From Haemophilus haemolyticus (lineage in GTDB: Bacteria; Pseudomonadota; Gammaproteobacteria; Enterobacterales; Pasteurellaceae), in the NCBI RefSeq assembly GCF_003351405.1, contig NZ_CP031240.1, forward strand, positions 868,001 to 932,000: DNA of 64,000 nucleotides, in the 5' to 3' direction. Position numbers and translations under genes: made by a program. Below the pieces are notes generated by a model. The model searched no databases. It was not told the DNA's origin and worked only from the letters and a program-made list of their open reading frames with translations. Positions 1 through 64,000 of this stretch are shown piece by piece (positions within the stretch are counted from its first letter, which is position 1; each line of letters begins with the position of its first letter).

Positions 1-677
1 CTTTATTAACCGCAGCAGCAATTCCAGCTATGGCAGGAAAAACTGAGCCTTATACCCAATCAGGTACAAATGCACGTGAAATGTTGCAAGAACAACCAAT
101 TCACTGGATCTCAGTAGATCAAATTAAAAAAGAATTAGAAGGTAAAGGCCCAATTAATGTCAGCTTTGATATTGATGATACCGTACTTTTCACTAGCTCT
201 TGTTTCTATTATGGTCAACAAAAATATTCTCCAGGTAAACAAGACTATTTGAAAAACCAAGATTTCTGGAATGAAGTTAACGCAGGTTGCGATAAATATT
301 CCATTCCAAAACAAATCGCAGCTGATTTGATTAAAATGCACCAAGAGCGCGGGGACCAAATTTATTTTATTACAGGTCGTACAGCAGGGAACGTGGATGG
401 TGTAACGCCTATATTACAAAAAGCATTTGATATTAAAAATATGCACCCTGTTGAATTTATGGGCGGACGTGAGCGCACAACTAAATACAACAAAACCCCA
501 GGCATTATTGCGCACAAAGTGACCATTCACTATGGCGACAGCGATGATGATGTATTAGCAGCTAAAGAAGCGGGTATTCGCGGTATTCGTTTAATGCGTG
601 CTGCAAACTCAACTTATCAACCAATGCCAACTTTAGGTGGCTATGGTGAAGAAGTGTTAATCAATTCAAGCTATTAA
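1..677 (+). CDS. aphA: Class B acid phosphatase AphA (5' end outside window)
   Basis: HAD-type periplasmic non-specific acid phosphatase that releases phosphate from organic phosphomonoesters, including nucleotides. The frame is already open at base 3 and reads through LLTAAAIPAMAG, the end of a signal peptide, so the true start lies before the window and the Met at base 30 is internal. The class B motif FDIDDTVLF and the late acidic motif HYGDSDDD are both present, as expected for the Mg-dependent aspartyl nucleophile. The 3' end is intact and is followed by a shared hairpin terminator facing secB. In H. influenzae this enzyme helps use external NMN and nucleotides. Confidence 0.93.
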   Translation, partial: LLTAAAIPAMAGKTEPYTQSGTNAREMLQEQPIHWISVDQIKKELEGKGPINVSFDIDDTVLFTSSCFYYGQQKYSPGKQDYLKNQDFWNEVNAGCDKYSIPKQIAADLIKMHQERGDQIYFITGRTAGNVDGVTPILQKAFDIKNMHPVEFMGGRERTTKYNKTPGIIAHKVTIHYGDSDDDVLAAKEAGIRGIRLMRAANSTYQPMPTLGGYGEEVLINSSY

Positions 678-696
678 TTGACCGCACTTTAACAAC

Positions 697-735
697 AAAA
701 AAGGCAAGTTAGGATTCCTAGCTTGCCTTTTGTTT
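697..735. terminator. Bidirectional hairpin terminator aphA / secB
   Basis: Inverted repeat AAAGGCAAG ... CTTGCCTTT with A-rich and T-rich flanks lies between convergent aphA and secB, so it can end both transcripts. A single uptake signal (ACCGCACTT) lies just before it. Confidence 0.75.
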
Positions 736-745
736 TACCAATTAA

Positions 746-1255
746 TTAGTGTTTAGTTTGACCTTCTTCAGATTTTTCTTCTGCATTTTCTGCTTGTTGA
801 CGATTCATATATTCAACAAACAATGCATCAAAGTTTACTGGAGATAAATTCAACGCAGGGAACGTGCCGCGATTGACTAAGTTAGACACTAATTCACGCG
901 CATAAGGAAAAAGCATATTCGGGCATTGAGAAGTTAAACAATGCGCCATTTGAACATCTTCTAAACCGCTAATCGTGAACACACCCGCTTGTTTTACTTC
1001 ACAAATAAATGCGACATCACCACTATCTTCAAGTGTAGTTTCAACAGAAATGTTTAATACTACTTCATATAAGTCATCACCAACTTGGGTTGTTTCGGTG
1101 CTTAAATCAAAACCAAGTTTTGGTTTCCATTCTTGTTGGAAAATATGTGGAAGATTTGGTGCTTCAAAAGACACATCTTTCACATAAATGCGTTGAATTT
1201 GGAGAACGGGTTGTTGTTGTTCTGTTGCTGCAACGTCTTGTTTTTGTTCTGACAT
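746..1255 (-). CDS. secB: Protein-export chaperone SecB
   Basis: Cytosolic tetrameric chaperone that holds precursor proteins unfolded and passes them to SecA at the Sec translocon. The 169-residue length and the stretch [19 protein letters not shown] followed by the [19 protein letters not shown] region are diagnostic of SecB. The C-terminal tail is acidic and Gln-rich. It lies 10 bp downstream of the rhodanese-like gene on the same strand, which suggests one transcript; E. coli also places a rhodanese-like gene (yibN) close to secB. Confidence 0.97.
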
Positions 1256-1265
1256 TTTCTATTCC

Positions 1266-1712
1266 TTATTTATGTTTTTTAACTAAAGGTAAATTTGCCG
1301 CTGCCCATGCAGAAATGCCTTCTTTTAATACAAACACACGGTTAAAACCTTGTTTCGCTAAAAGCGTAGCTGAAGCTGGTGCGGAAACACCGTTAATATC
1401 TACCAACACAATTGCTTTCTCTTTGTGTTGTTCAATTTTACCGATGTTTTGATTTTTAATTTCGCTTGGAAGTAAATTAATGCTATCAATGATATGACCA
1501 CGTTGAAATTCTTCAAGGCTACGTAAATCCACCACAATAGCTTCATCCGCATTTATTAAACGAATTACCTCATTGTGAGTAATTACTTTAAATTTACTCG
1601 TTGCGCCTTTATAGAAGGTATAAATTACCATCACGAAAATCGCAAACCAAGAAACCGCTAAAAGAGTATGTTTTTGAGCAAACTCTGTTGCCATTGGGAT
1701 AAATTCTTGCAT
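1266..1712 (-). CDS. Membrane-anchored rhodanese-like protein (YibN type)
   Basis: 148 residues: one N-terminal membrane helix (about residues 15-36) followed by a cytoplasmic rhodanese fold with the motifs [15 protein letters not shown] and [19 protein letters not shown]. The loop that normally carries the catalytic Cys reads [13 protein letters not shown] and has no Cys, so sulfurtransferase activity is doubtful; E. coli YibN looks similar here. It is probably co-transcribed with secB, immediately downstream. Its role is unknown; a part in membrane protein quality control or export is only inferred from the neighbour. Confidence 0.8.
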
Positions 1713-1836
1713 TGTTTTCTCTACTGATTAAGTACGTCAAAATAGGGCTCAAGTATAACCGCACTTGAGTTATCTTTCAAAAAAATTATGCTTAAATTCC
1801 GTACTTGCATAAAGGTTATACAATCAACAAAAAATT

Positions 1837-1854
1837 ATGTGATCAGGATCATAA
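1837..1854. promoter_or_regulatory. CRP/FNR-like site upstream of ansB
   Basis: The near-palindrome TGTGATCAGGATCATA (1838-1853) matches the CRP consensus TGTGA-N6-TCACA and also the FNR pattern TGAT-N4-ATCA. It is centred about 88 bp before the ansB start codon. E. coli ansB is controlled by both CRP and FNR, so a dual-type site is plausible here. Confidence 0.6.
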
Positions 1855-1933
1855 ATTTACTTTTTCATTATTCATGAATAACTCAATTTAGTTAGATTAT
1901 TGGAAAGGAATTTTTATTCATTAGGAGAAATCT

Positions 1934-2983
1934 ATGAAATTAACTAAATTAGCCTTACATACTTTATTTGGTCTAGGTGTTTCAATAGCAAATGCTGCTG
2001 ACTTACCAAATATTACAATCTTGGCAACGGGTGGTACTATTGCAGGAAGCGGGCAAAGTTCGGTAAATTCTGCGTATAAAGCTGGACAATTAAGTATTGA
2101 TACTTTAATTGAAGCTGTACCAGAAATGAAAAATATTGCCAACATTAAAGGTGAGCAAATTGTAAAAATAGGTTCACAAGACATGAATGACGAAGTCTGG
2201 CTAAAACTTGCAAAAGCCATCAATGCTCAATGTAAAAGTACTGATGGATTTGTCATTACCCATGGTACAGATACCATGGAAGAGACAGCTTATTTCTTAG
2301 ATTTAACCGTAAAATGTGAAAAACCGGTTGTTCTCGTAGGGGCAATGCGTCCTGCAACAGAAAAAAGTGCTGATGGTCCATTAAATCTTTACAATGCAGC
2401 TGTTGTCGCAGCAGACAAAAAATCGAGTGGTCGTGGTGTTTTAGTCGCAATGAATAATGAAGTACTAGGTGCTCGCGATGTCACAAAAACCAGTACGACC
2501 GCAGTGCAAACTTTCCATTCACCAAATTATGGTTCTCTAGGCTATATTCATAACAGCAAAGTGGACTATGAACGTTCCCCAGAAAGCAAACATACCATCA
2601 ACACTCCGTTTAACGTAGAAAAATTAGATAGCCTACCAAAAGTGGGGATTATTTATGCTTATTCAAATACACCAGTTGAACCACTAAACGCATTACTCAA
2701 TGCAAGCTATCAAAGGATAGTCTCTGCTGGAGTTGGCAATGGAAATGTTAATGCTGCACACTTAGAGCGCTTAGAAAAAGCCGCGAAAGATGGCGTCGTT
2801 GTAGTTCGTTCTTCTCGTGTACCAACTGGCTATACAACTCGTGATGCTGAAGTTGATGATAGTAAATATGGCTTTGTAGCATCAGGTACTTTAAATCCAC
2901 AAAAAGCCCGTGTGCTGTTGCAATTAGCTTTAACTCAAACTAAAGATCCAAAAATAATTCAACAATATTTCGAAGACTTCTAA
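1934..2983 (+). CDS. ansB: Periplasmic L-asparaginase II
   Basis: Hydrolyses L-asparagine to aspartate and ammonia in the periplasm. The protein has 349 residues and a signal peptide ending near SIANAA. The two catalytic signatures of type II asparaginases are present: ILATGGTIAGSG with the nucleophile Thr, and VITHGTDTMEETAYF with the second Thr/Asp/Lys set. The start is supported by TTAGGAGAAATCT just upstream. The aspartate produced can feed the AspA-fumarate respiration route; aspA is also in this window and carries a similar CRP-type site. It ends in a terminator made of an inverted pair of uptake signals. Confidence 0.95.
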   Translation: MKLTKLALHTLFGLGVSIANAADLPNITILATGGTIAGSGQSSVNSAYKAGQLSIDTLIEAVPEMKNIANIKGEQIVKIGSQDMNDEVWLKLAKAINAQCKSTDGFVITHGTDTMEETAYFLDLTVKCEKPVVLVGAMRPATEKSADGPLNLYNAAVVAADKKSSGRGVLVAMNNEVLGARDVTKTSTTAVQTFHSPNYGSLGYIHNSKVDYERSPESKHTINTPFNVEKLDSLPKVGIIYAYSNTPVEPLNALLNASYQRIVSAGVGNGNVNAAHLERLEKAAKDGVVVVRSSRVPTGYTTRDAEVDDSKYGFVASGTLNPQKARVLLQLALTQTKDPKIIQQYFEDF

Positions 2984-3000
2984 GAGCAATTGCAATAAAC

Positions 3001-3064
3001 AAAAGTGCGGTTAATTTCTAAAGAGTTTTAATACCTCTCAAAATTGACCGCACTTTCATTTTTT
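3001..3064. terminator. Uptake-signal pair terminator between ansB and the MerP-like gene
   Basis: AAAAGTGCGGT at 3001-3011 and ACCGCACTTT at 3047-3056 form an inverted repeat with a 35-base loop, followed by a T-run. It lies between convergent genes and can act on both strands. It is a typical Haemophilus paired-USS terminator. Confidence 0.65.
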
Positions 3065-3071
3065 AAACGTT

Positions 3072-3350
3072 TTACTTAACTACTTCCGCCGTATATTCCA
3101 ATTTATGAATCGCATCGAATAGTTGCTGGTTTGTGACTTTTGGATCTTCCACAACCGTAACTAAACCATCTTTAATAGATGCTTTCGTTGAAATCACGCC
3201 ATCAATATTTCGTAACTCTTTATTCACTAAGTAAGCGCAAAGCTGGCAATTCATTTCTTTTACTTTTAGCACAATTTGTTTAGTTTCATTCGCATGAGCG
3301 AAAGAAATTGCAAACAGCGAAAGCAAAAGTACGGTACATAATTTCTTCAT
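3072..3350 (-). CDS. MerP-like periplasmic heavy-metal-associated protein
   Basis: 92 residues with a signal peptide (cleavage after SFAHA) and a single HMA ferredoxin-like domain. The metal-binding loop is MNCQLC, a CxxC motif in the position of the MerP/Atx1 GMTCxxC loop. It is likely to bind a soft metal ion in the periplasm and pass it to the MerT-like protein encoded 8 bp upstream. No merR or merA is present here, so mercury detoxification is not shown; copper or another thiol-linked metal is equally possible. Confidence 0.8.
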   Translation of the reverse strand: MKKLCTVLLLSLFAISFAHANETKQIVLKVKEMNCQLCAYLVNKELRNIDGVISTKASIKDGLVTVVEDPKVTNQQLFDAIHKLEYTAEVVK

Positions 3351-3358
3351 TTTTATTC

Positions 3359-3721
3359 CTAATTAGCTAATTCTAAAATCCAAGGCAAAATTGTTGGATA
3401 GGTTAAGAAAAAAATCATCACGATAAATACAATCCAATATAAAACGATGAGTTTTTTACGGGAAATATATTTGCTACAAATGATTTTTTTGGAAAACATC
3501 AACAGCCAAAATCCATAGGTAAAGGCACATAATGAAATAATAAGCATAGGAATACGCAAATAATCATATTCGCCTAAGCCAATCAACCAAGTAGACGATA
3601 CGCCGAACACTAAATAAATTAATGGTGCGATGCAGCACAAAGTTGAAGCCACCGCGGCACTAAGTGCGGTGGCTATGGCAACCCAAAAGGATTTATTAGA
3701 GTTTTTTAGAGACGTAGTCAT
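3359..3721 (-). CDS. MerT-like membrane protein
   Basis: About 120 residues with three or four membrane helices. The first helix carries a vicinal cysteine pair in [15 protein letters not shown], as in the MerT mercuric transporter, whose TM1 Cys pair receives the ion from MerP. I chose the Met at 3721 ([10 protein letters not shown]); an earlier in-frame Met at 3742 would lengthen the overlap with the upstream gene. The start overlaps the end of the transglutaminase-like gene, so the three genes appear translationally linked. Substrate not certain. Confidence 0.75.
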
Positions 3722-4805
3722 ATTTAAATTCTTTTGGATCAAAGGAATTTAACGGATCGCCACCCACTTCAGCATACGGATAGCCGAAGTTATTGATTGG
3801 AGCCAGTTCTGGTTGTGGATATAAATCGAAGTCACGGGCATGATTAAATCCCACCCAGTTTGCTTCCCAGTTACCAAACAAATATTTTGCTACGGCTTGT
3901 GTATCTTTATCTTCAACAGATTTTTTCTCTGCTAAACGCATTTTGGCAACGTCAGCGGAATCAATAGGTACCCATCCAAACCCAGCAAGGTAGAATTCAG
4001 CTCGGCAGTGTTGGCCACCACTTACGTTTGCGATGCCTTGTTCATTTGCGCTACCGAAAGCACCTTTGGAATATTTGCCCATTTTCTCTGCCGCACCTAA
4101 GCGAATACCAAAAATTTCACGAGCTGGGATGCCTGCCGCACGAGCAAGCGCCACAAATACAGAATTAATATCGGTACATTTACCTTTTAATACGCCAGTG
4201 GTAAGAATTTTTTCTACATCGCCGTCACCACAACCTAATACAGAATTATCACGTTCCATATTTTTTACGATCCAATGGTGAATAAGTTCTGCTTTTTTCA
4301 ATGGATTAATTTCTTTACCTACGATTTTGTCAGCAAATTCTTTCACTATGCCATCAGTTTTAATGTGTTGAGTCGCTTTTAAGTATTCTTGTACATCCAC
4401 GGAATACTGAATATCTTTTGGCGGAGTATAATTCTCTAAAGCACCTTTCACCATCGGTTCACGGTCTTTTGTTTCAATGACCATAGTGACTTTTAAATCA
4501 CGTTTTTGTGCATCTTTATCCCAAGTAGCAAATAAGGTTTTCGCTCCGTATTTATTGTTTTCTGTTACATAGGCATTCATGTAATTACCTTCAAAGTGAA
4601 TTGATTTCACTTGTTGGTATTCCCCATTAAATGGCAATGGAACCCATAAATTGGTTTGTCCTTGTGAGCCTTTTGGCACAACTAAATCGTAGGTTTGCGT
4701 GAATTCGTAAAGATGGGCGTCTGTATTGTAGTTTGGAATATTGATGTTTGCATGAGCTAACGAGCCACATGCAGAAAGCACCGCAACGGCGATAAGTTTC
4801 TTCAT
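3696..4805 (-). CDS. Secreted transglutaminase-like protein
   Basis: 369 residues with the N-terminal export signal [24 protein letters not shown] could serve as a lipobox, otherwise cleavage after AHA is likely. A transglutaminase/protease-like core holds the Cys-His-Asp triad: Cys in [21 protein letters not shown], His in [12 protein letters not shown] and Asp in WVPIDSADV. These bacterial proteins probably act as peptidases or cross-linking enzymes, but the substrate is unknown. It is the first gene of the set with MerT-like and MerP-like proteins, an arrangement I recall from other H. influenzae genomes. Confidence 0.82.
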
Positions 4806-5038
4806 GAAGAGATCCTCTAGTTAATAATAGTTAAACTTAACATATTAGATAAACTAATACGCCACTATGCTAACGGATTTTTGAGCAATAATTCAACCGT
4901 TTTGCATAAACTTTTTATTTTTCTTATATAAAAATATTTTATTTTCCAACCGCACTTTCCTTCTAACATTTGACACCCCTAGCCCTTACACCTATTATTT
5001 CGTAGTTATTTATTTAAGATTTACGGAACAAAATAATT

Positions 5039-8000
5039 ATGGTGAATAAAACCGCTCAACTTAAACAAGCTCTAGAAAATCGTATTCTCATTTTAGACGG
5101 TGCGATGGGGACGATGATCCAAAAATATAAACTGACGGAAGCCGATTTTAGAGGCGAGAAGTTTAAGGAAAGTGCGGTCGATTTACGCGGTAATAATGAT
5201 TTACTGACATTGACTCAGCCACTGCTAATTTCCGCTATTCATGAGAAATATTTGGCAGCGGGTGCCGATATTATTGAAACCAATACTTTTAGTTCAACTA
5301 CGATTGCTCAAGCGGATTACGACTTGCAATCTATTGCTTATGAACTCAATTTTGTTGGCGCAAAATTAGCTCGTTTGGCAGCAGATAAATATAGCACGCC
5401 AGAAAAACCTCGCTTTGTCGCAGGCGTGTTAGGGCCAACAAACCGTACAGCCTCCATTTCACCCGATGTAAATGATCCCGGTTTCCGCAATGTGACTTTT
5501 ATGGAGTTGGTGGATGCTTATGCCCAAGCAACAAAAGGCTTAATTGAAGGTGGTGCGGATTTAATTATGATCGAAACCATTTTCGACACGCTTAACGCTA
5601 AAGCTGCAGTTTTCGCCATTGAAAGTGTATTCGAAGAATTAGGCGTAGAATTGCCAATCATGGTTTCCGGCACCATTACCGATGCTTCTGGTCGTACGCT
5701 TTCAGGGCAAACCACTGAAGCGTTCTACAACTCGCTTCGTCACGCAAAACCGCTCACTTTTGGTTTGAACTGTGCGTTAGGTCCAAAAGAATTACGCCAA
5801 TATGTAGAGCAGCTTTCAAAAATCAGTGAAACCTATGTTTCTGTGCATCCGAACGCGGGCTTGCCAAATGCTTTTGGTGGTTATGATTTAGGGGCAGAAG
5901 AGATGGCGGCTCACTTAAAAGAGTGGGCAGAAAGTGGTTTTGTGAACATTATCGGCGGTTGTTGCGGCACCACACCGGAACACATTAAAGCCTTTGCTGA
6001 GGCGGTAGAAAACATTCCACCACGCAAATTACCACAAATCAAAACCGCGATGCGTTTATCGGGTTTAGAACCACTCAATATTGACGATGAAAGCCTGTTC
6101 GTGAACGTGGGTGAACGTAATAATGTAACTGGTTCAGCAAAATTTAAACGTTTAATTAAAGAAGACAAATTTGCAGAAGCTATTGAAATTGCCATCGACC
6201 AAGTAGAAAACGGCGCGCAAGTCATCGACGTGAACATGGACGAAGCCTTGCTCGACGGCAAAAAATGCATGACCCGTTTCCTCAACATTATGGCGACGGA
6301 ACCCGATGCAGCTAAAGTGCCGGTGATGATCGACTCCTCCAAATGGGAAGTGATTGAGGCAGGTTTGCAGTCGGTGCAAGGCAAACCGATTGTGAATTCT
6401 ATTTCCTTAAAAGAGGGCGAGGAAAAATTTATTCATCAGGCTAAATTGGTGCGTAAATACGGTGCAGCCGTTGTGGTAATGGCGTTTGACGAAGTGGGAC
6501 AAGCGGACACCGAAGAGCGAAAAGTCGAAATCTGTACCCGTGCTTATAACATCTTAGTCAACCAAGTAGGCTTCCCGCCAGAAGACATTATTTTCGACCC
6601 GAATATTTTCGCCATCGGCACTGGGATTGAAGAACACAATAACTACGGCGTGGATTTCATTAACGCCACAGGTCGTATTAAACGATCTTTACCGCATGCG
6701 AAAATTTCGGGCGGTGTGTCAAATGTCTCTTTCTCTTTCCGTGGAAATAATGTCATGCGTGAGGCGATTCACGCAGTGTTCCTATATTATGCCATCAAAC
6801 AAGGCATGGATATGGGGATCGTGAACGCAGGACAGCTAGCGATTTACGATGATCTTGATCCTGAATTACGTAATGTGATTGAAGACGCCGTCTTGAACCG
6901 CACACCGGATGGCACAGAACGTTTACTGGATATTGCAGAAAAATATCGCAACCAAGGCAACGATGAAAGTGCGGTGGATTCTGTGGCCGAATGGCGCACT
7001 TGGCCGGTGGAAGAACGTTTAAAACATGCCCTCGTGAAAGGCATTACCACGCACATCATCGAAGACACCGAAGAAGCGCGCCAAAAATTGCCAACGCCGT
7101 TAGAGGTCATCGAAGGTCCGCTCATGGCAGGTATGGACGTGGTAGGTGATTTGTTTGGCGATGGTAAAATGTTCCTGCCTCAAGTGGTGAAATCCGCGCG
7201 CGTGATGAAACAATCCGTGGCGTACTTGGAGCCGTTTATCAACGCCACCAAACAAAAAGGCTCAAGTAATGGAAAAGTGGTGATCGCCACCGTGAAAGGC
7301 GACGTGCATGATATCGGCAAAAACATCGTAAGCGTGGTGTTGCAATGCAATAACTTTGAAGTGATTGATTTAGGCGTTATGGTGCCAGCGGACAAAATCA
7401 TCCAAACCGCTATTGATGAAAAAGCCGACATTATCGGCTTGAGCGGTTTGATTACGCCATCCCTAGACGAAATGGAATACTTCCTCGGCGAAATGACGCG
7501 CCTAGGTTTGAACTTACCAGTGTTGATTGGCGGGGCAACTACATCGAAAGAGCATACTGCGATTAAACTTTATCCAAAATACAAGCAACATGGTGTGTTC
7601 TATACCTCTAATGCATCAAGAGCAGTAACGGTTTGTGCCACGTTGATGAACCCTGAAGGGCGTGCGGCATTGTGGGAACAGTTCAAAAAGGATTACGAGA
7701 AAATCCAGCAATCCTTCGCCAATCGCAAACCACTACGTAAACAACTGAGCATTGAAGAAGCGCGCGCCAATCGTTTTGATGGCTTTAGCGGTGAATGGGC
7801 GGATTATGTTCCACCAACGCCAAAACAAACGGGCATTGTGGAATTCAAAAACGTGCCGATTGCCGAGCTGCGCAAATTTATCGACTGGTCGCCATTCTTC
7901 CGTATTTGGGGCTTGATGGGCGGCTACCCTGATGCCTTTGATTATCCGGAAGGCGGAGAAGAAGCACGCAAAGTGTGGAACGATGCACAAGTGGTATTGG

Positions 8001-8728
8001 ATGAATTAGAGCAAAACCATAAACTCAACCCAAGCGGTATTTTAGGCATTTTCCCTGCCGAACGCGTGGGTGATGATGTGGTGCTTTTCTCTGATGAAGA
8101 ACGCACACAGCCCATTCGCACAGCTTATGGCTTACGCCAACAAACGGAACGTGGCAAAAACAGCAAAAGCCCATTTAACTTCTGCTTAAGCGACTTTGTC
8201 GCCGATCGCGAAAGCGGTAAAAAAGACTGGTTCGGCATGTTCGCCGTGTGCGCTGGTATTGAAGAAATGGATTTAGTGGAAGGCTACAAAGCCGCAGGCG
8301 ATGACTACAATGCCATCTTGCTACAAGCCGTAGGCGACCGCCTCGCCGAAGCCATGGCAGAATACCTGCACTTTGAACTCCGCACCCGCATTTGGGGCTA
8401 CACGCAAGAAGAATTCGACAACCAGGGTTTAATCAACGAAAACTACGTCGGCATCCGCCCTGCGCCGGGTTACCCAAGCTGCCCGGAACACACGGAAAAA
8501 GCCTTGATTTGGGATTTATTAGAAGTAGAACAACGCATCGGCATGAAACTCACCGAAAGCTACGCCATGTGGCCGGCAGCTTCTGTTTGCGGTTGGTACT
8601 TCACTCACCCAGAAAGCAACTATTTCACTCTAGGTCGCATCGATGAAGATCAAGCTCAAGATTATGCCAAACGTAAAGGTTGGGATGAGAGAGAGATGAT
8701 GAAGTGGTTGGGGGTGGCGATGAAGTAA
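5039..8728 (+). CDS. metH: Cobalamin-dependent methionine synthase MetH
   Basis: Transfers the methyl group of 5-methyltetrahydrofolate through methylcobalamin to homocysteine, giving methionine. At 1229 residues it is full length. Order of domains: homocysteine-binding barrel (about 1-330) with zinc ligands in NCALG and [10 protein letters not shown]; pterin-binding barrel (about 350-620); cobalamin module with the DxHxxG motif in [10 protein letters not shown] near residue 755 (base 7301); and the C-terminal SAM-binding activation domain with ELRTRIWGY and [12 protein letters not shown]. No obvious MetJ box was seen upstream. The gene needs B12; the BtuB/F/C/D-like cluster 4-8 kb downstream could supply it. 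Confidence 0.97.
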
Positions 8729-8769
8729 AAAATCTTTTTTTTTAATTCTTTTTGGGGGTATAATAATAC

Positions 8770-8797
8770 TGTATATAATTACAAACGGGGAGGGGTT
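8770..8797 (+). promoter_or_regulatory. Likely ribosome binding site and promoter region of kwaAB
   Basis: TATAATAATACTGTATATAAT at 8759 onward provides a good -10-like hexamer and ACGGGGAGGGG directly precedes the ATG at 8798, a strong Shine-Dalgarno sequence. The metH stop lies about 70 bases upstream, so the insert seems to carry its own promoter. Confidence 0.5.
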
Positions 8798-9385
8798 ATG
8801 CTTAATAAATTTTCACGCTTCATCCTTACTGCAAGTAGTGTATCACCAGTATGTGGAACTATTGCGTTTCTTGTATGGGTAAAAAGAGATCATGAAACAT
8901 GGAATCTATTAGAACATTTTCTAAATTGGCAATTTAATAATAATGAAGTTCTATTTTTAATTTCTATAGTATTGTTTATTCTTAGTATAGCTTTGTTTCC
9001 TATAGTATTTTTTTACGCTAAAAGAGAAGAAATATGGAGTCATCCTATAGAAATAAGAATAAACTCTATAAAGTCAAAAAATAGTGAAATGACGAGTTAT
9101 TTATTAGGATACTTATTCCCTTTAATCGCTGGTGGAGATCTATTTTCAAATATTTATATTGCTTCTTTTTTTTATGTAATAATGTTTTTTGCAGTATGGT
9201 TTTCAGATACATATGGGTTTAATCCAGTTCTTGCTCTATTAAAATATAAATTTTATGAAGCAGATAGTGAACAAGGGATAGGATTAACTATAATAACTAA
9301 AGGACCTATTCATGACCTAAAAGAAAATATGAATATGGTTCAATTGACAGATTATGCTTATATGCAAGTTATGGAGGAATTATGA
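8798..9385 (+). CDS. kwaA: KwaA-like membrane protein of a Kiwa anti-phage system
   Basis: 195-residue integral membrane protein with about four helices (roughly 8-28, 50-73, 98-117, 121-140) and a C-terminal cytoplasmic segment containing KYKFYEADSEQGIGLTIITK. Length, topology and the pairing with a DUF4868-like protein match KwaA, the membrane component of Kiwa that senses phage infection and recruits KwaB. It overlaps kwaB by four bases (ATGA), which implies translational coupling. The gene is clearly more AT-rich than metH before it, consistent with horizontal gain. The assignment rests on family memory, not on a search. Confidence 0.72.
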   Translation: MLNKFSRFILTASSVSPVCGTIAFLVWVKRDHETWNLLEHFLNWQFNNNEVLFLISIVLFILSIALFPIVFFYAKREEIWSHPIEIRINSIKSKNSEMTSYLLGYLFPLIAGGDLFSNIYIASFFYVIMFFAVWFSDTYGFNPVLALLKYKFYEADSEQGIGLTIITKGPIHDLKENMNMVQLTDYAYMQVMEEL

Positions 9386-10275
9386 AATTTTTTGCAATAT
9401 TGCAAGGCGAGCAGTTTGCTTCTAGAGTAATGAGATTTAAATTAGATCAGACGGCGGAGTCTCTGATAAAGAATATTCTTACAGAAGCTGTAAGTAAATT
9501 TGAATTAGCTAATACAGAGATCCCATTTTCTGCAGACTATACTCCAAGCCAGAATGAGTTATTTATCATAGATGATTTTAATAGTGGAATTGATCTCAAT
9601 GCTCTTTTAGAAAATCCTACTGGAATTCCTATACTCCAATTAGAAGGAGGAAGTGATAGTTTGTCATTAAATGATATCGTGGGAATTATTGCTACTGACA
9701 TTCCAAATAACAGAGTATTAATACAGTATTTTGAAAAAAGAAATATCATTGAGCTATCTCGATCTATTATTCAAAGATTGGTAAATAATCGTTATGAGTT
9801 TGTGGCAGCTACTTCTAATGGAATTTCGATACCAACAGATATATTAGCTATTCTAGATCATAATAAAAAATTAAAGTTCAGATCTTTTCAGAGATTAAGA
9901 CATATCTTTGATATGGATTCGTATTTTAAAGAAGCTACAGATGAAGAGCTAAATAATTTTGTTAATAATTGTTCAAAATTAGAAGTAATACAAGGTTTCG
10001 ATATACAAGAAATTGATGACACAATGATTAGAAAAAAAATAGCTATAATAAATAAAGCTGATATTTTAAATAATTACAGCGTGGATGAATTAAAAGTCGC
10101 TGCTCATAGCATTGGTTATCCCTTACCATTGAATCAATCAGGAGATAAAATTCAATTACCAAATAATAAAAAACAATTTAAAGATCTTCTCCAATTTTTA
10201 AGTTCCAATATCTATGAAGATCCTATTTCACACGCAACAAGAATAACGAATTCTAGTCGTTTATATACAAATTAG
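9382..10275 (+). CDS. kwaB: KwaB-like DUF4868 protein of a Kiwa anti-phage system
   Basis: 297-residue soluble protein without signal or membrane helices. The C-terminal two thirds has the pattern expected for DUF4868: a repeated segment around NRVLIQYFEKRNII, then LKFRSFQRLRHIFDMDSYF followed by KEATDEELNNF. KwaB is the DNA-interacting effector of Kiwa, reported to work with membrane KwaA to stop phage replication or late transcription. It is coupled to kwaA by a 4-base overlap and has the same very low GC content. Next to it lie palindromic repeats and a lone ATPase gene, so the spacer after metH looks like an accessory-gene site. Confidence 0.75.
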   Translation: MKFFAILQGEQFASRVMRFKLDQTAESLIKNILTEAVSKFELANTEIPFSADYTPSQNELFIIDDFNSGIDLNALLENPTGIPILQLEGGSDSLSLNDIVGIIATDIPNNRVLIQYFEKRNIIELSRSIIQRLVNNRYEFVAATSNGISIPTDILAILDHNKKLKFRSFQRLRHIFDMDSYFKEATDEELNNFVNNCSKLEVIQGFDIQEIDDTMIRKKIAIINKADILNNYSVDELKVAAHSIGYPLPLNQSGDKIQLPNNKKQFKDLLQFLSSNIYEDPISHATRITNSSRLYTN

Positions 10276-10295
10276 AATTTTGATACTATTAATAT

Positions 10296-10335
10296 AAGGT
10301 AGTTCAAACACAAATGTCAGTGCTACCTTTCCTTA
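10296..10335 (+). terminator. Possible hairpin terminator after kwaB
   Basis: AAGGTAG (10296-10302) and CTACCTT (10323-10329) form a short stem with a 20-base loop, followed by a mildly T-rich stretch. Weak, but it is the only terminator-like structure behind the pair. Confidence 0.35.
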
Positions 10336-10352
10336 TTTGCTTCCCCTATGAT

Positions 10353-10622
10353 GGTGCAAGCGTCCTCGCTTGTGCCTCTCAACTAAAAGTGCGGTCAAAA
10401 AATCCAACGGATTTTAAATATTAGTTCTGCCAACGGTTATGCGTAGAATTCACATGTTTTTATTAGACAGCACCAACGAGGATGCTGGCGCTATCTATCT
10501 TTATCAGCTCATCTCTGTTGGCGCACGCTTCCTAGCGTGTGCCTAATTTCACTAAAAAACACCTGAAAAACTGACCGCACTTTAATTTCCAAGGCACGCG
10601 TTAAGAAAGGCGCACCAACGTG
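10353..10622. repeat. Cluster of short palindromic interspersed repeats and uptake signals
   Basis: The roughly 395-base gap between kwaB and the ATPase gene holds no gene. Related imperfect palindromes occur at 10353-10376 (GTGCAAGCGTCCTCGCTTGTGC type), 10470-10491, 10520-10543 (GGCGCACGCTTCCTAGCGTG type) and 10592-10618. Three uptake signals lie between them (about 10388, 10573, 10638). The core is an inverted repeat around a CTAG or TCCT-type centre, reminiscent of REP-like elements in many Gram-negative genomes. No transposase is near them. Confidence 0.6.
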
Positions 10623-10669
10623 AGCATTAGTCACCAAAAGTGCGGTTAAAATTTCCAGCGTTTTTATAT

Positions 10670-11872
10670 TTACTGCAACAACCAATCCACCACATACATC
10701 ACTTCAATTCCCTCAATCTCCGTTTTTTCGTAATATTTCCCCGTAATTAAGATCTTCTTATAGTTATCTTTAATATGCAAAAGATTATCTGTTTCGTGGG
10801 TATTTTCAGGGATTTCAAAGGCGACTTGCACATACAAAATCTCATCGGCTTTTCGGGAGATAAAATCAATTTCTTTGCTGTCAAGTTTACCGACATCTAC
10901 GGTATAACCACGTCTGAGTAATTCAATAAAGACGATATTTTCTAGTCGATTGGCATAATTCGCGCCTTTTTTGCCGATAGCGTGTCGTCTTAACCCGTTA
11001 TCCACAATAAAATATTTGGCATTGGTTTTTAAATAACCTTTTCCGCGAATATCGTATTGTTTTGCTTTATAAAAAAGAAAGGCATTTTCTAACAGATCAA
11101 GATATTTGCTGATCGTGTGGTTTGAGGTGGGGACACGTTCGGACGTGAGCGTGTTGCTAATTTTGCTCGGATTCACCAACTGCCCTACATTATCCGCCAG
11201 AAAGAGAATCACGCTTTTAAGAATATGCGTGTCTTTCACGCCGGCTCGATGCGCAATGTCATTCAGCACGATGGAATCAAAAATACCTGATAAAATCGTT
11301 TCTTTTAAAGGTTCATCAGCAATGGCGACACTGGGGAAACCGCCGTATTTTTCGTATTCCGAATAGAGTTTATCCACCAATCTTGATTGGCTATCCACAT
11401 TTTTAGAACGTAAAAATTCTTTAAAAGAAAGCGGATAAATTTTGATTTCCACATATCGACCGCTTAACAGCGTCGCAAGCTCACCGGAAAGCAAGTTGGC
11501 ATTGGAACCCGTAATCACAATGTCAGTGTTAAAACTCACGCGAAGCGCATTGACAATTTTTTGCCAACCTTCCACAAACTGAATTTCATCAATCAACAAG
11601 TAGATTTTCTCTTGAGAGGACGGCATTTTTTCTTGAATAAGCTGTTGGAAGTCTTGAGCGTCTTTCACCCATTGATATTCAAAAGATTCAAAATTGAGAT
11701 AAAGAATATTTTCGGAAGCAATGCCTTGTTGTTGAAGGTAATCACGGTATTGCATGAGTAGCACTGATTTACCGGAACGACGAACACCAGAGATCACTTT
11801 GATAAAATCGGTATCTTTAAATTGAATCAGTTGCTGTAAATAATTTTCACGAGAGATCATAGTTTTACTCAT
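10670..11872 (-). CDS. AAA-type ATPase with DUF4143 domain
   Basis: 400 residues. The N-terminal AAA_14 ATPase domain has Walker A GVRRSGKSVLL (about residues 28-38), Walker B YLLIDEIQF and sensor region DIVITGSNANLLSG. The C-terminal half is a DUF4143 domain with a nuclease-like fold, including the segment TVDVGKLDSKEIDFISRKAD that resembles a restriction-type active site (E-I-D-F). These single-gene proteins are very common in bacteria but their role is not established; defence or regulation has been suggested. Two direct repeats sit right at the start codon and may be operators. An alternative Met four residues later exists. Confidence 0.85.
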   Translation of the reverse strand: MSKTMISRENYLQQLIQFKDTDFIKVISGVRRSGKSVLLMQYRDYLQQQGIASENILYLNFESFEYQWVKDAQDFQQLIQEKMPSSQEKIYLLIDEIQFVEGWQKIVNALRVSFNTDIVITGSNANLLSGELATLLSGRYVEIKIYPLSFKEFLRSKNVDSQSRLVDKLYSEYEKYGGFPSVAIADEPLKETILSGIFDSIVLNDIAHRAGVKDTHILKSVILFLADNVGQLVNPSKISNTLTSERVPTSNHTISKYLDLLENAFLFYKAKQYDIRGKGYLKTNAKYFIVDNGLRRHAIGKKGANYANRLENIVFIELLRRGYTVDVGKLDSKEIDFISRKADEILYVQVAFEIPENTHETDNLLHIKDNYKKILITGKYYEKTEIEGIEVMYVVDWLLQ

Positions 11873-11925
11873 TGGAAGTTAATTTCATATTTGTAAAAAG
11901 TGTACAAAAATTGGAAGTTAATTTC
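11872..11925 (-). promoter_or_regulatory. Two 15-bp direct repeats at the ATPase start, possible operator
   Basis: TTGGAAGTTAATTTC occurs at 11872-11886 and again at 11911-11925, 39 bases apart. Each copy is a partial palindrome (GGAAnTTAAnTTC). The first touches the start codon of the minus-strand ATPase gene, so a protein bound there would block its promoter or start region. Autoregulation is inference. Confidence 0.55.
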
Positions 11926-12062
11926 TATATTTTATTTTTTTATGTGTGTTTGGAATTACATTTCCAGTTTTTATTGCATTTTTTAGTCTCATTCCTATCC
12001 CTTGCACTATCCCCAATTTCCGCTATCATACGCGCTTTCTTATTTCTCGGAATTTTGTATTT

Positions 12063-12530
12063 ATGAATAAATTAAAGATGACGTTGTTTGTGGGAGCTCT
12101 TGTGAGTTTATTTGCTTGTACTACAACACATCAGCCGAAGAAGACGGTTAAATCTCGATTTTTAAAGAATAATATTAGCCAAGCTGAGTTAAATAATTCT
12201 GTTAATTACAAGCCATATCATTATCGTTGTAATAATAAAGAAACTGGGGGGATTTCTCATTTGACGACTTATTTCCCTCTGTCGCGTGAAAGCCGTATGA
12301 AAGATAACTTCGGGTTTTATTTTCAGTTAGATAATGGCAAGGCGGTGCCTTTTGATCATTCATATACGCTGACACTGAATGCGCGCGGTACAAAATTTGA
12401 AGTGGTTTATCGTTCGTATGATCCGATTCAAGGAAGTTATGTGGATTTAATCGCGCGATCTCAAAGTTCCATTTACTACAAGAATCAACAAGGCAAGCAA
12501 GTTCCTTGGTTGATTTGTAAGGGAGGTTGA
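12063..12530 (+). CDS. Small putative lipoprotein
   Basis: 155 residues with a lipoprotein signal: MNKLKMTLFVGALVSLFAC, Cys at position 19 within LFAC. The mature part shows no family I recognise; it is beta-rich with several aromatic residues and has a late Cys (WLICKGG), so a disulfide with another Cys (YRCNN) is possible. I chose the ATG at 12063 because translation from upstream in-frame Met codons would bury the signal. It stands alone, convergent with the ABC transporter cluster. Confidence 0.7.
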   Translation: MNKLKMTLFVGALVSLFACTTTHQPKKTVKSRFLKNNISQAELNNSVNYKPYHYRCNNKETGGISHLTTYFPLSRESRMKDNFGFYFQLDNGKAVPFDHSYTLTLNARGTKFEVVYRSYDPIQGSYVDLIARSQSSIYYKNQQGKQVPWLICKGG

Positions 12531-12564
12531 TTTTTCTCGAAAATAACTTTTACTTTCAGCAAAA

Positions 12565-12594
12565 TGAGAAATTGGAATTAGTTTTCCAATTTCT
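12565..12594. terminator. Bidirectional hairpin overlapping the end of the btuD-like gene
   Basis: GAGAAATTGGAA and TTCCAATTTCTC form a nearly perfect stem. The right arm lies within the last codons of the minus-strand ATPase gene (stop at 12578-12580). It separates convergent transcripts. Confidence 0.55.
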
Positions 12595-13315
12595 CTATCC
12601 CATAAATTTCTTTTCTTTCTACATCAAATTTCACGCTTATATCAAAGGCTTGTGCAAGATTCGCTGAATTTAGCACCGCTTGTGTTTTGCCTGTCGCAAT
12701 GATTTTCCCCTTGTCGAGCAAAATCACTTCATCACAGTATTTATATGCAAGAGATAAATGATGGATCGCTACAACGCAAGTATGCTGTGGCGTGAGCGAT
12801 TTTAATTGTTCCATCATATCTATTTGATAATAGGGATCGAGTGGTGCGATAGGTTCATCGGCAAGCAATAGCGGCGCATTTTTGATACAACAACGAGCGA
12901 GTTGCACTCGTGCTTTTTCTCCGCCTGATAGTTTCTGAAAGGATTTATTAAGCAAATGTGCAATCGAAAATTTTTGTGAAATCTCCGTGATTTTTGACCG
13001 CTCTTTTACTGAGGATAATGGTGAATTTAAGCCGAGAGCAATGACATCATAAACCGATAAATCCCAATGGATATTGGTATCTTGCGCTAGATAAGCGAGT
13101 TGCTGGCTTTTTGCAGTTGTACTCATTTTGCTTAATGGGCTGTTTCCAAAATAAATTTCACCTTTTGCAATAGGTAAAATTCCTGCGATCGTTTTGAGTA
13201 AAGTTGATTTACCCGCACCATTTGCGCCCATAATGCCGATAAGTTTTCCTTTAGGAAGCGTGCAGCTGATATTGTTTAAGCCATAAGGCTGAGAAAGGTT
13301 TTCGATTCTAATCAT
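12578..13315 (-). CDS. ABC transporter ATPase, BtuD/FecE type
   Basis: 245 residues. It contains Walker A GANGAGKST, signature LSGGEKARVQLA, Walker B LLLADEPIAPLD and the switch His in VVAIHHLSLAYKY, the layout of ATPases for B12, haem and iron chelates. I chose the ATG at 13315, whose first base is the last base of the upstream permease stop codon; the earlier in-frame Met at 13363 lies inside that gene. It powers the permease encoded just upstream. B12 is the favoured substrate because of the BtuB-like receptor and metH nearby, but iron chelates cannot be excluded. Confidence 0.85.
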   Translation of the reverse strand: MIRIENLSQPYGLNNISCTLPKGKLIGIMGANGAGKSTLLKTIAGILPIAKGEIYFGNSPLSKMSTTAKSQQLAYLAQDTNIHWDLSVYDVIALGLNSPLSSVKERSKITEISQKFSIAHLLNKSFQKLSGGEKARVQLARCCIKNAPLLLADEPIAPLDPYYQIDMMEQLKSLTPQHTCVVAIHHLSLAYKYCDEVILLDKGKIIATGKTQAVLNSANLAQAFDISVKFDVERKEIYGIEKLEN

Positions 13316-14292
13316 TATCTTGCCAACTTGCGTTGCTCCGTAATTAAAATCCAAATTAAGCAAGGTGCGCCAATGATTGCGATAAGCGTGCCAATATAAA
13401 TATGTGAGAAGATTGGAATATATTGCACGTAAAGATCCGCAATAAGTAGCAATAATGCGCCAAGTAATGCACTGGTAATGTAAAGTTGCGAAGGACGTTT
13501 TTTTAGCAGAAGGCGAGCAAAGTGCGGTGCGATTAAGCCAATAAAACCGATAGTGCCTGTTTGCGGAATCGTTGCACCCACTAATAATGCTACGCCAAAG
13601 GTTGTGACGAAAAAGCTACGTTTAGGATTCACGCCCATTGTGCTTGCGGTTTCTTCACCAAAAGTGAGCAAGTCAATATAGCGGCGTTCACGATATAAAC
13701 AGAACAATCCCAATAATACGATTGGAAATGAAATGAGTAGCGTGTCAAGTTTTGCCCACACAAGAGAGCCTTGTAGCCAGCGGTAGAGTTCAGCTAACGC
13801 CCACGGGCTTTCTGCATTCGAAAGTAGCAATGCAACGGAAGCAGAGAGCAACATATTGACGGCTAAACCACTTAAAATCATCGCCGTTGTACCATGATTT
13901 TTAGCGATCAAATAAACCAATAAAAAACTAGATAACGCTCCAGCTACACCGCCAATAAGCAACAGACTTAAGGGTACGGAAAAATAGTAAAGCAAAAAGA
14001 CACTGGTGGTGGTTGCACCGGCACTACTTCCCAATAATCCAGGACTTGCCAGTGGATTTTGGAATATCCCCTGCATTGCATTGCCCGCTAAAGCAAGACT
14101 TGCGCCAGTTAAAATAGCTAATCCGAGGCGCGGTAGGCGAATATCAAGCAATACAAGAGAGCGCATATCCGTGAGCACACCATCGGCATTTTTGAGATGA
14201 GCAAAATCGCCGAGCTGATGATAAATTGCAAACCCGCTAATCAACAGCAACGCTAAGAAAAGTGCGGTATTTAATTTGAGTGTCTTGGTCAA
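13315..14292 (-). CDS. FecCD-family permease, BtuC-like
   Basis: 325 residues with about ten membrane helices. Family motifs are visible: RLPRLGLAILTGASLALAGNAMQG, NPLASPGLLGSSAGA, and FIGLIAPHFARLL near the coupling helix. BtuC, FhuB and FecD proteins share these. It forms the inner-membrane channel for the substrate delivered by the binding protein encoded 27 bases upstream. It overlaps the ATPase gene by one base, so stoichiometric expression is likely. Confidence 0.88.
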   Translation of the reverse strand: MTKTLKLNTALFLALLLISGFAIYHQLGDFAHLKNADGVLTDMRSLVLLDIRLPRLGLAILTGASLALAGNAMQGIFQNPLASPGLLGSSAGATTTSVFLLYYFSVPLSLLLIGGVAGALSSFLLVYLIAKNHGTTAMILSGLAVNMLLSASVALLLSNAESPWALAELYRWLQGSLVWAKLDTLLISFPIVLLGLFCLYRERRYIDLLTFGEETASTMGVNPKRSFFVTTFGVALLVGATIPQTGTIGFIGLIAPHFARLLLKKRPSQLYITSALLGALLLLIADLYVQYIPIFSHIYIGTLIAIIGAPCLIWILITEQRKLAR

Positions 14293-14319
14293 TGATTAAT
14301 TTCCTATGTAATTCAAATG

Positions 14320-15105
14320 TCATTTTAACTGTTGATAAATCTTCTCTGCCCCTTGCCACACGCCGTGATCAAAGCAATAAGTATGTTTCATTGGAATACG
14401 AAAGTGCGGTCGATTTTTAAAAAGATTTTGCAAAAGCGGATGTTTAAGCAATTCCGCTTGTTCGTTATAACTTTGTTGGTCGCTGATTTCAATCAACACG
14501 TTGGGTTCACCTCGTAACACTTTTTCGAGAGAAAAATTTTGTGCCGTAAGCGGTATTTTTAGCGGGGTTAAGCCTAGCAAGTTAAGTAAAGTGGGATACT
14601 GTGGCGTATAAGTTTCTACAATACCGGTATCTGAAAGTATTAATGTGTCAGTGAGTGATAGATTGAGGCGAGAATCCTGTAATTTAAGTTTATCGATTAA
14701 AGATTTCGCATGCGTTTCGTTACCCGTAAGTTTGCCTAAGTGCAATATTAGCCCAAATAATTCTTCTGCCGTTTGTGGCGTGTCATTAATTGGTTCAATT
14801 TTTGCCCCGAGTTTTTTCAAATCTTCTACAAGTTGTGGATAAAAGGTTTCATTGATAAGAAACGTTTTATCGAGATAGGGCAATAATGCAGTGAGTTGTG
14901 GCTCAAGTGTTGGCTTATCCACATTGAGTTTATCCAACATCATCAATGGATTTTTAGAATAAGGCGACTGTGCGGCAATTTGCTCAGGACGCGCAATTTC
15001 CGACAAAAGACGATCGCTACAAAGCGTGAGCGAGACAAATTGCTCCGACGCATGCGAAGTCAAGGGCAAGAAAAGTGCGGTTAAAATCAAACGAGTTTTT
15101 TGCAT
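14320..15105 (-). CDS. Periplasmic substrate-binding protein, BtuF-like
   Basis: 261 residues with signal peptide MQKTRLILTALFLPLTSHAS. The two-lobe type III fold linked by a long helix is suggested by FVSLTLCSDRLLSEIARPEQIAA at the start and by the middle segment with repeated Leu (ELFGLILHLGKLTGNETHA). These are features of BtuF/FhuD proteins. It is the periplasmic carrier of the cluster. A likely terminator separates it from the upstream receptor gene, so its level may be lower. Substrate (cobalamin or related corrinoid) is inferred from context only. Confidence 0.8.
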   Translation of the reverse strand: MQKTRLILTALFLPLTSHASEQFVSLTLCSDRLLSEIARPEQIAAQSPYSKNPLMMLDKLNVDKPTLEPQLTALLPYLDKTFLINETFYPQLVEDLKKLGAKIEPINDTPQTAEELFGLILHLGKLTGNETHAKSLIDKLKLQDSRLNLSLTDTLILSDTGIVETYTPQYPTLLNLLGLTPLKIPLTAQNFSLEKVLRGEPNVLIEISDQQSYNEQAELLKHPLLQNLFKNRPHFRIPMKHTYCFDHGVWQGAEKIYQQLK

Positions 15106-15138
15106 ATAGATAATGATACGCTACGCCATCAAGAATGT

Positions 15139-15163
15139 AAAAAGGCGTGCTAAGCACGCCCTT
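15139..15163 (-). terminator. Hairpin between the btuB-like and btuF-like genes
   Basis: On the minus strand, GGGCGTGC-TTA-GCACGCC followed by TTTTTAC is a compact GC-rich stem with a T-run, 18-40 bases after the receptor stop codon. It may attenuate transcription into the binding-protein and permease genes. Confidence 0.7.
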
Positions 15164-15178
15164 ATAGGTGGGTAATAA

Positions 15179-17101
15179 TTAGAACGATCCTTTCAATCCA
15201 ACGTAAACATTACGTCCGTCTTGACCGTAGCCAAGTACATTTTCGTATTTTTTATTGAATACGTTGTTAAGGTTTGCATAAATCGTCAAACTATCCGCCA
15301 CTTTATAGTTCACGCCTAAGTTTGCCAAGGTGTAAGATGGCAATTTCACTTTATGCGTTGTGTAGGTCGGAGAATAGTAGGTATCCATGCGTTTGCCTGT
15401 GTAAGATACATTTACATCTGCACCTAATTTTTCAGTGATTTGGTATGCTACGCCCACGTTCGCCAAATGTTTTGGACGACGTGCTAATTCAGCACCTTTA
15501 CTGTCTCGGGTTTGAGTGTAGGTGTAGTTTGCATAAGTAGTTAATGTGTCGGTAATTTTGCCGTTATAAGCTACTTCAATGCCTTTAACTTTACTAATAC
15601 CTTCAAGGTTTATCGCTTGGCTTGCATAAGTAGTAAAGTTGATCACTTTGCTGCTAATTGCGTTTTTCACATTACGAGCGAAATAAGTTACATCAAAGCT
15701 GTGACGATCATCATTGGTTTCAAATAAGAAGCCAACATCGCCACCTAAACTTTTCTCAGGTTGTAAATTCGGGTTGCCGATATAGCGTGCGTTGTAACCG
15801 TAATATTCAGTGATCGTTGGGTTTTGAATAGCTGAACCAAAACTTGCGTGTGCTTTCACGTTATTGTGTAAACGGTAAGCTCCTGCGATACGGCCAGTCC
15901 ATGAGTTTTCGTATTCAGAGCTGTCAGTGTAACGGCCGCTAATATTTAAGCTGTGATCTGCATCGTGTAATAGACGATATTCAGTTGCTAAGCTTTTCTC
16001 AACAAGCTTCTTATTGCCAGCATTGTTGAAATAAGACGAGTTAAAATCTGTTTTTTGATAGTCAGTTAAGAAGCTTAAACCTTGTGTGAGAGTGCCTTCA
16101 CGATCAAAATTGACGTCTAATTGATAGTTTGCATTGAGTTTTTTCGCATCGTAAGCCGATGTGTATCCAACGGTATCACTGTCAGTTTTGATATGACTTA
16201 CACCCACTTTGTGTTTAAGCAATTCATCATCGTTACCCAAGAAACCACTTAATTTGAATAAGGTTTCACGTGTGCGGGTGTAGTGGCCTTTTTCATCCGT
16301 TGCGCTGTTATCAAAGTTAGCGGTTTGGCTGCTGTGAGAGGTTAATAAATCAAAACCTTTTTGGTTATCGTCATAGCCGAAACGAAGAGAAGCATTATCA
16401 CGGTGGAATTTGTCGCGTTCGGTTGAACCACCAGTACTCACTGCTGTGCCATCTTGCGCAGTGTAGTTAAAGCGGTTTTTGCTGAGTGCTGAAATGCCTT
16501 TGGTATGGTGGCTGTCACCGTGTAAAGCATAATAGAAACCGTTGTTTGAACCTGAAAGGGTTAATGAACCATCTACCGTACGATTAGAGCCTGTGCCAAA
16601 ATCGTAATCGACATTGAAGATTTTGCCTTTTTCTAGGCCTTTCTTCGTGGTGATATAAATTACACCACCCATGGCATCACTTCCCCAAAGGGCAGATTGT
16701 TCGCCACGTAATACTTCGATGCGGTCAATGTTACTTAATGCTAAGCCACCGAAATCAAAGCCATAACCAGAAACAGGATTCACTTTCACACCATCAATAA
16801 TGACTGCGGTGTGGTTTGCATCCGCACCACGTAAAAATACGTTGGTCAATGTGCCACGACCACCAGAGGCGCTCACAGCTAGGCTTGGCACAGTTTTTAA
16901 TACATCACTTACATAAGTCGCATTACGTACTGCAAAATCTTTTTCTGTTAATACGGTAACAGACGACGCTGTTTGGTGAAGGCTGATAGGGGTTGCGGAT
17001 GCTGAATACACATTGATCGGTTCAAGCTCGGTTTTGGTTTCAGCTTGTACAAAAGCCGATGCACTCAATAAAAGTGCGGTAGTAATTAAGTTAGTTTTCA
17101 T
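15179..17101 (-). CDS. TonB-dependent outer-membrane receptor, BtuB-like
   Basis: 640 residues with signal peptide ending at FVQA. TonB-box-like segment EPINVYSASATP, then a plug domain (SSVTVLTEKDF, FLRGADANHTAVIIDGVKVNP, IDRIEVLRGEQSALWGSDAMGGVIYITTKKG) and a 22-strand barrel ending in the expected aromatic residue (YVGLKGSF). The segment YGFDFGGLALSNIDRIEV and overall size resemble BtuB. I chose the ATG at 17101, after AAAAAGAGGAACC; an upstream Met at 17155 lacks a signal. No cobalamin riboswitch is visible in the 198-base gap to glyQ. It heads the uptake cluster and likely imports cobalamin. Confidence 0.85.
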   Translation of the reverse strand: MKTNLITTALLLSASAFVQAETKTELEPINVYSASATPISLHQTASSVTVLTEKDFAVRNATYVSDVLKTVPSLAVSASGGRGTLTNVFLRGADANHTAVIIDGVKVNPVSGYGFDFGGLALSNIDRIEVLRGEQSALWGSDAMGGVIYITTKKGLEKGKIFNVDYDFGTGSNRTVDGSLTLSGSNNGFYYALHGDSHHTKGISALSKNRFNYTAQDGTAVSTGGSTERDKFHRDNASLRFGYDDNQKGFDLLTSHSSQTANFDNSATDEKGHYTRTRETLFKLSGFLGNDDELLKHKVGVSHIKTDSDTVGYTSAYDAKKLNANYQLDVNFDREGTLTQGLSFLTDYQKTDFNSSYFNNAGNKKLVEKSLATEYRLLHDADHSLNISGRYTDSSEYENSWTGRIAGAYRLHNNVKAHASFGSAIQNPTITEYYGYNARYIGNPNLQPEKSLGGDVGFLFETNDDRHSFDVTYFARNVKNAISSKVINFTTYASQAINLEGISKVKGIEVAYNGKITDTLTTYANYTYTQTRDSKGAELARRPKHLANVGVAYQITEKLGADVNVSYTGKRMDTYYSPTYTTHKVKLPSYTLANLGVNYKVADSLTIYANLNNVFNKKYENVLGYGQDGRNVYVGLKGSF

Positions 17102-17299
17102 TAAGTTGGTTCCTCTTTTTAAAAAGTGCGCTATTTTGGCACAATAGAAATTCATTTCCTAGTTGAGAATTTTCATTTACTTTAAAAATTCTGTTCATTT
17201 TGTAAAAAAATTCGTTTTTTGACCGCACTTTTTCACCTTTATCCGCCTTGCGCTTTCAAGTATAATGCGGGCATTTTTAATCACATTAGATCAACGATT
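17102..17299. promoter_or_regulatory. Divergent promoter region between the btuB-like gene and glyQ
   Basis: 198 bases hold both promoters and one uptake signal (ACCGCACTT near 17222). GTATAATGC near 17260 is a plausible -10 for glyQ. There is room neither for a full cobalamin riboswitch nor any recognisable B12 box. Confidence 0.4.
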
Positions 17300-18208
17300 A
17301 TGAGCACAAAATTTAACGTAAAAACATTCCAGGGTATGATTTTAGCCTTGCAAGAATATTGGGCAAACCAAGGCTGCACCATTGTGCAACCTTTTGATAT
17401 GGAAGTGGGCGCAGGTACCTCTCACCCAATGACCGCATTACGCGCATTAGGTCCAGAGCCGATGGCATTTGCTTATGTGCAACCTTCACGCCGCCCGACA
17501 GATGGTCGATATGGCGAAAACCCAAACCGTTTACAACACTACTACCAGTTCCAAGTGGTGATCAAACCTTCTCCAGATAACATTCAAGAACTCTATTTAG
17601 GTTCCCTTGAAATGCTTGGTTTCGACCCGACCAAAAACGACATTCGTTTCGTAGAAGATAACTGGGAAAACCCAACCTTAGGTGCATGGGGCTTGGGCTG
17701 GGAAGTATGGCTAAACGGCATGGAAGTGACCCAGTTTACCTATTTCCAACAAGTGGGTGGCTTAGAATGTAAACCTGTAACGGGCGAAGTGACTTACGGT
17801 TTAGAGCGTTTGGCAATGTACATTCAAGGCGTCGATTCTGTGTATGACTTAGTTTGGTCTGACGGTCCATTAGGCAAAACCACTTATGGCGATGTTTTCC
17901 ATCAAAATGAAGTTGAGCAATCAACCTATAACTTTGAACACGCAAACACAGATTTCTTATTCTACTGCTTCGATCAATACGAAAAAGAAGCACAAGAGTT
18001 ATTAGCCTTAGAAAAACCGTTACCATTGCCAGCTTATGAGCGTATTTTGAAAGCAGCACACAGCTTTAACTTATTAGATGCGCGTAAAGCGATTTCAGTG
18101 ACCGAACGCCAACGCTATATTTTACGCATTCGTGCCTTAACTAAAGGCGTGGCAGAAGCGTACTATGCTAGCCGTGAAGCCTTAGGTTTCCCTGGTTGTA
18201 AAAAATAA
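17300..18208 (+). CDS. glyQ: Glycine--tRNA ligase alpha subunit
   Basis: 302 residues of the heterotetrameric alpha2beta2 glycyl-tRNA synthetase; this subunit holds the class II catalytic core and makes glycyl-adenylate. Strongly conserved stretches include [35 protein letters not shown] and [22 protein letters not shown] chose the ATG at 17300 giving [10 protein letters not shown], the usual start. The beta subunit glyS lies 3.5 kb downstream, split off by five genes, which differs from the adjacent arrangement in E. coli. Confidence 0.97.
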
Positions 18209-18227
18209 GGCTTAAACAAATTCACAA

Positions 18228-18253
18228 AAGTGCGGTGAAATTTGACCGCACTT
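18228..18253. terminator. Close inverted pair of uptake signals after glyQ
   Basis: AAAAGTGCGGT and ACCGCACTT face each other with a short loop (GAAATTTG). The stem can terminate glyQ transcripts, although the next gene's Shine-Dalgarno (CAGGAGAG) follows immediately, so partial read-through is likely. Confidence 0.5.
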
Positions 18254-18265
18254 CAGGAGAGCAAA

Positions 18266-18526
18266 ATGAGAAAACCAATTCTTTTTTATGCAGAAACATG
18301 CCCAGATACCGCACCATTTGTCGCGGAGTTGGATCGCTTAGGCGTGGATTACGATGAAGCAGAAATAATGACTTCATTACCTAATCTCAAACAATTCATT
18401 CGTTTACGCGATAGTAATGCAGAATTTAATAACTCGAAAGCAAATGGCTATTTAGGTATTCCTGCGTTGTTATTACTAAATGGCGATGTTGTTTTAGATG
18501 AATCCAAATTAAAAGAGATTTTCTAA
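18266..18526 (+). CDS. Small glutaredoxin-like protein
   Basis: 86 residues with a thioredoxin/glutaredoxin-type start: ILFYAETCPDTAPFVAELDRL. The active site has a single Cys (CPDT), so it is a monothiol variant. A cis-proline is suggested by GIPALLLLNGDVV. The ATG at 18266 follows AGGAGAG; the earlier in-frame Met at 18242 lies in the uptake-signal stem and is unlikely. It sits between glyQ and a lipoprotein gene whose GTG start begins one base after its stop. Function not known; reduction of a dithiol partner or glutathionylation is possible. Confidence 0.75.
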   Translation: MRKPILFYAETCPDTAPFVAELDRLGVDYDEAEIMTSLPNLKQFIRLRDSNAEFNNSKANGYLGIPALLLLNGDVVLDESKLKEIF

Positions 18527-18527
18527 A

Positions 18528-18908
18528 GTGATAAAAAAAACGTTAGCTCTTGCAACTTCAGCGATGATTTTGACCGCTTGTAGCAATGCGCAACCACAAG
18601 CTGAAATGCTAACTCTGGGCGGTGAAACAGATGCTCACGGTTGCTTACCAAGTGCGGGACAGTCTTATTCTTATTTGAAAAAAGCCTGTGTACAAGTGTT
18701 TGATATGGCGGATATTAAGCTAGACGATCCTGCGAATAAAACCCAAGCGGTTTATGGCATTCTTTCGGAAGATAAACAACAGGTTGAAGTGTTTGCTTCT
18801 GATTTGCCTGAAAATACGATTTTAGATGTGGTAAAAGGCGGATATGTCTCCAAAGATGGCAAAGTGCGTTTAATGAAAACCAAGAAAAGTTGGAAGATTA
18901 GTAAGTAA
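18528..18908 (+). CDS. Putative lipoprotein
   Basis: 126 residues beginning at a GTG codon. MIKKTLALATSAMILTACS is a clear lipoprotein signal with lipobox LTAC (Cys 18). The mature part has two more Cys residues (AHGCLPS and KKACVQVF) that may form a disulfide and ends in a basic tail. I do not recognise a characterised family; a short beta-strand protein exposed to the periplasm is likely. It is tightly packed with the glutaredoxin-like gene before it and the membrane-protein gene after it, which starts where this one ends. Confidence 0.78.
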   Translation: MIKKTLALATSAMILTACSNAQPQAEMLTLGGETDAHGCLPSAGQSYSYLKKACVQVFDMADIKLDDPANKTQAVYGILSEDKQQVEVFASDLPENTILDVVKGGYVSKDGKVRLMKTKKSWKISK

Positions 18909-19354
18909 TGAAGAAGGTCAGTTTTTTACAATTTTTATTTAAAATTGGTGATGACTATTTAATGTTTTTGCGAAATTTAACACCCGCTGTGTTGTTTTTA
19001 TCACTGGCGTTATTTATGTATTCTGAGCTGAATTGGACACATTGGGCGTGGAGTAATGTGCTAGTGCTGTTTTTAAGTTTGGCTTCAGGATTTATTGCAC
19101 TCAGCGTCATGGTAATAAATACTGTCGCTTTTGTACGCGAGATGCTGAAAACCTTAAGAACACTAAGCGGAGAGAGCGAACTTGATGAAAATATTGGTAC
19201 GCTCGCATTATTTAAAATGCTCTGGGTGGAGAGCAACAGTAAACAACTAATCTTTTTTGCGGTAGTCAATATTGTTGCAGTATTTATGGTGTTAGCTTAC
19301 GGCACCAAATATGCCTTGAATTTTTATAGCTCAATTTCAACATTAAATGATTAG
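18908..19354 (+). CDS. Small inner-membrane protein of unknown function
   Basis: 148 residues with three probable membrane helices (about 25-41, 50-72 and 115-136) and a charged loop between the second and third (LKTLRTLSGESELDENIG). No family recognised. Its start overlaps the last base of the preceding lipoprotein stop, so the two are coupled; the following phosphatase starts 9 bases after its stop. The four genes from 18266 to 20641 are probably one transcription unit. Confidence 0.7.
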   Translation: MKKVSFLQFLFKIGDDYLMFLRNLTPAVLFLSLALFMYSELNWTHWAWSNVLVLFLSLASGFIALSVMVINTVAFVREMLKTLRTLSGESELDENIGTLALFKMLWVESNSKQLIFFAVVNIVAVFMVLAYGTKYALNFYSSISTLND

Positions 19355-19363
19355 GTATCGAAT

Positions 19364-20641
19364 ATGAAAAAAATAACCCTAAAATTCACCGCACTTTTGC
19401 TTGGCTCAGTTTTAGCAAGTAGTGCGTTTGCAACAGAAAATGGTCAAACTTCCTCAAGTTCTGATTATGAATTAGAGAAAGTATTGATTTTCAGCCGACA
19501 CGGATTGCGTTCACCAGTGGAAAAAGATCCGCAAGAAATGGCGAAATATTCCCCGTATGAATGGGCAAAATGGAATGTACCATCTGGCTATCTCACTGCA
19601 AAAGGGACGGTGCTAGAAACCTATTTCGGACAGTATTTAGGTCAATGGCTTGCAGATAAAGGGTTACTAACAACAGAACGTTGTGCATCGGGCGAAGGCA
19701 TTTTTGCTTATGCAAATGGTGTGCAACGCACCATTGCAACAGGGCAAGCGATTGTTTCTGGTGCATTTGCGGGCTGTAATGTTCAACTGCAACATCACGG
19801 TAAAATTGGTTCTGAAAAAGATCCGATTTTTAATACACAGGCGCACAATCCAAGTAAAGCCTTGATTGAATCTGCAAAAAATAACGTTGATTTAACCGCT
19901 TTACAGCAAAAATTAGCACCGAATTATGCGTTATTAAGTGAAATTATCGATTATAAAAATTCACCAAACTGCTTACAAAAAGGCGAATGTGATTTAGGTG
20001 GAAAAGTCGGTGAATACAGTATTAAAGACGGTAAGTCGGTAAAAATTACGGGTTCTATCAGCACCGGAAAGAAAATTGTCAGTGCGTTATTGCTCGCACA
20101 TTATGTGGGTAAGCCTGATTCAGAAATCGCAAACGGCCGCGTGGATAGCCAAGAAAAATGGCGTGCGATTAACGAAATTAAAAACGAATATTACCGCACT
20201 TTATTTAAAAACAACGAAACGTTAGCACAAAATGCGTCATATCCGTTATTGGCATTTATTCAGCAACAGCTAAATAGCGAAAACAAAATTAATTTATTGG
20301 TTGGACACGATTCTAATATCGTCGCTCTGCTTGCAGCACTAGGTGTTGAGCCTTATGAGTTGAATGATTCATTGGAAAATATCCCAATCGGCGGTAAGTT
20401 GCTATTTGAAGTGTGGAAACATAAACCAAGTGGTAAGCTCAAATTTAAGTTGGATTATGTGTATCAAACCACTGAACAGTTGATTAACATTACGCCACTA
20501 AGTTTAGCGATGCCACCAAACCAAACAGCATTAACCCTCAAAGGCTGTAAAAAAGATGAAAATGGTTTTTGTGATTACGAGCGTTTTCAACAGGTGTTGA
20601 GTGAGAGTGTTGGAAACAGCAAGCTATCGGGAAGTAGATAA
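19364..20641 (+). CDS. Periplasmic histidine acid phosphatase (Agp/AppA type)
   Basis: 425 residues with signal peptide ending SSAFA. The catalytic RHGxRxP motif appears as FSRHGLRSPVE near residue 45 and the proton-donor HD as LLVGHDSNIVALL near residue 320, as in glucose-1-phosphatase and phytase-like enzymes. It likely frees phosphate from sugar phosphates or phytate-like esters in the periplasm. The final residues (NSKLSGSR) look unusual and the sequence after about base 20615 belongs, in another frame, to a fragment of a different protein, so the natural C-terminus may have been replaced by an insertion junction. Confidence 0.85.
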   Translation: MKKITLKFTALLLGSVLASSAFATENGQTSSSSDYELEKVLIFSRHGLRSPVEKDPQEMAKYSPYEWAKWNVPSGYLTAKGTVLETYFGQYLGQWLADKGLLTTERCASGEGIFAYANGVQRTIATGQAIVSGAFAGCNVQLQHHGKIGSEKDPIFNTQAHNPSKALIESAKNNVDLTALQQKLAPNYALLSEIIDYKNSPNCLQKGECDLGGKVGEYSIKDGKSVKITGSISTGKKIVSALLLAHYVGKPDSEIANGRVDSQEKWRAINEIKNEYYRTLFKNNETLAQNASYPLLAFIQQQLNSENKINLLVGHDSNIVALLAALGVEPYELNDSLENIPIGGKLLFEVWKHKPSGKLKFKLDYVYQTTEQLINITPLSLAMPPNQTALTLKGCKKDENGFCDYERFQQVLSESVGNSKLSGSR

Positions 20642-20747
20642 TTCTGATATTCATATCGCGGAATATATGACGGTGTTGCCAAGTAAAGAAGTATTGGAGC
20701 AACGATTGCATTTGGCGGTGGAAAGAACGGTTATTTACCAAAATAAT
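20613..20747 (+). pseudogene. C-terminal remnant of a DUF1016/YhcG-like nuclease (tentative)
   Basis: In a frame different from the phosphatase, about 40 codons read YREVDNSDIHIAEYMTVLPS followed by KEVLEQRLHLAVERT. This resembles the end of PDDEXK-type DUF1016 (YhcG) proteins, which often finish with a segment about xHVAEYLTxLPxKxxLxxKLxxAI. No start codon or catalytic domain is left. The fragment lies exactly between the phosphatase and the DUF3825 gene, suggesting decay of an earlier accessory gene here. Assignment from memory of the family only. Confidence 0.35.
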
Positions 20748-20877
20748 TGTAGGGTGTGTGAAATAAAGCTTAACACACATAAAAGTGTATCATTTTCGTG
20801 TACGTGCATTGTGGCCATTTATATACCAGATAGATTTATTATATACATATTTTTATATATTTAAGAGGAAAGAATAT

Positions 20878-21651
20878 ATGGAACATCCAGAAAAGTTATT
20901 TGATCTAGTTTATTTCCATGAGATGGATAAAAAATTAGATGAACTATCTTCCTTGGCGGAAAAGGAAAACTGGGATTATCAATATACAAAGACTAACCAG
21001 AATAAACCAGTATTATTCAATTATTTACAATATACATATCAAAGATTATCACAGGAAGAGAAGATTGAAATTTCATCTTGTGGGCAATGGTTGACATTTA
21101 ATACAGGATTAGTGACCGACAATCAAGAATCGATATTCATTTTGTGTGAAAAGAGTAACCATCATTCTCCTAGAGCTCCTTGGCTTTTTAAAGCTTGGAA
21201 AAGAAAAGGAGAATATGAAATGCAGAAGTTTCAGACTCTACCCGATATGGCTCATTATTTTGATGACCCATCCCTATTGGTTTTTGATTGTAGAAAAGAG
21301 TTAATACCTAATATTGAGCATATGATCGCAGACAATAAGGATAGATTTCCAGAACCATTCAATAGTATGCCAGATTTTACTTTGCAAACTTTACTGAATG
21401 GGGCTATAGATAATGCGAAAGAAAGAGTTAGAAGGAACTATAAAACGGCAATTCCTCATTACTATAAGAATAAAGTTCAATTGCTTCTTCCTTTATGTTT
21501 GAGTAAGCCAGGAAGGGCTGATTTAGCAATAGTTGTTGAATATATTAAAACTAGTAATGCTTATAGAGCAGCTACCTGTTTAACGCTTGATATGGCATAT
21601 AATAATGCTAGACAATTAGCTAGACCTGATAGAGATTGGTTAATCCCATAG
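20878..21651 (+). CDS. DUF3825-like protein, accessory gene
   Basis: 257 residues. The sequence matches what I recall of DUF3825: LAEKENWDY near the start, [13 protein letters not shown] type segment, [31 protein letters not shown], a [13 protein letters not shown] strand, then the well-kept tail [19 protein letters not shown] and [24 protein letters not shown]3825 domains occur in bacterial conflict-type proteins, but this one has no second domain. I chose the ATG at 20878 after AAGAGGAAAG; the upstream Met at 20785 has no Shine-Dalgarno. It is AT-rich and lies 17 bases before glyS, so it may be an insertion into the gly cluster. Function unknown. Confidence 0.7.
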
Positions 21652-21668
21652 TATTAAGAGAATCTAAA

Positions 21669-23735
21669 ATGACAACCCAAAACTTCCTAGTAGAAATCGG
21701 CACAGAAGAGCTGCCACCAAAAGCTCTCAAAACATTAGCGACCTCTTTTGCGGATAATGTTGAGGCGGAATTAAACCAAGCGGGTTTATCATTCGATAAA
21801 ATCGAATGGTTTGCAGCGCCGCGTCGTTTGGCGGTGAAAGTGTTGAACTTAGCCACACAACAACCAAGCAAAGAAATTGAAAAACGCGGGCCGGCAGTTT
21901 CAGCTGCCTTTGATACAGAAGGCAAACCAACTAAAGCGGCAGAAGGCTGGGCGCGTGGTTGTGGAATTACCGTTGAGCAAGCAGAGAGCATTGCCACTGA
22001 TAAAGGTGAATGGTTAGTTCACCGTGCAAAAATTGAAGGTCAGCCGACCAAAAACTTGCTGAACGATATTGTGGCAAATGCGTTGGCGAAATTGCCAATT
22101 CCAAAACCAATGCGTTGGGCTGACAAAACAGTGCAGTTTATTCGTCCAGTTCATACCGTGACTATGTTGTTAGGTGATGAGTTAATTGAAGGCGAAATTT
22201 TAGGTGTGGCAAGTGCTCGCACTATTCGCGGTCACCGTTTCTTAGGCGAGAAAGAATTTGAAATTCAACACGCAGACCAATATTCGCAATTATTGCGTGA
22301 AAAAGGTTCTGTAGTAGCAGATTTCAACGAGCGTAAAGCAGAAATTTTGGCAAAATCTCAAGCAAAAGCAACCGCACTTGGCGGCGTGGCTGATATTGAA
22401 GAAAGTCTGCTTGAAGAAGTGACTTCGTTGGTAGAATATCCAAACGTTTTAGCGGCTAAATTTGAAGAACGCTTCTTAGCGGTGCCTGCGGAAGCCTTGG
22501 TTTACACCATGAAAGGTGACCAAAAATATTTCCCGATTTATGACAAAGACGGCAAATTATTACCGCACTTTATTTTTGTCTCGAACATCAACCCTGAAGA
22601 TCCAACGGCAATTATCGAAGGGAACGAAAAAGTGGTTCGCCCACGTTTAACCGATGCGGAATTCTTCTTCAAAACCGACTTAAAACAAAAACTGGTTGAT
22701 CGTTTACCACGTTTAGAAACCGTATTGTTCCAACAACAACTCGGTACATTGAAAGACAAAACTGACCGCATTGAGCAACTGGCAGGCGAAATTGCAAAAC
22801 AAATCGGTGCAGATGAAGCGAAAGCAAAACGTGCAGGTTTACTGTCAAAATGTGACTTAATGACCAACATGGTATTCGAATTCACTGATACGCAAGGCGT
22901 AATGGGCATGCACTATGCTCGTCATGATGGTGAAGATGAAGAAGTAGCAGTGGCGTTAAACGAACAATATATGCCACGTTTTGCGGGTGATGAGTTACCA
23001 AAATCACTCGTTGCAAGTGCGGTCGCTTTAGCGGATAAATTTGACACTTTAACGGGTATCTTCGGCATCGGCCAAGCACCAAAAGGTAGCGCAGACCCAT
23101 TTGCACTTCGTCGTGCGGCATTAGGTGCATTACGTATTATCGTAGAGAAAAATTTACCACTAGATTTAGAAGATTTAGTGAAAAAATCAGCCGCACTTTT
23201 CGGTGATAAACTTACCAATCAAAATGTGGTCGCCGATGTGGTGGACTTCATGCTTGGTCGTTTCCGTGCATGGTATCAAGATGAAGGCATTGCAGTGGAT
23301 GTGATTCAAGCCGTATTGGCACGTCGTCCAACTCGCCCTGCTGATTTTGATGCGCGCGTACGTGCAGTATCACACTTCCGTACTTTAGATTCAGCGGAAG
23401 CGTTAGCAGCAGCAAACAAACGTGTAAGTAATATCTTAGCCAAAGCAGATGCTGCAATTGGCGAGATCAATTTGACCGCTTGCGTAGAACCAGCAGAAAA
23501 AGCCCTTGCTGAAGCGGTACTTGCATTACGCACTGAAGTACAACCGTTTATCGCACAAGGCGATTACACCGCAGTATTAGATAAATTAGCAAACTTACGC
23601 GCACCAGTGGACAGTTTCTTTGATAACGTGATGGTAAATGCCGAAGATCCTGCATTACGTCAAAACCGCTTAGCGATTTTAAATACGTTACAAAACTTGT
23701 TCTTACAGGTAGCAAATATTTCTGTTTTACAATAA
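21669..23735 (+). CDS. glyS: Glycine--tRNA ligase beta subunit
   Basis: 688 residues; the subunit that recognises tRNA-Gly and completes the alpha2beta2 synthetase with GlyQ. Diagnostic segments are [36 protein letters not shown] and [11 protein letters not shown], and the C-terminal HD/anticodon-binding region contains [16 protein letters not shown] chose the ATG at 21669 because [16 protein letters not shown] is the usual N-terminus; the Met at 21636 lies within the DUF3825 gene. It ends just upstream of the repeat-switched glycosyltransferase. Confidence 0.97.
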
Positions 23736-23792
23736 TGATTTAATGCCCAGAAATGGGCTTTTAAATTTCGATTCTAATCAAAAAAGAAAATT

Positions 23793-24542
23793 ATGCTTGA
23801 ACAAACAAACAAACAAACAAACAAACAAACAAACAAACAAACAAACAAACAAACAAACAAACAAATAAAAGGGTACGTCATTAATTTGAATCGTTCTCCT
23901 GAACGATTAAGAAAGTTTTTTTCTCAAGCTTCAGCAAATTTATTTACGCGTATGCCCGCTGTTGATAAGAAATTACTTGAGCTATTTGATTTAGAAATTT
24001 TTTTTAATATTGCACAGTGTGAAAGTTTACTGGGACAGAAGATAACTTCAGGCGAAATTGCTTGTACCCTTTCCCATATTGCATGTTGGAAAGCAATTGC
24101 AAATGACGATGATTTACTGGAGCGAGATTTTGCTATTATTGCTGAAGATGATGTGCTCTTAAAAGATGATTTACAATCCTCACTTCAAAAAGTGATAGAT
24201 GTTTTTGAAAACGGATATTTTTTGAACCAAGAAAATGTAGATTTAATTATTTTACAAAGTTTAGCCTTTGATTGGTTTAATTTAGATGAAAATTTCTGTC
24301 CTATGTATTATGGTTATAATAATCAGGGATCAAGTTTATATTTAATACGAAAATCTCTTGCAATTGAATTAACTGAAAACTTAAAAAAAGAAAAACCTTA
24401 TTGGCTAGCTGATTGGTTTGAAGTTTTTTGTGATAAAGAAAGGGTAAGAGGGGTTAAGCCTCATTTGGGTTATATTATTGGAGGGCATAATGCACCTTCT
24501 GATTTAGAGGTGGATCGTCAAAGAGCAAGGTGTAATACGTAA
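23793..24542 (+). CDS. Phase-variable glycosyltransferase family 25 (LPS biosynthesis)
   Basis: 249 residues, beginning MLEQTNK followed by a QTNK repeat encoded by the AACA tract, then a GT25 domain: GYVINLNRSPERL, SGEIACTLSHIACWKAI and the metal-binding FAIIAEDDVLL. GT25 enzymes such as Lic2A, Lex2B and LpsA add hexoses to Haemophilus lipooligosaccharide outer core. The gene is in frame with 16 repeats, so this is the ON state. Both other frames meet a stop within about eight codons after the tract, so gain or loss of one unit switches it off. Acceptor and linkage cannot be told from the sequence. Confidence 0.88.
   Translation: MLEQTNKQTNKQTNKQTNKQTNKQIKGYVINLNRSPERLRKFFSQASANLFTRMPAVDKKLLELFDLEIFFNIAQCESLLGQKITSGEIACTLSHIACWKAIANDDDLLERDFAIIAEDDVLLKDDLQSSLQKVIDVFENGYFLNQENVDLIILQSLAFDWFNLDENFCPMYYGYNNQGSSLYLIRKSLAIELTENLKKEKPYWLADWFEVFCDKERVRGVKPHLGYIIGGHNAPSDLEVDRQRARCNT
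23800..23865 (+). repeat. AACA tetranucleotide repeat tract, 16 full units plus AA
   Basis: Sixteen perfect AACA units and a final AA lie directly after codon 2-3 of the glycosyltransferase gene. None of the three frames of the tract has a stop codon, so slippage only changes the downstream frame. This is a classical Haemophilus contingency-locus switch; the unit differs from the CAAT of lic1-3, the GACA of lgtC and the GCAA of lex2A. Confidence 0.95.
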
Positions 24543-24688
24543 TAATTTGAGTACTCTCCATAATTAAATATTGCGTAACATTTAGAACACTTCTTTTAAT
24601 AGTGATAAAAATGGATGATTAATTTTCCATCAATCATCCTTTCTTTTATAGACTTCAAGTGATTATTTCTCTATAATTTCCGCACTTT
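24543..24688. other. Intergenic region between the glycosyltransferase and tRNA-Ile
   Basis: AT-rich, no open frame or tRNA. TGATTAATTTTCCATCAATCATCC (near 24617) gives a short stem that could terminate the glycosyltransferase message. CTATAAT at 24671 is a plausible -10 for the tRNA promoter. Confidence 0.4.
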
Positions 24689-24765
24689 CCCCCCTTAGCT
24701 CAGTCGGTTAGAGCAGGCGACTCATAATCGCTTGGTCACTGGTTCAAGTCCGGTAGGGGGGACCA
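24689..24765 (+). tRNA. ileX: tRNA-Ile(CAU), AUA-reading after lysidine modification
   Basis: 77 nt with a 7-bp acceptor stem (CCCCCCT / AGGGGGG), D-arm TTAGCTCAGTCGGTTAGAGC, anticodon loop CTCATAA and T-arm GGTTCAAGTCC, plus encoded CCA at 24763-24765. The CAT anticodon would suggest Met, but the body (GGCGACTCATAATCGCTTGGTC) is that of the minor isoleucine tRNA, whose C34 becomes lysidine through TilS. The 3' end is a common phage integration target and an integrase-like stub follows. Confidence 0.93.
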
Positions 24766-24963
24766 TTCGACTTGTCAAATAACGTCTTTTCTGTCAAAAA
24801 ACATCATAAAAACAGCATTTTATAATCAACCTTATTGTTGTTTTCGTCTTTTATTGTTTGTCATTGTTCGTTTTTATTGTTCCCTTAAATGTTCCCTCTT
24901 TATGAAGGAACAAAAACGAGGGAACAGAAGAACGGTAAATTTTTATTTATTAGGGCTTGAACA

Positions 24964-25098
24964 ATGGCTAGAGACTTTTCAAAAAAATTCACTGATTCTT
25001 ATATTCATGGAATTAAACTAACTAATAAAGAGCAACTATTTTCTGATAGAGATAAGGCTCGTATATTGGTTTATAAAACTTTAGATGAAGAGGCTTAA
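24964..25098 (+). pseudogene. Possible N-terminal stub of a tyrosine integrase
   Basis: A 44-codon open frame, MARDFSKKFTDSYIHGIKLT followed by NKEQLFSDRDKARILVYKTL, ends in a stop at 25096. The pattern x-LTDxxIxGLKxTxKxQxxSDxxG-L-x-V is that of the DUF4102 arm-binding start of P4-type integrases, whose genes lie just downstream of tRNAs. No catalytic domain follows. It fits an eroded prophage or island at the tRNA-Ile site, but could be an unrelated small protein. Confidence 0.45.
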
Positions 25099-25359
25099 TT
25101 TATCTTAAATATTTGCGTGTCTGATAATTTATCGTTCACGCATTGTATCTTCCATTTAGAAGCTTGCGTCATTTCTCACAGCTATCCTAATTTAATCCCC
25201 CTTATTTTCCCCTTTCCTTCTTATTCAAAATCAATTTTTATGCTTCTTTTCGTATTCTGTTCATTGAATTTTTTCATCAATGCAGTAAACTAGCCACCGA
25301 TTTTTAATCACCCTTCTTTTCACTTTAAATGTTACCCGCGAGTAATAAAAGGACACATC
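25099..25359. other. Intergenic region before the MFS gene
   Basis: 261 AT-rich bases without an open frame of note. Likely MFS promoter elements lie at its end (TTCATTGAATTTTT and CAGTAAACT near 25260-25290), and AAAAGGACA precedes the ATG. No uptake signal and no tRNA-end repeat that would mark an att site were found by eye. Confidence 0.3.
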
Positions 25360-26583
25360 ATGACAAACAAAGTAAACAGTTATGGCTGGAAAGCCTTAAT
25401 TGGCTCTGCCGTCGGCTATGCAATGGACGGTTTTGATCTTCTCATTTTAGGTTTCATGCTTAGTGCAATTTCCGCAGACTTAAGTCTAACACCCGCACAA
25501 GGTGGCTCTCTCGTGACATGGACGCTTATTGGTGCCGTATTTGGCGGCATTTTATTTGGCGCATTAAGCGATAAATACGGTCGTGTACGGGTACTTACTT
25601 GGACCATTCTTCTTTTTGCGGTATTTACTGGGTTGTGTGCGATTGCACAAGGTTACTGGGATTTACTGATTTATCGCACAATTGCTGGCATTGGCTTAGG
25701 CGGTGAATTTGGAATTGGGATGGCTCTAGCAGCAGAAGCATGGCCTGCACGTCACCGAGCTAAAGCAGCATCTTATGTTGCATTGGGTTGGCAAGCTGGT
25801 GTGTTAGGTGCCGCATTACTTACACCATTATTGCTCCCGCATATTGGCTGGCGTGGAATGTTCTTGGTGGGTATCTTCCCTGCATTTGTCGCTTGGTTCT
25901 TACGTTCTCATCTACACGAACCTGAAATTTTCACTCAAAAACAAACCGTACTTTCAACTCAATCCAGTTTTACTGATAAATTACGTTCATTCCAGCTTCT
26001 TATTAAAGATAAAGCCACGAGCAAAATTAGCCTTGGTATCGTTGTACTTACCTCCGTACAAAACTTCGGTTATTACGGCATTATGATTTGGTTACCTAAT
26101 TTCTTATCAAAACAACTTGGGTTCAGTTTAACTAAATCTGGGCTTTGGACCGCCGTTACCGTCTGTGGCATGATGGCTGGCATTTGGATTTTCGGACAAC
26201 TTGCTGACCGAATCGGGCGCAAACCAAGTTTCTTACTTTTCCAATTAGGAGCGGTGATAAGTATCGTGGTTTACTCACAACTTACGGATCCTGACATCAT
26301 GCTTCTTGCTGGGGCATTTTTAGGTATGTTTGTGAACGGAATGATGGGTGGTTACGGTGCATTGATGGCAGAAGCCTATCCAACAGAAGCTCGAGCAACC
26401 GCACAAAACGTACTTTTCAATATTGGTCGTGCCGTAGGGGGATTTGGACCTGTGGTTGTAGGCGCGGTTGTACTTGCCTACTCTTTCCAAACTGCCATCG
26501 CCATACTTGCGATTATCTACGTAATTGATATGTTAGCGACAATTTTCTTAATCCCTGAATTAAAAGGTCAAGCCTTAGACTAA
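25360..26583 (+). CDS. MFS transporter (sugar acid / sialate-like family)
   Basis: 407 residues with twelve membrane helices. The MFS loop 2-3 motif is GALSDKYGRVRVL and its second copy GQLADRIGRKPSF. The opening segment AMDGFDLLILGFMLSAISADL and MALAAEAWPARHRAKAAS are typical of the metabolite:H+ symporter subgroup (shikimate, benzoate, sialate or aromatic acid carriers). The substrate cannot be deduced. It stands alone with its own terminator, convergent with waaC. From memory it resembles the uncharacterised H. influenzae transporter near waaF (rfaF). Confidence 0.85.
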   Translation: MTNKVNSYGWKALIGSAVGYAMDGFDLLILGFMLSAISADLSLTPAQGGSLVTWTLIGAVFGGILFGALSDKYGRVRVLTWTILLFAVFTGLCAIAQGYWDLLIYRTIAGIGLGGEFGIGMALAAEAWPARHRAKAASYVALGWQAGVLGAALLTPLLLPHIGWRGMFLVGIFPAFVAWFLRSHLHEPEIFTQKQTVLSTQSSFTDKLRSFQLLIKDKATSKISLGIVVLTSVQNFGYYGIMIWLPNFLSKQLGFSLTKSGLWTAVTVCGMMAGIWIFGQLADRIGRKPSFLLFQLGAVISIVVYSQLTDPDIMLLAGAFLGMFVNGMMGGYGALMAEAYPTEARATAQNVLFNIGRAVGGFGPVVVGAVVLAYSFQTAIAILAIIYVIDMLATIFLIPELKGQALD

Positions 26584-26600
26584 GAAAATATAAAAGATAA

Positions 26601-26628
26601 AAATGCTCGCCAAGTGAGAGCATTTTTT
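26601..26628. terminator. Bidirectional hairpin MFS / waaC
   Basis: AAATGCTC and GAGCATTTTTT pair around GCCAAGTGA between the MFS stop at 26581-26583 and the waaC stop at 26627. Suitable for both strands. Confidence 0.65.
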
Positions 26629-27583
26629 ATGAAATAAAAGGAAGCAATTGTGAGAACACCTGTTCAGCTGAAATTTCTTTCATTGAACTTGACGATAAAT
26701 AATACTGATTTTTGCCATAACAGCCAATCAATTTAGGATCCGTTGCGCCATAAAGCGTAATATTGGGCTTATCCAAGGCGGCAGTTAAATGCGCCAAGCC
26801 TGTATCCACAGACACAACGGCTTTTGCATTCGCAAGCTGTTTTGCAAGTTCCGTTAAAGTTAACTTCGGCAACACGATCACATTAGAATAAGCTTGAGCC
26901 AAACGCTCTGCTCGCGCTTTTTCTAGTTCATTTCCCCAAGGCAAATGAATTTTGCAATCAGAAAGTGCGGTAATTTTTTCAATCAATTTTTGCCATTCTG
27001 ATTCTTCCCAATGCTTATCTGCCCGAGTTGTAGAATGAATGAATACCACATAGTTTTGTTCTGAAGTTTGATGAAGAAAATGGCGAGCAATACCATAATC
27101 GCCCTGAATTTGAGGTAATTCATAACCTAAACTCTGGGCAAAAAGCTGACGAATTCGTTCCACCGCATTCTGTTGATAAGAAATGACATATTTTTTATCG
27201 TAGAAAAAAGATGCTAATGGCTCTCGGATACTTTGACGATCATAGCCATGTTTCACACCCTGAGCGAAACGAGTTGCAAATAATGCACTTTTAATGAGAC
27301 CTTGCGCATCAATTACCGCATCATAGTTTTCAGCCTGCAACAAAGTGCGGTAATTTTTCCACTCATTTCTTGTTTGAATGGAAAAAGGCGATTTTCGCCA
27401 ACGTCTTAAAGCAATTGGAATAATTTGATTCACTGCAGAATGCCAACGTGGGATTTCTGCAAAATTCTCTTCCACCACCCAATCAATAGAGAGATTAGGA
27501 ATAGCACGCTGTGCATCAGTCAATGCCGGCAAAGTATGAATCACATCCCCCATAGAGGAAGTCTTAATCACACATACTTTCAT
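26627..27583 (-). CDS. waaC: LPS heptosyltransferase I
   Basis: Adds the first L-glycero-D-manno-heptose to Kdo of the inner core, in the cytoplasm at the inner membrane. 318 residues, GT9 family. It is close to E. coli WaaC throughout: VIKTSSMGDVIHTLPALTDA, IDWVVEENFAEIP, NYDAVIDAQGLIKSALFATR, GVKHGYDR and VVSVDTGLAHLTAALDKPN. Its ATG overlaps the stop of the EamA gene, and that gene overlaps waaF, so waaF-EamA-waaC form one coupled operon behind hldD. H. influenzae Rd is known for a separate heptosyltransferase OpsX; whether that also exists here cannot be seen. Confidence 0.93.
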   Translation of the reverse strand: MKVCVIKTSSMGDVIHTLPALTDAQRAIPNLSIDWVVEENFAEIPRWHSAVNQIIPIALRRWRKSPFSIQTRNEWKNYRTLLQAENYDAVIDAQGLIKSALFATRFAQGVKHGYDRQSIREPLASFFYDKKYVISYQQNAVERIRQLFAQSLGYELPQIQGDYGIARHFLHQTSEQNYVVFIHSTTRADKHWEESEWQKLIEKITALSDCKIHLPWGNELEKARAERLAQAYSNVIVLPKLTLTELAKQLANAKAVVSVDTGLAHLTAALDKPNITLYGATDPKLIGCYGKNQYYLSSSSMKEISAEQVFSQLLPFIS

Positions 27584-28485
27584 TTAATTAACCTTCTTCC
27601 CCAGTGCATAATGCCAAGCCCAGATACGGCTAAAATACCCCCAATAATTAAGGAGGAATCCACTTGTTCATTCAACCAAACGGCAGAGAATAAAATGCCT
27701 AAAATCGGCACAAGAATAATATAAGCCGAGGCATTGCCTGCCCCTAAGTGTTTCACACCATCAAAATACCATGCATAAGCCAATACCGTTGAGCCAAATG
27801 CAAGACCAAGTAAACTAAACCATTGCGATCCATTTAATTGAAATACGGTTGCCCAATCTTCCGCACTTTCCATCCATAATGCTGCCAACGTCAGCATAAA
27901 AAAACCAAAAGTAGAAGAAATCGTAGTAGCAGTGAGAGAATCAATTCCAATTAATACTTTACGAGCCAATAAAGTATAAGCAACCCAGCAAACTAAAGCA
28001 CAAAGCAATAACATTTGACCGAATCCAAAATTTTGTAAGAGGTTAGTTGGATTCCCTTTTGTCATGGCTAACAAAGAACCGCTAATCGCAATAATCATCC
28101 CTAATACAACCCAGCGATTCCATTTTTCTTTAAATAATAAAATAGCAAAAAACATCGTAAAGACGGGATTAGAGGCAACGACCATCGTTCCTTGCCCTGC
28201 TGGAACATATTTCAAACCCCAAATAAAGAAAGTCGAATAACCAAAGATCCCAAGCAAAGCCGTTAACAATAACCCCACCCATTGATTAGGTCGCAGTTGT
28301 TTAGCATATTTGAAACGATTTGCCGCATATAGCCAAATAATGAGTGGAATAATGGCGAAAAAAAAGCGTACGCTTGAAGCAATAAATGTCGGCATAGCTT
28401 GGGCAACCACTCGTCCCCAAGGCCAAGAGGCTCCCCATAAAATCACCATTCCAATTAATTGTAAATGTATGCGGATAGGGTTCAT
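27580..28485 (-). CDS. EamA/DMT-family transporter
   Basis: 301 residues with ten membrane helices in two EamA repeats: first half with LWGASWPWGRVVAQAMP, second with LARKVLIGIDSLTATTISS and the ending LIIGGILAVSGLGIMHWGRR. Family members export metabolites such as amino acids or act on nucleotide sugars. It is embedded between waaF and waaC with 4-base overlaps at both ends, so it is made together with the heptosyltransferases; a role in LPS precursor handling is possible but not shown. Confidence 0.85.
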   Translation of the reverse strand: MNPIRIHLQLIGMVILWGASWPWGRVVAQAMPTFIASSVRFFFAIIPLIIWLYAANRFKYAKQLRPNQWVGLLLTALLGIFGYSTFFIWGLKYVPAGQGTMVVASNPVFTMFFAILLFKEKWNRWVVLGMIIAISGSLLAMTKGNPTNLLQNFGFGQMLLLCALVCWVAYTLLARKVLIGIDSLTATTISSTFGFFMLTLAALWMESAEDWATVFQLNGSQWFSLLGLAFGSTVLAYAWYFDGVKHLGAGNASAYIILVPILGILFSAVWLNEQVDSSLIIGGILAVSGLGIMHWGRRLIK

Positions 28486-29522
28486 TTTGCTAATAATGCC
28501 TCTAATTTTTCTAATGCCATTTCCGGCGTAATATCAATCAAACTTTGATGATAACCTCCCTCTTTGTCGCCTTTACGAACTTTAATCAATCCACCTTCAA
28601 TTAAACGAATAATCGTTGCTTTATCTGAAAGCGGTGGCGTATATTGCGGGCTAGTTGGTCCATAAAGTGCAATCAATGGACGATTGACTGCTGCCGCAAT
28701 ATGCATTAAACCACTGTCATTGGTCACGACTACCGTACAATTTGCAATTAAATCCACCGCTTCATTTAAGTTGGTTTTTCCTGCTAAATTGACACAAAAC
28801 TCACGTAATTCTTCTGGTAGCGCTTGACAAATTTCTTCGCCCACTAGTTCATCTTTAGCAGAACCAAATAATTCTACCGCATAGCCTTTTTCAATGAGCA
28901 TTTCTGCCAATTTAGCATAATGATAATGTGGCCAACGTTTTGCAGGGCCAAATTCTGCGCCAGGACAAAAACCAATAATTGGACGTTCGCCTAAAAGTGC
29001 GGTTTGTTTTTCAAATTTTTTTAAGGTTTCAGCTTGTTGCGCTGGCTCAACCGTCAAATAGGGTTTTAAGACAGAAATATCATCAGCTTTTGGTACGGCA
29101 TCTTTTTCAAAAGCCAATGCAACATAACGCTGCACCATCATTGGATAATCTTTTTTATTGGCTCGTAAATCATTCAATAAAATATAACGGCTTTCGCCTT
29201 TCCAACCACGACGATGAACAATTTTTGCAAAGAAAGGAATAAACGCAGATTTCAATGAATTAGGCAAAACAATCGCCATATCATATTGTTCACGCAAAGA
29301 CTTTCCTAAACGATAACGCGTTCCCAATTCAAAGGCCCCGTGCCCTAATGGCATTTCAATCGCCTTACGCACCTCTGGCATACGCGCAAGCAAAGGCTTA
29401 CACCAATTCGGTGCCATCACATCAATATTGCAGTTTGGATATTGAATTTTCAGTTGCTGGTACAAACTGTGCGACATCATCATATCGCCAACCCAAGAAG
29501 GGCCGATAATTAGAATATTCAT
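28482..29522 (-). CDS. waaF: LPS heptosyltransferase II
   Basis: Adds the second heptose to the LPS inner core. 346 residues, GT9 family: MNILIIGPSWVGDMMMSHSL, APNWCKPLLARMPEV, GFCPGAEFGPAKRWPHYHYA and VVTNDSGLMHIAAAVNRPL. I chose the ATG at 29522 because MNILIIGPSWVGD is the conserved N-terminus; an in-frame Met at 29576 lies inside the paired uptake signals upstream. It is the first gene of the waaF-EamA-waaC unit, downstream of hldD on the same strand. Confidence 0.95.
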   Translation of the reverse strand: MNILIIGPSWVGDMMMSHSLYQQLKIQYPNCNIDVMAPNWCKPLLARMPEVRKAIEMPLGHGAFELGTRYRLGKSLREQYDMAIVLPNSLKSAFIPFFAKIVHRRGWKGESRYILLNDLRANKKDYPMMVQRYVALAFEKDAVPKADDISVLKPYLTVEPAQQAETLKKFEKQTALLGERPIIGFCPGAEFGPAKRWPHYHYAKLAEMLIEKGYAVELFGSAKDELVGEEICQALPEELREFCVNLAGKTNLNEAVDLIANCTVVVTNDSGLMHIAAAVNRPLIALYGPTSPQYTPPLSDKATIIRLIEGGLIKVRKGDKEGGYHQSLIDITPEMALEKLEALLAK

Positions 29523-29545
29523 TTTCTGTCTTTCAGATAAAAGTG

Positions 29546-29580
29546 CGGTCAAAAATACCGAGATTTTTAACCGCACTTTG
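29546..29580. terminator. Paired uptake signals between hldD and waaF
   Basis: AAAAGTGCGGTC and ACCGCACTTT enclose about 17 bases. The stem may terminate or weaken the hldD message before waaF. It lies in the 85-base gap of the two genes. Confidence 0.5.
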
Positions 29581-29607
29581 TTGATGAGAAGTAGGCAAAC
29601 CTACGGT

Positions 29608-30534
29608 TTATTTTCTATTCAACCACGCCATATATTCAGCCACGCCTTCCGCGACTGTTTTGAATGGTTTATCGTAGCCTGTTGAGCGAAGTTTAGTCAA
29701 ATCTGCTTGAGTATATTCTTGATAACGAGATTTCAAATGCTCTGGGAATGGAATGGTTTCAATCTCGCCTTTACCGTGGAATTTCACTACTGCATCAGCC
29801 ACTGCACGGAAACTTTCTGCATTTCCTGTACCAAGGTTGTAAATACCCGAAATACCATTTTGCCAGCACCAAATATTCACTGCAGCCACATCGCCTACAT
29901 AAACAAAATCACGGCGGAAGTGTTCGCTGCCTGCAAATAATTTTGGATTTTCGCCTTTTAAGATTTGGTTATTCAAGTGGAATGCTACACTCGCCATAGA
30001 ACCTTTATGATTTTCACGCGGCCCGTAAACATTGAAATAACGGAAACCACATACTGGCGATTTTGCTTCTGGCAAAATGTTGCGCACATATTGGTCGAAC
30101 AAGAATTTAGAATAGCCATAAACATTTAATGGGCCTTCAAATTCACGTTCTTCACGGAATACTTTGGTATCACCATAAGTTGCCGCACTTGAGGCATAGA
30201 AAAAAGGAATTTCACGGTCAAGGCAATAATGCAACAACTCTTTAGAATATTCGTAGTTGTTGTGCATAATGTATTTGCCATCCCATTCCGTAGTCGCAGA
30301 ACATGCCCCCTCGTGAAATACTGCATCAATATCGCCAAATTCGTCGCCCGCGATAATAGAAGCAATGAAATCTTCTTTATCACAATAATCTGCAATGTCT
30401 AAATCAACTAAATTTGCGAATTTCGTGCCATCTTTTAAGTTATCTACCACTAAAATATCTTTGCGCCCTAAATCATTTAATGCTTTGACAATATTACTGC
30501 CAATAAAACCAGCGCCGCCTGTTACGATAATCAT
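29608..30534 (-). CDS. hldD: ADP-L-glycero-D-manno-heptose-6-epimerase
   Basis: Last step in making the activated heptose for LPS: epimerises ADP-D-glycero- to ADP-L-glycero-D-manno-heptose with NADP. 308 residues, short-chain dehydrogenase fold with Rossmann motif GGAGFIGSN, catalytic [13 protein letters not shown] (YxxxK) and [20 protein letters not shown]. It is followed by waaF on the same strand, which uses its product. Formerly rfaD/gmhD. Confidence 0.97.
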
Positions 30535-30586
30535 AATTCTGTCCTCTTTAAAATAAGTCTGCGTATTGTAATAGATTTTCTACCGC

Positions 30587-31090
30587 TTAGCCAAAAAACT
30601 CTGTGAAAAACAACCGCACTTTTAATCCCCAATAACTCGTGAGGCCTGTTGTAACAAGATCCATTTTGCCTTTACTCAATAGCACAATTGTGGGCGTCAC
30701 ATTAATTTGCCATCGTCCTGCAAATTCACCTTTAGGATCATTAACCGTAGTGAAGTGGTAGTCATTCTTACTTAAATAATCATTTACGTCCATCTCATTG
30801 CCTGAACGTAACGCCACCGATACAACTTGATAGCCTTCTTTTGCTAAAGAATTAATCGCTGGCGAAGTATAGCGACAATAACCACACCAAGTTCCCCAAA
30901 AATAAAGCAACGTCGCTTTATTTTGATCAAGACTTTCAAGAGAGAACGTATTCCCTTGAAGATCTTGTAACGTGATTTTATTTATTTCATCTGGCACCAC
31001 AGGACGACGAACAAAATCCAGTATGCTACTCATCACAATAAACGTTAAAAAGAGGGATAATCCATTCTTAAGTAATTTTTTAATCTTCAT
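30587..31090 (-). CDS. Membrane-anchored thioredoxin-like protein
   Basis: 167 residues with one N-terminal membrane helix (about 10-25) and a periplasmic TlpA/ResA-type thioredoxin fold. The active site is WGTWCGYC (CxxC) and the cis-proline segment is NVTPTIVLLSKGKM. Such proteins reduce or isomerise disulfides in the periplasm and may keep apocytochrome or other cysteines reduced. The C-terminus is longer than ResA and ends in a hydrophobic aromatic segment. It lies between hldD and the divergent deoC; no cytochrome genes are near. Confidence 0.82.
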   Translation of the reverse strand: MKIKKLLKNGLSLFLTFIVMSSILDFVRRPVVPDEINKITLQDLQGNTFSLESLDQNKATLLYFWGTWCGYCRYTSPAINSLAKEGYQVVSVALRSGNEMDVNDYLSKNDYHFTTVNDPKGEFAGRWQINVTPTIVLLSKGKMDLVTTGLTSYWGLKVRLFFTEFFG

Positions 31091-31206
31091 TTTCTTTATT
31101 CCTTTATTCCTTATCTAGTTGAGATGATTGTAATCAAGCATAAAAGCACAGTCAAAAACAAGGGATTTTTGCTACAATAGGTAAAACATAAATAAGGAGG
31201 AAAATA

Positions 31207-31878
31207 ATGACACCGAATCAACTTGCTCAATATATCGACCACACCGCACTGACTGCAGAAAAAAATGAACAAGATATTTTGACACTCTGTAATGAAGCGA
31301 TTGAACACGGATTTTATTCTGTATGTATCAATTCTGGTTATATTCCACTCGCTAAAGAAAAACTTGCTGGCTCAAATGTAAAAATTTGCACCGTAGTTGG
31401 CTTCCCTTTGGGTGCGAATTTAACCTCTGTAAAAGCATTTGAAACACAAGAATCCATTAAAGCAGGTGCTAATGAAATTGATATGGTGATTAATGTAGGT
31501 TGGATAAAATCGCAAAAATGGGATGCGGTAAAACAAGATATTCAAGCGGTGTTTAATGCTTGTAATGGCACGCCATTAAAAGTGATTTTAGAAACTTGTT
31601 TGCTCACTAAAGATGAAATAGTGAAAGCCTGTGAAATTTGTAAAGAAATCGGTGTGGCTTTTGTTAAAACATCAACAGGCTTCAATAAAGGCGGGGCGAC
31701 CGTAGAAGATGTTGCATTGATGAAACAAACGGTCGGCAATATTGGTGTTAAAGCATCAGGCGGCGTGCGTGATACTGAAACAGCACTTGCAATGATTAAA
31801 GCGGGTGCGACACGCATTGGTGCAAGTGCGGGCATTGCAATTATTAGTGGCGCGCAAGATACCCAAAGCACTTACTAG
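31207..31878 (+). CDS. deoC: Deoxyribose-phosphate aldolase
   Basis: Splits 2-deoxyribose 5-phosphate into acetaldehyde and glyceraldehyde 3-phosphate in nucleoside breakdown. 223 residues; TIM barrel with the Schiff-base lysine in FVKTSTGF and conserved [15 protein letters not shown] and [23 protein letters not shown] precedes the ATG at 31207. It is a single gene here, without deoA/deoD, and ends in a GC-rich hairpin shared with comM. Confidence 0.95.
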
Positions 31879-31888
31879 CCCTCCTTTC

Positions 31889-31918
31889 ACGCGTGGTATT
31901 CTCACCACGCGTTTTTAC
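31889..31918. terminator. Bidirectional hairpin deoC / comM
   Basis: ACGCGTGG and CCACGCGT pair around TATTCTCA and a T-run follows. It is placed between the deoC stop and the comM stop. Confidence 0.75.
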
Positions 31919-33444
31919 ATATTCGACAATTTCTGCAGCAAACGATCCATAGCTCGATAGCCCAAGGCCTCCGCCAAGTGCGGTTGAGAAATTTGTTGTT
32001 CTCCTTGCAAATCAGCAATGGTTCGAGAAACTTTCAGAATACGATGGTAAGCCCGAACAGAAAGCCCTAGTTTATTCAGCGCATTTTCAAGGAAAAAGGC
32101 ATCTTTATCACTTAACTTGCAATCACGTTCAATCTCTTTACTGTTCAAATAAGCGTTAATTTTCCCCGATCTTTCCATTTGAATCTCACGCACTTTTAAC
32201 ACTTTTTCTCGTACTTGCGCGCTGGTTTCGCCACGATCGCCGGTATTTTGTAAGCTTCCTTGTGGCAATAAAGGTACTTCAATAGACAAATCGAAACGAT
32301 CTAAAAATGGCCCTGAAAGTCGATTCAAATAACGCATAATTTGCTGGGGTGAAGTTCGGTTATGAGTCCCCGTATAATGGCCTGTCGGACTTGGATTCAT
32401 CGCTGCCACCAATTGAAAACGAGCTGGAAATTGGATTTTGGCATTAGCACGAGAAATAATAATCTCACCACTTTCCAAAGGCTGACGTAGTGCATCTAAC
32501 ACCTTTCGCTCAAATTCTGGAAGTTCATCAAGAAAAAGTACGCCATTTGTTGCTAAGGATATTTCACCAGGTTTTGGGATCGTTCCACCTCCAACTAAAG
32601 CCGGCATTGATGCACTATGATGTGGTGCGCGAAAAGGACGCTGTTTCCAATTATGAAAATTTAACTCGTTTTGAACTAAACTCGTTACAGATGCCGTTTC
32701 TATCGCTTCTAGATCGGTCATTTCGGGTAAAAGCCCTGTCAATCGGCTAGCTAACATGGTTTTCCCTGTACCCGGTGGGCCAAGAAAGAGCAAATTATGC
32801 TGCCCTGCTGCGGCAATGGTCAATGCTCGTTTGGCGTGTTGTTGTCCGATAATATCCGTTAAATCTAATGTATTTTTACCTGAAAAATTTACCGCACTTT
32901 CTTTCACAATTTCAGTGGCGAGAGGTAATTTTTCCTGACCATTGAGAAATTGAACTACATCTAAAAGCGTTTGCGCAAAATAAGTATTTTGATCAGACAC
33001 GAGCGAGGCTTCATTCGCATTTTGCTTCGCGATAATTAATTCTCGCTTTGACTTTTGCGCCGCAAGAATAGCGGGAATTAGACCATGAACGCCACGTAAT
33101 TGCCCCGTCAGCGCAAGCTCAGCCACAAATTCAAATTGCTTTAAACGGCTCGCATCAAGCTGATCTGATGCGGCTAAAATTCCGATGGCAATAGGCAAAT
33201 CAAATCGTCCACCTTCTTTCGGTAAATCTGCAGGGGCGAGATTCACTGTGATACGTTTGGCTGGGTATTTAAATTGTGCATTCATCAACGCACTACGCAC
33301 CCGATCTTGTGCCTCTTTCACCGTTTTTTCGGGCAAACCAACAAGTGTAAATCCTGGTTTTCCGTTGCTTAAATGCACCTCAATGGTGACAAGCGGTGCT
33401 TGCACACCCATAGAAGCACGGCTGTAAACAATAGCAAGGGACAT
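31915..33444 (-). CDS. comM: Competence protein ComM, AAA+ branch-migration helicase
   Basis: 509 residues. N-terminal Lon-protease-like fold (MSLAIVYSRASMGVQAPLVT), then a Mg-chelatase-type AAA+ domain with Walker A GPPGTGKTML, Walker B NGVLFLDELPEF and a C-terminal arginine-rich region. ComM is a hexameric helicase that extends the three-strand intermediate when imported DNA recombines, and it is required for normal transformation in H. influenzae. A canonical CRP-S (Sxy-dependent) site lies about 90 bp upstream, which places it in the competence regulon. Confidence 0.96.
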   Translation of the reverse strand: MSLAIVYSRASMGVQAPLVTIEVHLSNGKPGFTLVGLPEKTVKEAQDRVRSALMNAQFKYPAKRITVNLAPADLPKEGGRFDLPIAIGILAASDQLDASRLKQFEFVAELALTGQLRGVHGLIPAILAAQKSKRELIIAKQNANEASLVSDQNTYFAQTLLDVVQFLNGQEKLPLATEIVKESAVNFSGKNTLDLTDIIGQQHAKRALTIAAAGQHNLLFLGPPGTGKTMLASRLTGLLPEMTDLEAIETASVTSLVQNELNFHNWKQRPFRAPHHSASMPALVGGGTIPKPGEISLATNGVLFLDELPEFERKVLDALRQPLESGEIIISRANAKIQFPARFQLVAAMNPSPTGHYTGTHNRTSPQQIMRYLNRLSGPFLDRFDLSIEVPLLPQGSLQNTGDRGETSAQVREKVLKVREIQMERSGKINAYLNSKEIERDCKLSDKDAFFLENALNKLGLSVRAYHRILKVSRTIADLQGEQQISQPHLAEALGYRAMDRLLQKLSNM

Positions 33445-33492
33445 AATAATCCTTAAAGTGCGGTAAAAATGAAAATAGTTTTTGCACTATAA

Positions 33493-33530
33493 AAAAAAGC
33501 ACATAATGAAATCATTCATCATGTGCTTTT
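33493..33530 (-). terminator. Hairpin terminator of ysxC inside the comM promoter region
   Basis: AAAGCACAT and ATGTGCTTT form a stem around about 14 bases; on the minus strand it is followed by a run of T. It terminates the ysxC message just in front of comM. Confidence 0.7.
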
Positions 33531-33553
33531 CTTGCGATCTAGATCGCAAAATT
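33529..33553 (-). promoter_or_regulatory. CRP-S (Sxy-dependent competence) site of comM
   Basis: The perfect palindrome TTGCGATCTAGATCGCAA (33532-33549), with flanking T and A runs, matches the H. influenzae CRP-S consensus, in which TGCGA replaces the usual TGTGA. It is centred about 96 bases upstream of the comM ATG at 33444. Confidence 0.9.
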
Positions 33554-33559
33554 TATATT

Positions 33560-34177
33560 TTATTCCGCAAAAAGTGGCGAAAACCAAAAATCTAATTTCG
33601 CTGCAAGTTTATCAATACCAATTTTATTTTGTGCAGAAAAGGCTTCTACTTGAATATCACCTTGGAATGGAAGAATCGCTTCGCGCACCATTTTCACTTG
33701 TTTACTACGTGCGCTTTGGCTCAATTTATCGGCTTTAGTAAGCAATAAAAGTACTGGTAAATCTGCAGAAACCGCCCATTCAATCATTTGTTGGTCAAGA
33801 TCCTTAAGCGGATGGCGAATATCCATCAACACAATCAATCCAGCCAAACATTCTCGTTTTTGCAAATATTCGCCTAATGATTTTTGCCATTGAATTTTCA
33901 TTTGCTCTGGTACGGCTGCATAACCATAGCCCGGTAAATCTACCAATTTACAATTTGGTTCCACTTCAAATAAGTTGATTAATTGTGTGCGCCCCGGTGT
34001 TTTTGAAGTGCGGGCTAAGCTTTTTTGATTGGTTAATGCATTAAGTGCGGTCGATTTCCCCGCATTTGAACGACCCGCAAACGCAATTTCAATGCCGGTA
34101 TCTTCCGGAATAGAACGAATATTCGGCGCGCTCGTTAAAAAATGAGTTTTATGATAATTAAGTTTAATTTCAGACAT
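33560..34177 (-). CDS. ysxC: Ribosome-biogenesis GTPase YsxC/EngB
   Basis: 205 residues. Small GTPase needed for assembly of the large ribosomal subunit. G1 motif [10 protein letters not shown]3 DLPGYG, G4 LTKADKLS and the G5-like FSAQNKIG are all visible. It is transcribed toward comM but ends in its own hairpin, and is divergent from the DUF535 gene. Confidence 0.96.
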
Positions 34178-34214
34178 AAGGATTCCTTTTAAAATTGCGC
34201 TAAGAATAGCATAA

Positions 34215-35147
34215 ATGGAAAATTTCTTGAAATTATGTCAAAATTTGCGCCAAAATTATAACCAATTCATGGCAATTCAGATGACAACAAAAACAACTTA
34301 CCAATGGCCTCAATCTAAGGATATTTACCCATATCGACCAGGGCGTTTTGATGCACCAAAACATTGGCGTTATAACTTACGTAGCTTTTTAAATCGTGGT
34401 TCAATTCGTCGCTTTGAACAATTTATCAATCAGCATCCTTTTCTCGTCGATATTTTTAATACGCACTTGGATTATAGTTATCCTGTTGCTTGTCGTTTTC
34501 TGGATAAACGCTTCAATGCATCACAACGTTTTAATGCCGTTTGTGATAACCTTTTATTTTTACCTAAAAAACTTACCGCACTTTCTACGCCGTTATGGGA
34601 AAAACCATTAAGTTTTGGCGAGGTCATCCCTGATTTTGAAATGACATTAAGTATGACAACTCATCAACCGATGGAAGGATATTGGGTATTGGAGCTATGG
34701 CATAAACCAAGAAATGAATTAGTCTATTTGCTTACTTTTGCCAAATTGGGCGATGCGCTACTTATTGCTGTTGTACAAGGGCCAAATTTTGAAGGTTCAA
34801 AAGAAATGGTGAAACAACTCACCAAATCATGCCACGGTTTGCGCCCAGCCTATTTAATGGTTGAAACCATGAAATCACTTACAAAAATTCTAGGCTACGA
34901 TAAATTGCTTGGCATTCCGCAAAAATACCAAAATAAGTCTCGCTTCATCCAAAGTAAACAATACACTGTGGACTATGATGCAATTTTTGGTGAATCAGGC
35001 GGAGAATTAAAAGATTACTGGGAATTGCCTTTAGAAATGGATCGAAATCTGGATGATATTCCAAGTAAAAAACGTTCCATGTATCGTAAACGCTATGCCA
35101 TGTTAGATGAAATAACTCTCACTATAAAAGACACTCTCAATCTTTAA
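34215..35147 (+). CDS. VirK/YbjX-family (DUF535) protein
   Basis: 310 residues; no signal peptide or membrane segment. Recognised from the whole-length pattern including [38 protein letters not shown] and [15 protein letters not shown], then ending [17 protein letters not shown]. Family members (VirK, YbjX, Som) influence virulence, antimicrobial peptide resistance or membrane traits, with no known biochemical activity. Met codons at 34269 and 34281 are alternative starts; none has a strong Shine-Dalgarno, so the N-terminus is uncertain. Confidence 0.8.
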
Positions 35148-35153
35148 AATAAT

Positions 35154-35182
35154 GGCGCAGATCAACGCCTGCGCCTATTTTT
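35154..35182 (+). terminator. Terminator of the DUF535 gene
   Basis: GGCGCAG and CTGCGCC pair around ATCAACGC, followed by TATTTTTT. A good intrinsic terminator. Confidence 0.8.
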
Positions 35183-35270
35183 TCTATCGAAAAATTTTTC
35201 CTTTTAAGATTAAATTTATGCTATCGTAGCCGACATTATTCATTCCATTTCACTCGAATAGGAGATACAA

Positions 35271-36224
35271 ATGACAACTCAATTAGATTCACTTCGTCAA
35301 ATGACCGTTGTGGTCGCAGACACTGGCGATATCGACGCGATTAAAAAATATCAACCACAAGATGCGACTACTAACCCATCATTAATTCTAAGCGCATCTG
35401 CACTTCCACAATATGCGCCATTAATTGATGAAGCGGTAGCGTATGCAAAAGCTCAAAGCAATGATAAAACACAGCAACTTATTGATGCAGAAGATAAATT
35501 AGCGGTAAATATTGGCTTAGAAATTTTAAAAATCGTTCCGGGACGTATTTCTACTGAAGTGGATGCCCGTCTTTCTTACAACACACAAGCAACGGTTGAA
35601 AAAGCGCGTAAATTAATCGCACTTTATAATGCAGCAGGCATTTCAAACGATCGTATTTTGATTAAAATTGCTTCAACATGGCAAGGTATCCGTGCTGCAG
35701 AAATCCTTGAAAAAGAAGGCATTAACTGTAACTTAACCTTATTATTCTCTGAAGCGCAAGCTCGTGCTTGTGCCGAAGCGGGCGTTTACTTAATTTCTCC
35801 ATTTGTAGGTCGTATTTTAGACTGGTACAAAGCAAATTCAGACAAAAAAGAATATGCACCTGCAGAAGACCCAGGCGTTATTTCTGTTACCAAAATCTAT
35901 AATTACTACAAAGAATATGGCTACAACACCGTTGTGATGGGCGCAAGCTTCCGTAATGTAGGTGAAATTACTGAACTTGCAGGTTGCGATCGTTTAACCA
36001 TTGCACCAGCATTACTGAAAGAATTACAAGAAAATTCAACCGCACTTGTACGCAAACTAGAATACAAAGGCGAAGTAAAAGCGAAACCACAACCATTAAC
36101 AGAAGCTGAGTTCTACTGGCAACATAACAGCGATGCTATGGCTGTTGAAAAATTAGCAGATGGTATTCGTAAATTTGCTGTTGACCAAGAAAAATTGGAA
36201 AGCATGCTTTCAGCAAAACTTTAA
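35271..36224 (+). CDS. talB: Transaldolase
   Basis: Moves a dihydroxyacetone unit from sedoheptulose 7-phosphate to glyceraldehyde 3-phosphate in the pentose phosphate pathway. 317 residues; class signature DATTNPSLI and the Schiff-base lysine in ILIKIASTW are clear, as is [25 protein letters not shown] precedes the ATG. It stands alone between the DUF535 gene and aspA, and ends in a perfect uptake-signal terminator shared with aspA. Confidence 0.97.
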
Positions 36225-36243
36225 TCCGTAATTCAATATAAAA

Positions 36244-36282
36244 AATAACCGCACTTTTAATTAATAAAAGTGCGGTTATTTC
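36244..36282. terminator. Perfect paired-uptake-signal terminator talB / aspA
   Basis: The arms AAATAACCGCACTTTTA and TAAAAGTGCGGTTATTT form a 17-bp perfect stem between convergent genes. It serves both directions and is the best example of USS-pair use as a terminator here. Confidence 0.85.
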
Positions 36283-36311
36283 TATTCGAGGACTGAATAA
36301 ATCATTCAGAC

Positions 36312-37730
36312 TTATTTATTTAATTTCGCTTTGTAAGTTGGATTCATTAAGTTTTCTACAGAAAGAATGTCATCTAATTGTTCTTCTGTTAATAAACCTT
36401 TTTCTAACACAACTTCACGTACGCCTTTACCTGTTTGCGCACAGATTTTACCCACTAAGTCGCCGTTGTGGTGACCGATAAATGGATTTAAGTAAGTCAC
36501 GATACCGATTGAATTAAACACGTAGTTTTCACAAATTTCTTTGTTTACAGTGATGCCATCCACGCATTTGTCGCGTAAGTTCACACAAGCATTCGTTAAG
36601 ATATCAATAGATTCGAACATTGCTTGACCAATCACTGGCTCCATTACGTTTAATTGTAATTGACCTGCTTCAGATGCGAAGGTCACAGTGGTATCGTTAC
36701 CAATTACTTTAAAGCATACTTGGTTCACTACTTCAGGAACAACTGGGTTTACTTTTGCAGGCATGATAGAAGAGCCAGCTTGTAATTCAGGTAAGTTAAT
36801 TTCTTTAATACCAGCACGTGGACCAGAAGAAAGTAAGCGCAAGTCATTACATACTTTAGAAAGTTTCACTGCAGTACGTTTTAATGCACCGTGAACCATG
36901 ACATAAGCACCACAGTCAGATGTTGCCTCAATTAAGTTTTCTGCTGGTACGCAAGCTAATCCAGTTACTTCAGCAAGGTGTTTTACAACTAATTCTGTAT
37001 AGCCTTGTGGAGTATTTAAACCAGTACCGATTGCAGTCGCACCAAGGTTTACTTCAAGGAGTAAATCTGCAGTACGTTTTAAGTTACGCACTTCTTCTTC
37101 AAGCAATACTGCGAAAGCTTTGAATTCTTGACCAACAGTCATCGGCACTGCATCTTGTAATTGGGTACGCCCCATTTTTAAGATGTTCGCAAACTCTTTT
37201 GCTTTATTATCAAAACCGTCGTGTAAATATTGAATTTTATCAATCAATTTTAAGATGCTGTTGTACACTGCAATACGGAAACCAGTAGGATATGCATCAT
37301 TGGTTGATTGGCTTGCATTAACGTGGTCCATCGGGTTAATCACGTTATATTCGCCTTTTTTATGGCCAATTTTTTCAAGTGCAAGGTTAGCAACTACTTC
37401 ATTGGTATTCATATTGACAGACGTACCTGCACCACCTTGATATACGTCTGATGGGAATTGATCTAAGCATTTTCCAGTAGTAAGGATTTCATCACAAGCT
37501 GCTACAATCGCTTTTGCAATATCACTTGGAATCGCACCTAATTCACCATTGGCTAAAGCCGTTGCTTTTTTCACCATCACCATGCCACGCACAAACTCTG
37601 GTACGTCAGAAATGGTTACGTTAGAAATATTGAAATTTTCTACCGCTCTTAATGTATGAATCCCCCAGTATGCATCTGCTGGTACATCACGTTCGCCGAG
37701 TAAATCTACTTCTTTTCTAAATTGAGTCAT
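36312..37730 (-). CDS. aspA: Aspartate ammonia-lyase
   Basis: Converts aspartate to fumarate and ammonia, feeding fumarate respiration. 472 residues; fumarase/aspartase superfamily signature [15 protein letters not shown] and [20 protein letters not shown] at the start. I chose the ATG at 37730 with AAAGGTG at the right spacing, not the GTG at 37739. A CRP site and a -10 element are correctly spaced upstream. It is next to the urease genes, from memory an arrangement also found in strain Rd. Confidence 0.97.
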
Positions 37731-37788
37731 TTGAATCACCTTTTCTGGTTAGTTAATTTGACGCCATTATAGAAATTTTAAGGAGAAA

Positions 37789-37810
37789 AAACTTGACTAA
37801 GATCACATTT
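37789..37810 (-). promoter_or_regulatory. CRP site of aspA
   Basis: On the minus strand TGTGATCTTAGTCAAG lies in an A/T-flanked 22-base near-palindrome. Its centre is about 41 bases upstream of the start point predicted from TATAAT at 37771-37766, the class II spacing. CRP control of aspA is known in enteric bacteria. Confidence 0.75.
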
Positions 37811-37885
37811 TCAAGAAATGCTCTCAAGACATATTTTCATTTTTCGGATTAGTTTTTTTAGGGGAAAATCAGTTGTCTATCAAAC

Positions 37886-38698
37886 TTATGCAGATTTTAA
37901 CTGCTCACCAATTTTCTCAAACAGGTTCTGAATTTGCTCTGCTCTATGCCCTAACACTCGCACAATCAACCCACCTTCACTCAACTGAGATATACCAAGA
38001 AGTAAGGATTTATCTGTTTCTTGCTGTTGAAGCTGTTGCGCTATCTGCTTAATTTCTGCAGATGTTTTTTGTAAGTTAATGTAAACCAATGATCCCTGAT
38101 GTGAAAAACCTTCCATTTGGCTTAAAGCAGTTAAATTCATTTTAGCCGGTAACCACTGAATACAATCTAACATCAGCGGTTTAACTTTCCCATTTTCTTG
38201 CACAAGCTGAACTTTTAAATGAGAAGAAAATTGGCGAAATTCAAAACGTTCATCATTTGCCACTCGCCCAATAGCCACAATTTCACCATAAATGAGCGTA
38301 CTCTCAGGTTGCATATTGATGAATGTTTTTTGTTTAAATGCAGAATCCTTATGCAAAACCAATGGATGAGGTAAATAAAATAAACGACTTTTCTCAGCAA
38401 GTTGAATTAATGTATTTTGCTCGGCAAAATCTCCCTCATTCATTGCCTGAACTCGAGTGAATGCCTGCGTATTTAAAGAAAGTGCGGTTGATTTTTCGAG
38501 CGTTATTTGAATATCAATGCGATCTCCAGCTAATAATCCCGGCGATGAAGACATTTGCATTGCACTAAGTCCATTTTCCCAAGAATCGGCATAAGCAGAT
38601 AACGTCATTACTTTAAAAGGTGGCGTCACAAAGTATTCATCAAGTTGAGTTTTACCGTTTGAGGAAAGTTTGGTGGAAAGGGATAATTTGCTGTTCAT
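37886..38698 (-). CDS. ureD: Urease accessory protein UreD (UreH)
   Basis: 270 residues. Scaffold protein that binds apo-urease with UreF and UreG and helps insert nickel. Recognised from EYFVTPPFKVMTLSAY, SSSPGLLAGDRIDIQITLE and AFTRVQAMN, typical of the family. It is the last gene of the urease cluster on this strand, but an opposite-strand DUF805 gene lies between it and ureG, so it probably needs its own promoter in the 100 bases before 38799. Confidence 0.93.
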   Translation of the reverse strand: MNSKLSLSTKLSSNGKTQLDEYFVTPPFKVMTLSAYADSWENGLSAMQMSSSPGLLAGDRIDIQITLEKSTALSLNTQAFTRVQAMNEGDFAEQNTLIQLAEKSRLFYLPHPLVLHKDSAFKQKTFINMQPESTLIYGEIVAIGRVANDERFEFRQFSSHLKVQLVQENGKVKPLMLDCIQWLPAKMNLTALSQMEGFSHQGSLVYINLQKTSAEIKQIAQQLQQQETDKSLLLGISQLSEGGLIVRVLGHRAEQIQNLFEKIGEQLKSA

Positions 38699-38798
38699 AA
38701 AAAATAACTAAAAGTTTTCTGTTTAAAATATGATATCCTATTGTGCAAAAAACAAACCATAATTGCGGTTCTTAATTTACGTTTATGAGGAAATTATT

Positions 38799-39113
38799 AT
38801 GGGTCGTATGAGACGCTTACATTACGGATTACACTTTATTGTGATCTTTTTTATCTACTTTATTTGTGGTTTTATTGAAAGATTAGCACCGTATAGCGGT
38901 TTCCCAGCCATTGTTTATCTTTTGATAATGTGTGGATATATTGGTGCTATCATTTATAGCATTTTTATTGCAATAAAACGTTTTCATGATATGGACAAAA
39001 GTGGTTGGTGGGCGTTACTTACCTTACTTCCACTTGTTTCTATCATTATTATTTTTATTCCAGGAACTAAAGGCTCAAACCGTTTTGGTGAAGATCCAAA
39101 AGTATCAAAATAA
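38799..39113 (+). CDS. DUF805 small membrane protein
   Basis: 104 residues with three or four membrane helices. DUF805 hallmarks are present: KRFHDMDKSGWWALLTLLPLV and the ending PGTKGSNRFGEDP. I chose the ATG at 38799, after GAGGAAATTATT; the TTG at 38763 is unlikely. It runs against the urease genes and separates ureD from ureG. The family's function is not known; members are often encoded near transport or stress genes. Its own terminator follows directly. Confidence 0.88.
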   Translation: MGRMRRLHYGLHFIVIFFIYFICGFIERLAPYSGFPAIVYLLIMCGYIGAIIYSIFIAIKRFHDMDKSGWWALLTLLPLVSIIIIFIPGTKGSNRFGEDPKVSK

Positions 39114-39118
39114 GTAGA

Positions 39119-39146
39119 AAAATAGGGCTTATACCCTATTTTTTTA
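39119..39146. terminator. Bidirectional hairpin DUF805 gene / ureG
   Basis: AAATAGGG and CCCTATTT pair around CTTATA and a run of T follows. It ends the DUF805 message and, on the other strand, ureG, which separates ureG from ureD transcription. Confidence 0.75.
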
Positions 39147-39779
39147 TCTCACTAATGCCTTAGGTTCTTCTACGTTCTTCAACAACGCATATTTTTCAAT
39201 CCAACCAATCACGCCATCGAGATTTTCTTTTTTCATTAAATTAGTAAACACAAAAGGCTGACCATTACGCATCCTACGCGCATCGCGCTCCATAATGCTT
39301 AAATCCGCACCAACAAATGGAGCGAGGTCTGTTTTGTTAATCACTAACAAATCTGAACGAGTGATACCTGGTCCACCTTTGCGTGGAATTTTTTCGCCTT
39401 GAGCCACGTCAATCACAAAAATAGTCACATCCGCTAAATCAGGGCTAAAGGTCGCAGATAAGTTATCACCACCAGATTCGATAAAGACGATTTCAACATC
39501 AGGAAAACGCGCCACCATTTCATCGACAGCTTCTAAATTCATTGAGGCATCTTCACGAATTGCCGTGTGGGGGCAACCGCCTGTCTCTACGCCCATAATT
39601 CGCTCAGGCGGAAGTAAACTATTTTTAGTTAAAAATTCCGCATCCTCTTGAGTGTAAATATCGTTAGTAATTACTGCTACGCTATATTTACTCGCCATTT
39701 CGCGAGTGAGTTTTTCAATTAAGGCCGTTTTTCCCGCGCCAACAGGGCCGGCCACACCAATTTTAATGTAGTTACGCAT
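39144..39779 (-). CDS. ureG: Urease accessory GTPase UreG
   Basis: 211 residues. SIMIBI GTPase that powers nickel delivery to urease. P-loop [14 protein letters not shown], metal-binding CPH in [17 protein letters not shown], and [13 protein letters not shown] are clear. I chose the ATG at 39779 ([18 protein letters not shown]); a Met at 39863 belongs to the spacer. It follows ureF by about 85 bases on the same strand. Confidence 0.97.
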
Positions 39780-39863
39780 AATGTTCCTTTTGTTTTTGAT
39801 GATCACAGAAAAAGCCCATAAGCAATTCTGTGATAGTAAAATCTCAATAAAAAATGACCGCAC

Positions 39864-40571
39864 TTACGACATATAAAGTCGCGTATAAAGTACTTCGTGT
39901 TGCATTGCTCGTATATCATTCGCAAACGTTGCAGCACCAAGCCAATCTAAATTGGGTTCTAAACTTAATTCCACTGCTTGAACAAAAGATGCCCGTAAAT
40001 CGAACAAAATATCTTGCCCGTCCATTTGACTAAGTGGAATAAGTTTTACGCCGTTGGTAATAGAGCCAACCGCGGCATTGTAGTAAAAGGCATAAAGCGT
40101 ATCTGATTTTGTCAGCCCCATTGCTTGTGCCACCATAGCAAAAACAATGGGAAAGTAACCTTGCACCTCTTTATTTAAAATCGCTTGTTGAAATTGACTT
40201 AACATCGGGTGCTGTTCATAGCGGATAAAAATTTTCAACAATCGTACACCGAGTTTAAAACTGCCTTCACGGCTTTCGCGAGCAATTTTTGTTGCAGAAA
40301 GCGAATGTTCTAACTCACACAATCTTTCAAAATCATTCTCAGCCATTGCATCAAATGCGAGAGAAAGATACGCCCCGTCATTATATATCCAGTTCTGTAA
40401 TAACTGTGTTTGGACATATTCTTCAAGGCTTGCTTTAGTCGAAACAACACCTTGCTGCACAAAGGTTTCTAAGCCATTAGAGTGGTTAAATCCACCAATG
40501 GGCAACGTTGGATCAACCAAATGTAGTAAAGCCCCTAAATCAACAAGCGAGCGATTTAATGTTGATGCCAA
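39864..40571 (-). CDS. ureF: Urease accessory protein UreF
   Basis: 235 residues, all-helical. It binds UreD and urease and gates the GTPase cycle of UreG. Segments LLHLVDPTLPIGGFNHSNGLE and GVKLIPLSQMDGQDILF are typical. Its start overlaps the end of ureE by 16 bases, so the two are coupled. Confidence 0.95.
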   Translation of the reverse strand: MASTLNRSLVDLGALLHLVDPTLPIGGFNHSNGLETFVQQGVVSTKASLEEYVQTQLLQNWIYNDGAYLSLAFDAMAENDFERLCELEHSLSATKIARESREGSFKLGVRLLKIFIRYEQHPMLSQFQQAILNKEVQGYFPIVFAMVAQAMGLTKSDTLYAFYYNAAVGSITNGVKLIPLSQMDGQDILFDLRASFVQAVELSLEPNLDWLGAATFANDIRAMQHEVLYTRLYMS

Positions 40572-41104
40572 TTGCTGTCTCCGTGTTGATGGTAACCTTG
40601 TGAATGACTATGAGAATGCCCATGTCCTTGCGCTGAATTTGCTCTTAAGGCTTGGCTCAAACGACGCTCTGCTTTTTGTGGGTTAAACCCTGCTGCGTCT
40701 AACCATTCAAACATAGGCTTATCGTAAGGCAATGTGACTTCATCACCATCTAAAAAGAGCGGTGAATGTTTATTGCCAATTTCATAACAAGCTCGAGCCA
40801 TTTCAGGCAAGGTTTTTGGCGACAACACAATCACTTCGCTTGGCAAGATTTCGATCACAATCGCCAACTCATCACTGATAAACACCACATCATCGTGTTT
40901 CAAGCGTTGCCCCTCTTTGAGCAAACGAAATGCCACTTCACGCCCCGTATTTGTAGTTTTACGCAAAATATTCCGTTCGCTTTCATACCACTGCAATGCG
41001 ACACGTTCAATAGTCTGATTAGTAATTTTGCCTTCAGCCTGAAGGCTAGTTAAATCGCCTAAAATGGTATCCATAATGGGCAGAATAGGGTTGAGGATTT
41101 TCAT
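40556..41104 (-). CDS. ureE: Urease accessory protein UreE, nickel metallochaperone
   Basis: 182 residues. Dimeric nickel chaperone that hands the metal to UreG or urease. After the core domains (EVAFRLLKEGQRLKHDDVVF) the C-terminus is His-rich (GHGHSHSHSQGYHQHGD), which can hold several Ni ions. It follows the GST-like gene by 8 bases, and both are behind ureC. Confidence 0.95.
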   Translation of the reverse strand: MKILNPILPIMDTILGDLTSLQAEGKITNQTIERVALQWYESERNILRKTTNTGREVAFRLLKEGQRLKHDDVVFISDELAIVIEILPSEVIVLSPKTLPEMARACYEIGNKHSPLFLDGDEVTLPYDKPMFEWLDAAGFNPQKAERRLSQALRANSAQGHGHSHSHSQGYHQHGDSNWHQH

Positions 41105-41112
41105 ATTTCGTC

Positions 41113-41733
41113 TTATGCCAGTGGTTTTGTGCTAGACAAAACCTCATATTTTTCATTCATCTCTGCCGCCCAAGAGGTTAAATTTGGAAATTCTTTTGCA
41201 AGATCTAATCCAATTTTCTCAGCTCTGAATAAGAACCAATCAATGACAGCGACTGTCATTAGCGTGCCAATATTTAATTCCGTGCCAAATGGTTTTAAAT
41301 CTTGCTCAAGTCTTGCAAAACTTTGACGATTACGTTCGGTTAGTTGTTGATGGCGAGCTGTCCACCATTCACTTTCAGGGCGAAGCATTTTTTCAGCCAT
41401 CATCGGTACGGTGTTTTCCATAATGCCATCTGCTAAGTTATGTAAGGCGAGTACCGCCCAACGTGGCTTGCCACTTTCTGGAATGAGTTTAGGCTCTACC
41501 TTGCCTTTTTGGTCGAGATATTCGCAAATGAGCAAACTGCCATAAAGCCAATTACCACAATTACGTTCTAACGCTGGCACTCGACCTAGAGGATTTGCCT
41601 GATTATGCGGAGAGCTTGCATCAAATGATGAACCAATTTTAATCAGTTCTGTTTTATCTAATAGTTGTTGATATTTCAACGTTACCAGTACTTTACGTAC
41701 ATATGGACTGGTGGTGGAGTACCAAAGTTTCAT
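41113..41733 (-). CDS. Glutathione S-transferase-like protein inside the urease cluster
   Basis: 206 residues with a thioredoxin-like N-terminal domain (MKLWYSTTSPYVRKVLVTLK, then NPLGRVPAL with the cis-Pro and YGSLLICEYLD with the glutathione-binding Ser-type position) and an all-helical C-terminal domain. It resembles YibF/YfcF-type GSTs. It is inserted between ureC and ureE on the same strand with 8 bases to ureE, so it is probably expressed with the urease genes. I do not recall this gene in the classical H. influenzae urease operon. Detoxification or a redox role is unproven. Confidence 0.85.
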   Translation of the reverse strand: MKLWYSTTSPYVRKVLVTLKYQQLLDKTELIKIGSSFDASSPHNQANPLGRVPALERNCGNWLYGSLLICEYLDQKGKVEPKLIPESGKPRWAVLALHNLADGIMENTVPMMAEKMLRPESEWWTARHQQLTERNRQSFARLEQDLKPFGTELNIGTLMTVAVIDWFLFRAEKIGLDLAKEFPNLTSWAAEMNEKYEVLSSTKPLA

Positions 41734-41770
41734 TGTAAATTCTCCTTAAAATTTGACCGCTCTTTTCTGC

Positions 41771-43489
41771 TTAGAACATAAAATATCGTTGTCCCAATGG
41801 CACCGTATCCACGGGTTCGCAGGTAATGAGTTCACCATCAACACGCACTTCATAGCGTTCTGGATCTATCGTGATTTCAGGCGTAGCATTGTTGTGAACG
41901 AGATCTTTTTTACCCACACTGCGGCAGCCTTTCACGGCAATAGTTTCTTTGTGTAAACCGAATTTCGCACGAATATCGGCTTTTTCAGCGGCTTGTGAAA
42001 CGAAGAACACTGCTGTTTGTGCTGTCGCCAAACCTTGTGCACCGTACATTGGACGGTAGAATACAGGTTGCGGCGTTGGAATTGAGGCATTTGGGTCGCC
42101 CATTTTAGCGTAGCTAATAAAGCCTTTTTTAATTACCACTTCTGGTTTTACCCCAAAGAACATCGGTTTCCATAACACAATATCTGCAATTTTGCCCACT
42201 TCTAATGAACCGATATGATCCGCAATACCATGAGCAATTGCTGGATTGATGGTGTATTTCGCAATATAGCGTTTAATACGGAAGTTATCGTTTCCTTCAT
42301 TACCTAGCTCGCCACGTTGCATTTTCATTTTATCTGCCGTTTGCCATGTACGAATAACGACTTCGCCAATACGTCCCATTGCTTGAGAGTCTGAACTCAT
42401 AATGGAGAATACGCCCATATCGTGCAAGATGTCTTCCGCTGCAATAGTTTCAGGGCGAATACGACTATCAGCAAATGCCACGTCTTCTGGTACGCGTTTA
42501 TCTAAGTGATGGCAAACCATCAACATATCTAAATGTTCATCAATGGTGTTTTTCGTAAATGGACGAGTCGGGTTGGTTGAAGCGGGCAATACGTTTGGAT
42601 ACATTGCCGCTTTAATGATGTCAGGCGCATGACCGCCACCAGCACCTTCTGTGTGGAAGGTGTGAATCACACGTCCATCAATCGCTTTCATGGTATCTTC
42701 TAAGAAGCCACTTTCATTTAGCGTATCGGTGTGAATGGCCACTTGAATATCCATTTCATCTGCCACTTTTAAGGCAGAATCAATTACTGCAGGCGTTGCG
42801 CCCCAGTCTTCGTGGATTTTTAAGCCTAATGCGCCTGCTTCAATTTGTTCGCGTAGCGGATCTAAAGTTGAGCAGTTTCCTTTACCAAAAAAACCGACGT
42901 TTACAGGCAATGCCTCTGCTGCTTGGAACATACGCTCCATATACCAAGCGCCCGGTGTACAAGTGGTTGCGTGCGTACCATCAGCCGGGCCTGTTCCGCC
43001 ACCAATTAAAGTCGTAACCCCACTTTCAATCGCATGTTGTGCTTGTTGAGGGCAAATAAAGTGAATGTGGGTATCAATACCGCCAGCGGTTGCAATTAAA
43101 TGAGCACCATTATGCACTTCCGTACTAGCACCGATAATCATGTTTGGCGTGACGTTATCCATGGTGTCAGGGTTACCTGCTTGTCCAATACCGACAATAC
43201 GACCATCGCGAATACCAATATCGGCTTTGATAATGCCTAATTTAGCATCAATGATCATCACGTTGGTAATGACAAAATCCAATACATTTGGATTATCGCG
43301 AGTTGCGGTACCGCTTTGCGCCATGCCATCACGCACGCTTTTACCGCCACCAAATTTACACTCATCACCTTTGGTTAATAAATCTTGTTCAATGGTTGCC
43401 CATAAATTGGTATCGCCTAAACGGACTTTATCACCCACCGTAGGGCCATAAGTTGCTACATATTGCGCTCTTGAAATTGTTAATGCCAT
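41771..43489 (-). CDS. ureC: Urease alpha subunit
   Basis: 572 residues, the catalytic subunit with two nickel ions. The carbamylated lysine lies in [11 protein letters not shown], metal ligands in [13 protein letters not shown] and [15 protein letters not shown], and the mobile flap in [20 protein letters not shown] with the Cys-His pair. Urease splits urea to ammonia and CO2 and supports acid tolerance and nitrogen supply. It lies directly behind ureB and ureA. Confidence 0.98.
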
Positions 43490-43500
43490 TCTGCCCTACC

Positions 43501-43806
43501 TTATAATTTTCCATCAATTTTATTATGGAAACCGTAAATGATTTGGTTACCACCAAAAGCAACTAATTCTACTGATTTCACTTCACCTGGTTCAAAACGC
43601 ACTGCGTTACCAGATGGCACATTTAAACGCATTCCGCGTGCTAAAGTGCGGTCAAATTTAAGGGCATTATTGGTCTCAAAAAAATGGTAGTGAGAGCCAA
43701 CTTGAATGGGTCTATCGCCTGAGTTAGTTACTTCAATTATCACTGTTTTTCTGTCGACATTAGCGAGAATATCGCCTTCGGCTAATTGGTATTCGCCTGG
43801 GATCAT
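43501..43806 (-). CDS. ureB: Urease beta subunit
   Basis: 101 residues. Structural subunit with the motif [12 protein letters not shown] and [20 protein letters not shown], followed by [24 protein letters not shown]. It packs with UreA and UreC in the (abc)3 enzyme. 11 bases separate it from ureC. Confidence 0.97.
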
Positions 43807-43828
43807 AGTATTTAAATCCTTCTATTTT

Positions 43829-44131
43829 TTATCTAATCGGATTATGCACGGTAACAAGTTTTGTACCATCTGGGAAAGTCGCTTCAATCTGGACTTCATG
43901 AACCATTTCTGCCACACCTTCCATGACATCATCAACGGTTAAAAGTGTTGAGCCATATTGCATCACTTCCGCTACACTCATTCCGTCCCTTGCTGCCTCT
44001 TGTAAATGGCTCGCAATATAAGCAATGGTTTCTGGATAATTTAATTTAACGCCTCTCATTTTACGTTTTGCAGCCAGTTCACCGGCCAAAAAGAGCATTA
44101 GCTTTTCTTGTTCTCTTGATGTTAAGTGCAT
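43829..44131 (-). CDS. ureA: Urease gamma subunit
   Basis: 100 residues. Begins [20 protein letters not shown] and holds ARKRKxRG-type [20 protein letters not shown], both classical for UreA. It is the first gene of the urease operon. The promoter must lie in the 167 bases shared with groES; no clear regulator site was spotted there. Confidence 0.97.
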
Positions 44132-44229
44132 ATATTCATTCCTTCATTTATTTATCGCACAAAGAGCGGCGAATTTTACGTAAAAAATCCAAATAGGAAA
44201 AACATTTTGTCAGAATTTTTTATGAATAG

Positions 44230-44260
44230 CCCTTGAAAGCGAAAAAATGTTCCTTATATA
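44230..44260 (+). promoter_or_regulatory. Heat-shock (sigma-32) promoter of groESL
   Basis: CCCTTGAAA at 44230-44238 and CCTTATATA at 44252-44260, 13 bases apart, match the sigma-32 elements CTTGAAA and CCCCATNTA in order and spacing. The ATG of groES follows 39 bases later. No CIRCE inverted repeat is present. rpoH itself is encoded at 62684. Confidence 0.7.
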
Positions 44261-44298
44261 AAAACCGCACTTACAAATTCTTAAGAAGGAAATTAATC

Positions 44299-44589
44299 AT
44301 GAATATTCGTCCTTTACACGATCGTGTAATTATTAAACGTGAAGAAGTCGAAACCCGTTCAGCTGGCGGTATCGTATTGACAGGTTCAGCAGCGACTAAA
44401 TCAACCCGCGCGAAAGTATTAGCTGTGGGGAAAGGTCGTATTTTAGAAAATGGCACTGTTCAACCATTAGATGTGAAAGTGGGCGATACCGTAATTTTCA
44501 ACGACGGTTACGGTGTGAAAAGCGAAAAAATCGATGGTGAAGAAGTATTAATCATTTCTGAAAATGACATCTTAGCAATTGTAGAATAA
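44299..44589 (+). CDS. groES: Co-chaperonin GroES
   Basis: 96 residues. Heptameric lid of the GroEL chamber. Start [18 protein letters not shown] and the mobile-loop segment [18 protein letters not shown] are diagnostic. I chose the ATG at 44299 (AAGAAGGAAATT upstream); an earlier Met at 44233 has no Shine-Dalgarno and lies in the promoter. It is 19 bases ahead of groEL. Confidence 0.98.
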
Positions 44590-44593
44590 TTAG

Positions 44594-46252
<1,659 letters not shown>

Positions 46253-46276
46253 TTCGCCCATCATCAGGTAAAAAGT

Positions 46277-46316
46277 GCGGTCGTTTTTCCACAAGGAAAA
46301 GCGATCGCTTTTTTAT
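46277..46316 (+). terminator. Terminator of groEL made with an uptake signal arm
   Basis: GCGGTCGTTTTTCC and GGAAAAGCGATCGC pair around ACAA with a few G-U pairs, followed by TTTTTTATTT. The left arm is the tail of AAAAGTGCGGTC, so one uptake signal is part of the stem. Confidence 0.7.
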
Positions 46317-46361
46317 TTACAAAGGTTTACACTAATTTCAAATTTACTCAGGACATCTATT

Positions 46362-46910
46362 ATGCTCATTTCTCATTCTGACCTTAACCAACAACTTAAA
46401 TCTGCTGGAATCGGCTTTAATGCAACAGAACTACACGGTTTTTTAAGTGGTTTACTTTGTGGTGGCTTAAAAGATCAAAGTTGGCTACCGCTCTTATATC
46501 AATTCAGCAATGATAATCACGCTTACCCAACAGCATTAGTTCAACCCGTTACAGAACTTTATGAACAAATTAGTCAAACCTTATCAAATGTTGAAGGATT
46601 TACCTTTGAACTTGGTTTAACCGAAGATGAAAATGTCTTTGCGCAAGCGGATAGCTTATCTGACTGGGCAAACCAATTCTTACTTGGTCTTGGCTTAGCA
46701 CAACCTGAATTAGCAAAAGAAAAAGGCGAAATTGGCGAAGCCGTAGATGATTTACAAGATATTTGCCAACTTGGTTATGATGAAGACGATAACGAAGAAG
46801 AGCTTGCGGAAGCACTAGAAGAAATCGTTGAGTATGTTCGCACCATTGCTATGTTGTTCTATTCTCATTTCAACGAAGGAGAAATAGAGAGCAAACCTGT
46901 ATTACATTAA
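46362..46910 (+). CDS. UPF0149 / YgfB-family protein
   Basis: 182 residues, acidic, all-helical. Starts [35 protein letters not shown], ending with an acidic segment ([21 protein letters not shown]). The crystal structure of an H. influenzae YgfB member is known, but its function is not settled; a link with proline aminopeptidase is suggested because ygfB lies just before pepP in enterics as well as here. I chose the Met at 46362; the earlier Met at 46275 lies in the terminator. Confidence 0.88.
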
Positions 46911-46921
46911 GGAGATCTCGA

Positions 46922-48217
46922 ATGGAATTGGCTTATATGGCTGAATTGCCTAAAGAAGAATTTGAGGAACGCCGCACACGAGTATTCGCTCAAATGCAAC
47001 CTAATTCGGCATTATTGCTTTTTTCTGAAATCGAAAAACGCCGTAATAATGATTGTACCTATCCTTTCCGTCAAGATAGCTATTTTTGGTATTTAACGGG
47101 CTTTAATGAACCGAATGCAGCACTGTTATTACTGAAAACAGAACAAGCAGAAAAAGCCATTATTTTTCTTCGTCCACGCGATCCGTTACTTGAAACGTGG
47201 AATGGTCGCCGATTAGGTGTTGAGCTTGCACCACAGCAACTTAATGTAAATGAAGCCTATTCTATTGAAGAATTCGCTACCGTACTGCCCCAAATACTAA
47301 AAAATTTGACCGCACTTTACCATGTGCCAGAAATTCATACTTGGGGTGATAAATTAGTGACAGAAAGTGCGGTGAGTTTTAGCGATATTTTAGATTGGCG
47401 ACCAATGCTCAGCGAAATGCGCCTTATAAAATCGCCTAATGAAATCCGATTAATGCAACAAGCGGGACAAATTACGGCACTTGGGCATATTAAAGCGATG
47501 CAAACGACACATCCAAATCGCTTTGAATATGAAATTGAAAGCGATATTTTGCATGAATTTAATCGCCATTGTGCCAGATTTCCTTCTTACAATTCCATTG
47601 TTGCAGGGGGAAGTAACGCCTGTATTTTGCACTACACAGAAAATGATCGTCCATTAAATGATGGGGATTTAGTGTTAATCGATGCTGGCTGTGAATTTGC
47701 CATGTATGCGGGTGATATTACCCGCACTTTTCCTGTAAATGGAAAATTTAGCCAGCCTCAACGTGAAATTTATGAGTTAGTTTTAAAAGCACAAAAACGT
47801 GCGATTGAGTTACTTATACCTGGCAATTCCATTAAGCAAGCCAATGACGAAGTCATTCGTATTAAAACCCAAGGATTAGTGGATTTAGGCATCTTACAAG
47901 GTGATGTCGATACACTCATTGAACAACAAGTTTATCGCCAATTTTATATGCATGGATTAGGACACTGGCTAGGTTTAGATGTGCATGATGTGGGTAGCTA
48001 TGGTCAGGATAAACAGCGTATACTCGAAATCGGCATGGTGATTACCGTTGAGCCTGGTATTTATATTTCAGAAGATGCTGATGTTCCAGAGCAATACAAA
48101 GGGATTGGCGTGCGCATTGAAGACAATTTGCTTATGACTGAATATGGTAATAAAATCCTAACCGCAGCGGCCCCTAAAGAAATTGCAGACATTGAAAATT
48201 TAATGAATTTTTCATAA
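46922..48217 (+). CDS. pepP: Xaa-Pro aminopeptidase P
   Basis: Removes an N-terminal residue that precedes proline; Mn enzyme of the creatinase (pita-bread) fold. 431 residues. The metal ligands stand in IDAGCEFAMYAGDITRTFP, HGLGHWLGLDVHDVG, VEPGIY and VRIEDNLLMT. N-terminal domain begins KEEFEERRTRVFAQM. AAGGAGATCTCGA precedes the ATG at 46922. It follows the YgfB-like gene by 11 bases, so they form one unit. Confidence 0.95.
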   Translation: MELAYMAELPKEEFEERRTRVFAQMQPNSALLLFSEIEKRRNNDCTYPFRQDSYFWYLTGFNEPNAALLLLKTEQAEKAIIFLRPRDPLLETWNGRRLGVELAPQQLNVNEAYSIEEFATVLPQILKNLTALYHVPEIHTWGDKLVTESAVSFSDILDWRPMLSEMRLIKSPNEIRLMQQAGQITALGHIKAMQTTHPNRFEYEIESDILHEFNRHCARFPSYNSIVAGGSNACILHYTENDRPLNDGDLVLIDAGCEFAMYAGDITRTFPVNGKFSQPQREIYELVLKAQKRAIELLIPGNSIKQANDEVIRIKTQGLVDLGILQGDVDTLIEQQVYRQFYMHGLGHWLGLDVHDVGSYGQDKQRILEIGMVITVEPGIYISEDADVPEQYKGIGVRIEDNLLMTEYGNKILTAAAPKEIADIENLMNFS

Positions 48218-48229
48218 AAATGTTTAAAT

Positions 48230-48245
48230 TGTGATCTAGTACACA
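48230..48245 (+). promoter_or_regulatory. CRP-like site upstream of uspA
   Basis: TGTGATCTAGTACACA (48230-48245) is an almost perfect CRP half-site pair (TGTGA-N6-TCACA with one change). It lies about 78 bases before the uspA ATG. Functional control is inferred. Confidence 0.65.
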
Positions 48246-48315
48246 GTTTTTTATTGCTCAAAATGTTAGCATTAGAACCAGTTAAAAGCCGAACCAATCA
48301 GTTAAGGAGTCGATT

Positions 48316-48741
48316 ATGTACAAACACGTTTTAGTGGCAGTAGATCTTTCTGAAGAGAGTCCAGTTTTACTTAAAAAAGCGGTTGGGGTTGCAAAACGCC
48401 ATGAAGCAAAACTTTCTATCATCCACGTTGATGTAAACTTCTCGGATCTTTACACTGGATTGATTGATGTGAATATGTCTTCAATGCAAGACAGAATTTC
48501 CACGGAAACACAAAAAGCCTTGTTAGATTTAGCTGAAAGTGCGGATTATCCAATTTCAGAAAAATTGAGTGGCAGTGGTGATTTAGGGCAAGTTCTAAGT
48601 GATGCTATCGAACAATATGATGTAGATTTATTAGTGACGGGACATCACCAAGATTTTTGGAGTAAGTTAATGTCTTCAACACGTCAAGTGATGAATACGA
48701 TTAAAATTGATATGTTGGTTGTTCCGCTTAGAGATGAATAA
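48316..48741 (+). CDS. uspA: Universal stress protein A
   Basis: 141 residues, dimer of the Usp fold. Start [19 protein letters not shown] and end [20 protein letters not shown] match UspA. It helps survival in growth arrest and oxidative stress; the A-type lacks ATP binding. A CRP-like site precedes it and a paired-uptake-signal terminator follows. Confidence 0.95.
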
Positions 48742-48786
48742 TTAACAAGAAATTGTTTTTTGAATAATCTGAAATAACTTAAATTT

Positions 48787-48830
48787 TAACCGCACTTCTC
48801 AAATAGCGTCGTGAAGTGCGGTTTTATTTT
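48787..48830 (+). terminator. Paired uptake signal terminator after uspA
   Basis: AACCGCACTTC and GAAGTGCGGTT face each other over a 14-base loop and are followed by TTATTTTGG. The stem is perfect over 11 bp. Confidence 0.75.
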
Positions 48831-48928
48831 GGGGTTTTGGCAAAAAGCCTTTTTATAAATTTCAAAAATATGCAAAAATAGTACGGTTTAGTTTTTATTT
48901 TTATTATGGGTAACAAGGATTCTTTTTA

Positions 48929-51553
48929 ATGAAAAAAACGGCAGAAATAAGACAATCATTCCTTGATTTTTTCCATAGCAAAGGCCACCAAGTAGTTGAG
49001 AGTAGCTCACTTGTGCCGGAAAATGATCCGACTTTGCTTTTCACAAATGCTGGGATGAACCAATTTAAGGATGTATTCCTTGGAATGGATAAACGCCCTT
49101 ATTCTAGAGCCACCACCGCGCAACGTTGCGTACGTGCTGGTGGTAAACATAACGACTTAGAAAATGTGGGTTATACCGCGCGTCATCATACTTTCTTTGA
49201 AATGCTCGGTAACTTTAGTTTTGGTGATTACTTTAAACACGATGCTATTAATTTTGCTTGGGAATATTTAACCTCCCCACAATGGCTTGGTTTACCTAAA
49301 GAAAAACTATGGGTAACCGTGTATGAAACCGATGATGAAGCCTACAACATCTGGAATAAAGAAGTCGGTGTGCCTGCTGAACGTATTATTCGCATTGGCG
49401 ACAATAAAGGTGCACCTTATGCATCAGACAACTTCTGGGCGATGGGCGATACGGGTCCTTGCGGTCCTTGTACTGAAATTTTCTACGATCACGGTGATCA
49501 TATTTGGGGCGGACCTCCAGGCTCACCAGAAGAAGATGGCGACCGTTATATCGAAATCTGGAACGTTGTGTTCATGCAATTCAACCGTTTAGCCGATGGC
49601 ACAATGGAAAAATTACCGCGTCCATCTGTTGACACAGGTATGGGCTTAGAGCGTATTTCTGCTGTATTGCAACATGTGAACTCAAACTACGAGATTGATA
49701 TTTTCAAAACATTAATCGCAAAAACGGCTGAAGTTGTAGGTACGAAAGATTTAAGTAATAAATCATTACGTGTTATTGCTGACCATATTCGTTCTTGTGC
49801 ATATTTAATCGCAGATGGCGTTATTCCATCAAACGAAGGCCGTGGTTATGTCTTACGTCGTATTATTCGCCGCGCAGTTCGTCACGGTCACTTATTAGGT
49901 GCCAAAGAAGCCTTTTTCTATAAACTCGTGCCAACTCTAATTGAAGTGATGGCTGAAGCTGGAAAAGACGTAAAAGAAAAACAAGTAAATGTTGAAAAAC
50001 TATTACGTTTGGAAGAAGAACAATTTGCTCGTACTCTAGAGCGTGGCTTGAGCTTATTAGATGAAGCCCTTGCTCAAGTAAAAGATGGTGTTCTTTCAGG
50101 TGAAGTTGCATTCAAACTGTATGACACCTATGGTTTCCCATTAGATTTAACGGCTGATGTATGTCGTGAGCGCAATATCACTATTGATGAACAAGCGTTT
50201 GACCGTGAAATGGAAGCACAACGTACTCGTGCTCAAGCCGCGAGTCAGTTTGGTGTGGACTACAACAGCGTTATTCGTGTAGATGGCGAAACTAAGTTTG
50301 AAGGCTATACTGAAGTCGAATCTCAAGCAAAAATCACCGCACTTTTCTATGATGGTAAATCAGTAGAAAGTATTAAAGCAGGTCAAAGTGCAGTTGTTAT
50401 TTTAGAAAATACGCCGTTTTATGCAGAATCAGGTGGTCAGATTGGCGATAGCGGATATTTAAGCGCACAAGGCGTGACCTTTAATGTTAAAGATACCCAA
50501 AAATATGGGCAAGTATTTGGACACATTGGAGAATTAACGCAAGGAAGCTTGAAAGTTGGGCAAACTGTGAATGCTATTGTGGATGCGGAACGTCGCCATA
50601 ACACATCGCTCAATCACTCAGCAACACACTTATTACACGCAGCCTTACGTCAAGTTTTAGGTCAACATGTTGTGCAAAAAGGCTCACTTGTTTCAGATAA
50701 AGCCTTGCGTTTTGACTTTGCACAACCTGAATCAATTACAAAAGAACAATTAACTCAAATTGAAACATTAGTAAACCAAAAAATCCGTGCTAACTTCCCT
50801 GTTCAAACGGATATTATGGACATTGATTCAGCAAAAGCTAAAGGGGCAATGGCGCTCTTTGGCGAGAAATATGGTGATAACGTTCGCGTATTAACCATGG
50901 GCGATTTCTCAATTGAGCTTTGTGGAGGTATTCACGCAAAACGCACTGGGGATATCGGTCTATTTAAAATTATTACTGAAAGCGCAGTGGCGGCAGGCGT
51001 TCGTCGTATTGAAGCTGTAACTGGTGAAAATGCAATTGAGTGGTTACATAATCAACAACGTATTCTGACCCAAAGCGCAGACTTATTCAAATCAGACGTA
51101 AATACCTTAGTAGAAAAAATCCAACAACTTCAAGACAAAGCGAAGAAAGTGGAAAAAGAATTGCAAGGTCTAAAAGAGAAAGCCGCAATGCAGGCTGGTT
51201 CTGATTTTGTAAAAAGTGCGGTGAAAATCAATGGTGTTTCTGTTATCGCACAACAATTAGACGGCATAGAAACAAAATCATTACGTGTGATGGTCGATGA
51301 TTTAAAAAATCAGCTCGGCTCAGGCGTAATCGCATTCGCATCAATCTTAGATGAAAAAGTCAACCTTGTCGTTGGTGTAACAAACGATTTAACTACCAAA
51401 GTAAAAGCTGGAGAGCTCGTTAATTTAATGGCTCAACAGGTCGGGGGTAAAGGCGGTGGTCGTCCGGATATGGCAATGGCAGGAGGCTCCCAACCAGAAA
51501 ATGTGGCACAAGCAGTTAAAGCGGCGCAGGACTGGTTAAACAAAAATCTGTAG
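48929..51553 (+). CDS. alaS: Alanine--tRNA ligase
   Basis: 874 residues. Class II catalytic core ([48 protein letters not shown]), editing domain with the zinc-type site [12 protein letters not shown] and [15 protein letters not shown], and C-Ala domain ending [15 protein letters not shown]. Charges tRNA-Ala and clears mischarged Ser and Gly. csrA follows 78 bases later as in many gammaproteobacteria. Confidence 0.98.
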
Positions 51554-51631
51554 TACAAGCCGGTTGGTGGGATGCCAACCCTTCCTTGATTGATAGGGAT
51601 ATCTAATAAATGCAAACTAAGGAGATAAAAG

Positions 51632-51823
51632 ATGTTAATCTTGACTCGTAAAGTTGGCGAAAGTGTACTTATTGGAAATGATATTTCTATCACGATTTTG
51701 AGTGTACGTGGAAACCAAGTTAAACTCGGTGTAGAAGCGCCTAAAGAAGTATCCGTTCACCGAGAAGAAATTTACCAACGAATTAAACAGATGAAAGATG
51801 AACAATTAGACAGTTCATCATAA
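51632..51823 (+). CDS. csrA: Carbon storage regulator CsrA
   Basis: 63 residues. Begins [20 protein letters not shown] and carries the RNA-contact segment [19 protein letters not shown]. Dimeric RNA-binding protein that binds GGA motifs in leaders and controls translation and decay, notably of carbon metabolism mRNAs. AAGGAGATAAAAG precedes the ATG. The stretch between alaS and csrA may hold the promoter used in stationary phase. Confidence 0.97.
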
Positions 51824-51846
51824 TCGTAAATAATGGATTTTATATT

Positions 51847-52734
51847 ATGAAAGCAATTATTCCTGTAGCCGGTCTAGGTACACGTATGTTGCCTGCCACG
51901 AAGGCGATTCCGAAGGAAATGCTCACTTTGGTTGATAAGCCATTGATTCAATACGTGGTAAATGAATGTGTTGCAGCTGGCATAAAAGAAATTGTGCTTG
52001 TCACGCATTCATCAAAAAATGCTATCGAAAACCATTTTGATACTTCTTTTGAACTAGAAACAATGCTAGAAAAACGTGTTAAGCGTCAACTTCTAGAAGA
52101 AGTGCGTTCTATCTGTCCAAAAGATGTAACTATTATGCATGTTCGCCAAGGTAATGCAAAAGGACTTGGTCACGCCGTGTTGTGCGGTCGCCCACTTGTA
52201 GGCAATGAATCATTTGCTGTTGTATTACCTGACGTATTGTTAGCTGATTTCAGTGCAGATCAGAAAAAAGAAAATCTTTCTGCAATGATTAAACGCTTTA
52301 ATGAAACTGGTGCAAGCCAAATTATGGTAACGCCTGTTCCACAAGAAAATGTGAGTAGCTATGGTGTTGCAGACTGTGGTGGCGTAGTTCTTAATGGTGG
52401 TGAAAGTGCAAAAATTAATAACATTGTTGAAAAACCTGCCGTTGAAGAGGCGCCATCGAACCTCGCTGTAGTTGGTCGTTATGTATTTTCTGCTGAAATC
52501 TGGGATTTGTTGGAAAAAACTCCTGTAGGTGTAGGAGATGAAATCCAATTAACTGATGCTATTGATATGCTCATTGAAAAAGAAACTGTTGAAGCATTCC
52601 ATATGACAGGTGAAACGTTCGACTGTGGTGATAAAATTGGCTATATGGAAGCTTTCGTAGAATACGGTATTCGTCACGAAAAATTAGGTAAAGAATTCAA
52701 AACCTTTATCAAAAATTTAGCAAAAACGCTATAA
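51847..52734 (+). CDS. galU: UTP--glucose-1-phosphate uridylyltransferase
   Basis: Makes UDP-glucose for LPS and capsule sugars. 295 residues; nucleotidyltransferase start [20 protein letters not shown] and [13 protein letters not shown] are conserved. It supplies donor sugars for the phase-variable glycosyltransferase and the other outer-core enzymes. It starts 23 bases after csrA, possibly one transcript, and ends in a hairpin. Confidence 0.97.
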
Positions 52735-52751
52735 ATAGCACTAATACAGAT

Positions 52752-52790
52752 AAAATGGACAAAATGAAAGATTTTGTCCATTTTTGTTTT
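52752..52790 (+). terminator. Terminator of galU
   Basis: AAAATGGACAAAAT and ATTTTGTCCATTTTT pair around GAAAG; perfect 14-bp stem with a T-tail. Confidence 0.85.
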
Positions 52791-52868
52791 ATTATTAATA
52801 TAGAATATTGCTTAATGCATAAATATGCGCAATAATAGAATAATTAATCAAATTGAAAAGGGAAAGCT

Positions 52869-54242
52869 ATGGCACTTTGGGGTGGGCGTTTTACGCAGGC
52901 AGCAGATAAACGTTTTAAAGATTTTAACGACTCATTACGTTTTGATTATCGTTTGGCTGAACAGGATATTCAAGGCTCGATTGGTTGGTCCAAAGCCTTG
53001 GTGAAAGTCAATGTATTAACTATCGAAGAACAGCATCAACTTGAGCAAGCACTAAATGAATTACTTATTGAAGTGCGGTCAAATCCGCAAGCAATTTTAC
53101 AAGATGATGCTGAAGATATTCATAGTTGGGTTGAAAGTAAGCTAATCGATAAAGTAGGTAACCTTGGTAAAAAATTACATACCGGCCGTAGCCGTAATGA
53201 TCAAGTGGCAGTAGATATAAAACTGTGGTGCAAACAACGTGTGGTTGAATTACAAGAATCAGTACGTAATTTGCAACGACACTTAGTTCAAACCGCAGAA
53301 AACACACAACAAGCAGTTATGCCTGGCTATACCCATTTACAACGAGCTCAACCAATCACTTTTGCTCATTGGTGTATGGCATATGTGGAAATGTTCGACC
53401 GCGACTATTCACGTTTAACAGATGCGTATAATCGTATGAATACCTGTCCACTTGGTAGTGGTGCGCTGGCTGGTACGGCTTATGCCGTAGATCGTGATTC
53501 ACTTGCGCACGATCTTGGTTTTGCTTTCGCGACTAGAAATAGCTTAGATAGCGTCTCTGACCGCGATCATATCGTAGAATTACTTTCCATCGCCTCCCTC
53601 AGTATGGCGCATCTTTCTCGCTTTGCTGAAGATATGATTATCTTTAACAGCGGAGAGGCAAATTTCGTCGAGCTATCTGATCGAGTGACTTCTGGCTCAT
53701 CATTAATGCCACAAAAGAAAAATCCTGATGCATGTGAGTTAATTCGAGGCAAAGCAGGCAGGGTGATTGGCTCATTAACAGGCATGTTAATCACCTTAAA
53801 AGGCTTGCCACTTGCGTATAATAAAGATATGCAAGAAGACAAAGAGGGAATTTTTGATGCCTTAGATACTTGGCAAAACTGTGTGGATATGGCAACGTTC
53901 GTATTAGATGAATTGAAAGTAAATGTTGAACGTACTCGTGAAGCCGCGTTAAAAGGTTATTCAAACGCAACTGAATTAGCGGATTATTTAGTCTCTAAGG
54001 GCGTACCTTTCCGAGATTCCCATCATATCGTGGGTGAAACGGTTGTTTATGCCATCGAGAAAGGTAAAGGATTAGAAGATCTTACTATCCCTGAATTCCG
54101 CCAATTTAGTGAAGTAGTGGGAGATGATGTTTACGAGATTCTTTCCCTCCAATCTTGCTTAGACAAACGTTGTGCAAAAGGTGGTGTATCGCCATTGCGT
54201 GTTGCTGAAGCTATTGCAGAAGCCAAAACAAGATTTGCTTAA
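52869..54242 (+). CDS. argH: Argininosuccinate lyase
   Basis: Last step of arginine synthesis: argininosuccinate to arginine plus fumarate. 457 residues; start [20 protein letters not shown] and the superfamily signature [20 protein letters not shown]. The remaining arg genes are not in this window, so whether the strain is prototrophic cannot be judged. Its message ends in a paired uptake-signal hairpin before hslO. Confidence 0.97.
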
Positions 54243-54340
54243 TCATATTTTAACGCGCATATCACAAGATTTCACAAGACTCCCTTGCAATCCACTGAAT
54301 AGCCCCAATTATGAGTAGCAACACTTAAATAAGATGATAA

Positions 54341-54374
54341 AAAAAGTGCGGGAAAAACTACCGCACTTTTTATT
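54341..54374 (+). terminator. Paired uptake-signal terminator after argH
   Basis: AAAAAGTGCGG and CCGCACTTTTT pair around a short AT-rich loop and run into TATTTC. One arm has a one-base deviation from the 9-mer (GTGCGGG). Confidence 0.65.
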
Positions 54375-54391
54375 TCAATTAGGAATAATCA

Positions 54392-55273
54392 ATGACCAAT
54401 CAACAAGACTATACTCAAGACAATGACAAGCTTTACCGTTATCTTTTCGAAAATCGTGCGGTTCGTGGGGAATGGGTTCGCTTAAATAAAACATTTACTG
54501 ATACATTAAACACCCATCAGTATCCTAAAGCAGTACAGGATTTATTGGGTGAAATGATGGTGGCGACTAATTTGCTTACTGCCACACTAAAATTTGACGG
54601 CAATATCACCGTACAAATTCAAGGCGATGGCCCATTACGCTTAGCATTAGTAAATGGCAATGATCAACAACAAATCCGCGCCCTTGCTCGAGTGGATGGC
54701 AACATCACTGAAAATATGAGCCTACATAATATGATTGGTAAAGGTGTATTGGTCATTACTATTGCACCAAAAGAAGGCGAACGCTATCAAGGTGTAATTA
54801 GCTTGGATAAACCGACAATCACAGAATGCTTAGAAGATTATTTTGTACGCTCAGAACAGCTTCAAACTCAATTAATTATTCGTACTGGAGAATATGAAGG
54901 CAAGTCAGTAGCAGCAGGTATGTTATTACAAATTATGCCTGATGGTTCTGGTACACCAGAAGATTTTGAGCATTTAACTACGCTCGCAGCAACAGTAAAA
55001 GACGAAGAATTATTTGGTCTCCCTGCAGAAGAGTTACTCTACCGTTTATATCACGAAGAAACCGTCAATCTTTATCCAGCACAAGATGTACAATTTTTCT
55101 GTGGCTGCTCTGCTGAGCGTTCTGGTTCTGCATTGCTGCTCATCTCCGATGAAGAAATTGACGAAATATTAGCCGAACATAAAGGCAGTATTGATATGCA
55201 ATGTGAGTGCTGTGGTACACACTATTTCTTTAATAAAGAAGCGATTGAAAAATTAAAATCAACAAAACTTTAA
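54392..55273 (+). CDS. hslO: Redox-regulated chaperone Hsp33
   Basis: 293 residues. Holdase activated by oxidation. The zinc-switch cysteines appear as FCGCSAERS and MQCECCGTHYFF in the C-terminal part; the middle has GEMMVATNLLTATLKFDGNITVQIQG. Under hypochlorite or heat the zinc is lost and the linker unfolds. It may work with the GroESL and RpoH-controlled heat response encoded in the window. Confidence 0.96.
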   Translation: MTNQQDYTQDNDKLYRYLFENRAVRGEWVRLNKTFTDTLNTHQYPKAVQDLLGEMMVATNLLTATLKFDGNITVQIQGDGPLRLALVNGNDQQQIRALARVDGNITENMSLHNMIGKGVLVITIAPKEGERYQGVISLDKPTITECLEDYFVRSEQLQTQLIIRTGEYEGKSVAAGMLLQIMPDGSGTPEDFEHLTTLAATVKDEELFGLPAEELLYRLYHEETVNLYPAQDVQFFCGCSAERSGSALLLISDEEIDEILAEHKGSIDMQCECCGTHYFFNKEAIEKLKSTKL

Positions 55274-55278
55274 AAACA

Positions 55279-55304
55279 ATCCCGATGCTATGTCGGGATT
55301 TTTG
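55279..55304 (+). terminator. Terminator of hslO
   Basis: AATCCCGA and TCGGGATT pair around TGCTATG and a T-run follows at 55299. Confidence 0.8.
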
Positions 55305-55358
55305 ATCTACATCATCAATACACCTAAAAATAGGTAATAGAGAGCTATAATTTTTCAA

Positions 55359-55404
55359 AAATGAGATCTAGTTAACATTTTTTTACATTGACATTCTTTA
55401 GAAT
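55359..55404 (+). promoter_or_regulatory. CRP site and promoter of pckA
   Basis: A 22-base near-palindrome at 55359-55380 (TGAGATCTAGTTAACA core) differs from the H. influenzae CRP-N consensus at only three positions. TAGAAT at 55399-55404 is a -10 at class II spacing (centre near -41.5). CRP control fits gluconeogenic PEPCK. Confidence 0.75.
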
Positions 55405-55446
55405 AGGCGACAGTTAAATTTTAATCTTAAATATTAGAGGTGACTT

Positions 55447-57063
55447 ATGACAGACTTAAACAAAGTAGTAAAAGAACTTGAAGCTCTAGGCATTTATGAC
55501 GTAAAAGAAGTTGTCTACAATCCAAGCTACGAGCAATTGTTCGAAGAAGAAACCAATCCAGGTTTAGAAGGCTTTGAAAAAGGTACTTTAACTACGACTG
55601 GTGCAGTAGCTGTGGATACTGGTATCTTTACTGGCCGTTCACCAAAAGATAAATATATTGTGTTAGATGAAAAAACCAAAGATACTGTTTGGTGGACCTC
55701 TGAAGCAGCGAAAAATGACAACAAACCAATGAACCAAGCTACATGGCAAAGCTTAAAAGATTTGGTGACTAACCAACTTTCTCGTAAACGCTTATTTGTG
55801 GTTGATGGTTTCTGTGGCGCTAGCGAACACGACCGTATTGCAGTACGTATTGTCACTGAAGTTGCATGGCAAGCACACTTTGTGAAAAATATGTTTATTC
55901 GCCCAACTGAAGAACAACTCAAAAATTTTGAACCAGATTTCGTTGTAATGAACGGTTCTAAAGTAACCAATCCAAACTGGAAAGAACAAGGTTTAAATTC
56001 AGAAAACTTCGTTGCTTTCAACTTAACTGAGCGCATTCAATTAATCGGTGGTACTTGGTACGGCGGTGAAATGAAAAAAGGTATGTTCTCAATGATGAAC
56101 TACTTCCTACCACTTAAAGGTGTTGGCGCAATGCACTGCTCAGCTAACGTTGGTAAAGATGGCGATGTAGCAATCTTCTTCGGCTTATCTGGTACAGGTA
56201 AAACAACCCTTTCAACCGATCCAAAACGTGAATTAATCGGTGACGATGAACACGGTTGGGATGATGTTGGTATCTTTAACTTTGAAGGTGGTTGCTATGC
56301 GAAAACCATTCACCTTTCAGAAGAAAATGAACCAGATATTTACCGCGCTATCCGTCGCGATGCATTATTAGAAAACGTAGTTGTTCGTGCAGATGGTTCT
56401 GTTGATTTTGATGACGGTTCAAAAACAGAAAATACTCGCGTGTCTTACCCAATTTATCACATTGATAACATTGTAAAACCAGTTTCTCGTGCTGGTCACG
56501 CAACTAAAGTTATTTTCTTAACTGCTGATGCATTTGGCGTGTTACCACCAGTATCTAAATTGACACCAGAACAAACTAAATACTACTTCTTATCAGGTTT
56601 CACTGCAAAATTAGCAGGGACTGAACGTGGTATTACTGAACCAACTCCAACTTTCTCAGCATGTTTCGGTGCTGCGTTCTTAACGCTTCACCCAACTCAA
56701 TATGCAGAAGTGTTAGTAAAACGTATGCAAGCAGCCGGTGCTGAAGCTTACTTAGTGAATACTGGTTGGAATGGTACAGGCAAACGTATCTCAATCAAAG
56801 ATACTCGCGGAATTATTGATGCAATCTTAGATGGCTCAATTGAAAAAGCTGAAATGGGCGAATTGCCAATCTTCAACTTAGCAATTCCTAAAGCATTACC
56901 AGGTGTAGATTCTGCAATCTTAGATCCTCGTGATACTTACGCAGATAAAGCACAATGGCAATCAAAAGCTGAAGACTTAGCAGGTCGCTTTGTGAAAAAC
57001 TTTGTTAAATATGCAACTAACGAAGAAGGCAAAGCTTTAATTGCAGCTGGTCCTAAAGCTTAA
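55447..57063 (+). CDS. pckA: ATP-dependent phosphoenolpyruvate carboxykinase
   Basis: 538 residues. Converts oxaloacetate and ATP to phosphoenolpyruvate and CO2; in Pasteurellaceae it can also run in the carboxylating direction for succinate fermentation. P-loop [14 protein letters not shown], kinase-2 motif [12 protein letters not shown] and [13 protein letters not shown] are clear. A paired uptake-signal terminator follows it. Confidence 0.98.
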
Positions 57064-57083
57064 TTAAAAATACTAAAAATATT

Positions 57084-57120
57084 AACCGCACTTTGGGTAA
57101 CTGAAGTGCGGTCATTTTTT
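57084..57120 (+). terminator. Paired uptake-signal terminator after pckA
   Basis: ACCGCACTT at 57085-57093 and AAGTGCGGT at 57104-57112 face each other with a 10-base loop, followed by CATTTTTTAT. Confidence 0.75.
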
Positions 57121-57213
57121 ATCTGTTTTCAAGCTGATAAATGTATTCAAAAATTGACAAAAATCCAGTAAAATCACCACGTTTTAACTTTCGTCAATTA
57201 AAAGGACAATGTA

Positions 57214-57771
57214 ATGCTTAACCAAATTAAAAAAGATGCTCAAGATCGTATGGAAAAAAGCCTTGAAGCATTAAAAGGCCATATTTCGAAAATCCGTACT
57301 GGTCGTGCACAACCAAGTTTACTTGATACAATTCAAGTTGAATATTATGGTGCGGCGACTCCACTTCGCCAATTAGCAAACGTAGTGGCAGAAGATGCAC
57401 GTACTTTAGCTGTAACTGTTTTTGATCGTTCTTTAATCTCTGCGGTAGAAAAAGCAATTTTAACCTCAGATTTAGGTTTAAACCCATCTTCAGCGGGTAC
57501 CACAATCCGTGTTCCGCTTCCTCCATTAACAGAAGAACGTCGTCGCGATTTAATCAAAATTGTAAAAGGCGAAGGTGAACAAGGTAAAGTTGCGGTTCGC
57601 AACGTGCGTCGTGATGCGAATGATAAAATCAAAGCATTATTAAAAGACAAAGAAATTAGCGAAAACGAACAACATAAAGCAGAAGAAGAAATCCAAAAAA
57701 TCACAGATATTTACATTAAAAAAGTAGATGAAGTATTAGCGGATAAAGAAAAAGAATTGATGGATTTCTAA
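57214..57771 (+). CDS. frr: Ribosome recycling factor
   Basis: 185 residues. With EF-G it splits the post-termination ribosome. Segments [53 protein letters not shown] and [13 protein letters not shown] are the classical RRF pattern. It has its own hairpin terminator. Essential gene. Confidence 0.98.
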
Positions 57772-57787
57772 TCATAAAAAAAATGCG

Positions 57788-57820
57788 AAAGGCAGACAGT
57801 TTTGTCTGCCTTTATTTTAT
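57788..57820 (+). terminator. Terminator of frr
   Basis: AAAGGCAGAC and GTCTGCCTTT pair around AGTTTT, then TATTTTAT; a strong intrinsic terminator. Confidence 0.88.
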
Positions 57821-57881
57821 TAGGTATGCGAATTTAGACGTACCAATGAAAATATAATCAACAAAGTGCGGTAAAGATTCT

Positions 57882-59075
57882 ATGCAAAAACAAAACATTG
57901 TCATTCTTGGTTCAACGGGATCAATCGGTAAGAGCACCCTTTCCGTTATCGAAAATAACCCTCAGAAATATCATGCATTTGCACTCGTCGGCGGAAAAAA
58001 CGTAGAAGTAATGTTTGAACAATGTATCAAATTCCGACCGCACTTTGCGGCTCTTGATGATGTAAATGCGGCTAAAATTTTACGTGAGAAATTAATTGCG
58101 CATCATATTCCAACGGAAGTATTAGCAGGACAACAAGCTATTTGTGAACTTGCAGCACATCCAGATTCCGATCAGATAATGGCATCGATTGTTGGTGCAG
58201 CAGGATTGTTACCGACTCTTTCAGCGGTTAAGGCTGGTAAAAGGGTATTACTAGCAAATAAAGAATCATTGGTAACCTGTGGACAGCTTTTTATTGATGC
58301 TGTAAAAAACTATGGCGCGAAGCTTTTACCAGTAGACAGTGAACATAATGCGATCTTTCAATCGTTACCGCCAGAAGCACAAGAAAAAATCGGTTTTTGC
58401 CCACTTTCTGAATTAGGTGTAAGTAAAATTATACTCACCGGTTCTGGCGGGCCATTCCGTTACACGCCACTTGAACAATTCACCAACATCACACCAGAAC
58501 AAGCAGTTGCGCACCCTAATTGGTCTATGGGTAAAAAAATCTCTGTCGATTCAGCTACAATGATGAATAAGGGCTTGGAATACATTGAGGCTCGCTGGCT
58601 TTTCAACGCAAGTGGGGAAGAAATGGAAGTCATTATTCATCCACAATCGATTATTCATTCTATGGTGCGTTATGTTGATGGCTCAGTCATCGCTCAAATG
58701 GGAAACCCAGATATGCGTACACCAATTGCAGAAACTATGGCATATCCTCACCGCACTTTTGCGGGAGTAGAACCACTCGATTTCTTTAAAATCAAAGAAC
58801 TAACATTTATTGAACCTGATTTTAATCGCTATCCAAATTTAAAACTGGCTATTGATGCCTTTGCTGCGGGTCAATATGCGACAACAGCAATGAATGCAGC
58901 TAATGAAATTGCCGTACAAGCATTTTTAGATCGTCAAATTAGCTTTATGGATATTACAAAAATTAATGCAAAAACAATTGAGAAAATTTCGCCTTATACC
59001 ATTCAAAATATTGATGATGTACTCGAAATTGATGCACAAGCAAGAGAAATTGCGAAAACGCTAATTGGGGAATAG
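57882..59075 (+). CDS. dxr: 1-deoxy-D-xylulose-5-phosphate reductoisomerase
   Basis: 397 residues. Second step of the MEP isoprenoid pathway, target of fosmidomycin. NADPH site [11 protein letters not shown], metal-binding [19 protein letters not shown], and [19 protein letters not shown] are conserved. One uptake signal lies inside the gene. A short hairpin follows the stop. Confidence 0.98.
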
Positions 59076-59098
59076 ACCTAGCATAACTAGGTCTAGTT
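59074..59098 (+). terminator. Terminator of dxr
   Basis: AGACCTAG and CTAGGTCT pair around CATAA, overlapping the stop codon; then AGTTTATT. Short but symmetric, also usable by the opposite gene. Confidence 0.6.
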
Positions 59099-59106
59099 TA
59101 TTCGAT

Positions 59107-59916
59107 TTAATGGAATACAAATTCCAAAATACACATATAGGCTGCAATACAAAATAAAATAATCGCCAATAATTTTCTTGTTAAAGCCGGATTCATTAAT
59201 CCACGCAATTTCATTGAGAAGAAACTCATTCCAAATGACCCCAAGGTAACGACACCAACTACAAGAAAATTTACATACCCTAATTGACCACTTAGGCTGA
59301 TATCATAGGGAAAAACTCTAGTGAGATAGCCGTATAGATTACCAATACCGCCAATAATCATCATATAGTTCGTATAAACGGCAATTTGTTGCGTTTTTAC
59401 CCCCTTTAATTGTCCGACAAGGGGAGCAAGAATAGAACCGCCTCCAATACCTGTAATACCCGCAATTAATCCTCCGCCACAACAGCTAATGCTACCTTTC
59501 GCTCGTTCTATAGGAGACATATTAGGCACTTCTATTTGTGTTCTCGATCTGTTTAAAAATGTTTTAATCGCTAGTGCACTCAAACTTACTGTAAAAATTA
59601 AACTAATTATCGCTGTAGAAAAATAAAAACTTAATTCAAAACCAATTTGCACGCCAATAACCATTGCTATAGACCATAAAATCATATTGATATGATCAAT
59701 TTTAATTTTTTGCTTATGGAAAAATAATAAGTTAATCAATGCGGTACACATCACAATGGTAAGTGATGTAGCTGAAATAACTTGAATCGGCAATTCGGGA
59801 AATAATGTACGTAAAATTGGCACGATCAATACCCCACCGCCAATACCAAAAATAGCAGAAACCATATTGGTACAAATACCGCAAATCAGTAAGATAAAAA
59901 TTGTGCTAAGTGCCAT
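59107..59916 (-). CDS. TSUP-family (TauE/SafE) membrane permease
   Basis: 269 residues with about eight membrane helices. Repeated glycine motifs of the family: FGIGGGVLIVPILRTLFPEL and GITGIGGGSILAPLVGQLKG, plus QQIAVYTNYMMIIGGIGNLYG. TSUP proteins carry sulfite, sulfonates, thiosulfate or other small anions; the substrate is not known here. It is divergent from the radical SAM gene and shares an FNR/CRP-like site with it. Confidence 0.88.
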   Translation of the reverse strand: MALSTIFILLICGICTNMVSAIFGIGGGVLIVPILRTLFPELPIQVISATSLTIVMCTALINLLFFHKQKIKIDHINMILWSIAMVIGVQIGFELSFYFSTAIISLIFTVSLSALAIKTFLNRSRTQIEVPNMSPIERAKGSISCCGGGLIAGITGIGGGSILAPLVGQLKGVKTQQIAVYTNYMMIIGGIGNLYGYLTRVFPYDISLSGQLGYVNFLVVGVVTLGSFGMSFFSMKLRGLMNPALTRKLLAIILFCIAAYMCILEFVFH

Positions 59917-59981
59917 CTTAGATCCTATTTAAAAATTCATTTAATCATACTTCATTTTGACGTAAGAGCATATGTGCAACT

Positions 59982-59997
59982 TATGATCGCTATCATA
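59982..59997. promoter_or_regulatory. FNR/CRP-like palindrome between the TSUP and radical SAM genes
   Basis: TATGATCGCTATCATA at 59982-59997 is a perfect outer palindrome containing TGAT-N4-ATCA, the FNR half-sites. It sits 66 bases from each start. A Crp/Fnr-type regulator is encoded at 61251, and could be one that binds it, but FNR or CRP itself is as likely. Confidence 0.55.
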
Positions 59998-60049
59998 TAC
60001 AGTTAAAATTATTCTGTTATGATAAAAAGAATAAGGAGGATACGTAGAT

Positions 60050-61129
60050 ATGAATTCATTTCAATTAATGGCAAAACCTACTGGCTCAATTTGTAATTTA
60101 GATTGCCAGTATTGCTTTTACTTGGAAAAACCTCATTTAAATCAACGAGCCATGAGTGATGAGGTATTAGAAACCTATATCAAATCTTACATAGAAACAG
60201 CCCCTCAACAACAAGTAACTTTCCTCTGGCAAGGCGGCGAGCCAACCATGGCAAGCCTTGATTTCTATAAAAGAGCGGTCGATTTTCAGCATAAATATGC
60301 TAATGGAAAACAAATAGAAAATTCACTACAAACCAATGGTGTATTACTTAATGCCGATTGGTGCCGTTTTCTACATGATCATAATTTTCTTGTGGGGCTT
60401 TCTATAGATGGCCCAGAACACTTACATGATGCCTATCGTTTAACTAAAAATGGCAAAGGCACATTTCAACAAGTAATAGATGCACTAGATTTACTACATA
60501 ACTATCAAGTGTCTTTTAATACTCTCACAGTAGTGCATAATCTAAATGTTCTACATGGCAAAGAAATCTATCATTTTCTAAAACGAATTGGATCACCATA
60601 TATGCAATTTATTCCACTAATGGGAGATTATAAGCAACAAGCCTCTGCAAAGGATTATGGGCAGTTTCTAATTAATATTTTTGATGAATGGTACGCTAAT
60701 GATGTAGGAAAAATTGGGATTCAGTTTATTGAACAATGGTTTATGGCCTATCTTGGATTACAACCTGGTTTATGTATTTTTCGTGAAACCTGCGGTGATC
60801 AATTAGTTATTGAACAAAATGGGGATATTTATAGTTGCGATCATTATGTTTACCCTGAGTACAAGTTAGGAAACCTCATAGAAACGCCACTAGTAACATT
60901 GGTTGATAACATAAAACAAAAACATTTCGGTTCAGCGAAATCCTTTCTTTCCGAACGATGCAAAAGCTGTAAATTTCGTTTTGCCTGTCATGGAGGTTGC
61001 CCAAAACATCGAACGGTTCAAGGATTTGAAAAACCACATAATCAACTATGTGAAGCCTATTATGCAGCGCTCTCTCATATGGAACCCTATTTGAAAGAAT
61101 TTGCAAAATGCTTTGGTAAAGCAAAATAA
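60050..61129 (+). CDS. Radical SAM/SPASM protein, anaerobic sulfatase-maturase-like
   Basis: 359 residues. Radical SAM motif CNLDCQYC at about residue 15 and SPASM auxiliary-cluster cysteines in CGDQLVIEQNGDIYSCDHYV and CKSCKFRFACHGGCPKHR. The arrangement is that of anSME/AslB enzymes that oxidise Cys or Ser to formylglycine in sulfatases; related SPASM enzymes modify other peptides. No sulfatase or short precursor peptide is encoded next to it, so the target is unknown. AAGGAGG precedes the ATG. Confidence 0.88.
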   Translation: MNSFQLMAKPTGSICNLDCQYCFYLEKPHLNQRAMSDEVLETYIKSYIETAPQQQVTFLWQGGEPTMASLDFYKRAVDFQHKYANGKQIENSLQTNGVLLNADWCRFLHDHNFLVGLSIDGPEHLHDAYRLTKNGKGTFQQVIDALDLLHNYQVSFNTLTVVHNLNVLHGKEIYHFLKRIGSPYMQFIPLMGDYKQQASAKDYGQFLINIFDEWYANDVGKIGIQFIEQWFMAYLGLQPGLCIFRETCGDQLVIEQNGDIYSCDHYVYPEYKLGNLIETPLVTLVDNIKQKHFGSAKSFLSERCKSCKFRFACHGGCPKHRTVQGFEKPHNQLCEAYYAALSHMEPYLKEFAKCFGKAK

Positions 61130-61250
61130 CATTATTCATTTAAAATAAAAATTTTGTTACCAAGTTAACACTTTTAAAACTTGCTTATAGCAGATAAAAA
61201 CAGAAATTTGTATAGTAATCTAAAGTTGTTTATGTAATAAAAGGATATTT

Positions 61251-61847
61251 ATGTCAAGCTCATCACCTTATTTACCTCAAAATTTACACCAATGCATTAT
61301 TTCTGAAAGTAAAACACTAGGGAAAAACAGCTTAATTTATACTCAAGGTGAAAAACCTAAAGAATTTTATTTTTTAAAACGAGGGCTTGTCCGGCTTTAT
61401 CATAGCTTAGAAAATGGTAAAGAAACCTTGATTCGACTTTATCATGCTAACGAGTATTTTGGGTTTAGAACAATCTTTAGTGAAACAACTTATCATTGTA
61501 GTGCAAAGGTATTACTAGAAGCAGATATTATTCGTATATTTCCTGGAAATCACACTACTTTTATTGCAAATAATCCTGATTTTTCCTGCTATCTTATGAA
61601 ACAACTTTCGAATGAATTATATGACGCAGAACACCGAGTAAGTAGTACAGCCTATAAACGAAGCTACGAACGTATAATTGATGCAATTGAAAATTTAACT
61701 GAAAGTTATCCCGATTATCCTTGGACCTACCGAGAAGTAGCTGAATTTTGTGGATGTGAAACAGAAACGGCTATTCGTATTAGTCAAGAATTAAAGAAAC
61801 AAGGAATTCTAGACAAAAATACAAGGCATCTAAGAATCTGCTCTTAA
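61251..61847 (+). CDS. Crp/Fnr-family transcription regulator
   Basis: 198 residues: N-terminal cyclic-nucleotide-like beta barrel (FYFLKRGLVRLYHSLENGKE) and a C-terminal winged helix (TYREVAEFCGCETETAIRIS). The recognition helix RIS-QELKKQG differs from CRP and FNR. There is no N-terminal four-Cys FNR cluster (only one Cys near residue 15), and the usual cAMP-contact Arg-Ser pair is not obvious, so the signal is unknown. It follows the radical SAM gene by 120 bases. Confidence 0.85.
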   Translation: MSSSSPYLPQNLHQCIISESKTLGKNSLIYTQGEKPKEFYFLKRGLVRLYHSLENGKETLIRLYHANEYFGFRTIFSETTYHCSAKVLLEADIIRIFPGNHTTFIANNPDFSCYLMKQLSNELYDAEHRVSSTAYKRSYERIIDAIENLTESYPDYPWTYREVAEFCGCETETAIRISQELKKQGILDKNTRHLRICS

Positions 61848-62037
61848 ATTCAAGATTATGGTTTTGGACTATCCATCCAAATAATATTTTAGTAAGTAAA
61901 GTGCTTTTTACCTACATATAAAATAACAATCCGCACGTAAAACATGCGGTTTTTAGGCTACCATATCAGGGCCTATACTTCACCGGCCCCTCAAGGGGCT
62001 TGTGAGAACTGACAACCGCAGCTAATTATTTCCTTGA
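61848..62037. other. Spacer with the left edge of the IS200-like element
   Basis: No gene. GCCCCTCAAGGGGC at 61986-61999 and ACCCCTTAAAGGGGT at 62040-62054 are short hairpins of the type found at IS200 ends. The regulator's end and the element boundary are somewhere near 61920-61980. Confidence 0.45.
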
Positions 62038-62640
62038 TTACCCCTTAAAGGGGTCAACATGTTCTTTCGTTGATAAATTATCTTGAACCATATCTTCTTT
62101 TTCTTGGTTTCTTATATAATCCTCTACTGCTTTTGTATTTAACCCTACTGTGCTTACAAAAAATCCTTTCGCCCAGAAATGCCTATTTCCATATCTATAT
62201 TTTAAGTTCGCGTGTCTTTCAAAAATTATTAGCGCTGACTTCCCCTTCAGATAGCCCATAAAACCTGATACTGATATTTTAGGTGGGATTTTTAAGAGCA
62301 TATGGATAGGGTCTGGCATTGCATGCGCTTCTATTATCTCCACATTTTTATAGTCACATAACTGCCTCAATATTTGACCTATATCTGCTCTTAACTTTCC
62401 ATAAATTGCTTTTCTTCTGTACTTCGGGATAAATACAATGTGATACTTACCGTTCTATTTTGTGTGTGATAGACTTGAATTGTCACTGGTTTTACTTACC
62501 ATGATAACTCCTATATGTTGAATTATGGTTGTCAGCCTTGTTCATTATATAGCGAGGATTTTTTCTGTTCATCGCTTAAGCTATTTGGCTCCATACGCAT
62601 AGCGTATGGTTTTTGTAGCCAGACTTTCGTCTGGCTATAA
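61965..62640 (-). mobile_element. Decayed IS200/IS605-type element (approximate limits)
   Basis: A single Y1-type transposase reading frame is flanked by small stem-loops: GCCCCTCAAGGGGC on the left and CCATACGCATAGCGTATGG (62592-62610) on the right. No terminal inverted repeats or target duplications, as expected for IS200, which moves as a single strand. The limits are estimates; the transposase is broken by a stop. Confidence 0.55.
62038..62502 (-). pseudogene. tnpA: IS200 transposase TnpA with an amber stop
   Basis: Reading from ATG at 62502 gives MVSKTSDNSSLSHTK, then TAG at 62457-62455 where IS200 proteins have Trp (LSHTKWNCKYHIVF), then NGKYHIVFIPKYRRKAI and the rest of the TnpA core to 62038. 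The HUH-type motif appears as AHAMPDPIHMLLKIP, and the active-site Tyr region as GLNTKAVEDYIRNQE. A single base change of TGG to TAG disabled it; otherwise the frame is intact. Confidence 0.8.
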
Positions 62641-62644
62641 TAAA
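62503..62644. other. Right side of the IS200-like element
   Basis: No gene. CCATACGCATAGCGTATGG (62592-62610) and AGCCAGACTTTCGTCTGGCT (62619-62638) are strong stem-loops; the second may be a terminator for the neighbouring transcript or an IS end structure. Confidence 0.5.
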
Positions 62645-62676
62645 AAAACCTGCTAATCAGCAGGTTTTCTTTTTCT
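62645..62676 (-). terminator. Terminator of rpoH
   Basis: AACCTGCTAATCAGCAGGTT is a perfect stem with a 4-base loop and flanking T-runs on both strands. On the minus strand it follows the rpoH stop. Confidence 0.85.
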
Positions 62677-62683
62677 AAATTAT

Positions 62684-63529
62684 TTAAAAACTCACCGCAC
62701 TTTTTAATTTTTTCAGTGCATTGGTTTCTAATTGACGAATACGTTCAGCAGAGACATTATATTTTGCCGCTAAGTCGTGCAATGTAGCTTTGTTATCGTC
62801 TAACCAACGAGCTTTGATAATATCTTGACTACGCGCATCTAGGCTTTGTAGCGCTGCACCTAATTGCTCGGTTGCTTGGCTTTCAAAGTTTTCATTTTCC
62901 AGCTCTGCAGCGAAATTAGAACTTTTATCTTCCAAATAAAGGGCTGGAGAATAGGTCTCTGTTTCAGCATCATCAGTAGGTAAATCAAAACCTACATCTG
63001 CGCCGCTCATACGTGATTCCATTTCGATCACATCTTCTTTGGATACGCCTAACTCGTTTGCCACAATATCCACTTCGTTTTCATTGAACCAACCTAAACG
63101 CTGTTTAGTTTTTCGTAGGTTGAAAAATAATTTACGTTGAGCCTTCGTGGTTGCGACTTTTACGATACGCCAGTTACGAAGAACATATTCGTGGATCTCT
63201 GCTTTAATCCAATGCACGGCGAATGACACCAAACGTACACCAACTTCAGGGTTAAAACGTTTGACAGCTTTCATTAAGCCGATATTGCCTTCTTGGATTA
63301 AGTCAGCTTGTGGCAGACCATAGCCAGAATAGCCACGCGCAACATGGATCACGAAACGAAGATGCGACAAAATGAGTTTTTTCGCAGCATCTAAATCCTC
63401 GTGATAATACAAACGTTCTGCCAATTCCTTTTCTTCCTCTGCGGTCAGCATCGGATATTCATTTGCCGCACGAATATAACCTTCGATACTGCCTTGAGGA
63501 ACTAACATCATTTGTGTTTCTTTATCCAT
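62684..63529 (-). CDS. rpoH: RNA polymerase heat-shock sigma factor RpoH (sigma-32)
   Basis: 281 residues. Region 1.2 ([20 protein letters not shown]), region 2 with [20 protein letters not shown] and [12 protein letters not shown], the RpoH box [12 protein letters not shown], and region 4 helix-turn-helix [21 protein letters not shown]. It directs transcription of chaperones and proteases; the groESL promoter in this window fits its consensus. Translation is often controlled by mRNA structure near the start, which cannot be evaluated here. Confidence 0.97.
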
Positions 63530-63666
63530 CGTTTCCCTTCTTTATTTTGGCTTTTGCCAATCAATGAACCTAGTTATAGCACAATAAGCTATCTTATTGA
63601 ACCAATTTGTTAATAAGACAGGTTTTATCAATCAAAAGTTCAATTATTCTAAATAATTCTGATTAA

Positions 63667-63978
63667 TTAGCAAAGTGGAATCAGGGTTAAATTAAGATTT
63701 TCATCAATCACTTTAAATAGTAAATCAATATTCGGATGCTTGCCTGGATTCGCTTTAGCATCTTCAACGTGTTCTGCAAACCATTCAACGCCTTGTTGTG
63801 CGGAAGTGCGGTTTAATTTCCCGTTAAATTTTTCAGCCAATGCATTATAAAGGCGAAGCGAACCTAATTTACCTGGTATAGCTGGAATGTTGTGGATAAT
63901 CGTTTCACCATCCATCACATTTAGACCGGTTAAATGCTCGATTGTGGGTAAGGTTTCTAAAATTTCTTTAAAGCTCAT
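63667..63978 (-). CDS. DUF2322-like conserved protein
   Basis: 103 residues, acidic, no signal or membrane segment. MSFKEILETLPTIEHLTGLN, and the later AEKFNGKLNRTSAQQGVEWF, fit what I recall of DUF2322, small proteins of Haemophilus and Neisseria with unknown function. GTTTATTTCC on the minus-strand end is weak support for a ribosome site (GGAAATAAACC). One uptake signal is inside the gene. Confidence 0.7.
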   Translation of the reverse strand: MSFKEILETLPTIEHLTGLNVMDGETIIHNIPAIPGKLGSLRLYNALAEKFNGKLNRTSAQQGVEWFAEHVEDAKANPGKHPNIDLLFKVIDENLNLTLIPLC

Positions 63979-64000
63979 GGTTTATTTCCTTAATCTATAT

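What the first reader, a model, noticed from the sequence alone, without database searches (positions are those of the whole stretch)
8798..10275. Two-gene Kiwa anti-phage system inserted after metH
Two overlapping, very AT-rich genes encode a four-helix membrane protein (195 aa) and a soluble protein with DUF4868-like features (297 aa). This pair, size and coupling match KwaA/KwaB. I am not aware of Kiwa being well described in Haemophilus, and its place next to metH and repeats suggests a local defence-gene site.
Basis: partly seen in the sequence, partly recalled or inferred. Interest (0 to 1): 0.75.

Follow-up and report, generated by a model that had tools for sequence, protein, structure and literature searches.

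The report
Kiwa cassette at metH defence hotspot
The two genes are a Kiwa anti-phage pair, and they sit at a spot just after the gene metH where related bacteria carry different small foreign gene cassettes, many of them anti-viral, which makes the spot a place to look for new bacterial immune systems.

Summary
In detail: two intact, AT-rich genes overlapping by 4 nt (8798-9385, 9382-10275) match the PADLOC KwaA (2e-49) and KwaB (1e-85) profiles. It is a Kiwa pair, a new member of a known system, though below NCBI's curated KwaA cut-off and without a Pfam hit. The larger finding is the site. In 46 Pasteurellaceae loci read, the DNA changes at the metH stop codon and is usually AT-rich (GC under 0.35 in 43): Kiwa, Gabija, Septu, retrons, AbiP2, TIR-NLR, PifA-like, OLD-like and many candidate systems. 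A PADLOC hit at 1e-5 was found in 31 of 44 loci tested (2 of 10 core neighbours). Over 40 loci, pairwise identity drops from 0.83 inside metH to chance directly after the stop codon. On the right, 22 of 33 loci have a REP-like palindrome, often with an uptake sequence. No integrase is listed near metH and only one locus has a flanking repeat; displaced metH tails mark tandem units. Best reading: a core defence hotspot whose cassettes are swapped between metH and the palindrome cluster, probably by natural transformation and homologous recombination (inferred). Thirteen loci without a PADLOC hit are leads.

The parts
5039..8728 (+). metH (1229 aa), the left core gene of the hotspot; last sense codon ends at 8725
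   Evidence: ORF; in 20 relatives the MetH C-terminus is 93-98% identical, over all 229 aa asked in 18 of them, 219 and 148 aa in the other two
8726..8728 (+). left edge of the cassette: the metH stop codon, after which 40 loci share nothing above chance
8729..8797 (+). cassette leader with AT-rich promoter-like stretch and purine-rich ribosome-binding site (function inferred; the promoter scan lists no site here and no excess over shuffles)
8798..9385 (+). kwaA, 195 aa, membrane subunit (predicted sensor)
   Evidence: PADLOC PDLC00216 2.1e-49; NCBIfam KwaA 6.7e-14, 52.1 bits, below cut-off; 9mrg by profile 4e-6
9382..10275 (+). kwaB, 297 aa, soluble subunit (predicted DNA-binding effector)
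   Evidence: PADLOC PDLC00225 1.4e-85; alignment with four relatives
10353..10376 (+). palindrome type A, right edge of the cassette; at up to 3 mismatches one further copy in this genome
10387..10395 (+). uptake sequence core AAGTGCGGT beside palindrome A
10469..10492 (-). palindrome of the same family in inverted orientation
   Evidence: read from the sequence
10520..10543 (+). palindrome type B, only copy in this genome with the pattern used
10574..10582 (-). uptake sequence core, inverted
10593..10616 (.). further palindrome of the cluster
   Evidence: read from the sequence
10638..10646 (+). uptake sequence core
10670..11872 (-). AAA_14/DUF4143 ATPase, right-hand neighbour also in several relatives (itself a PADLOC candidate family, PDC-S01)

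Best explanation
The pair is a Kiwa anti-phage system (shown by homology and gene layout). By analogy with the studied E. coli system, KwaA should sit in the inner membrane and sense phage attachment or injection, and KwaB should bind the incoming phage DNA and block its replication and late transcription (inferred, not tested here). The pair is the current occupant of a defence hotspot found in the Pasteurellaceae loci read: the place directly after the metH stop codon, bounded on the right in most Haemophilus and Aggregatibacter loci by REP-like palindromes and often uptake sequences, usually holds one small foreign cassette, which differs between most species (shown). Cassettes are most likely replaced as units by natural transformation and homologous recombination, using metH as left arm and the palindrome/uptake-sequence cluster and core genes as right arm (inferred). 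Why the left edge falls exactly on the stop codon is not explained; displaced metH tails show that joins inside metH tails have happened.
For: Kiwa. Hotspot: 20 of 20 first relatives have AT-rich DNA after metH, 17 different cassettes by my reading; 46 loci in all, 43 with GC under 0.35 and 45 with a GC drop over 0.08. PADLOC hit at 1e-5 or better in 31 of 44 loci tested, against 1 of 9 control neighbours, or 2 of 10 with the neighbouring ATPase (Fisher P 0.009). Left edge: 0.833 identity in the last 60 nt of metH, 0.324 after the stop, chance 0.323; the 30 nt after other genes keep 0.80-1.00 in 23 of 24 comparisons with four close relatives. Right edge: palindrome A or B within 4.8 kb in 22 of 33 loci; the type B pattern had 7 copies in 10 genomes, all at metH or in the G172 array of displaced metH tails. 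Cassette identity exceeds metH identity clearly in 3 same-cassette pairs (L052/L146 0.93 vs 0.80; L035/L044 0.99 vs 0.90; L041/L048 0.99 vs 0.92). No uptake sequence in 24 cassettes, 36.9 expected. No integrase near metH among listed matches in 33 genomes. Displaced metH tails behind palindromes. GC drop in 16 of 17 named Pasteurellaceae loci, 4 of 43 of other bacteria.
Against: 13 of 44 loci tested have no PADLOC hit; several hits are to candidate (PDC) families or weak (L041, L058, L062, L069), and the 31 include repeats of one kind (OLD-like in 4 loci, Gabija, TIR and PifA-like in 2 each). The control is small. 11 of 33 loci show no palindrome A/B (two of these have too little sequence). 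In 4 further same-family pairs (L047/L072, L046/L072, L053/L068, L047/L139) the cassette is as diverged as metH or more, and L046/L047 differs little, so recent transfer is shown only for some. A base-exact left edge is not what plain homologous recombination predicts. KwaA is under NCBI's cut-off. No phage test, no transcription data, no within-species comparison. The integrase listing was cut off at its weak end.
Confidence: 0.8

Rival explanations
1. Cassettes are integrated by a site-specific tyrosine recombinase that uses the end of metH as attachment site, as many islands do at 3' ends of genes; the enzyme acts in trans or has been lost.
For: The left edge is exact to the base in 40 loci; displaced metH tails stand downstream of cassettes in L140 and L142, as after integration into a gene end.
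Against: No listed integrase within 15 kb of metH in 33 genomes, the nearest about 16 and 18 kb away in two (list cut off at its weak end). Only 1 of 32 loci has a second copy of the metH end within the 6 kb searched, some loci being shorter. The three displaced tails start at different places (about -183, -110 and -150 to -200), so no fixed crossover core is seen.
Confidence: 0.15
2. The palindromes are REP elements and a RAYT (REP-associated tyrosine transposase) helps to cut or join cassettes at the right edge, perhaps on single-stranded DNA taken up in transformation.
For: Palindromes 1-3 mismatches from type A stand beside a 183-aa Y1-type transposase gene in 5 genomes (G007, G164, G179, G175, G197). 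In G000, G002, G004, G005 and G007 the type A copies lie at metH, at this gene or in one toxin-like locus.
Against: 12 of 29 genomes have no Y1_Tnp match and the window's genome has none beside its two palindromes. I fetched the five regions because the coordinates were close; three other Y1 regions (L167, with the same 183-aa gene, L168, L170) show no such palindrome. Type A copies in L158 and L159 lie in ordinary intergenic places and several others were not looked at. 11 of 33 loci have no palindrome A/B after metH.
Confidence: 0.08
3. The position is a plain accident: Kiwa landed near metH once and relatives have unrelated genes there by chance.
For: KwaB relatives are rare in the family (own genome plus one fragment among the same-family genomes), so this Kiwa pair is a lone arrival.
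Against: In all 46 loci the sequence changes at the same base, mostly to AT-rich DNA, with a PADLOC hit in 31 of 44, while the right flank stays 86-88% identical in four genus-mates.
Confidence: 0.02
4. The Kiwa pair is a decaying passenger without activity in this host.
For: AT-rich and foreign-looking; a KwaB remnant with a stop codon exists in G049, a Rodentibacter.
Against: Both frames are intact, coupled by ATGA, with a purine-rich ribosome-binding site, and match the profiles over nearly full length.
Confidence: 0.12

Closest known systems
Kiwa of Escherichia coli (Zhang et al., Cell 2025; that paper not held; seen only through passages of the reviews PMC12904381 and PMC12593503)
   Same: Two genes kwaA-kwaB, small membrane KwaA plus soluble KwaB; KwaA profile reaches the solved chain 9mrg.
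   Different: KwaA scores 52 bits against NCBI's cut-off of 100; KwaB relatives give no PDB hit beyond chance. Complex formation and phage range unknown.
Kiwa pairs in phage records: Klebsiella phage ST846-OXA48phi9.1 (annotated hypothetical) and Pseudomonas phage PfAC02a (annotated KwaA, KwaB)
   Same: Same order and similar sizes; KwaB 38% and 29%, KwaA 38% and 23% identical.
   Different: Carried by phages, not at a chromosomal core-gene site.
Core defence hotspots cDHS1/cDHS2 of Pseudomonas aeruginosa (PMC10250203, abstract and passages seen)
   Same: Fixed core flanks, many different immune systems, lower GC, no single mobile element.
   Different: Those are one-species, median 26 and 6 kb, cDHS1 with several systems; this one spans many genera of a family, usually holds one cassette of about 1-4 kb, starts exactly at a stop codon and often ends at palindromes with uptake sequences.
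REP/RAYT elements (recalled; no paper read)
   Same: Palindrome family with a Y1-type transposase gene next to copies in five genomes.
   Different: Few copies per genome in Haemophilus (0-3), several of them at edges of variable cassettes.

Membership tests
Kiwa (PADLOC KwaA/KwaB) | KwaA homologue | tested here: met
   12 KwaA models hit, best 2.1e-49 over residues 1-191
Kiwa (PADLOC KwaA/KwaB) | KwaB homologue | tested here: met
   4 KwaB models hit, best 1.4e-85 over residues 1-294
Kiwa (PADLOC KwaA/KwaB) | adjacent, co-directional kwaA then kwaB | tested here: met
   4-nt overlap
Kiwa (PADLOC KwaA/KwaB) | KwaA spans the membrane | tested here: inconclusive
   three hydrophobic segments by a simple scan, not four; structure jobs not finished
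Kiwa (PADLOC KwaA/KwaB) | protection against phage | not testable with these tools
   needs plating tests
NCBIfam NF041622 KwaA equivalog | score over curated cut-off of 100 bits | tested here: not met
   52.1 bits; not filed under this narrower family
Pfam DUF4868 | Pfam match of KwaB | tested here: not met
   0 Pfam families at E up to 10
Core defence hotspot | conserved core-gene flank with many different immune systems across genomes | tested here: met
   46 loci, 31 of 44 tested with a PADLOC hit
Core defence hotspot | no single mobile element behind it | tested here: met
   no listed integrase near metH in 33 genomes (list cut off at its weak end); no copy of the metH end beyond the cassette in 31 of 32 loci
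Integrase-borne genomic island | linked integrase and flanking attachment repeats | tested here: not met
REP element (right edge) | short palindrome family with an associated RAYT gene | tested here: inconclusive
   5 genomes have near-type-A copies beside a Y1-type gene, but 3 of 8 Y1 regions fetched have none; RAYT is my label, from the Y1_Tnp match and the layout

The most novel reading that the evidence does not exclude
The metH site is a dedicated cassette-exchange locus: defence cassettes are units of 'metH tail, stop codon, system, palindrome cluster', and REP palindromes with uptake sequences act as the exchange border, possibly with RAYT endonucleases acting on transforming single-stranded DNA. 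The same border sequence at CDI-like toxin arrays would make it a general exchange device for conflict genes in Pasteurellaceae and would give REP/RAYT elements a function.
Probability: 0.1. Interest if true: 0.87.

Novelty: new variant of a known kind. Interest (0 to 1): 0.6.

Why it matters
Kiwa here is one more member of a known system. The site is the gain: a single, easily found address (the base after the metH stop codon) that holds different compact, often anti-viral cassettes in species of many genera of a family of animal- and human-associated bacteria. Thirteen tested loci there gave no PADLOC hit, several of them with two-gene pairs, which are candidates for new defence systems. The exact left edge, the palindrome and uptake-sequence right edge and the displaced metH tails also make the question of how defence genes are swapped without linked integrases testable in bacteria known for natural competence (recalled).

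Tried and rejected
Searching genome contigs and viral contigs with KwaB found no relative; plasmids and phages gave 1 and 2 distant hits. PDB sequence search with single proteins found nothing; the KwaB profile found only a hit at E 0.055 to an unrelated protein.

Copies of the metH end as attachment sites: sought in 32 loci, found in one. Tyrosine integrases near metH: none listed. Type A palindrome as a common dispersed repeat: not so in the ten Haemophilus-like genomes (0-3 copies each), but four Aggregatibacter-like genomes have 12-13 at 3 mismatches. Palindrome as ordinary terminator: no T-run follows and the scan lists no terminator there. Rfam on four loci gave only an Aggregatibacter sRNA in two of them, no retron RNA.

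Rows dropped: 6 loci with a related cassette already represented (L044, L047, L048, L072, L139, L146) were left out of the 40, though related pairs such as L053/L068 stayed; L064-L066 (duplicates of L150, L141, L140) and L054-L057 (contigs of G164, G061, G178, G064) were not in the 46. L147 and L148 were not counted because metH is broken there. L044 and L048 were not run against PADLOC. Of 80 family genomes with a metH-end match only part were fetched. In one search, 43 of the 60 non-Pasteurellaceae loci were used, picked by hand for length. In one search ungapped identity inside metH was only 0.68 on average (minimum 0.28), because two loci have an indel; the control gene ends were compared with gaps, the metH flank without.

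Papers: ten searches. Among the titles and abstract starts listed I saw none on a metH defence site or on Kiwa in Haemophilus; most listed papers were not opened, and one search listed 10 of 3,438. That is all the basis for any claim of being unpublished. Passages only were seen of PMC12904381, PMC13190303, PMC12593503, PMC11514479 and PMC10250203.

Changed on re-check: the rival with RAYT from 0.10 to 0.08 and the novel case from 0.12 to 0.10, because copies of the palindrome in ordinary places and Y1 genes without it had been left out.

Full report
1. The observation. The two genes are present as described: 8798-9385 (195 aa) and 9382-10275 (297 aa), same strand, sharing ATGA. They have 28-29% GC in a 39% GC window. 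metH ends at 8728. A simple hydropathy scan finds three hydrophobic segments in the first protein, not four.

2. What the pair is. PADLOC's KwaA models match the first protein (12 KwaA models, best 2.1e-49) and its KwaB models the second (4 models, best 1.4e-85). NCBIfam's KwaA model gives 52.1 bits, under its cut-off of 100, and Pfam gives nothing for either protein, so this is a rather distant branch. Relatives with the same two-gene layout are in a Klebsiella phage record (38% KwaA, 38% KwaB), in the filamentous Pseudomonas phage PfAC02a, where the depositors call them KwaA and KwaB, and in a genome of the same order, G139. A profile of four KwaA sequences finds the solved Kiwa KwaA chain 9mrg at 4e-6; KwaB finds no solved relative. 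Among 149 genomes (own and relatives) only the own genome, G139 and a fragment in G049 match KwaB: the pair is a rare arrival in this family.

3. Likely action. What is known comes from E. coli, and I saw it only in passages of other papers (PMC12904381, PMC12593503, PMC11514479): KwaA tetramers in the inner membrane with KwaB dimers, recruited to phage injection sites, KwaB binding the DNA and stopping replication and late transcription without cutting, with a link to RecBCD. Transfer of this to the present pair is inference.

4. The place. metH 3' regions of 20 relatives were read. All 20 have AT-rich DNA directly after metH; I count 17 different cassettes. In four close genus-mates the right flank is 86-88% identical over 6.7-8.5 kb, so mainly the cassette differs. 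PADLOC names: AbiP2 (L036), retron II-A (L037), retron III-A (L051), Septu (L043), Gabija (L053), JukA-like (L045), PDC-M45 (L034), PDC-S47 (L049), OLD-like (L046), TIR (L052). A second round with more species, including named Actinobacillus, Glaesserella, Rodentibacter, Testudinibacter, Ursidibacter, Muribacter and Avibacterium contigs, gave PDC-S11, ApeA-like, TIR-NLR, PDC-S49, PDC-S71, PDC-S15, PifA-like (twice), NsnA, a type I methyltransferase, PDC-S26 and a second Gabija. In all, 46 loci are in hand; GC of the 1.2 kb after metH is under 0.35 in 43 (not in L060, L062, L073) and more than 0.08 below metH in 45 (not in L073). 44 loci were tested; 31 have a PADLOC hit at 1e-5 or better (25 kinds if repeats of OLD-like, Gabija, TIR and PifA-like are merged) and 13 do not (L035, L038, L039, L040, L042, L050, L059, L060, L061, L073, L137, L140, L149). 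L042 has an Mrr-type endonuclease domain and L041 an NgoFVII-type PLD domain in Pfam. As control, 1 of 9 neighbouring core proteins that I picked hits PADLOC, an ABC ATPase; the ATPase at 10670-11872 also hits, which makes 2 of 10; Fisher P is 0.0015 and 0.009, with loci on one side and single proteins on the other. The GC drop after metH is seen in 16 of 17 named Pasteurellaceae loci and in 4 of 43 loci of other bacteria. In three genomes metH itself is decayed, yet its end and the cassette remain (G004, G005, G008).

5. The edges. With 40 loci, mean pairwise identity is 0.833 in the last 60 nt of metH, 1.00 at the T of the stop codon and 0.324 from +4 to +60, where base composition alone predicts 0.323. 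That comparison is ungapped and includes distant genera; so a control was made in close relatives: the 30 nt after other stop codons keep 0.80-1.00 identity (gapped alignment) in 23 of 24 comparisons, one being unaligned, while after metH 36 ungapped pairs of nine genus-mates average 0.33, maximum 0.50. On the right, window 10353-10646 is a cluster of palindromes and three uptake sequences; 22 of 33 loci have palindrome A or B within 4.8 kb (two loci are shorter), in many within tens of bases of the last cassette gene. 15 of 23 loci have an uptake sequence within about 150 nt of the right end. The type B pattern was found in 6 of 10 genomes searched, 7 copies, all at the metH site or in the G172 array of displaced metH tails. 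Type A within 3 mismatches is present in 22 of 31 genomes; in 14 a copy lies within 5 kb after metH (positions compared by me). Twenty-four cassettes of 39.4 kb contain no uptake sequence, 36.9 expected at the window's density, which marks them as foreign.

6. How cassettes move. The same TIR cassette in L052 and L146 is 0.93 identical while metH is 0.80 identical until shortly before the stop, so it travelled between species largely without metH; L035/L044 (0.99 vs 0.90) and L041/L048 (0.99 vs 0.92), each from two genera, show the same jump. Four other same-family pairs show no jump and L046/L047 a small one. No integrase stands near metH among the listed matches in 33 genomes, and of 32 loci only L140 has a further copy of the metH end. 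In L140 and twice in L142 a displaced metH tail of about 110-200 nt follows a palindrome-type element and precedes other cassette genes; in L142 one of these is an RT-Toprim-type gene beside selD (named by eye). Tandem units of 'metH tail plus cassette' therefore exist, and their tails start at different points. This fits homology-guided joining in naturally competent cells better than a fixed attachment site, but the base-exact left edge remains unexplained.

7. The palindromes. In G007, G164 and G179 two near-type-A copies stand just upstream of a 183-aa Y1-type transposase gene, in G175 and G197 one stands just downstream; three other Y1 regions fetched have none. This suggests REP elements of a RAYT family (terms recalled). 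Exact type A copies also border modules of what look by eye like CDI toxin arrays in the own genome and in G039 (no family search made), while copies in L158 and L159 lie in ordinary intergenic places. A part of REP/RAYT in cassette exchange is possible but weak: 12 of 29 genomes have no Y1 match.

8. Known or new. The nearest published kind is the core defence hotspot of P. aeruginosa (PMC10250203, abstract and passages). The metH site differs in its range over many genera, its usually single small cassette and its exact edges.

Noticed in passing
window 10670-11872: AAA_14/DUF4143 ATPase next to the cassette is present at the same place in several relatives and matches PADLOC candidate family PDC-S01 at 1e-156; in other loci other genes stand there.
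   Followed up: partly
L153 about 6760; L154 and L155: Exact copies of the type A palindrome border modules that look by eye like CDI toxin arrays; parts of L154/L155 are withheld.
   Followed up: partly
L163, L164, L165, L166, L169: A 183-aa Y1-type (RAYT-like) gene with near-type-A palindromes beside it; L167 has the gene without them.
   Followed up: partly
L143, L144, L145: metH decayed with a large internal part missing in three genus-mates, while the metH 3' end and the cassette stay.
   Followed up: partly
L142: Two displaced metH tails, a ParA-like gene and an RT-Toprim-type gene beside selD, far from metH: a broken-up cassette array.
   Followed up: partly
L035, L038, L039, L040, L042, L050, L137, L140, L149: Cassettes after metH without PADLOC match, several as two-gene pairs: candidates for new defence systems.
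   Followed up: partly
L035 and L040, end of metH: A shorter GA run shifts the metH frame near its end; the MetH match stops about ten codons early.
   Followed up: no
window 62104-62457: Y1 transposase (IS200-like) match with one stop codon.
   Followed up: no
L003 1501-1719: KwaB remnant (56% identical over 73 aa) in G049, a Rodentibacter, on another contig than metH.
   Followed up: no
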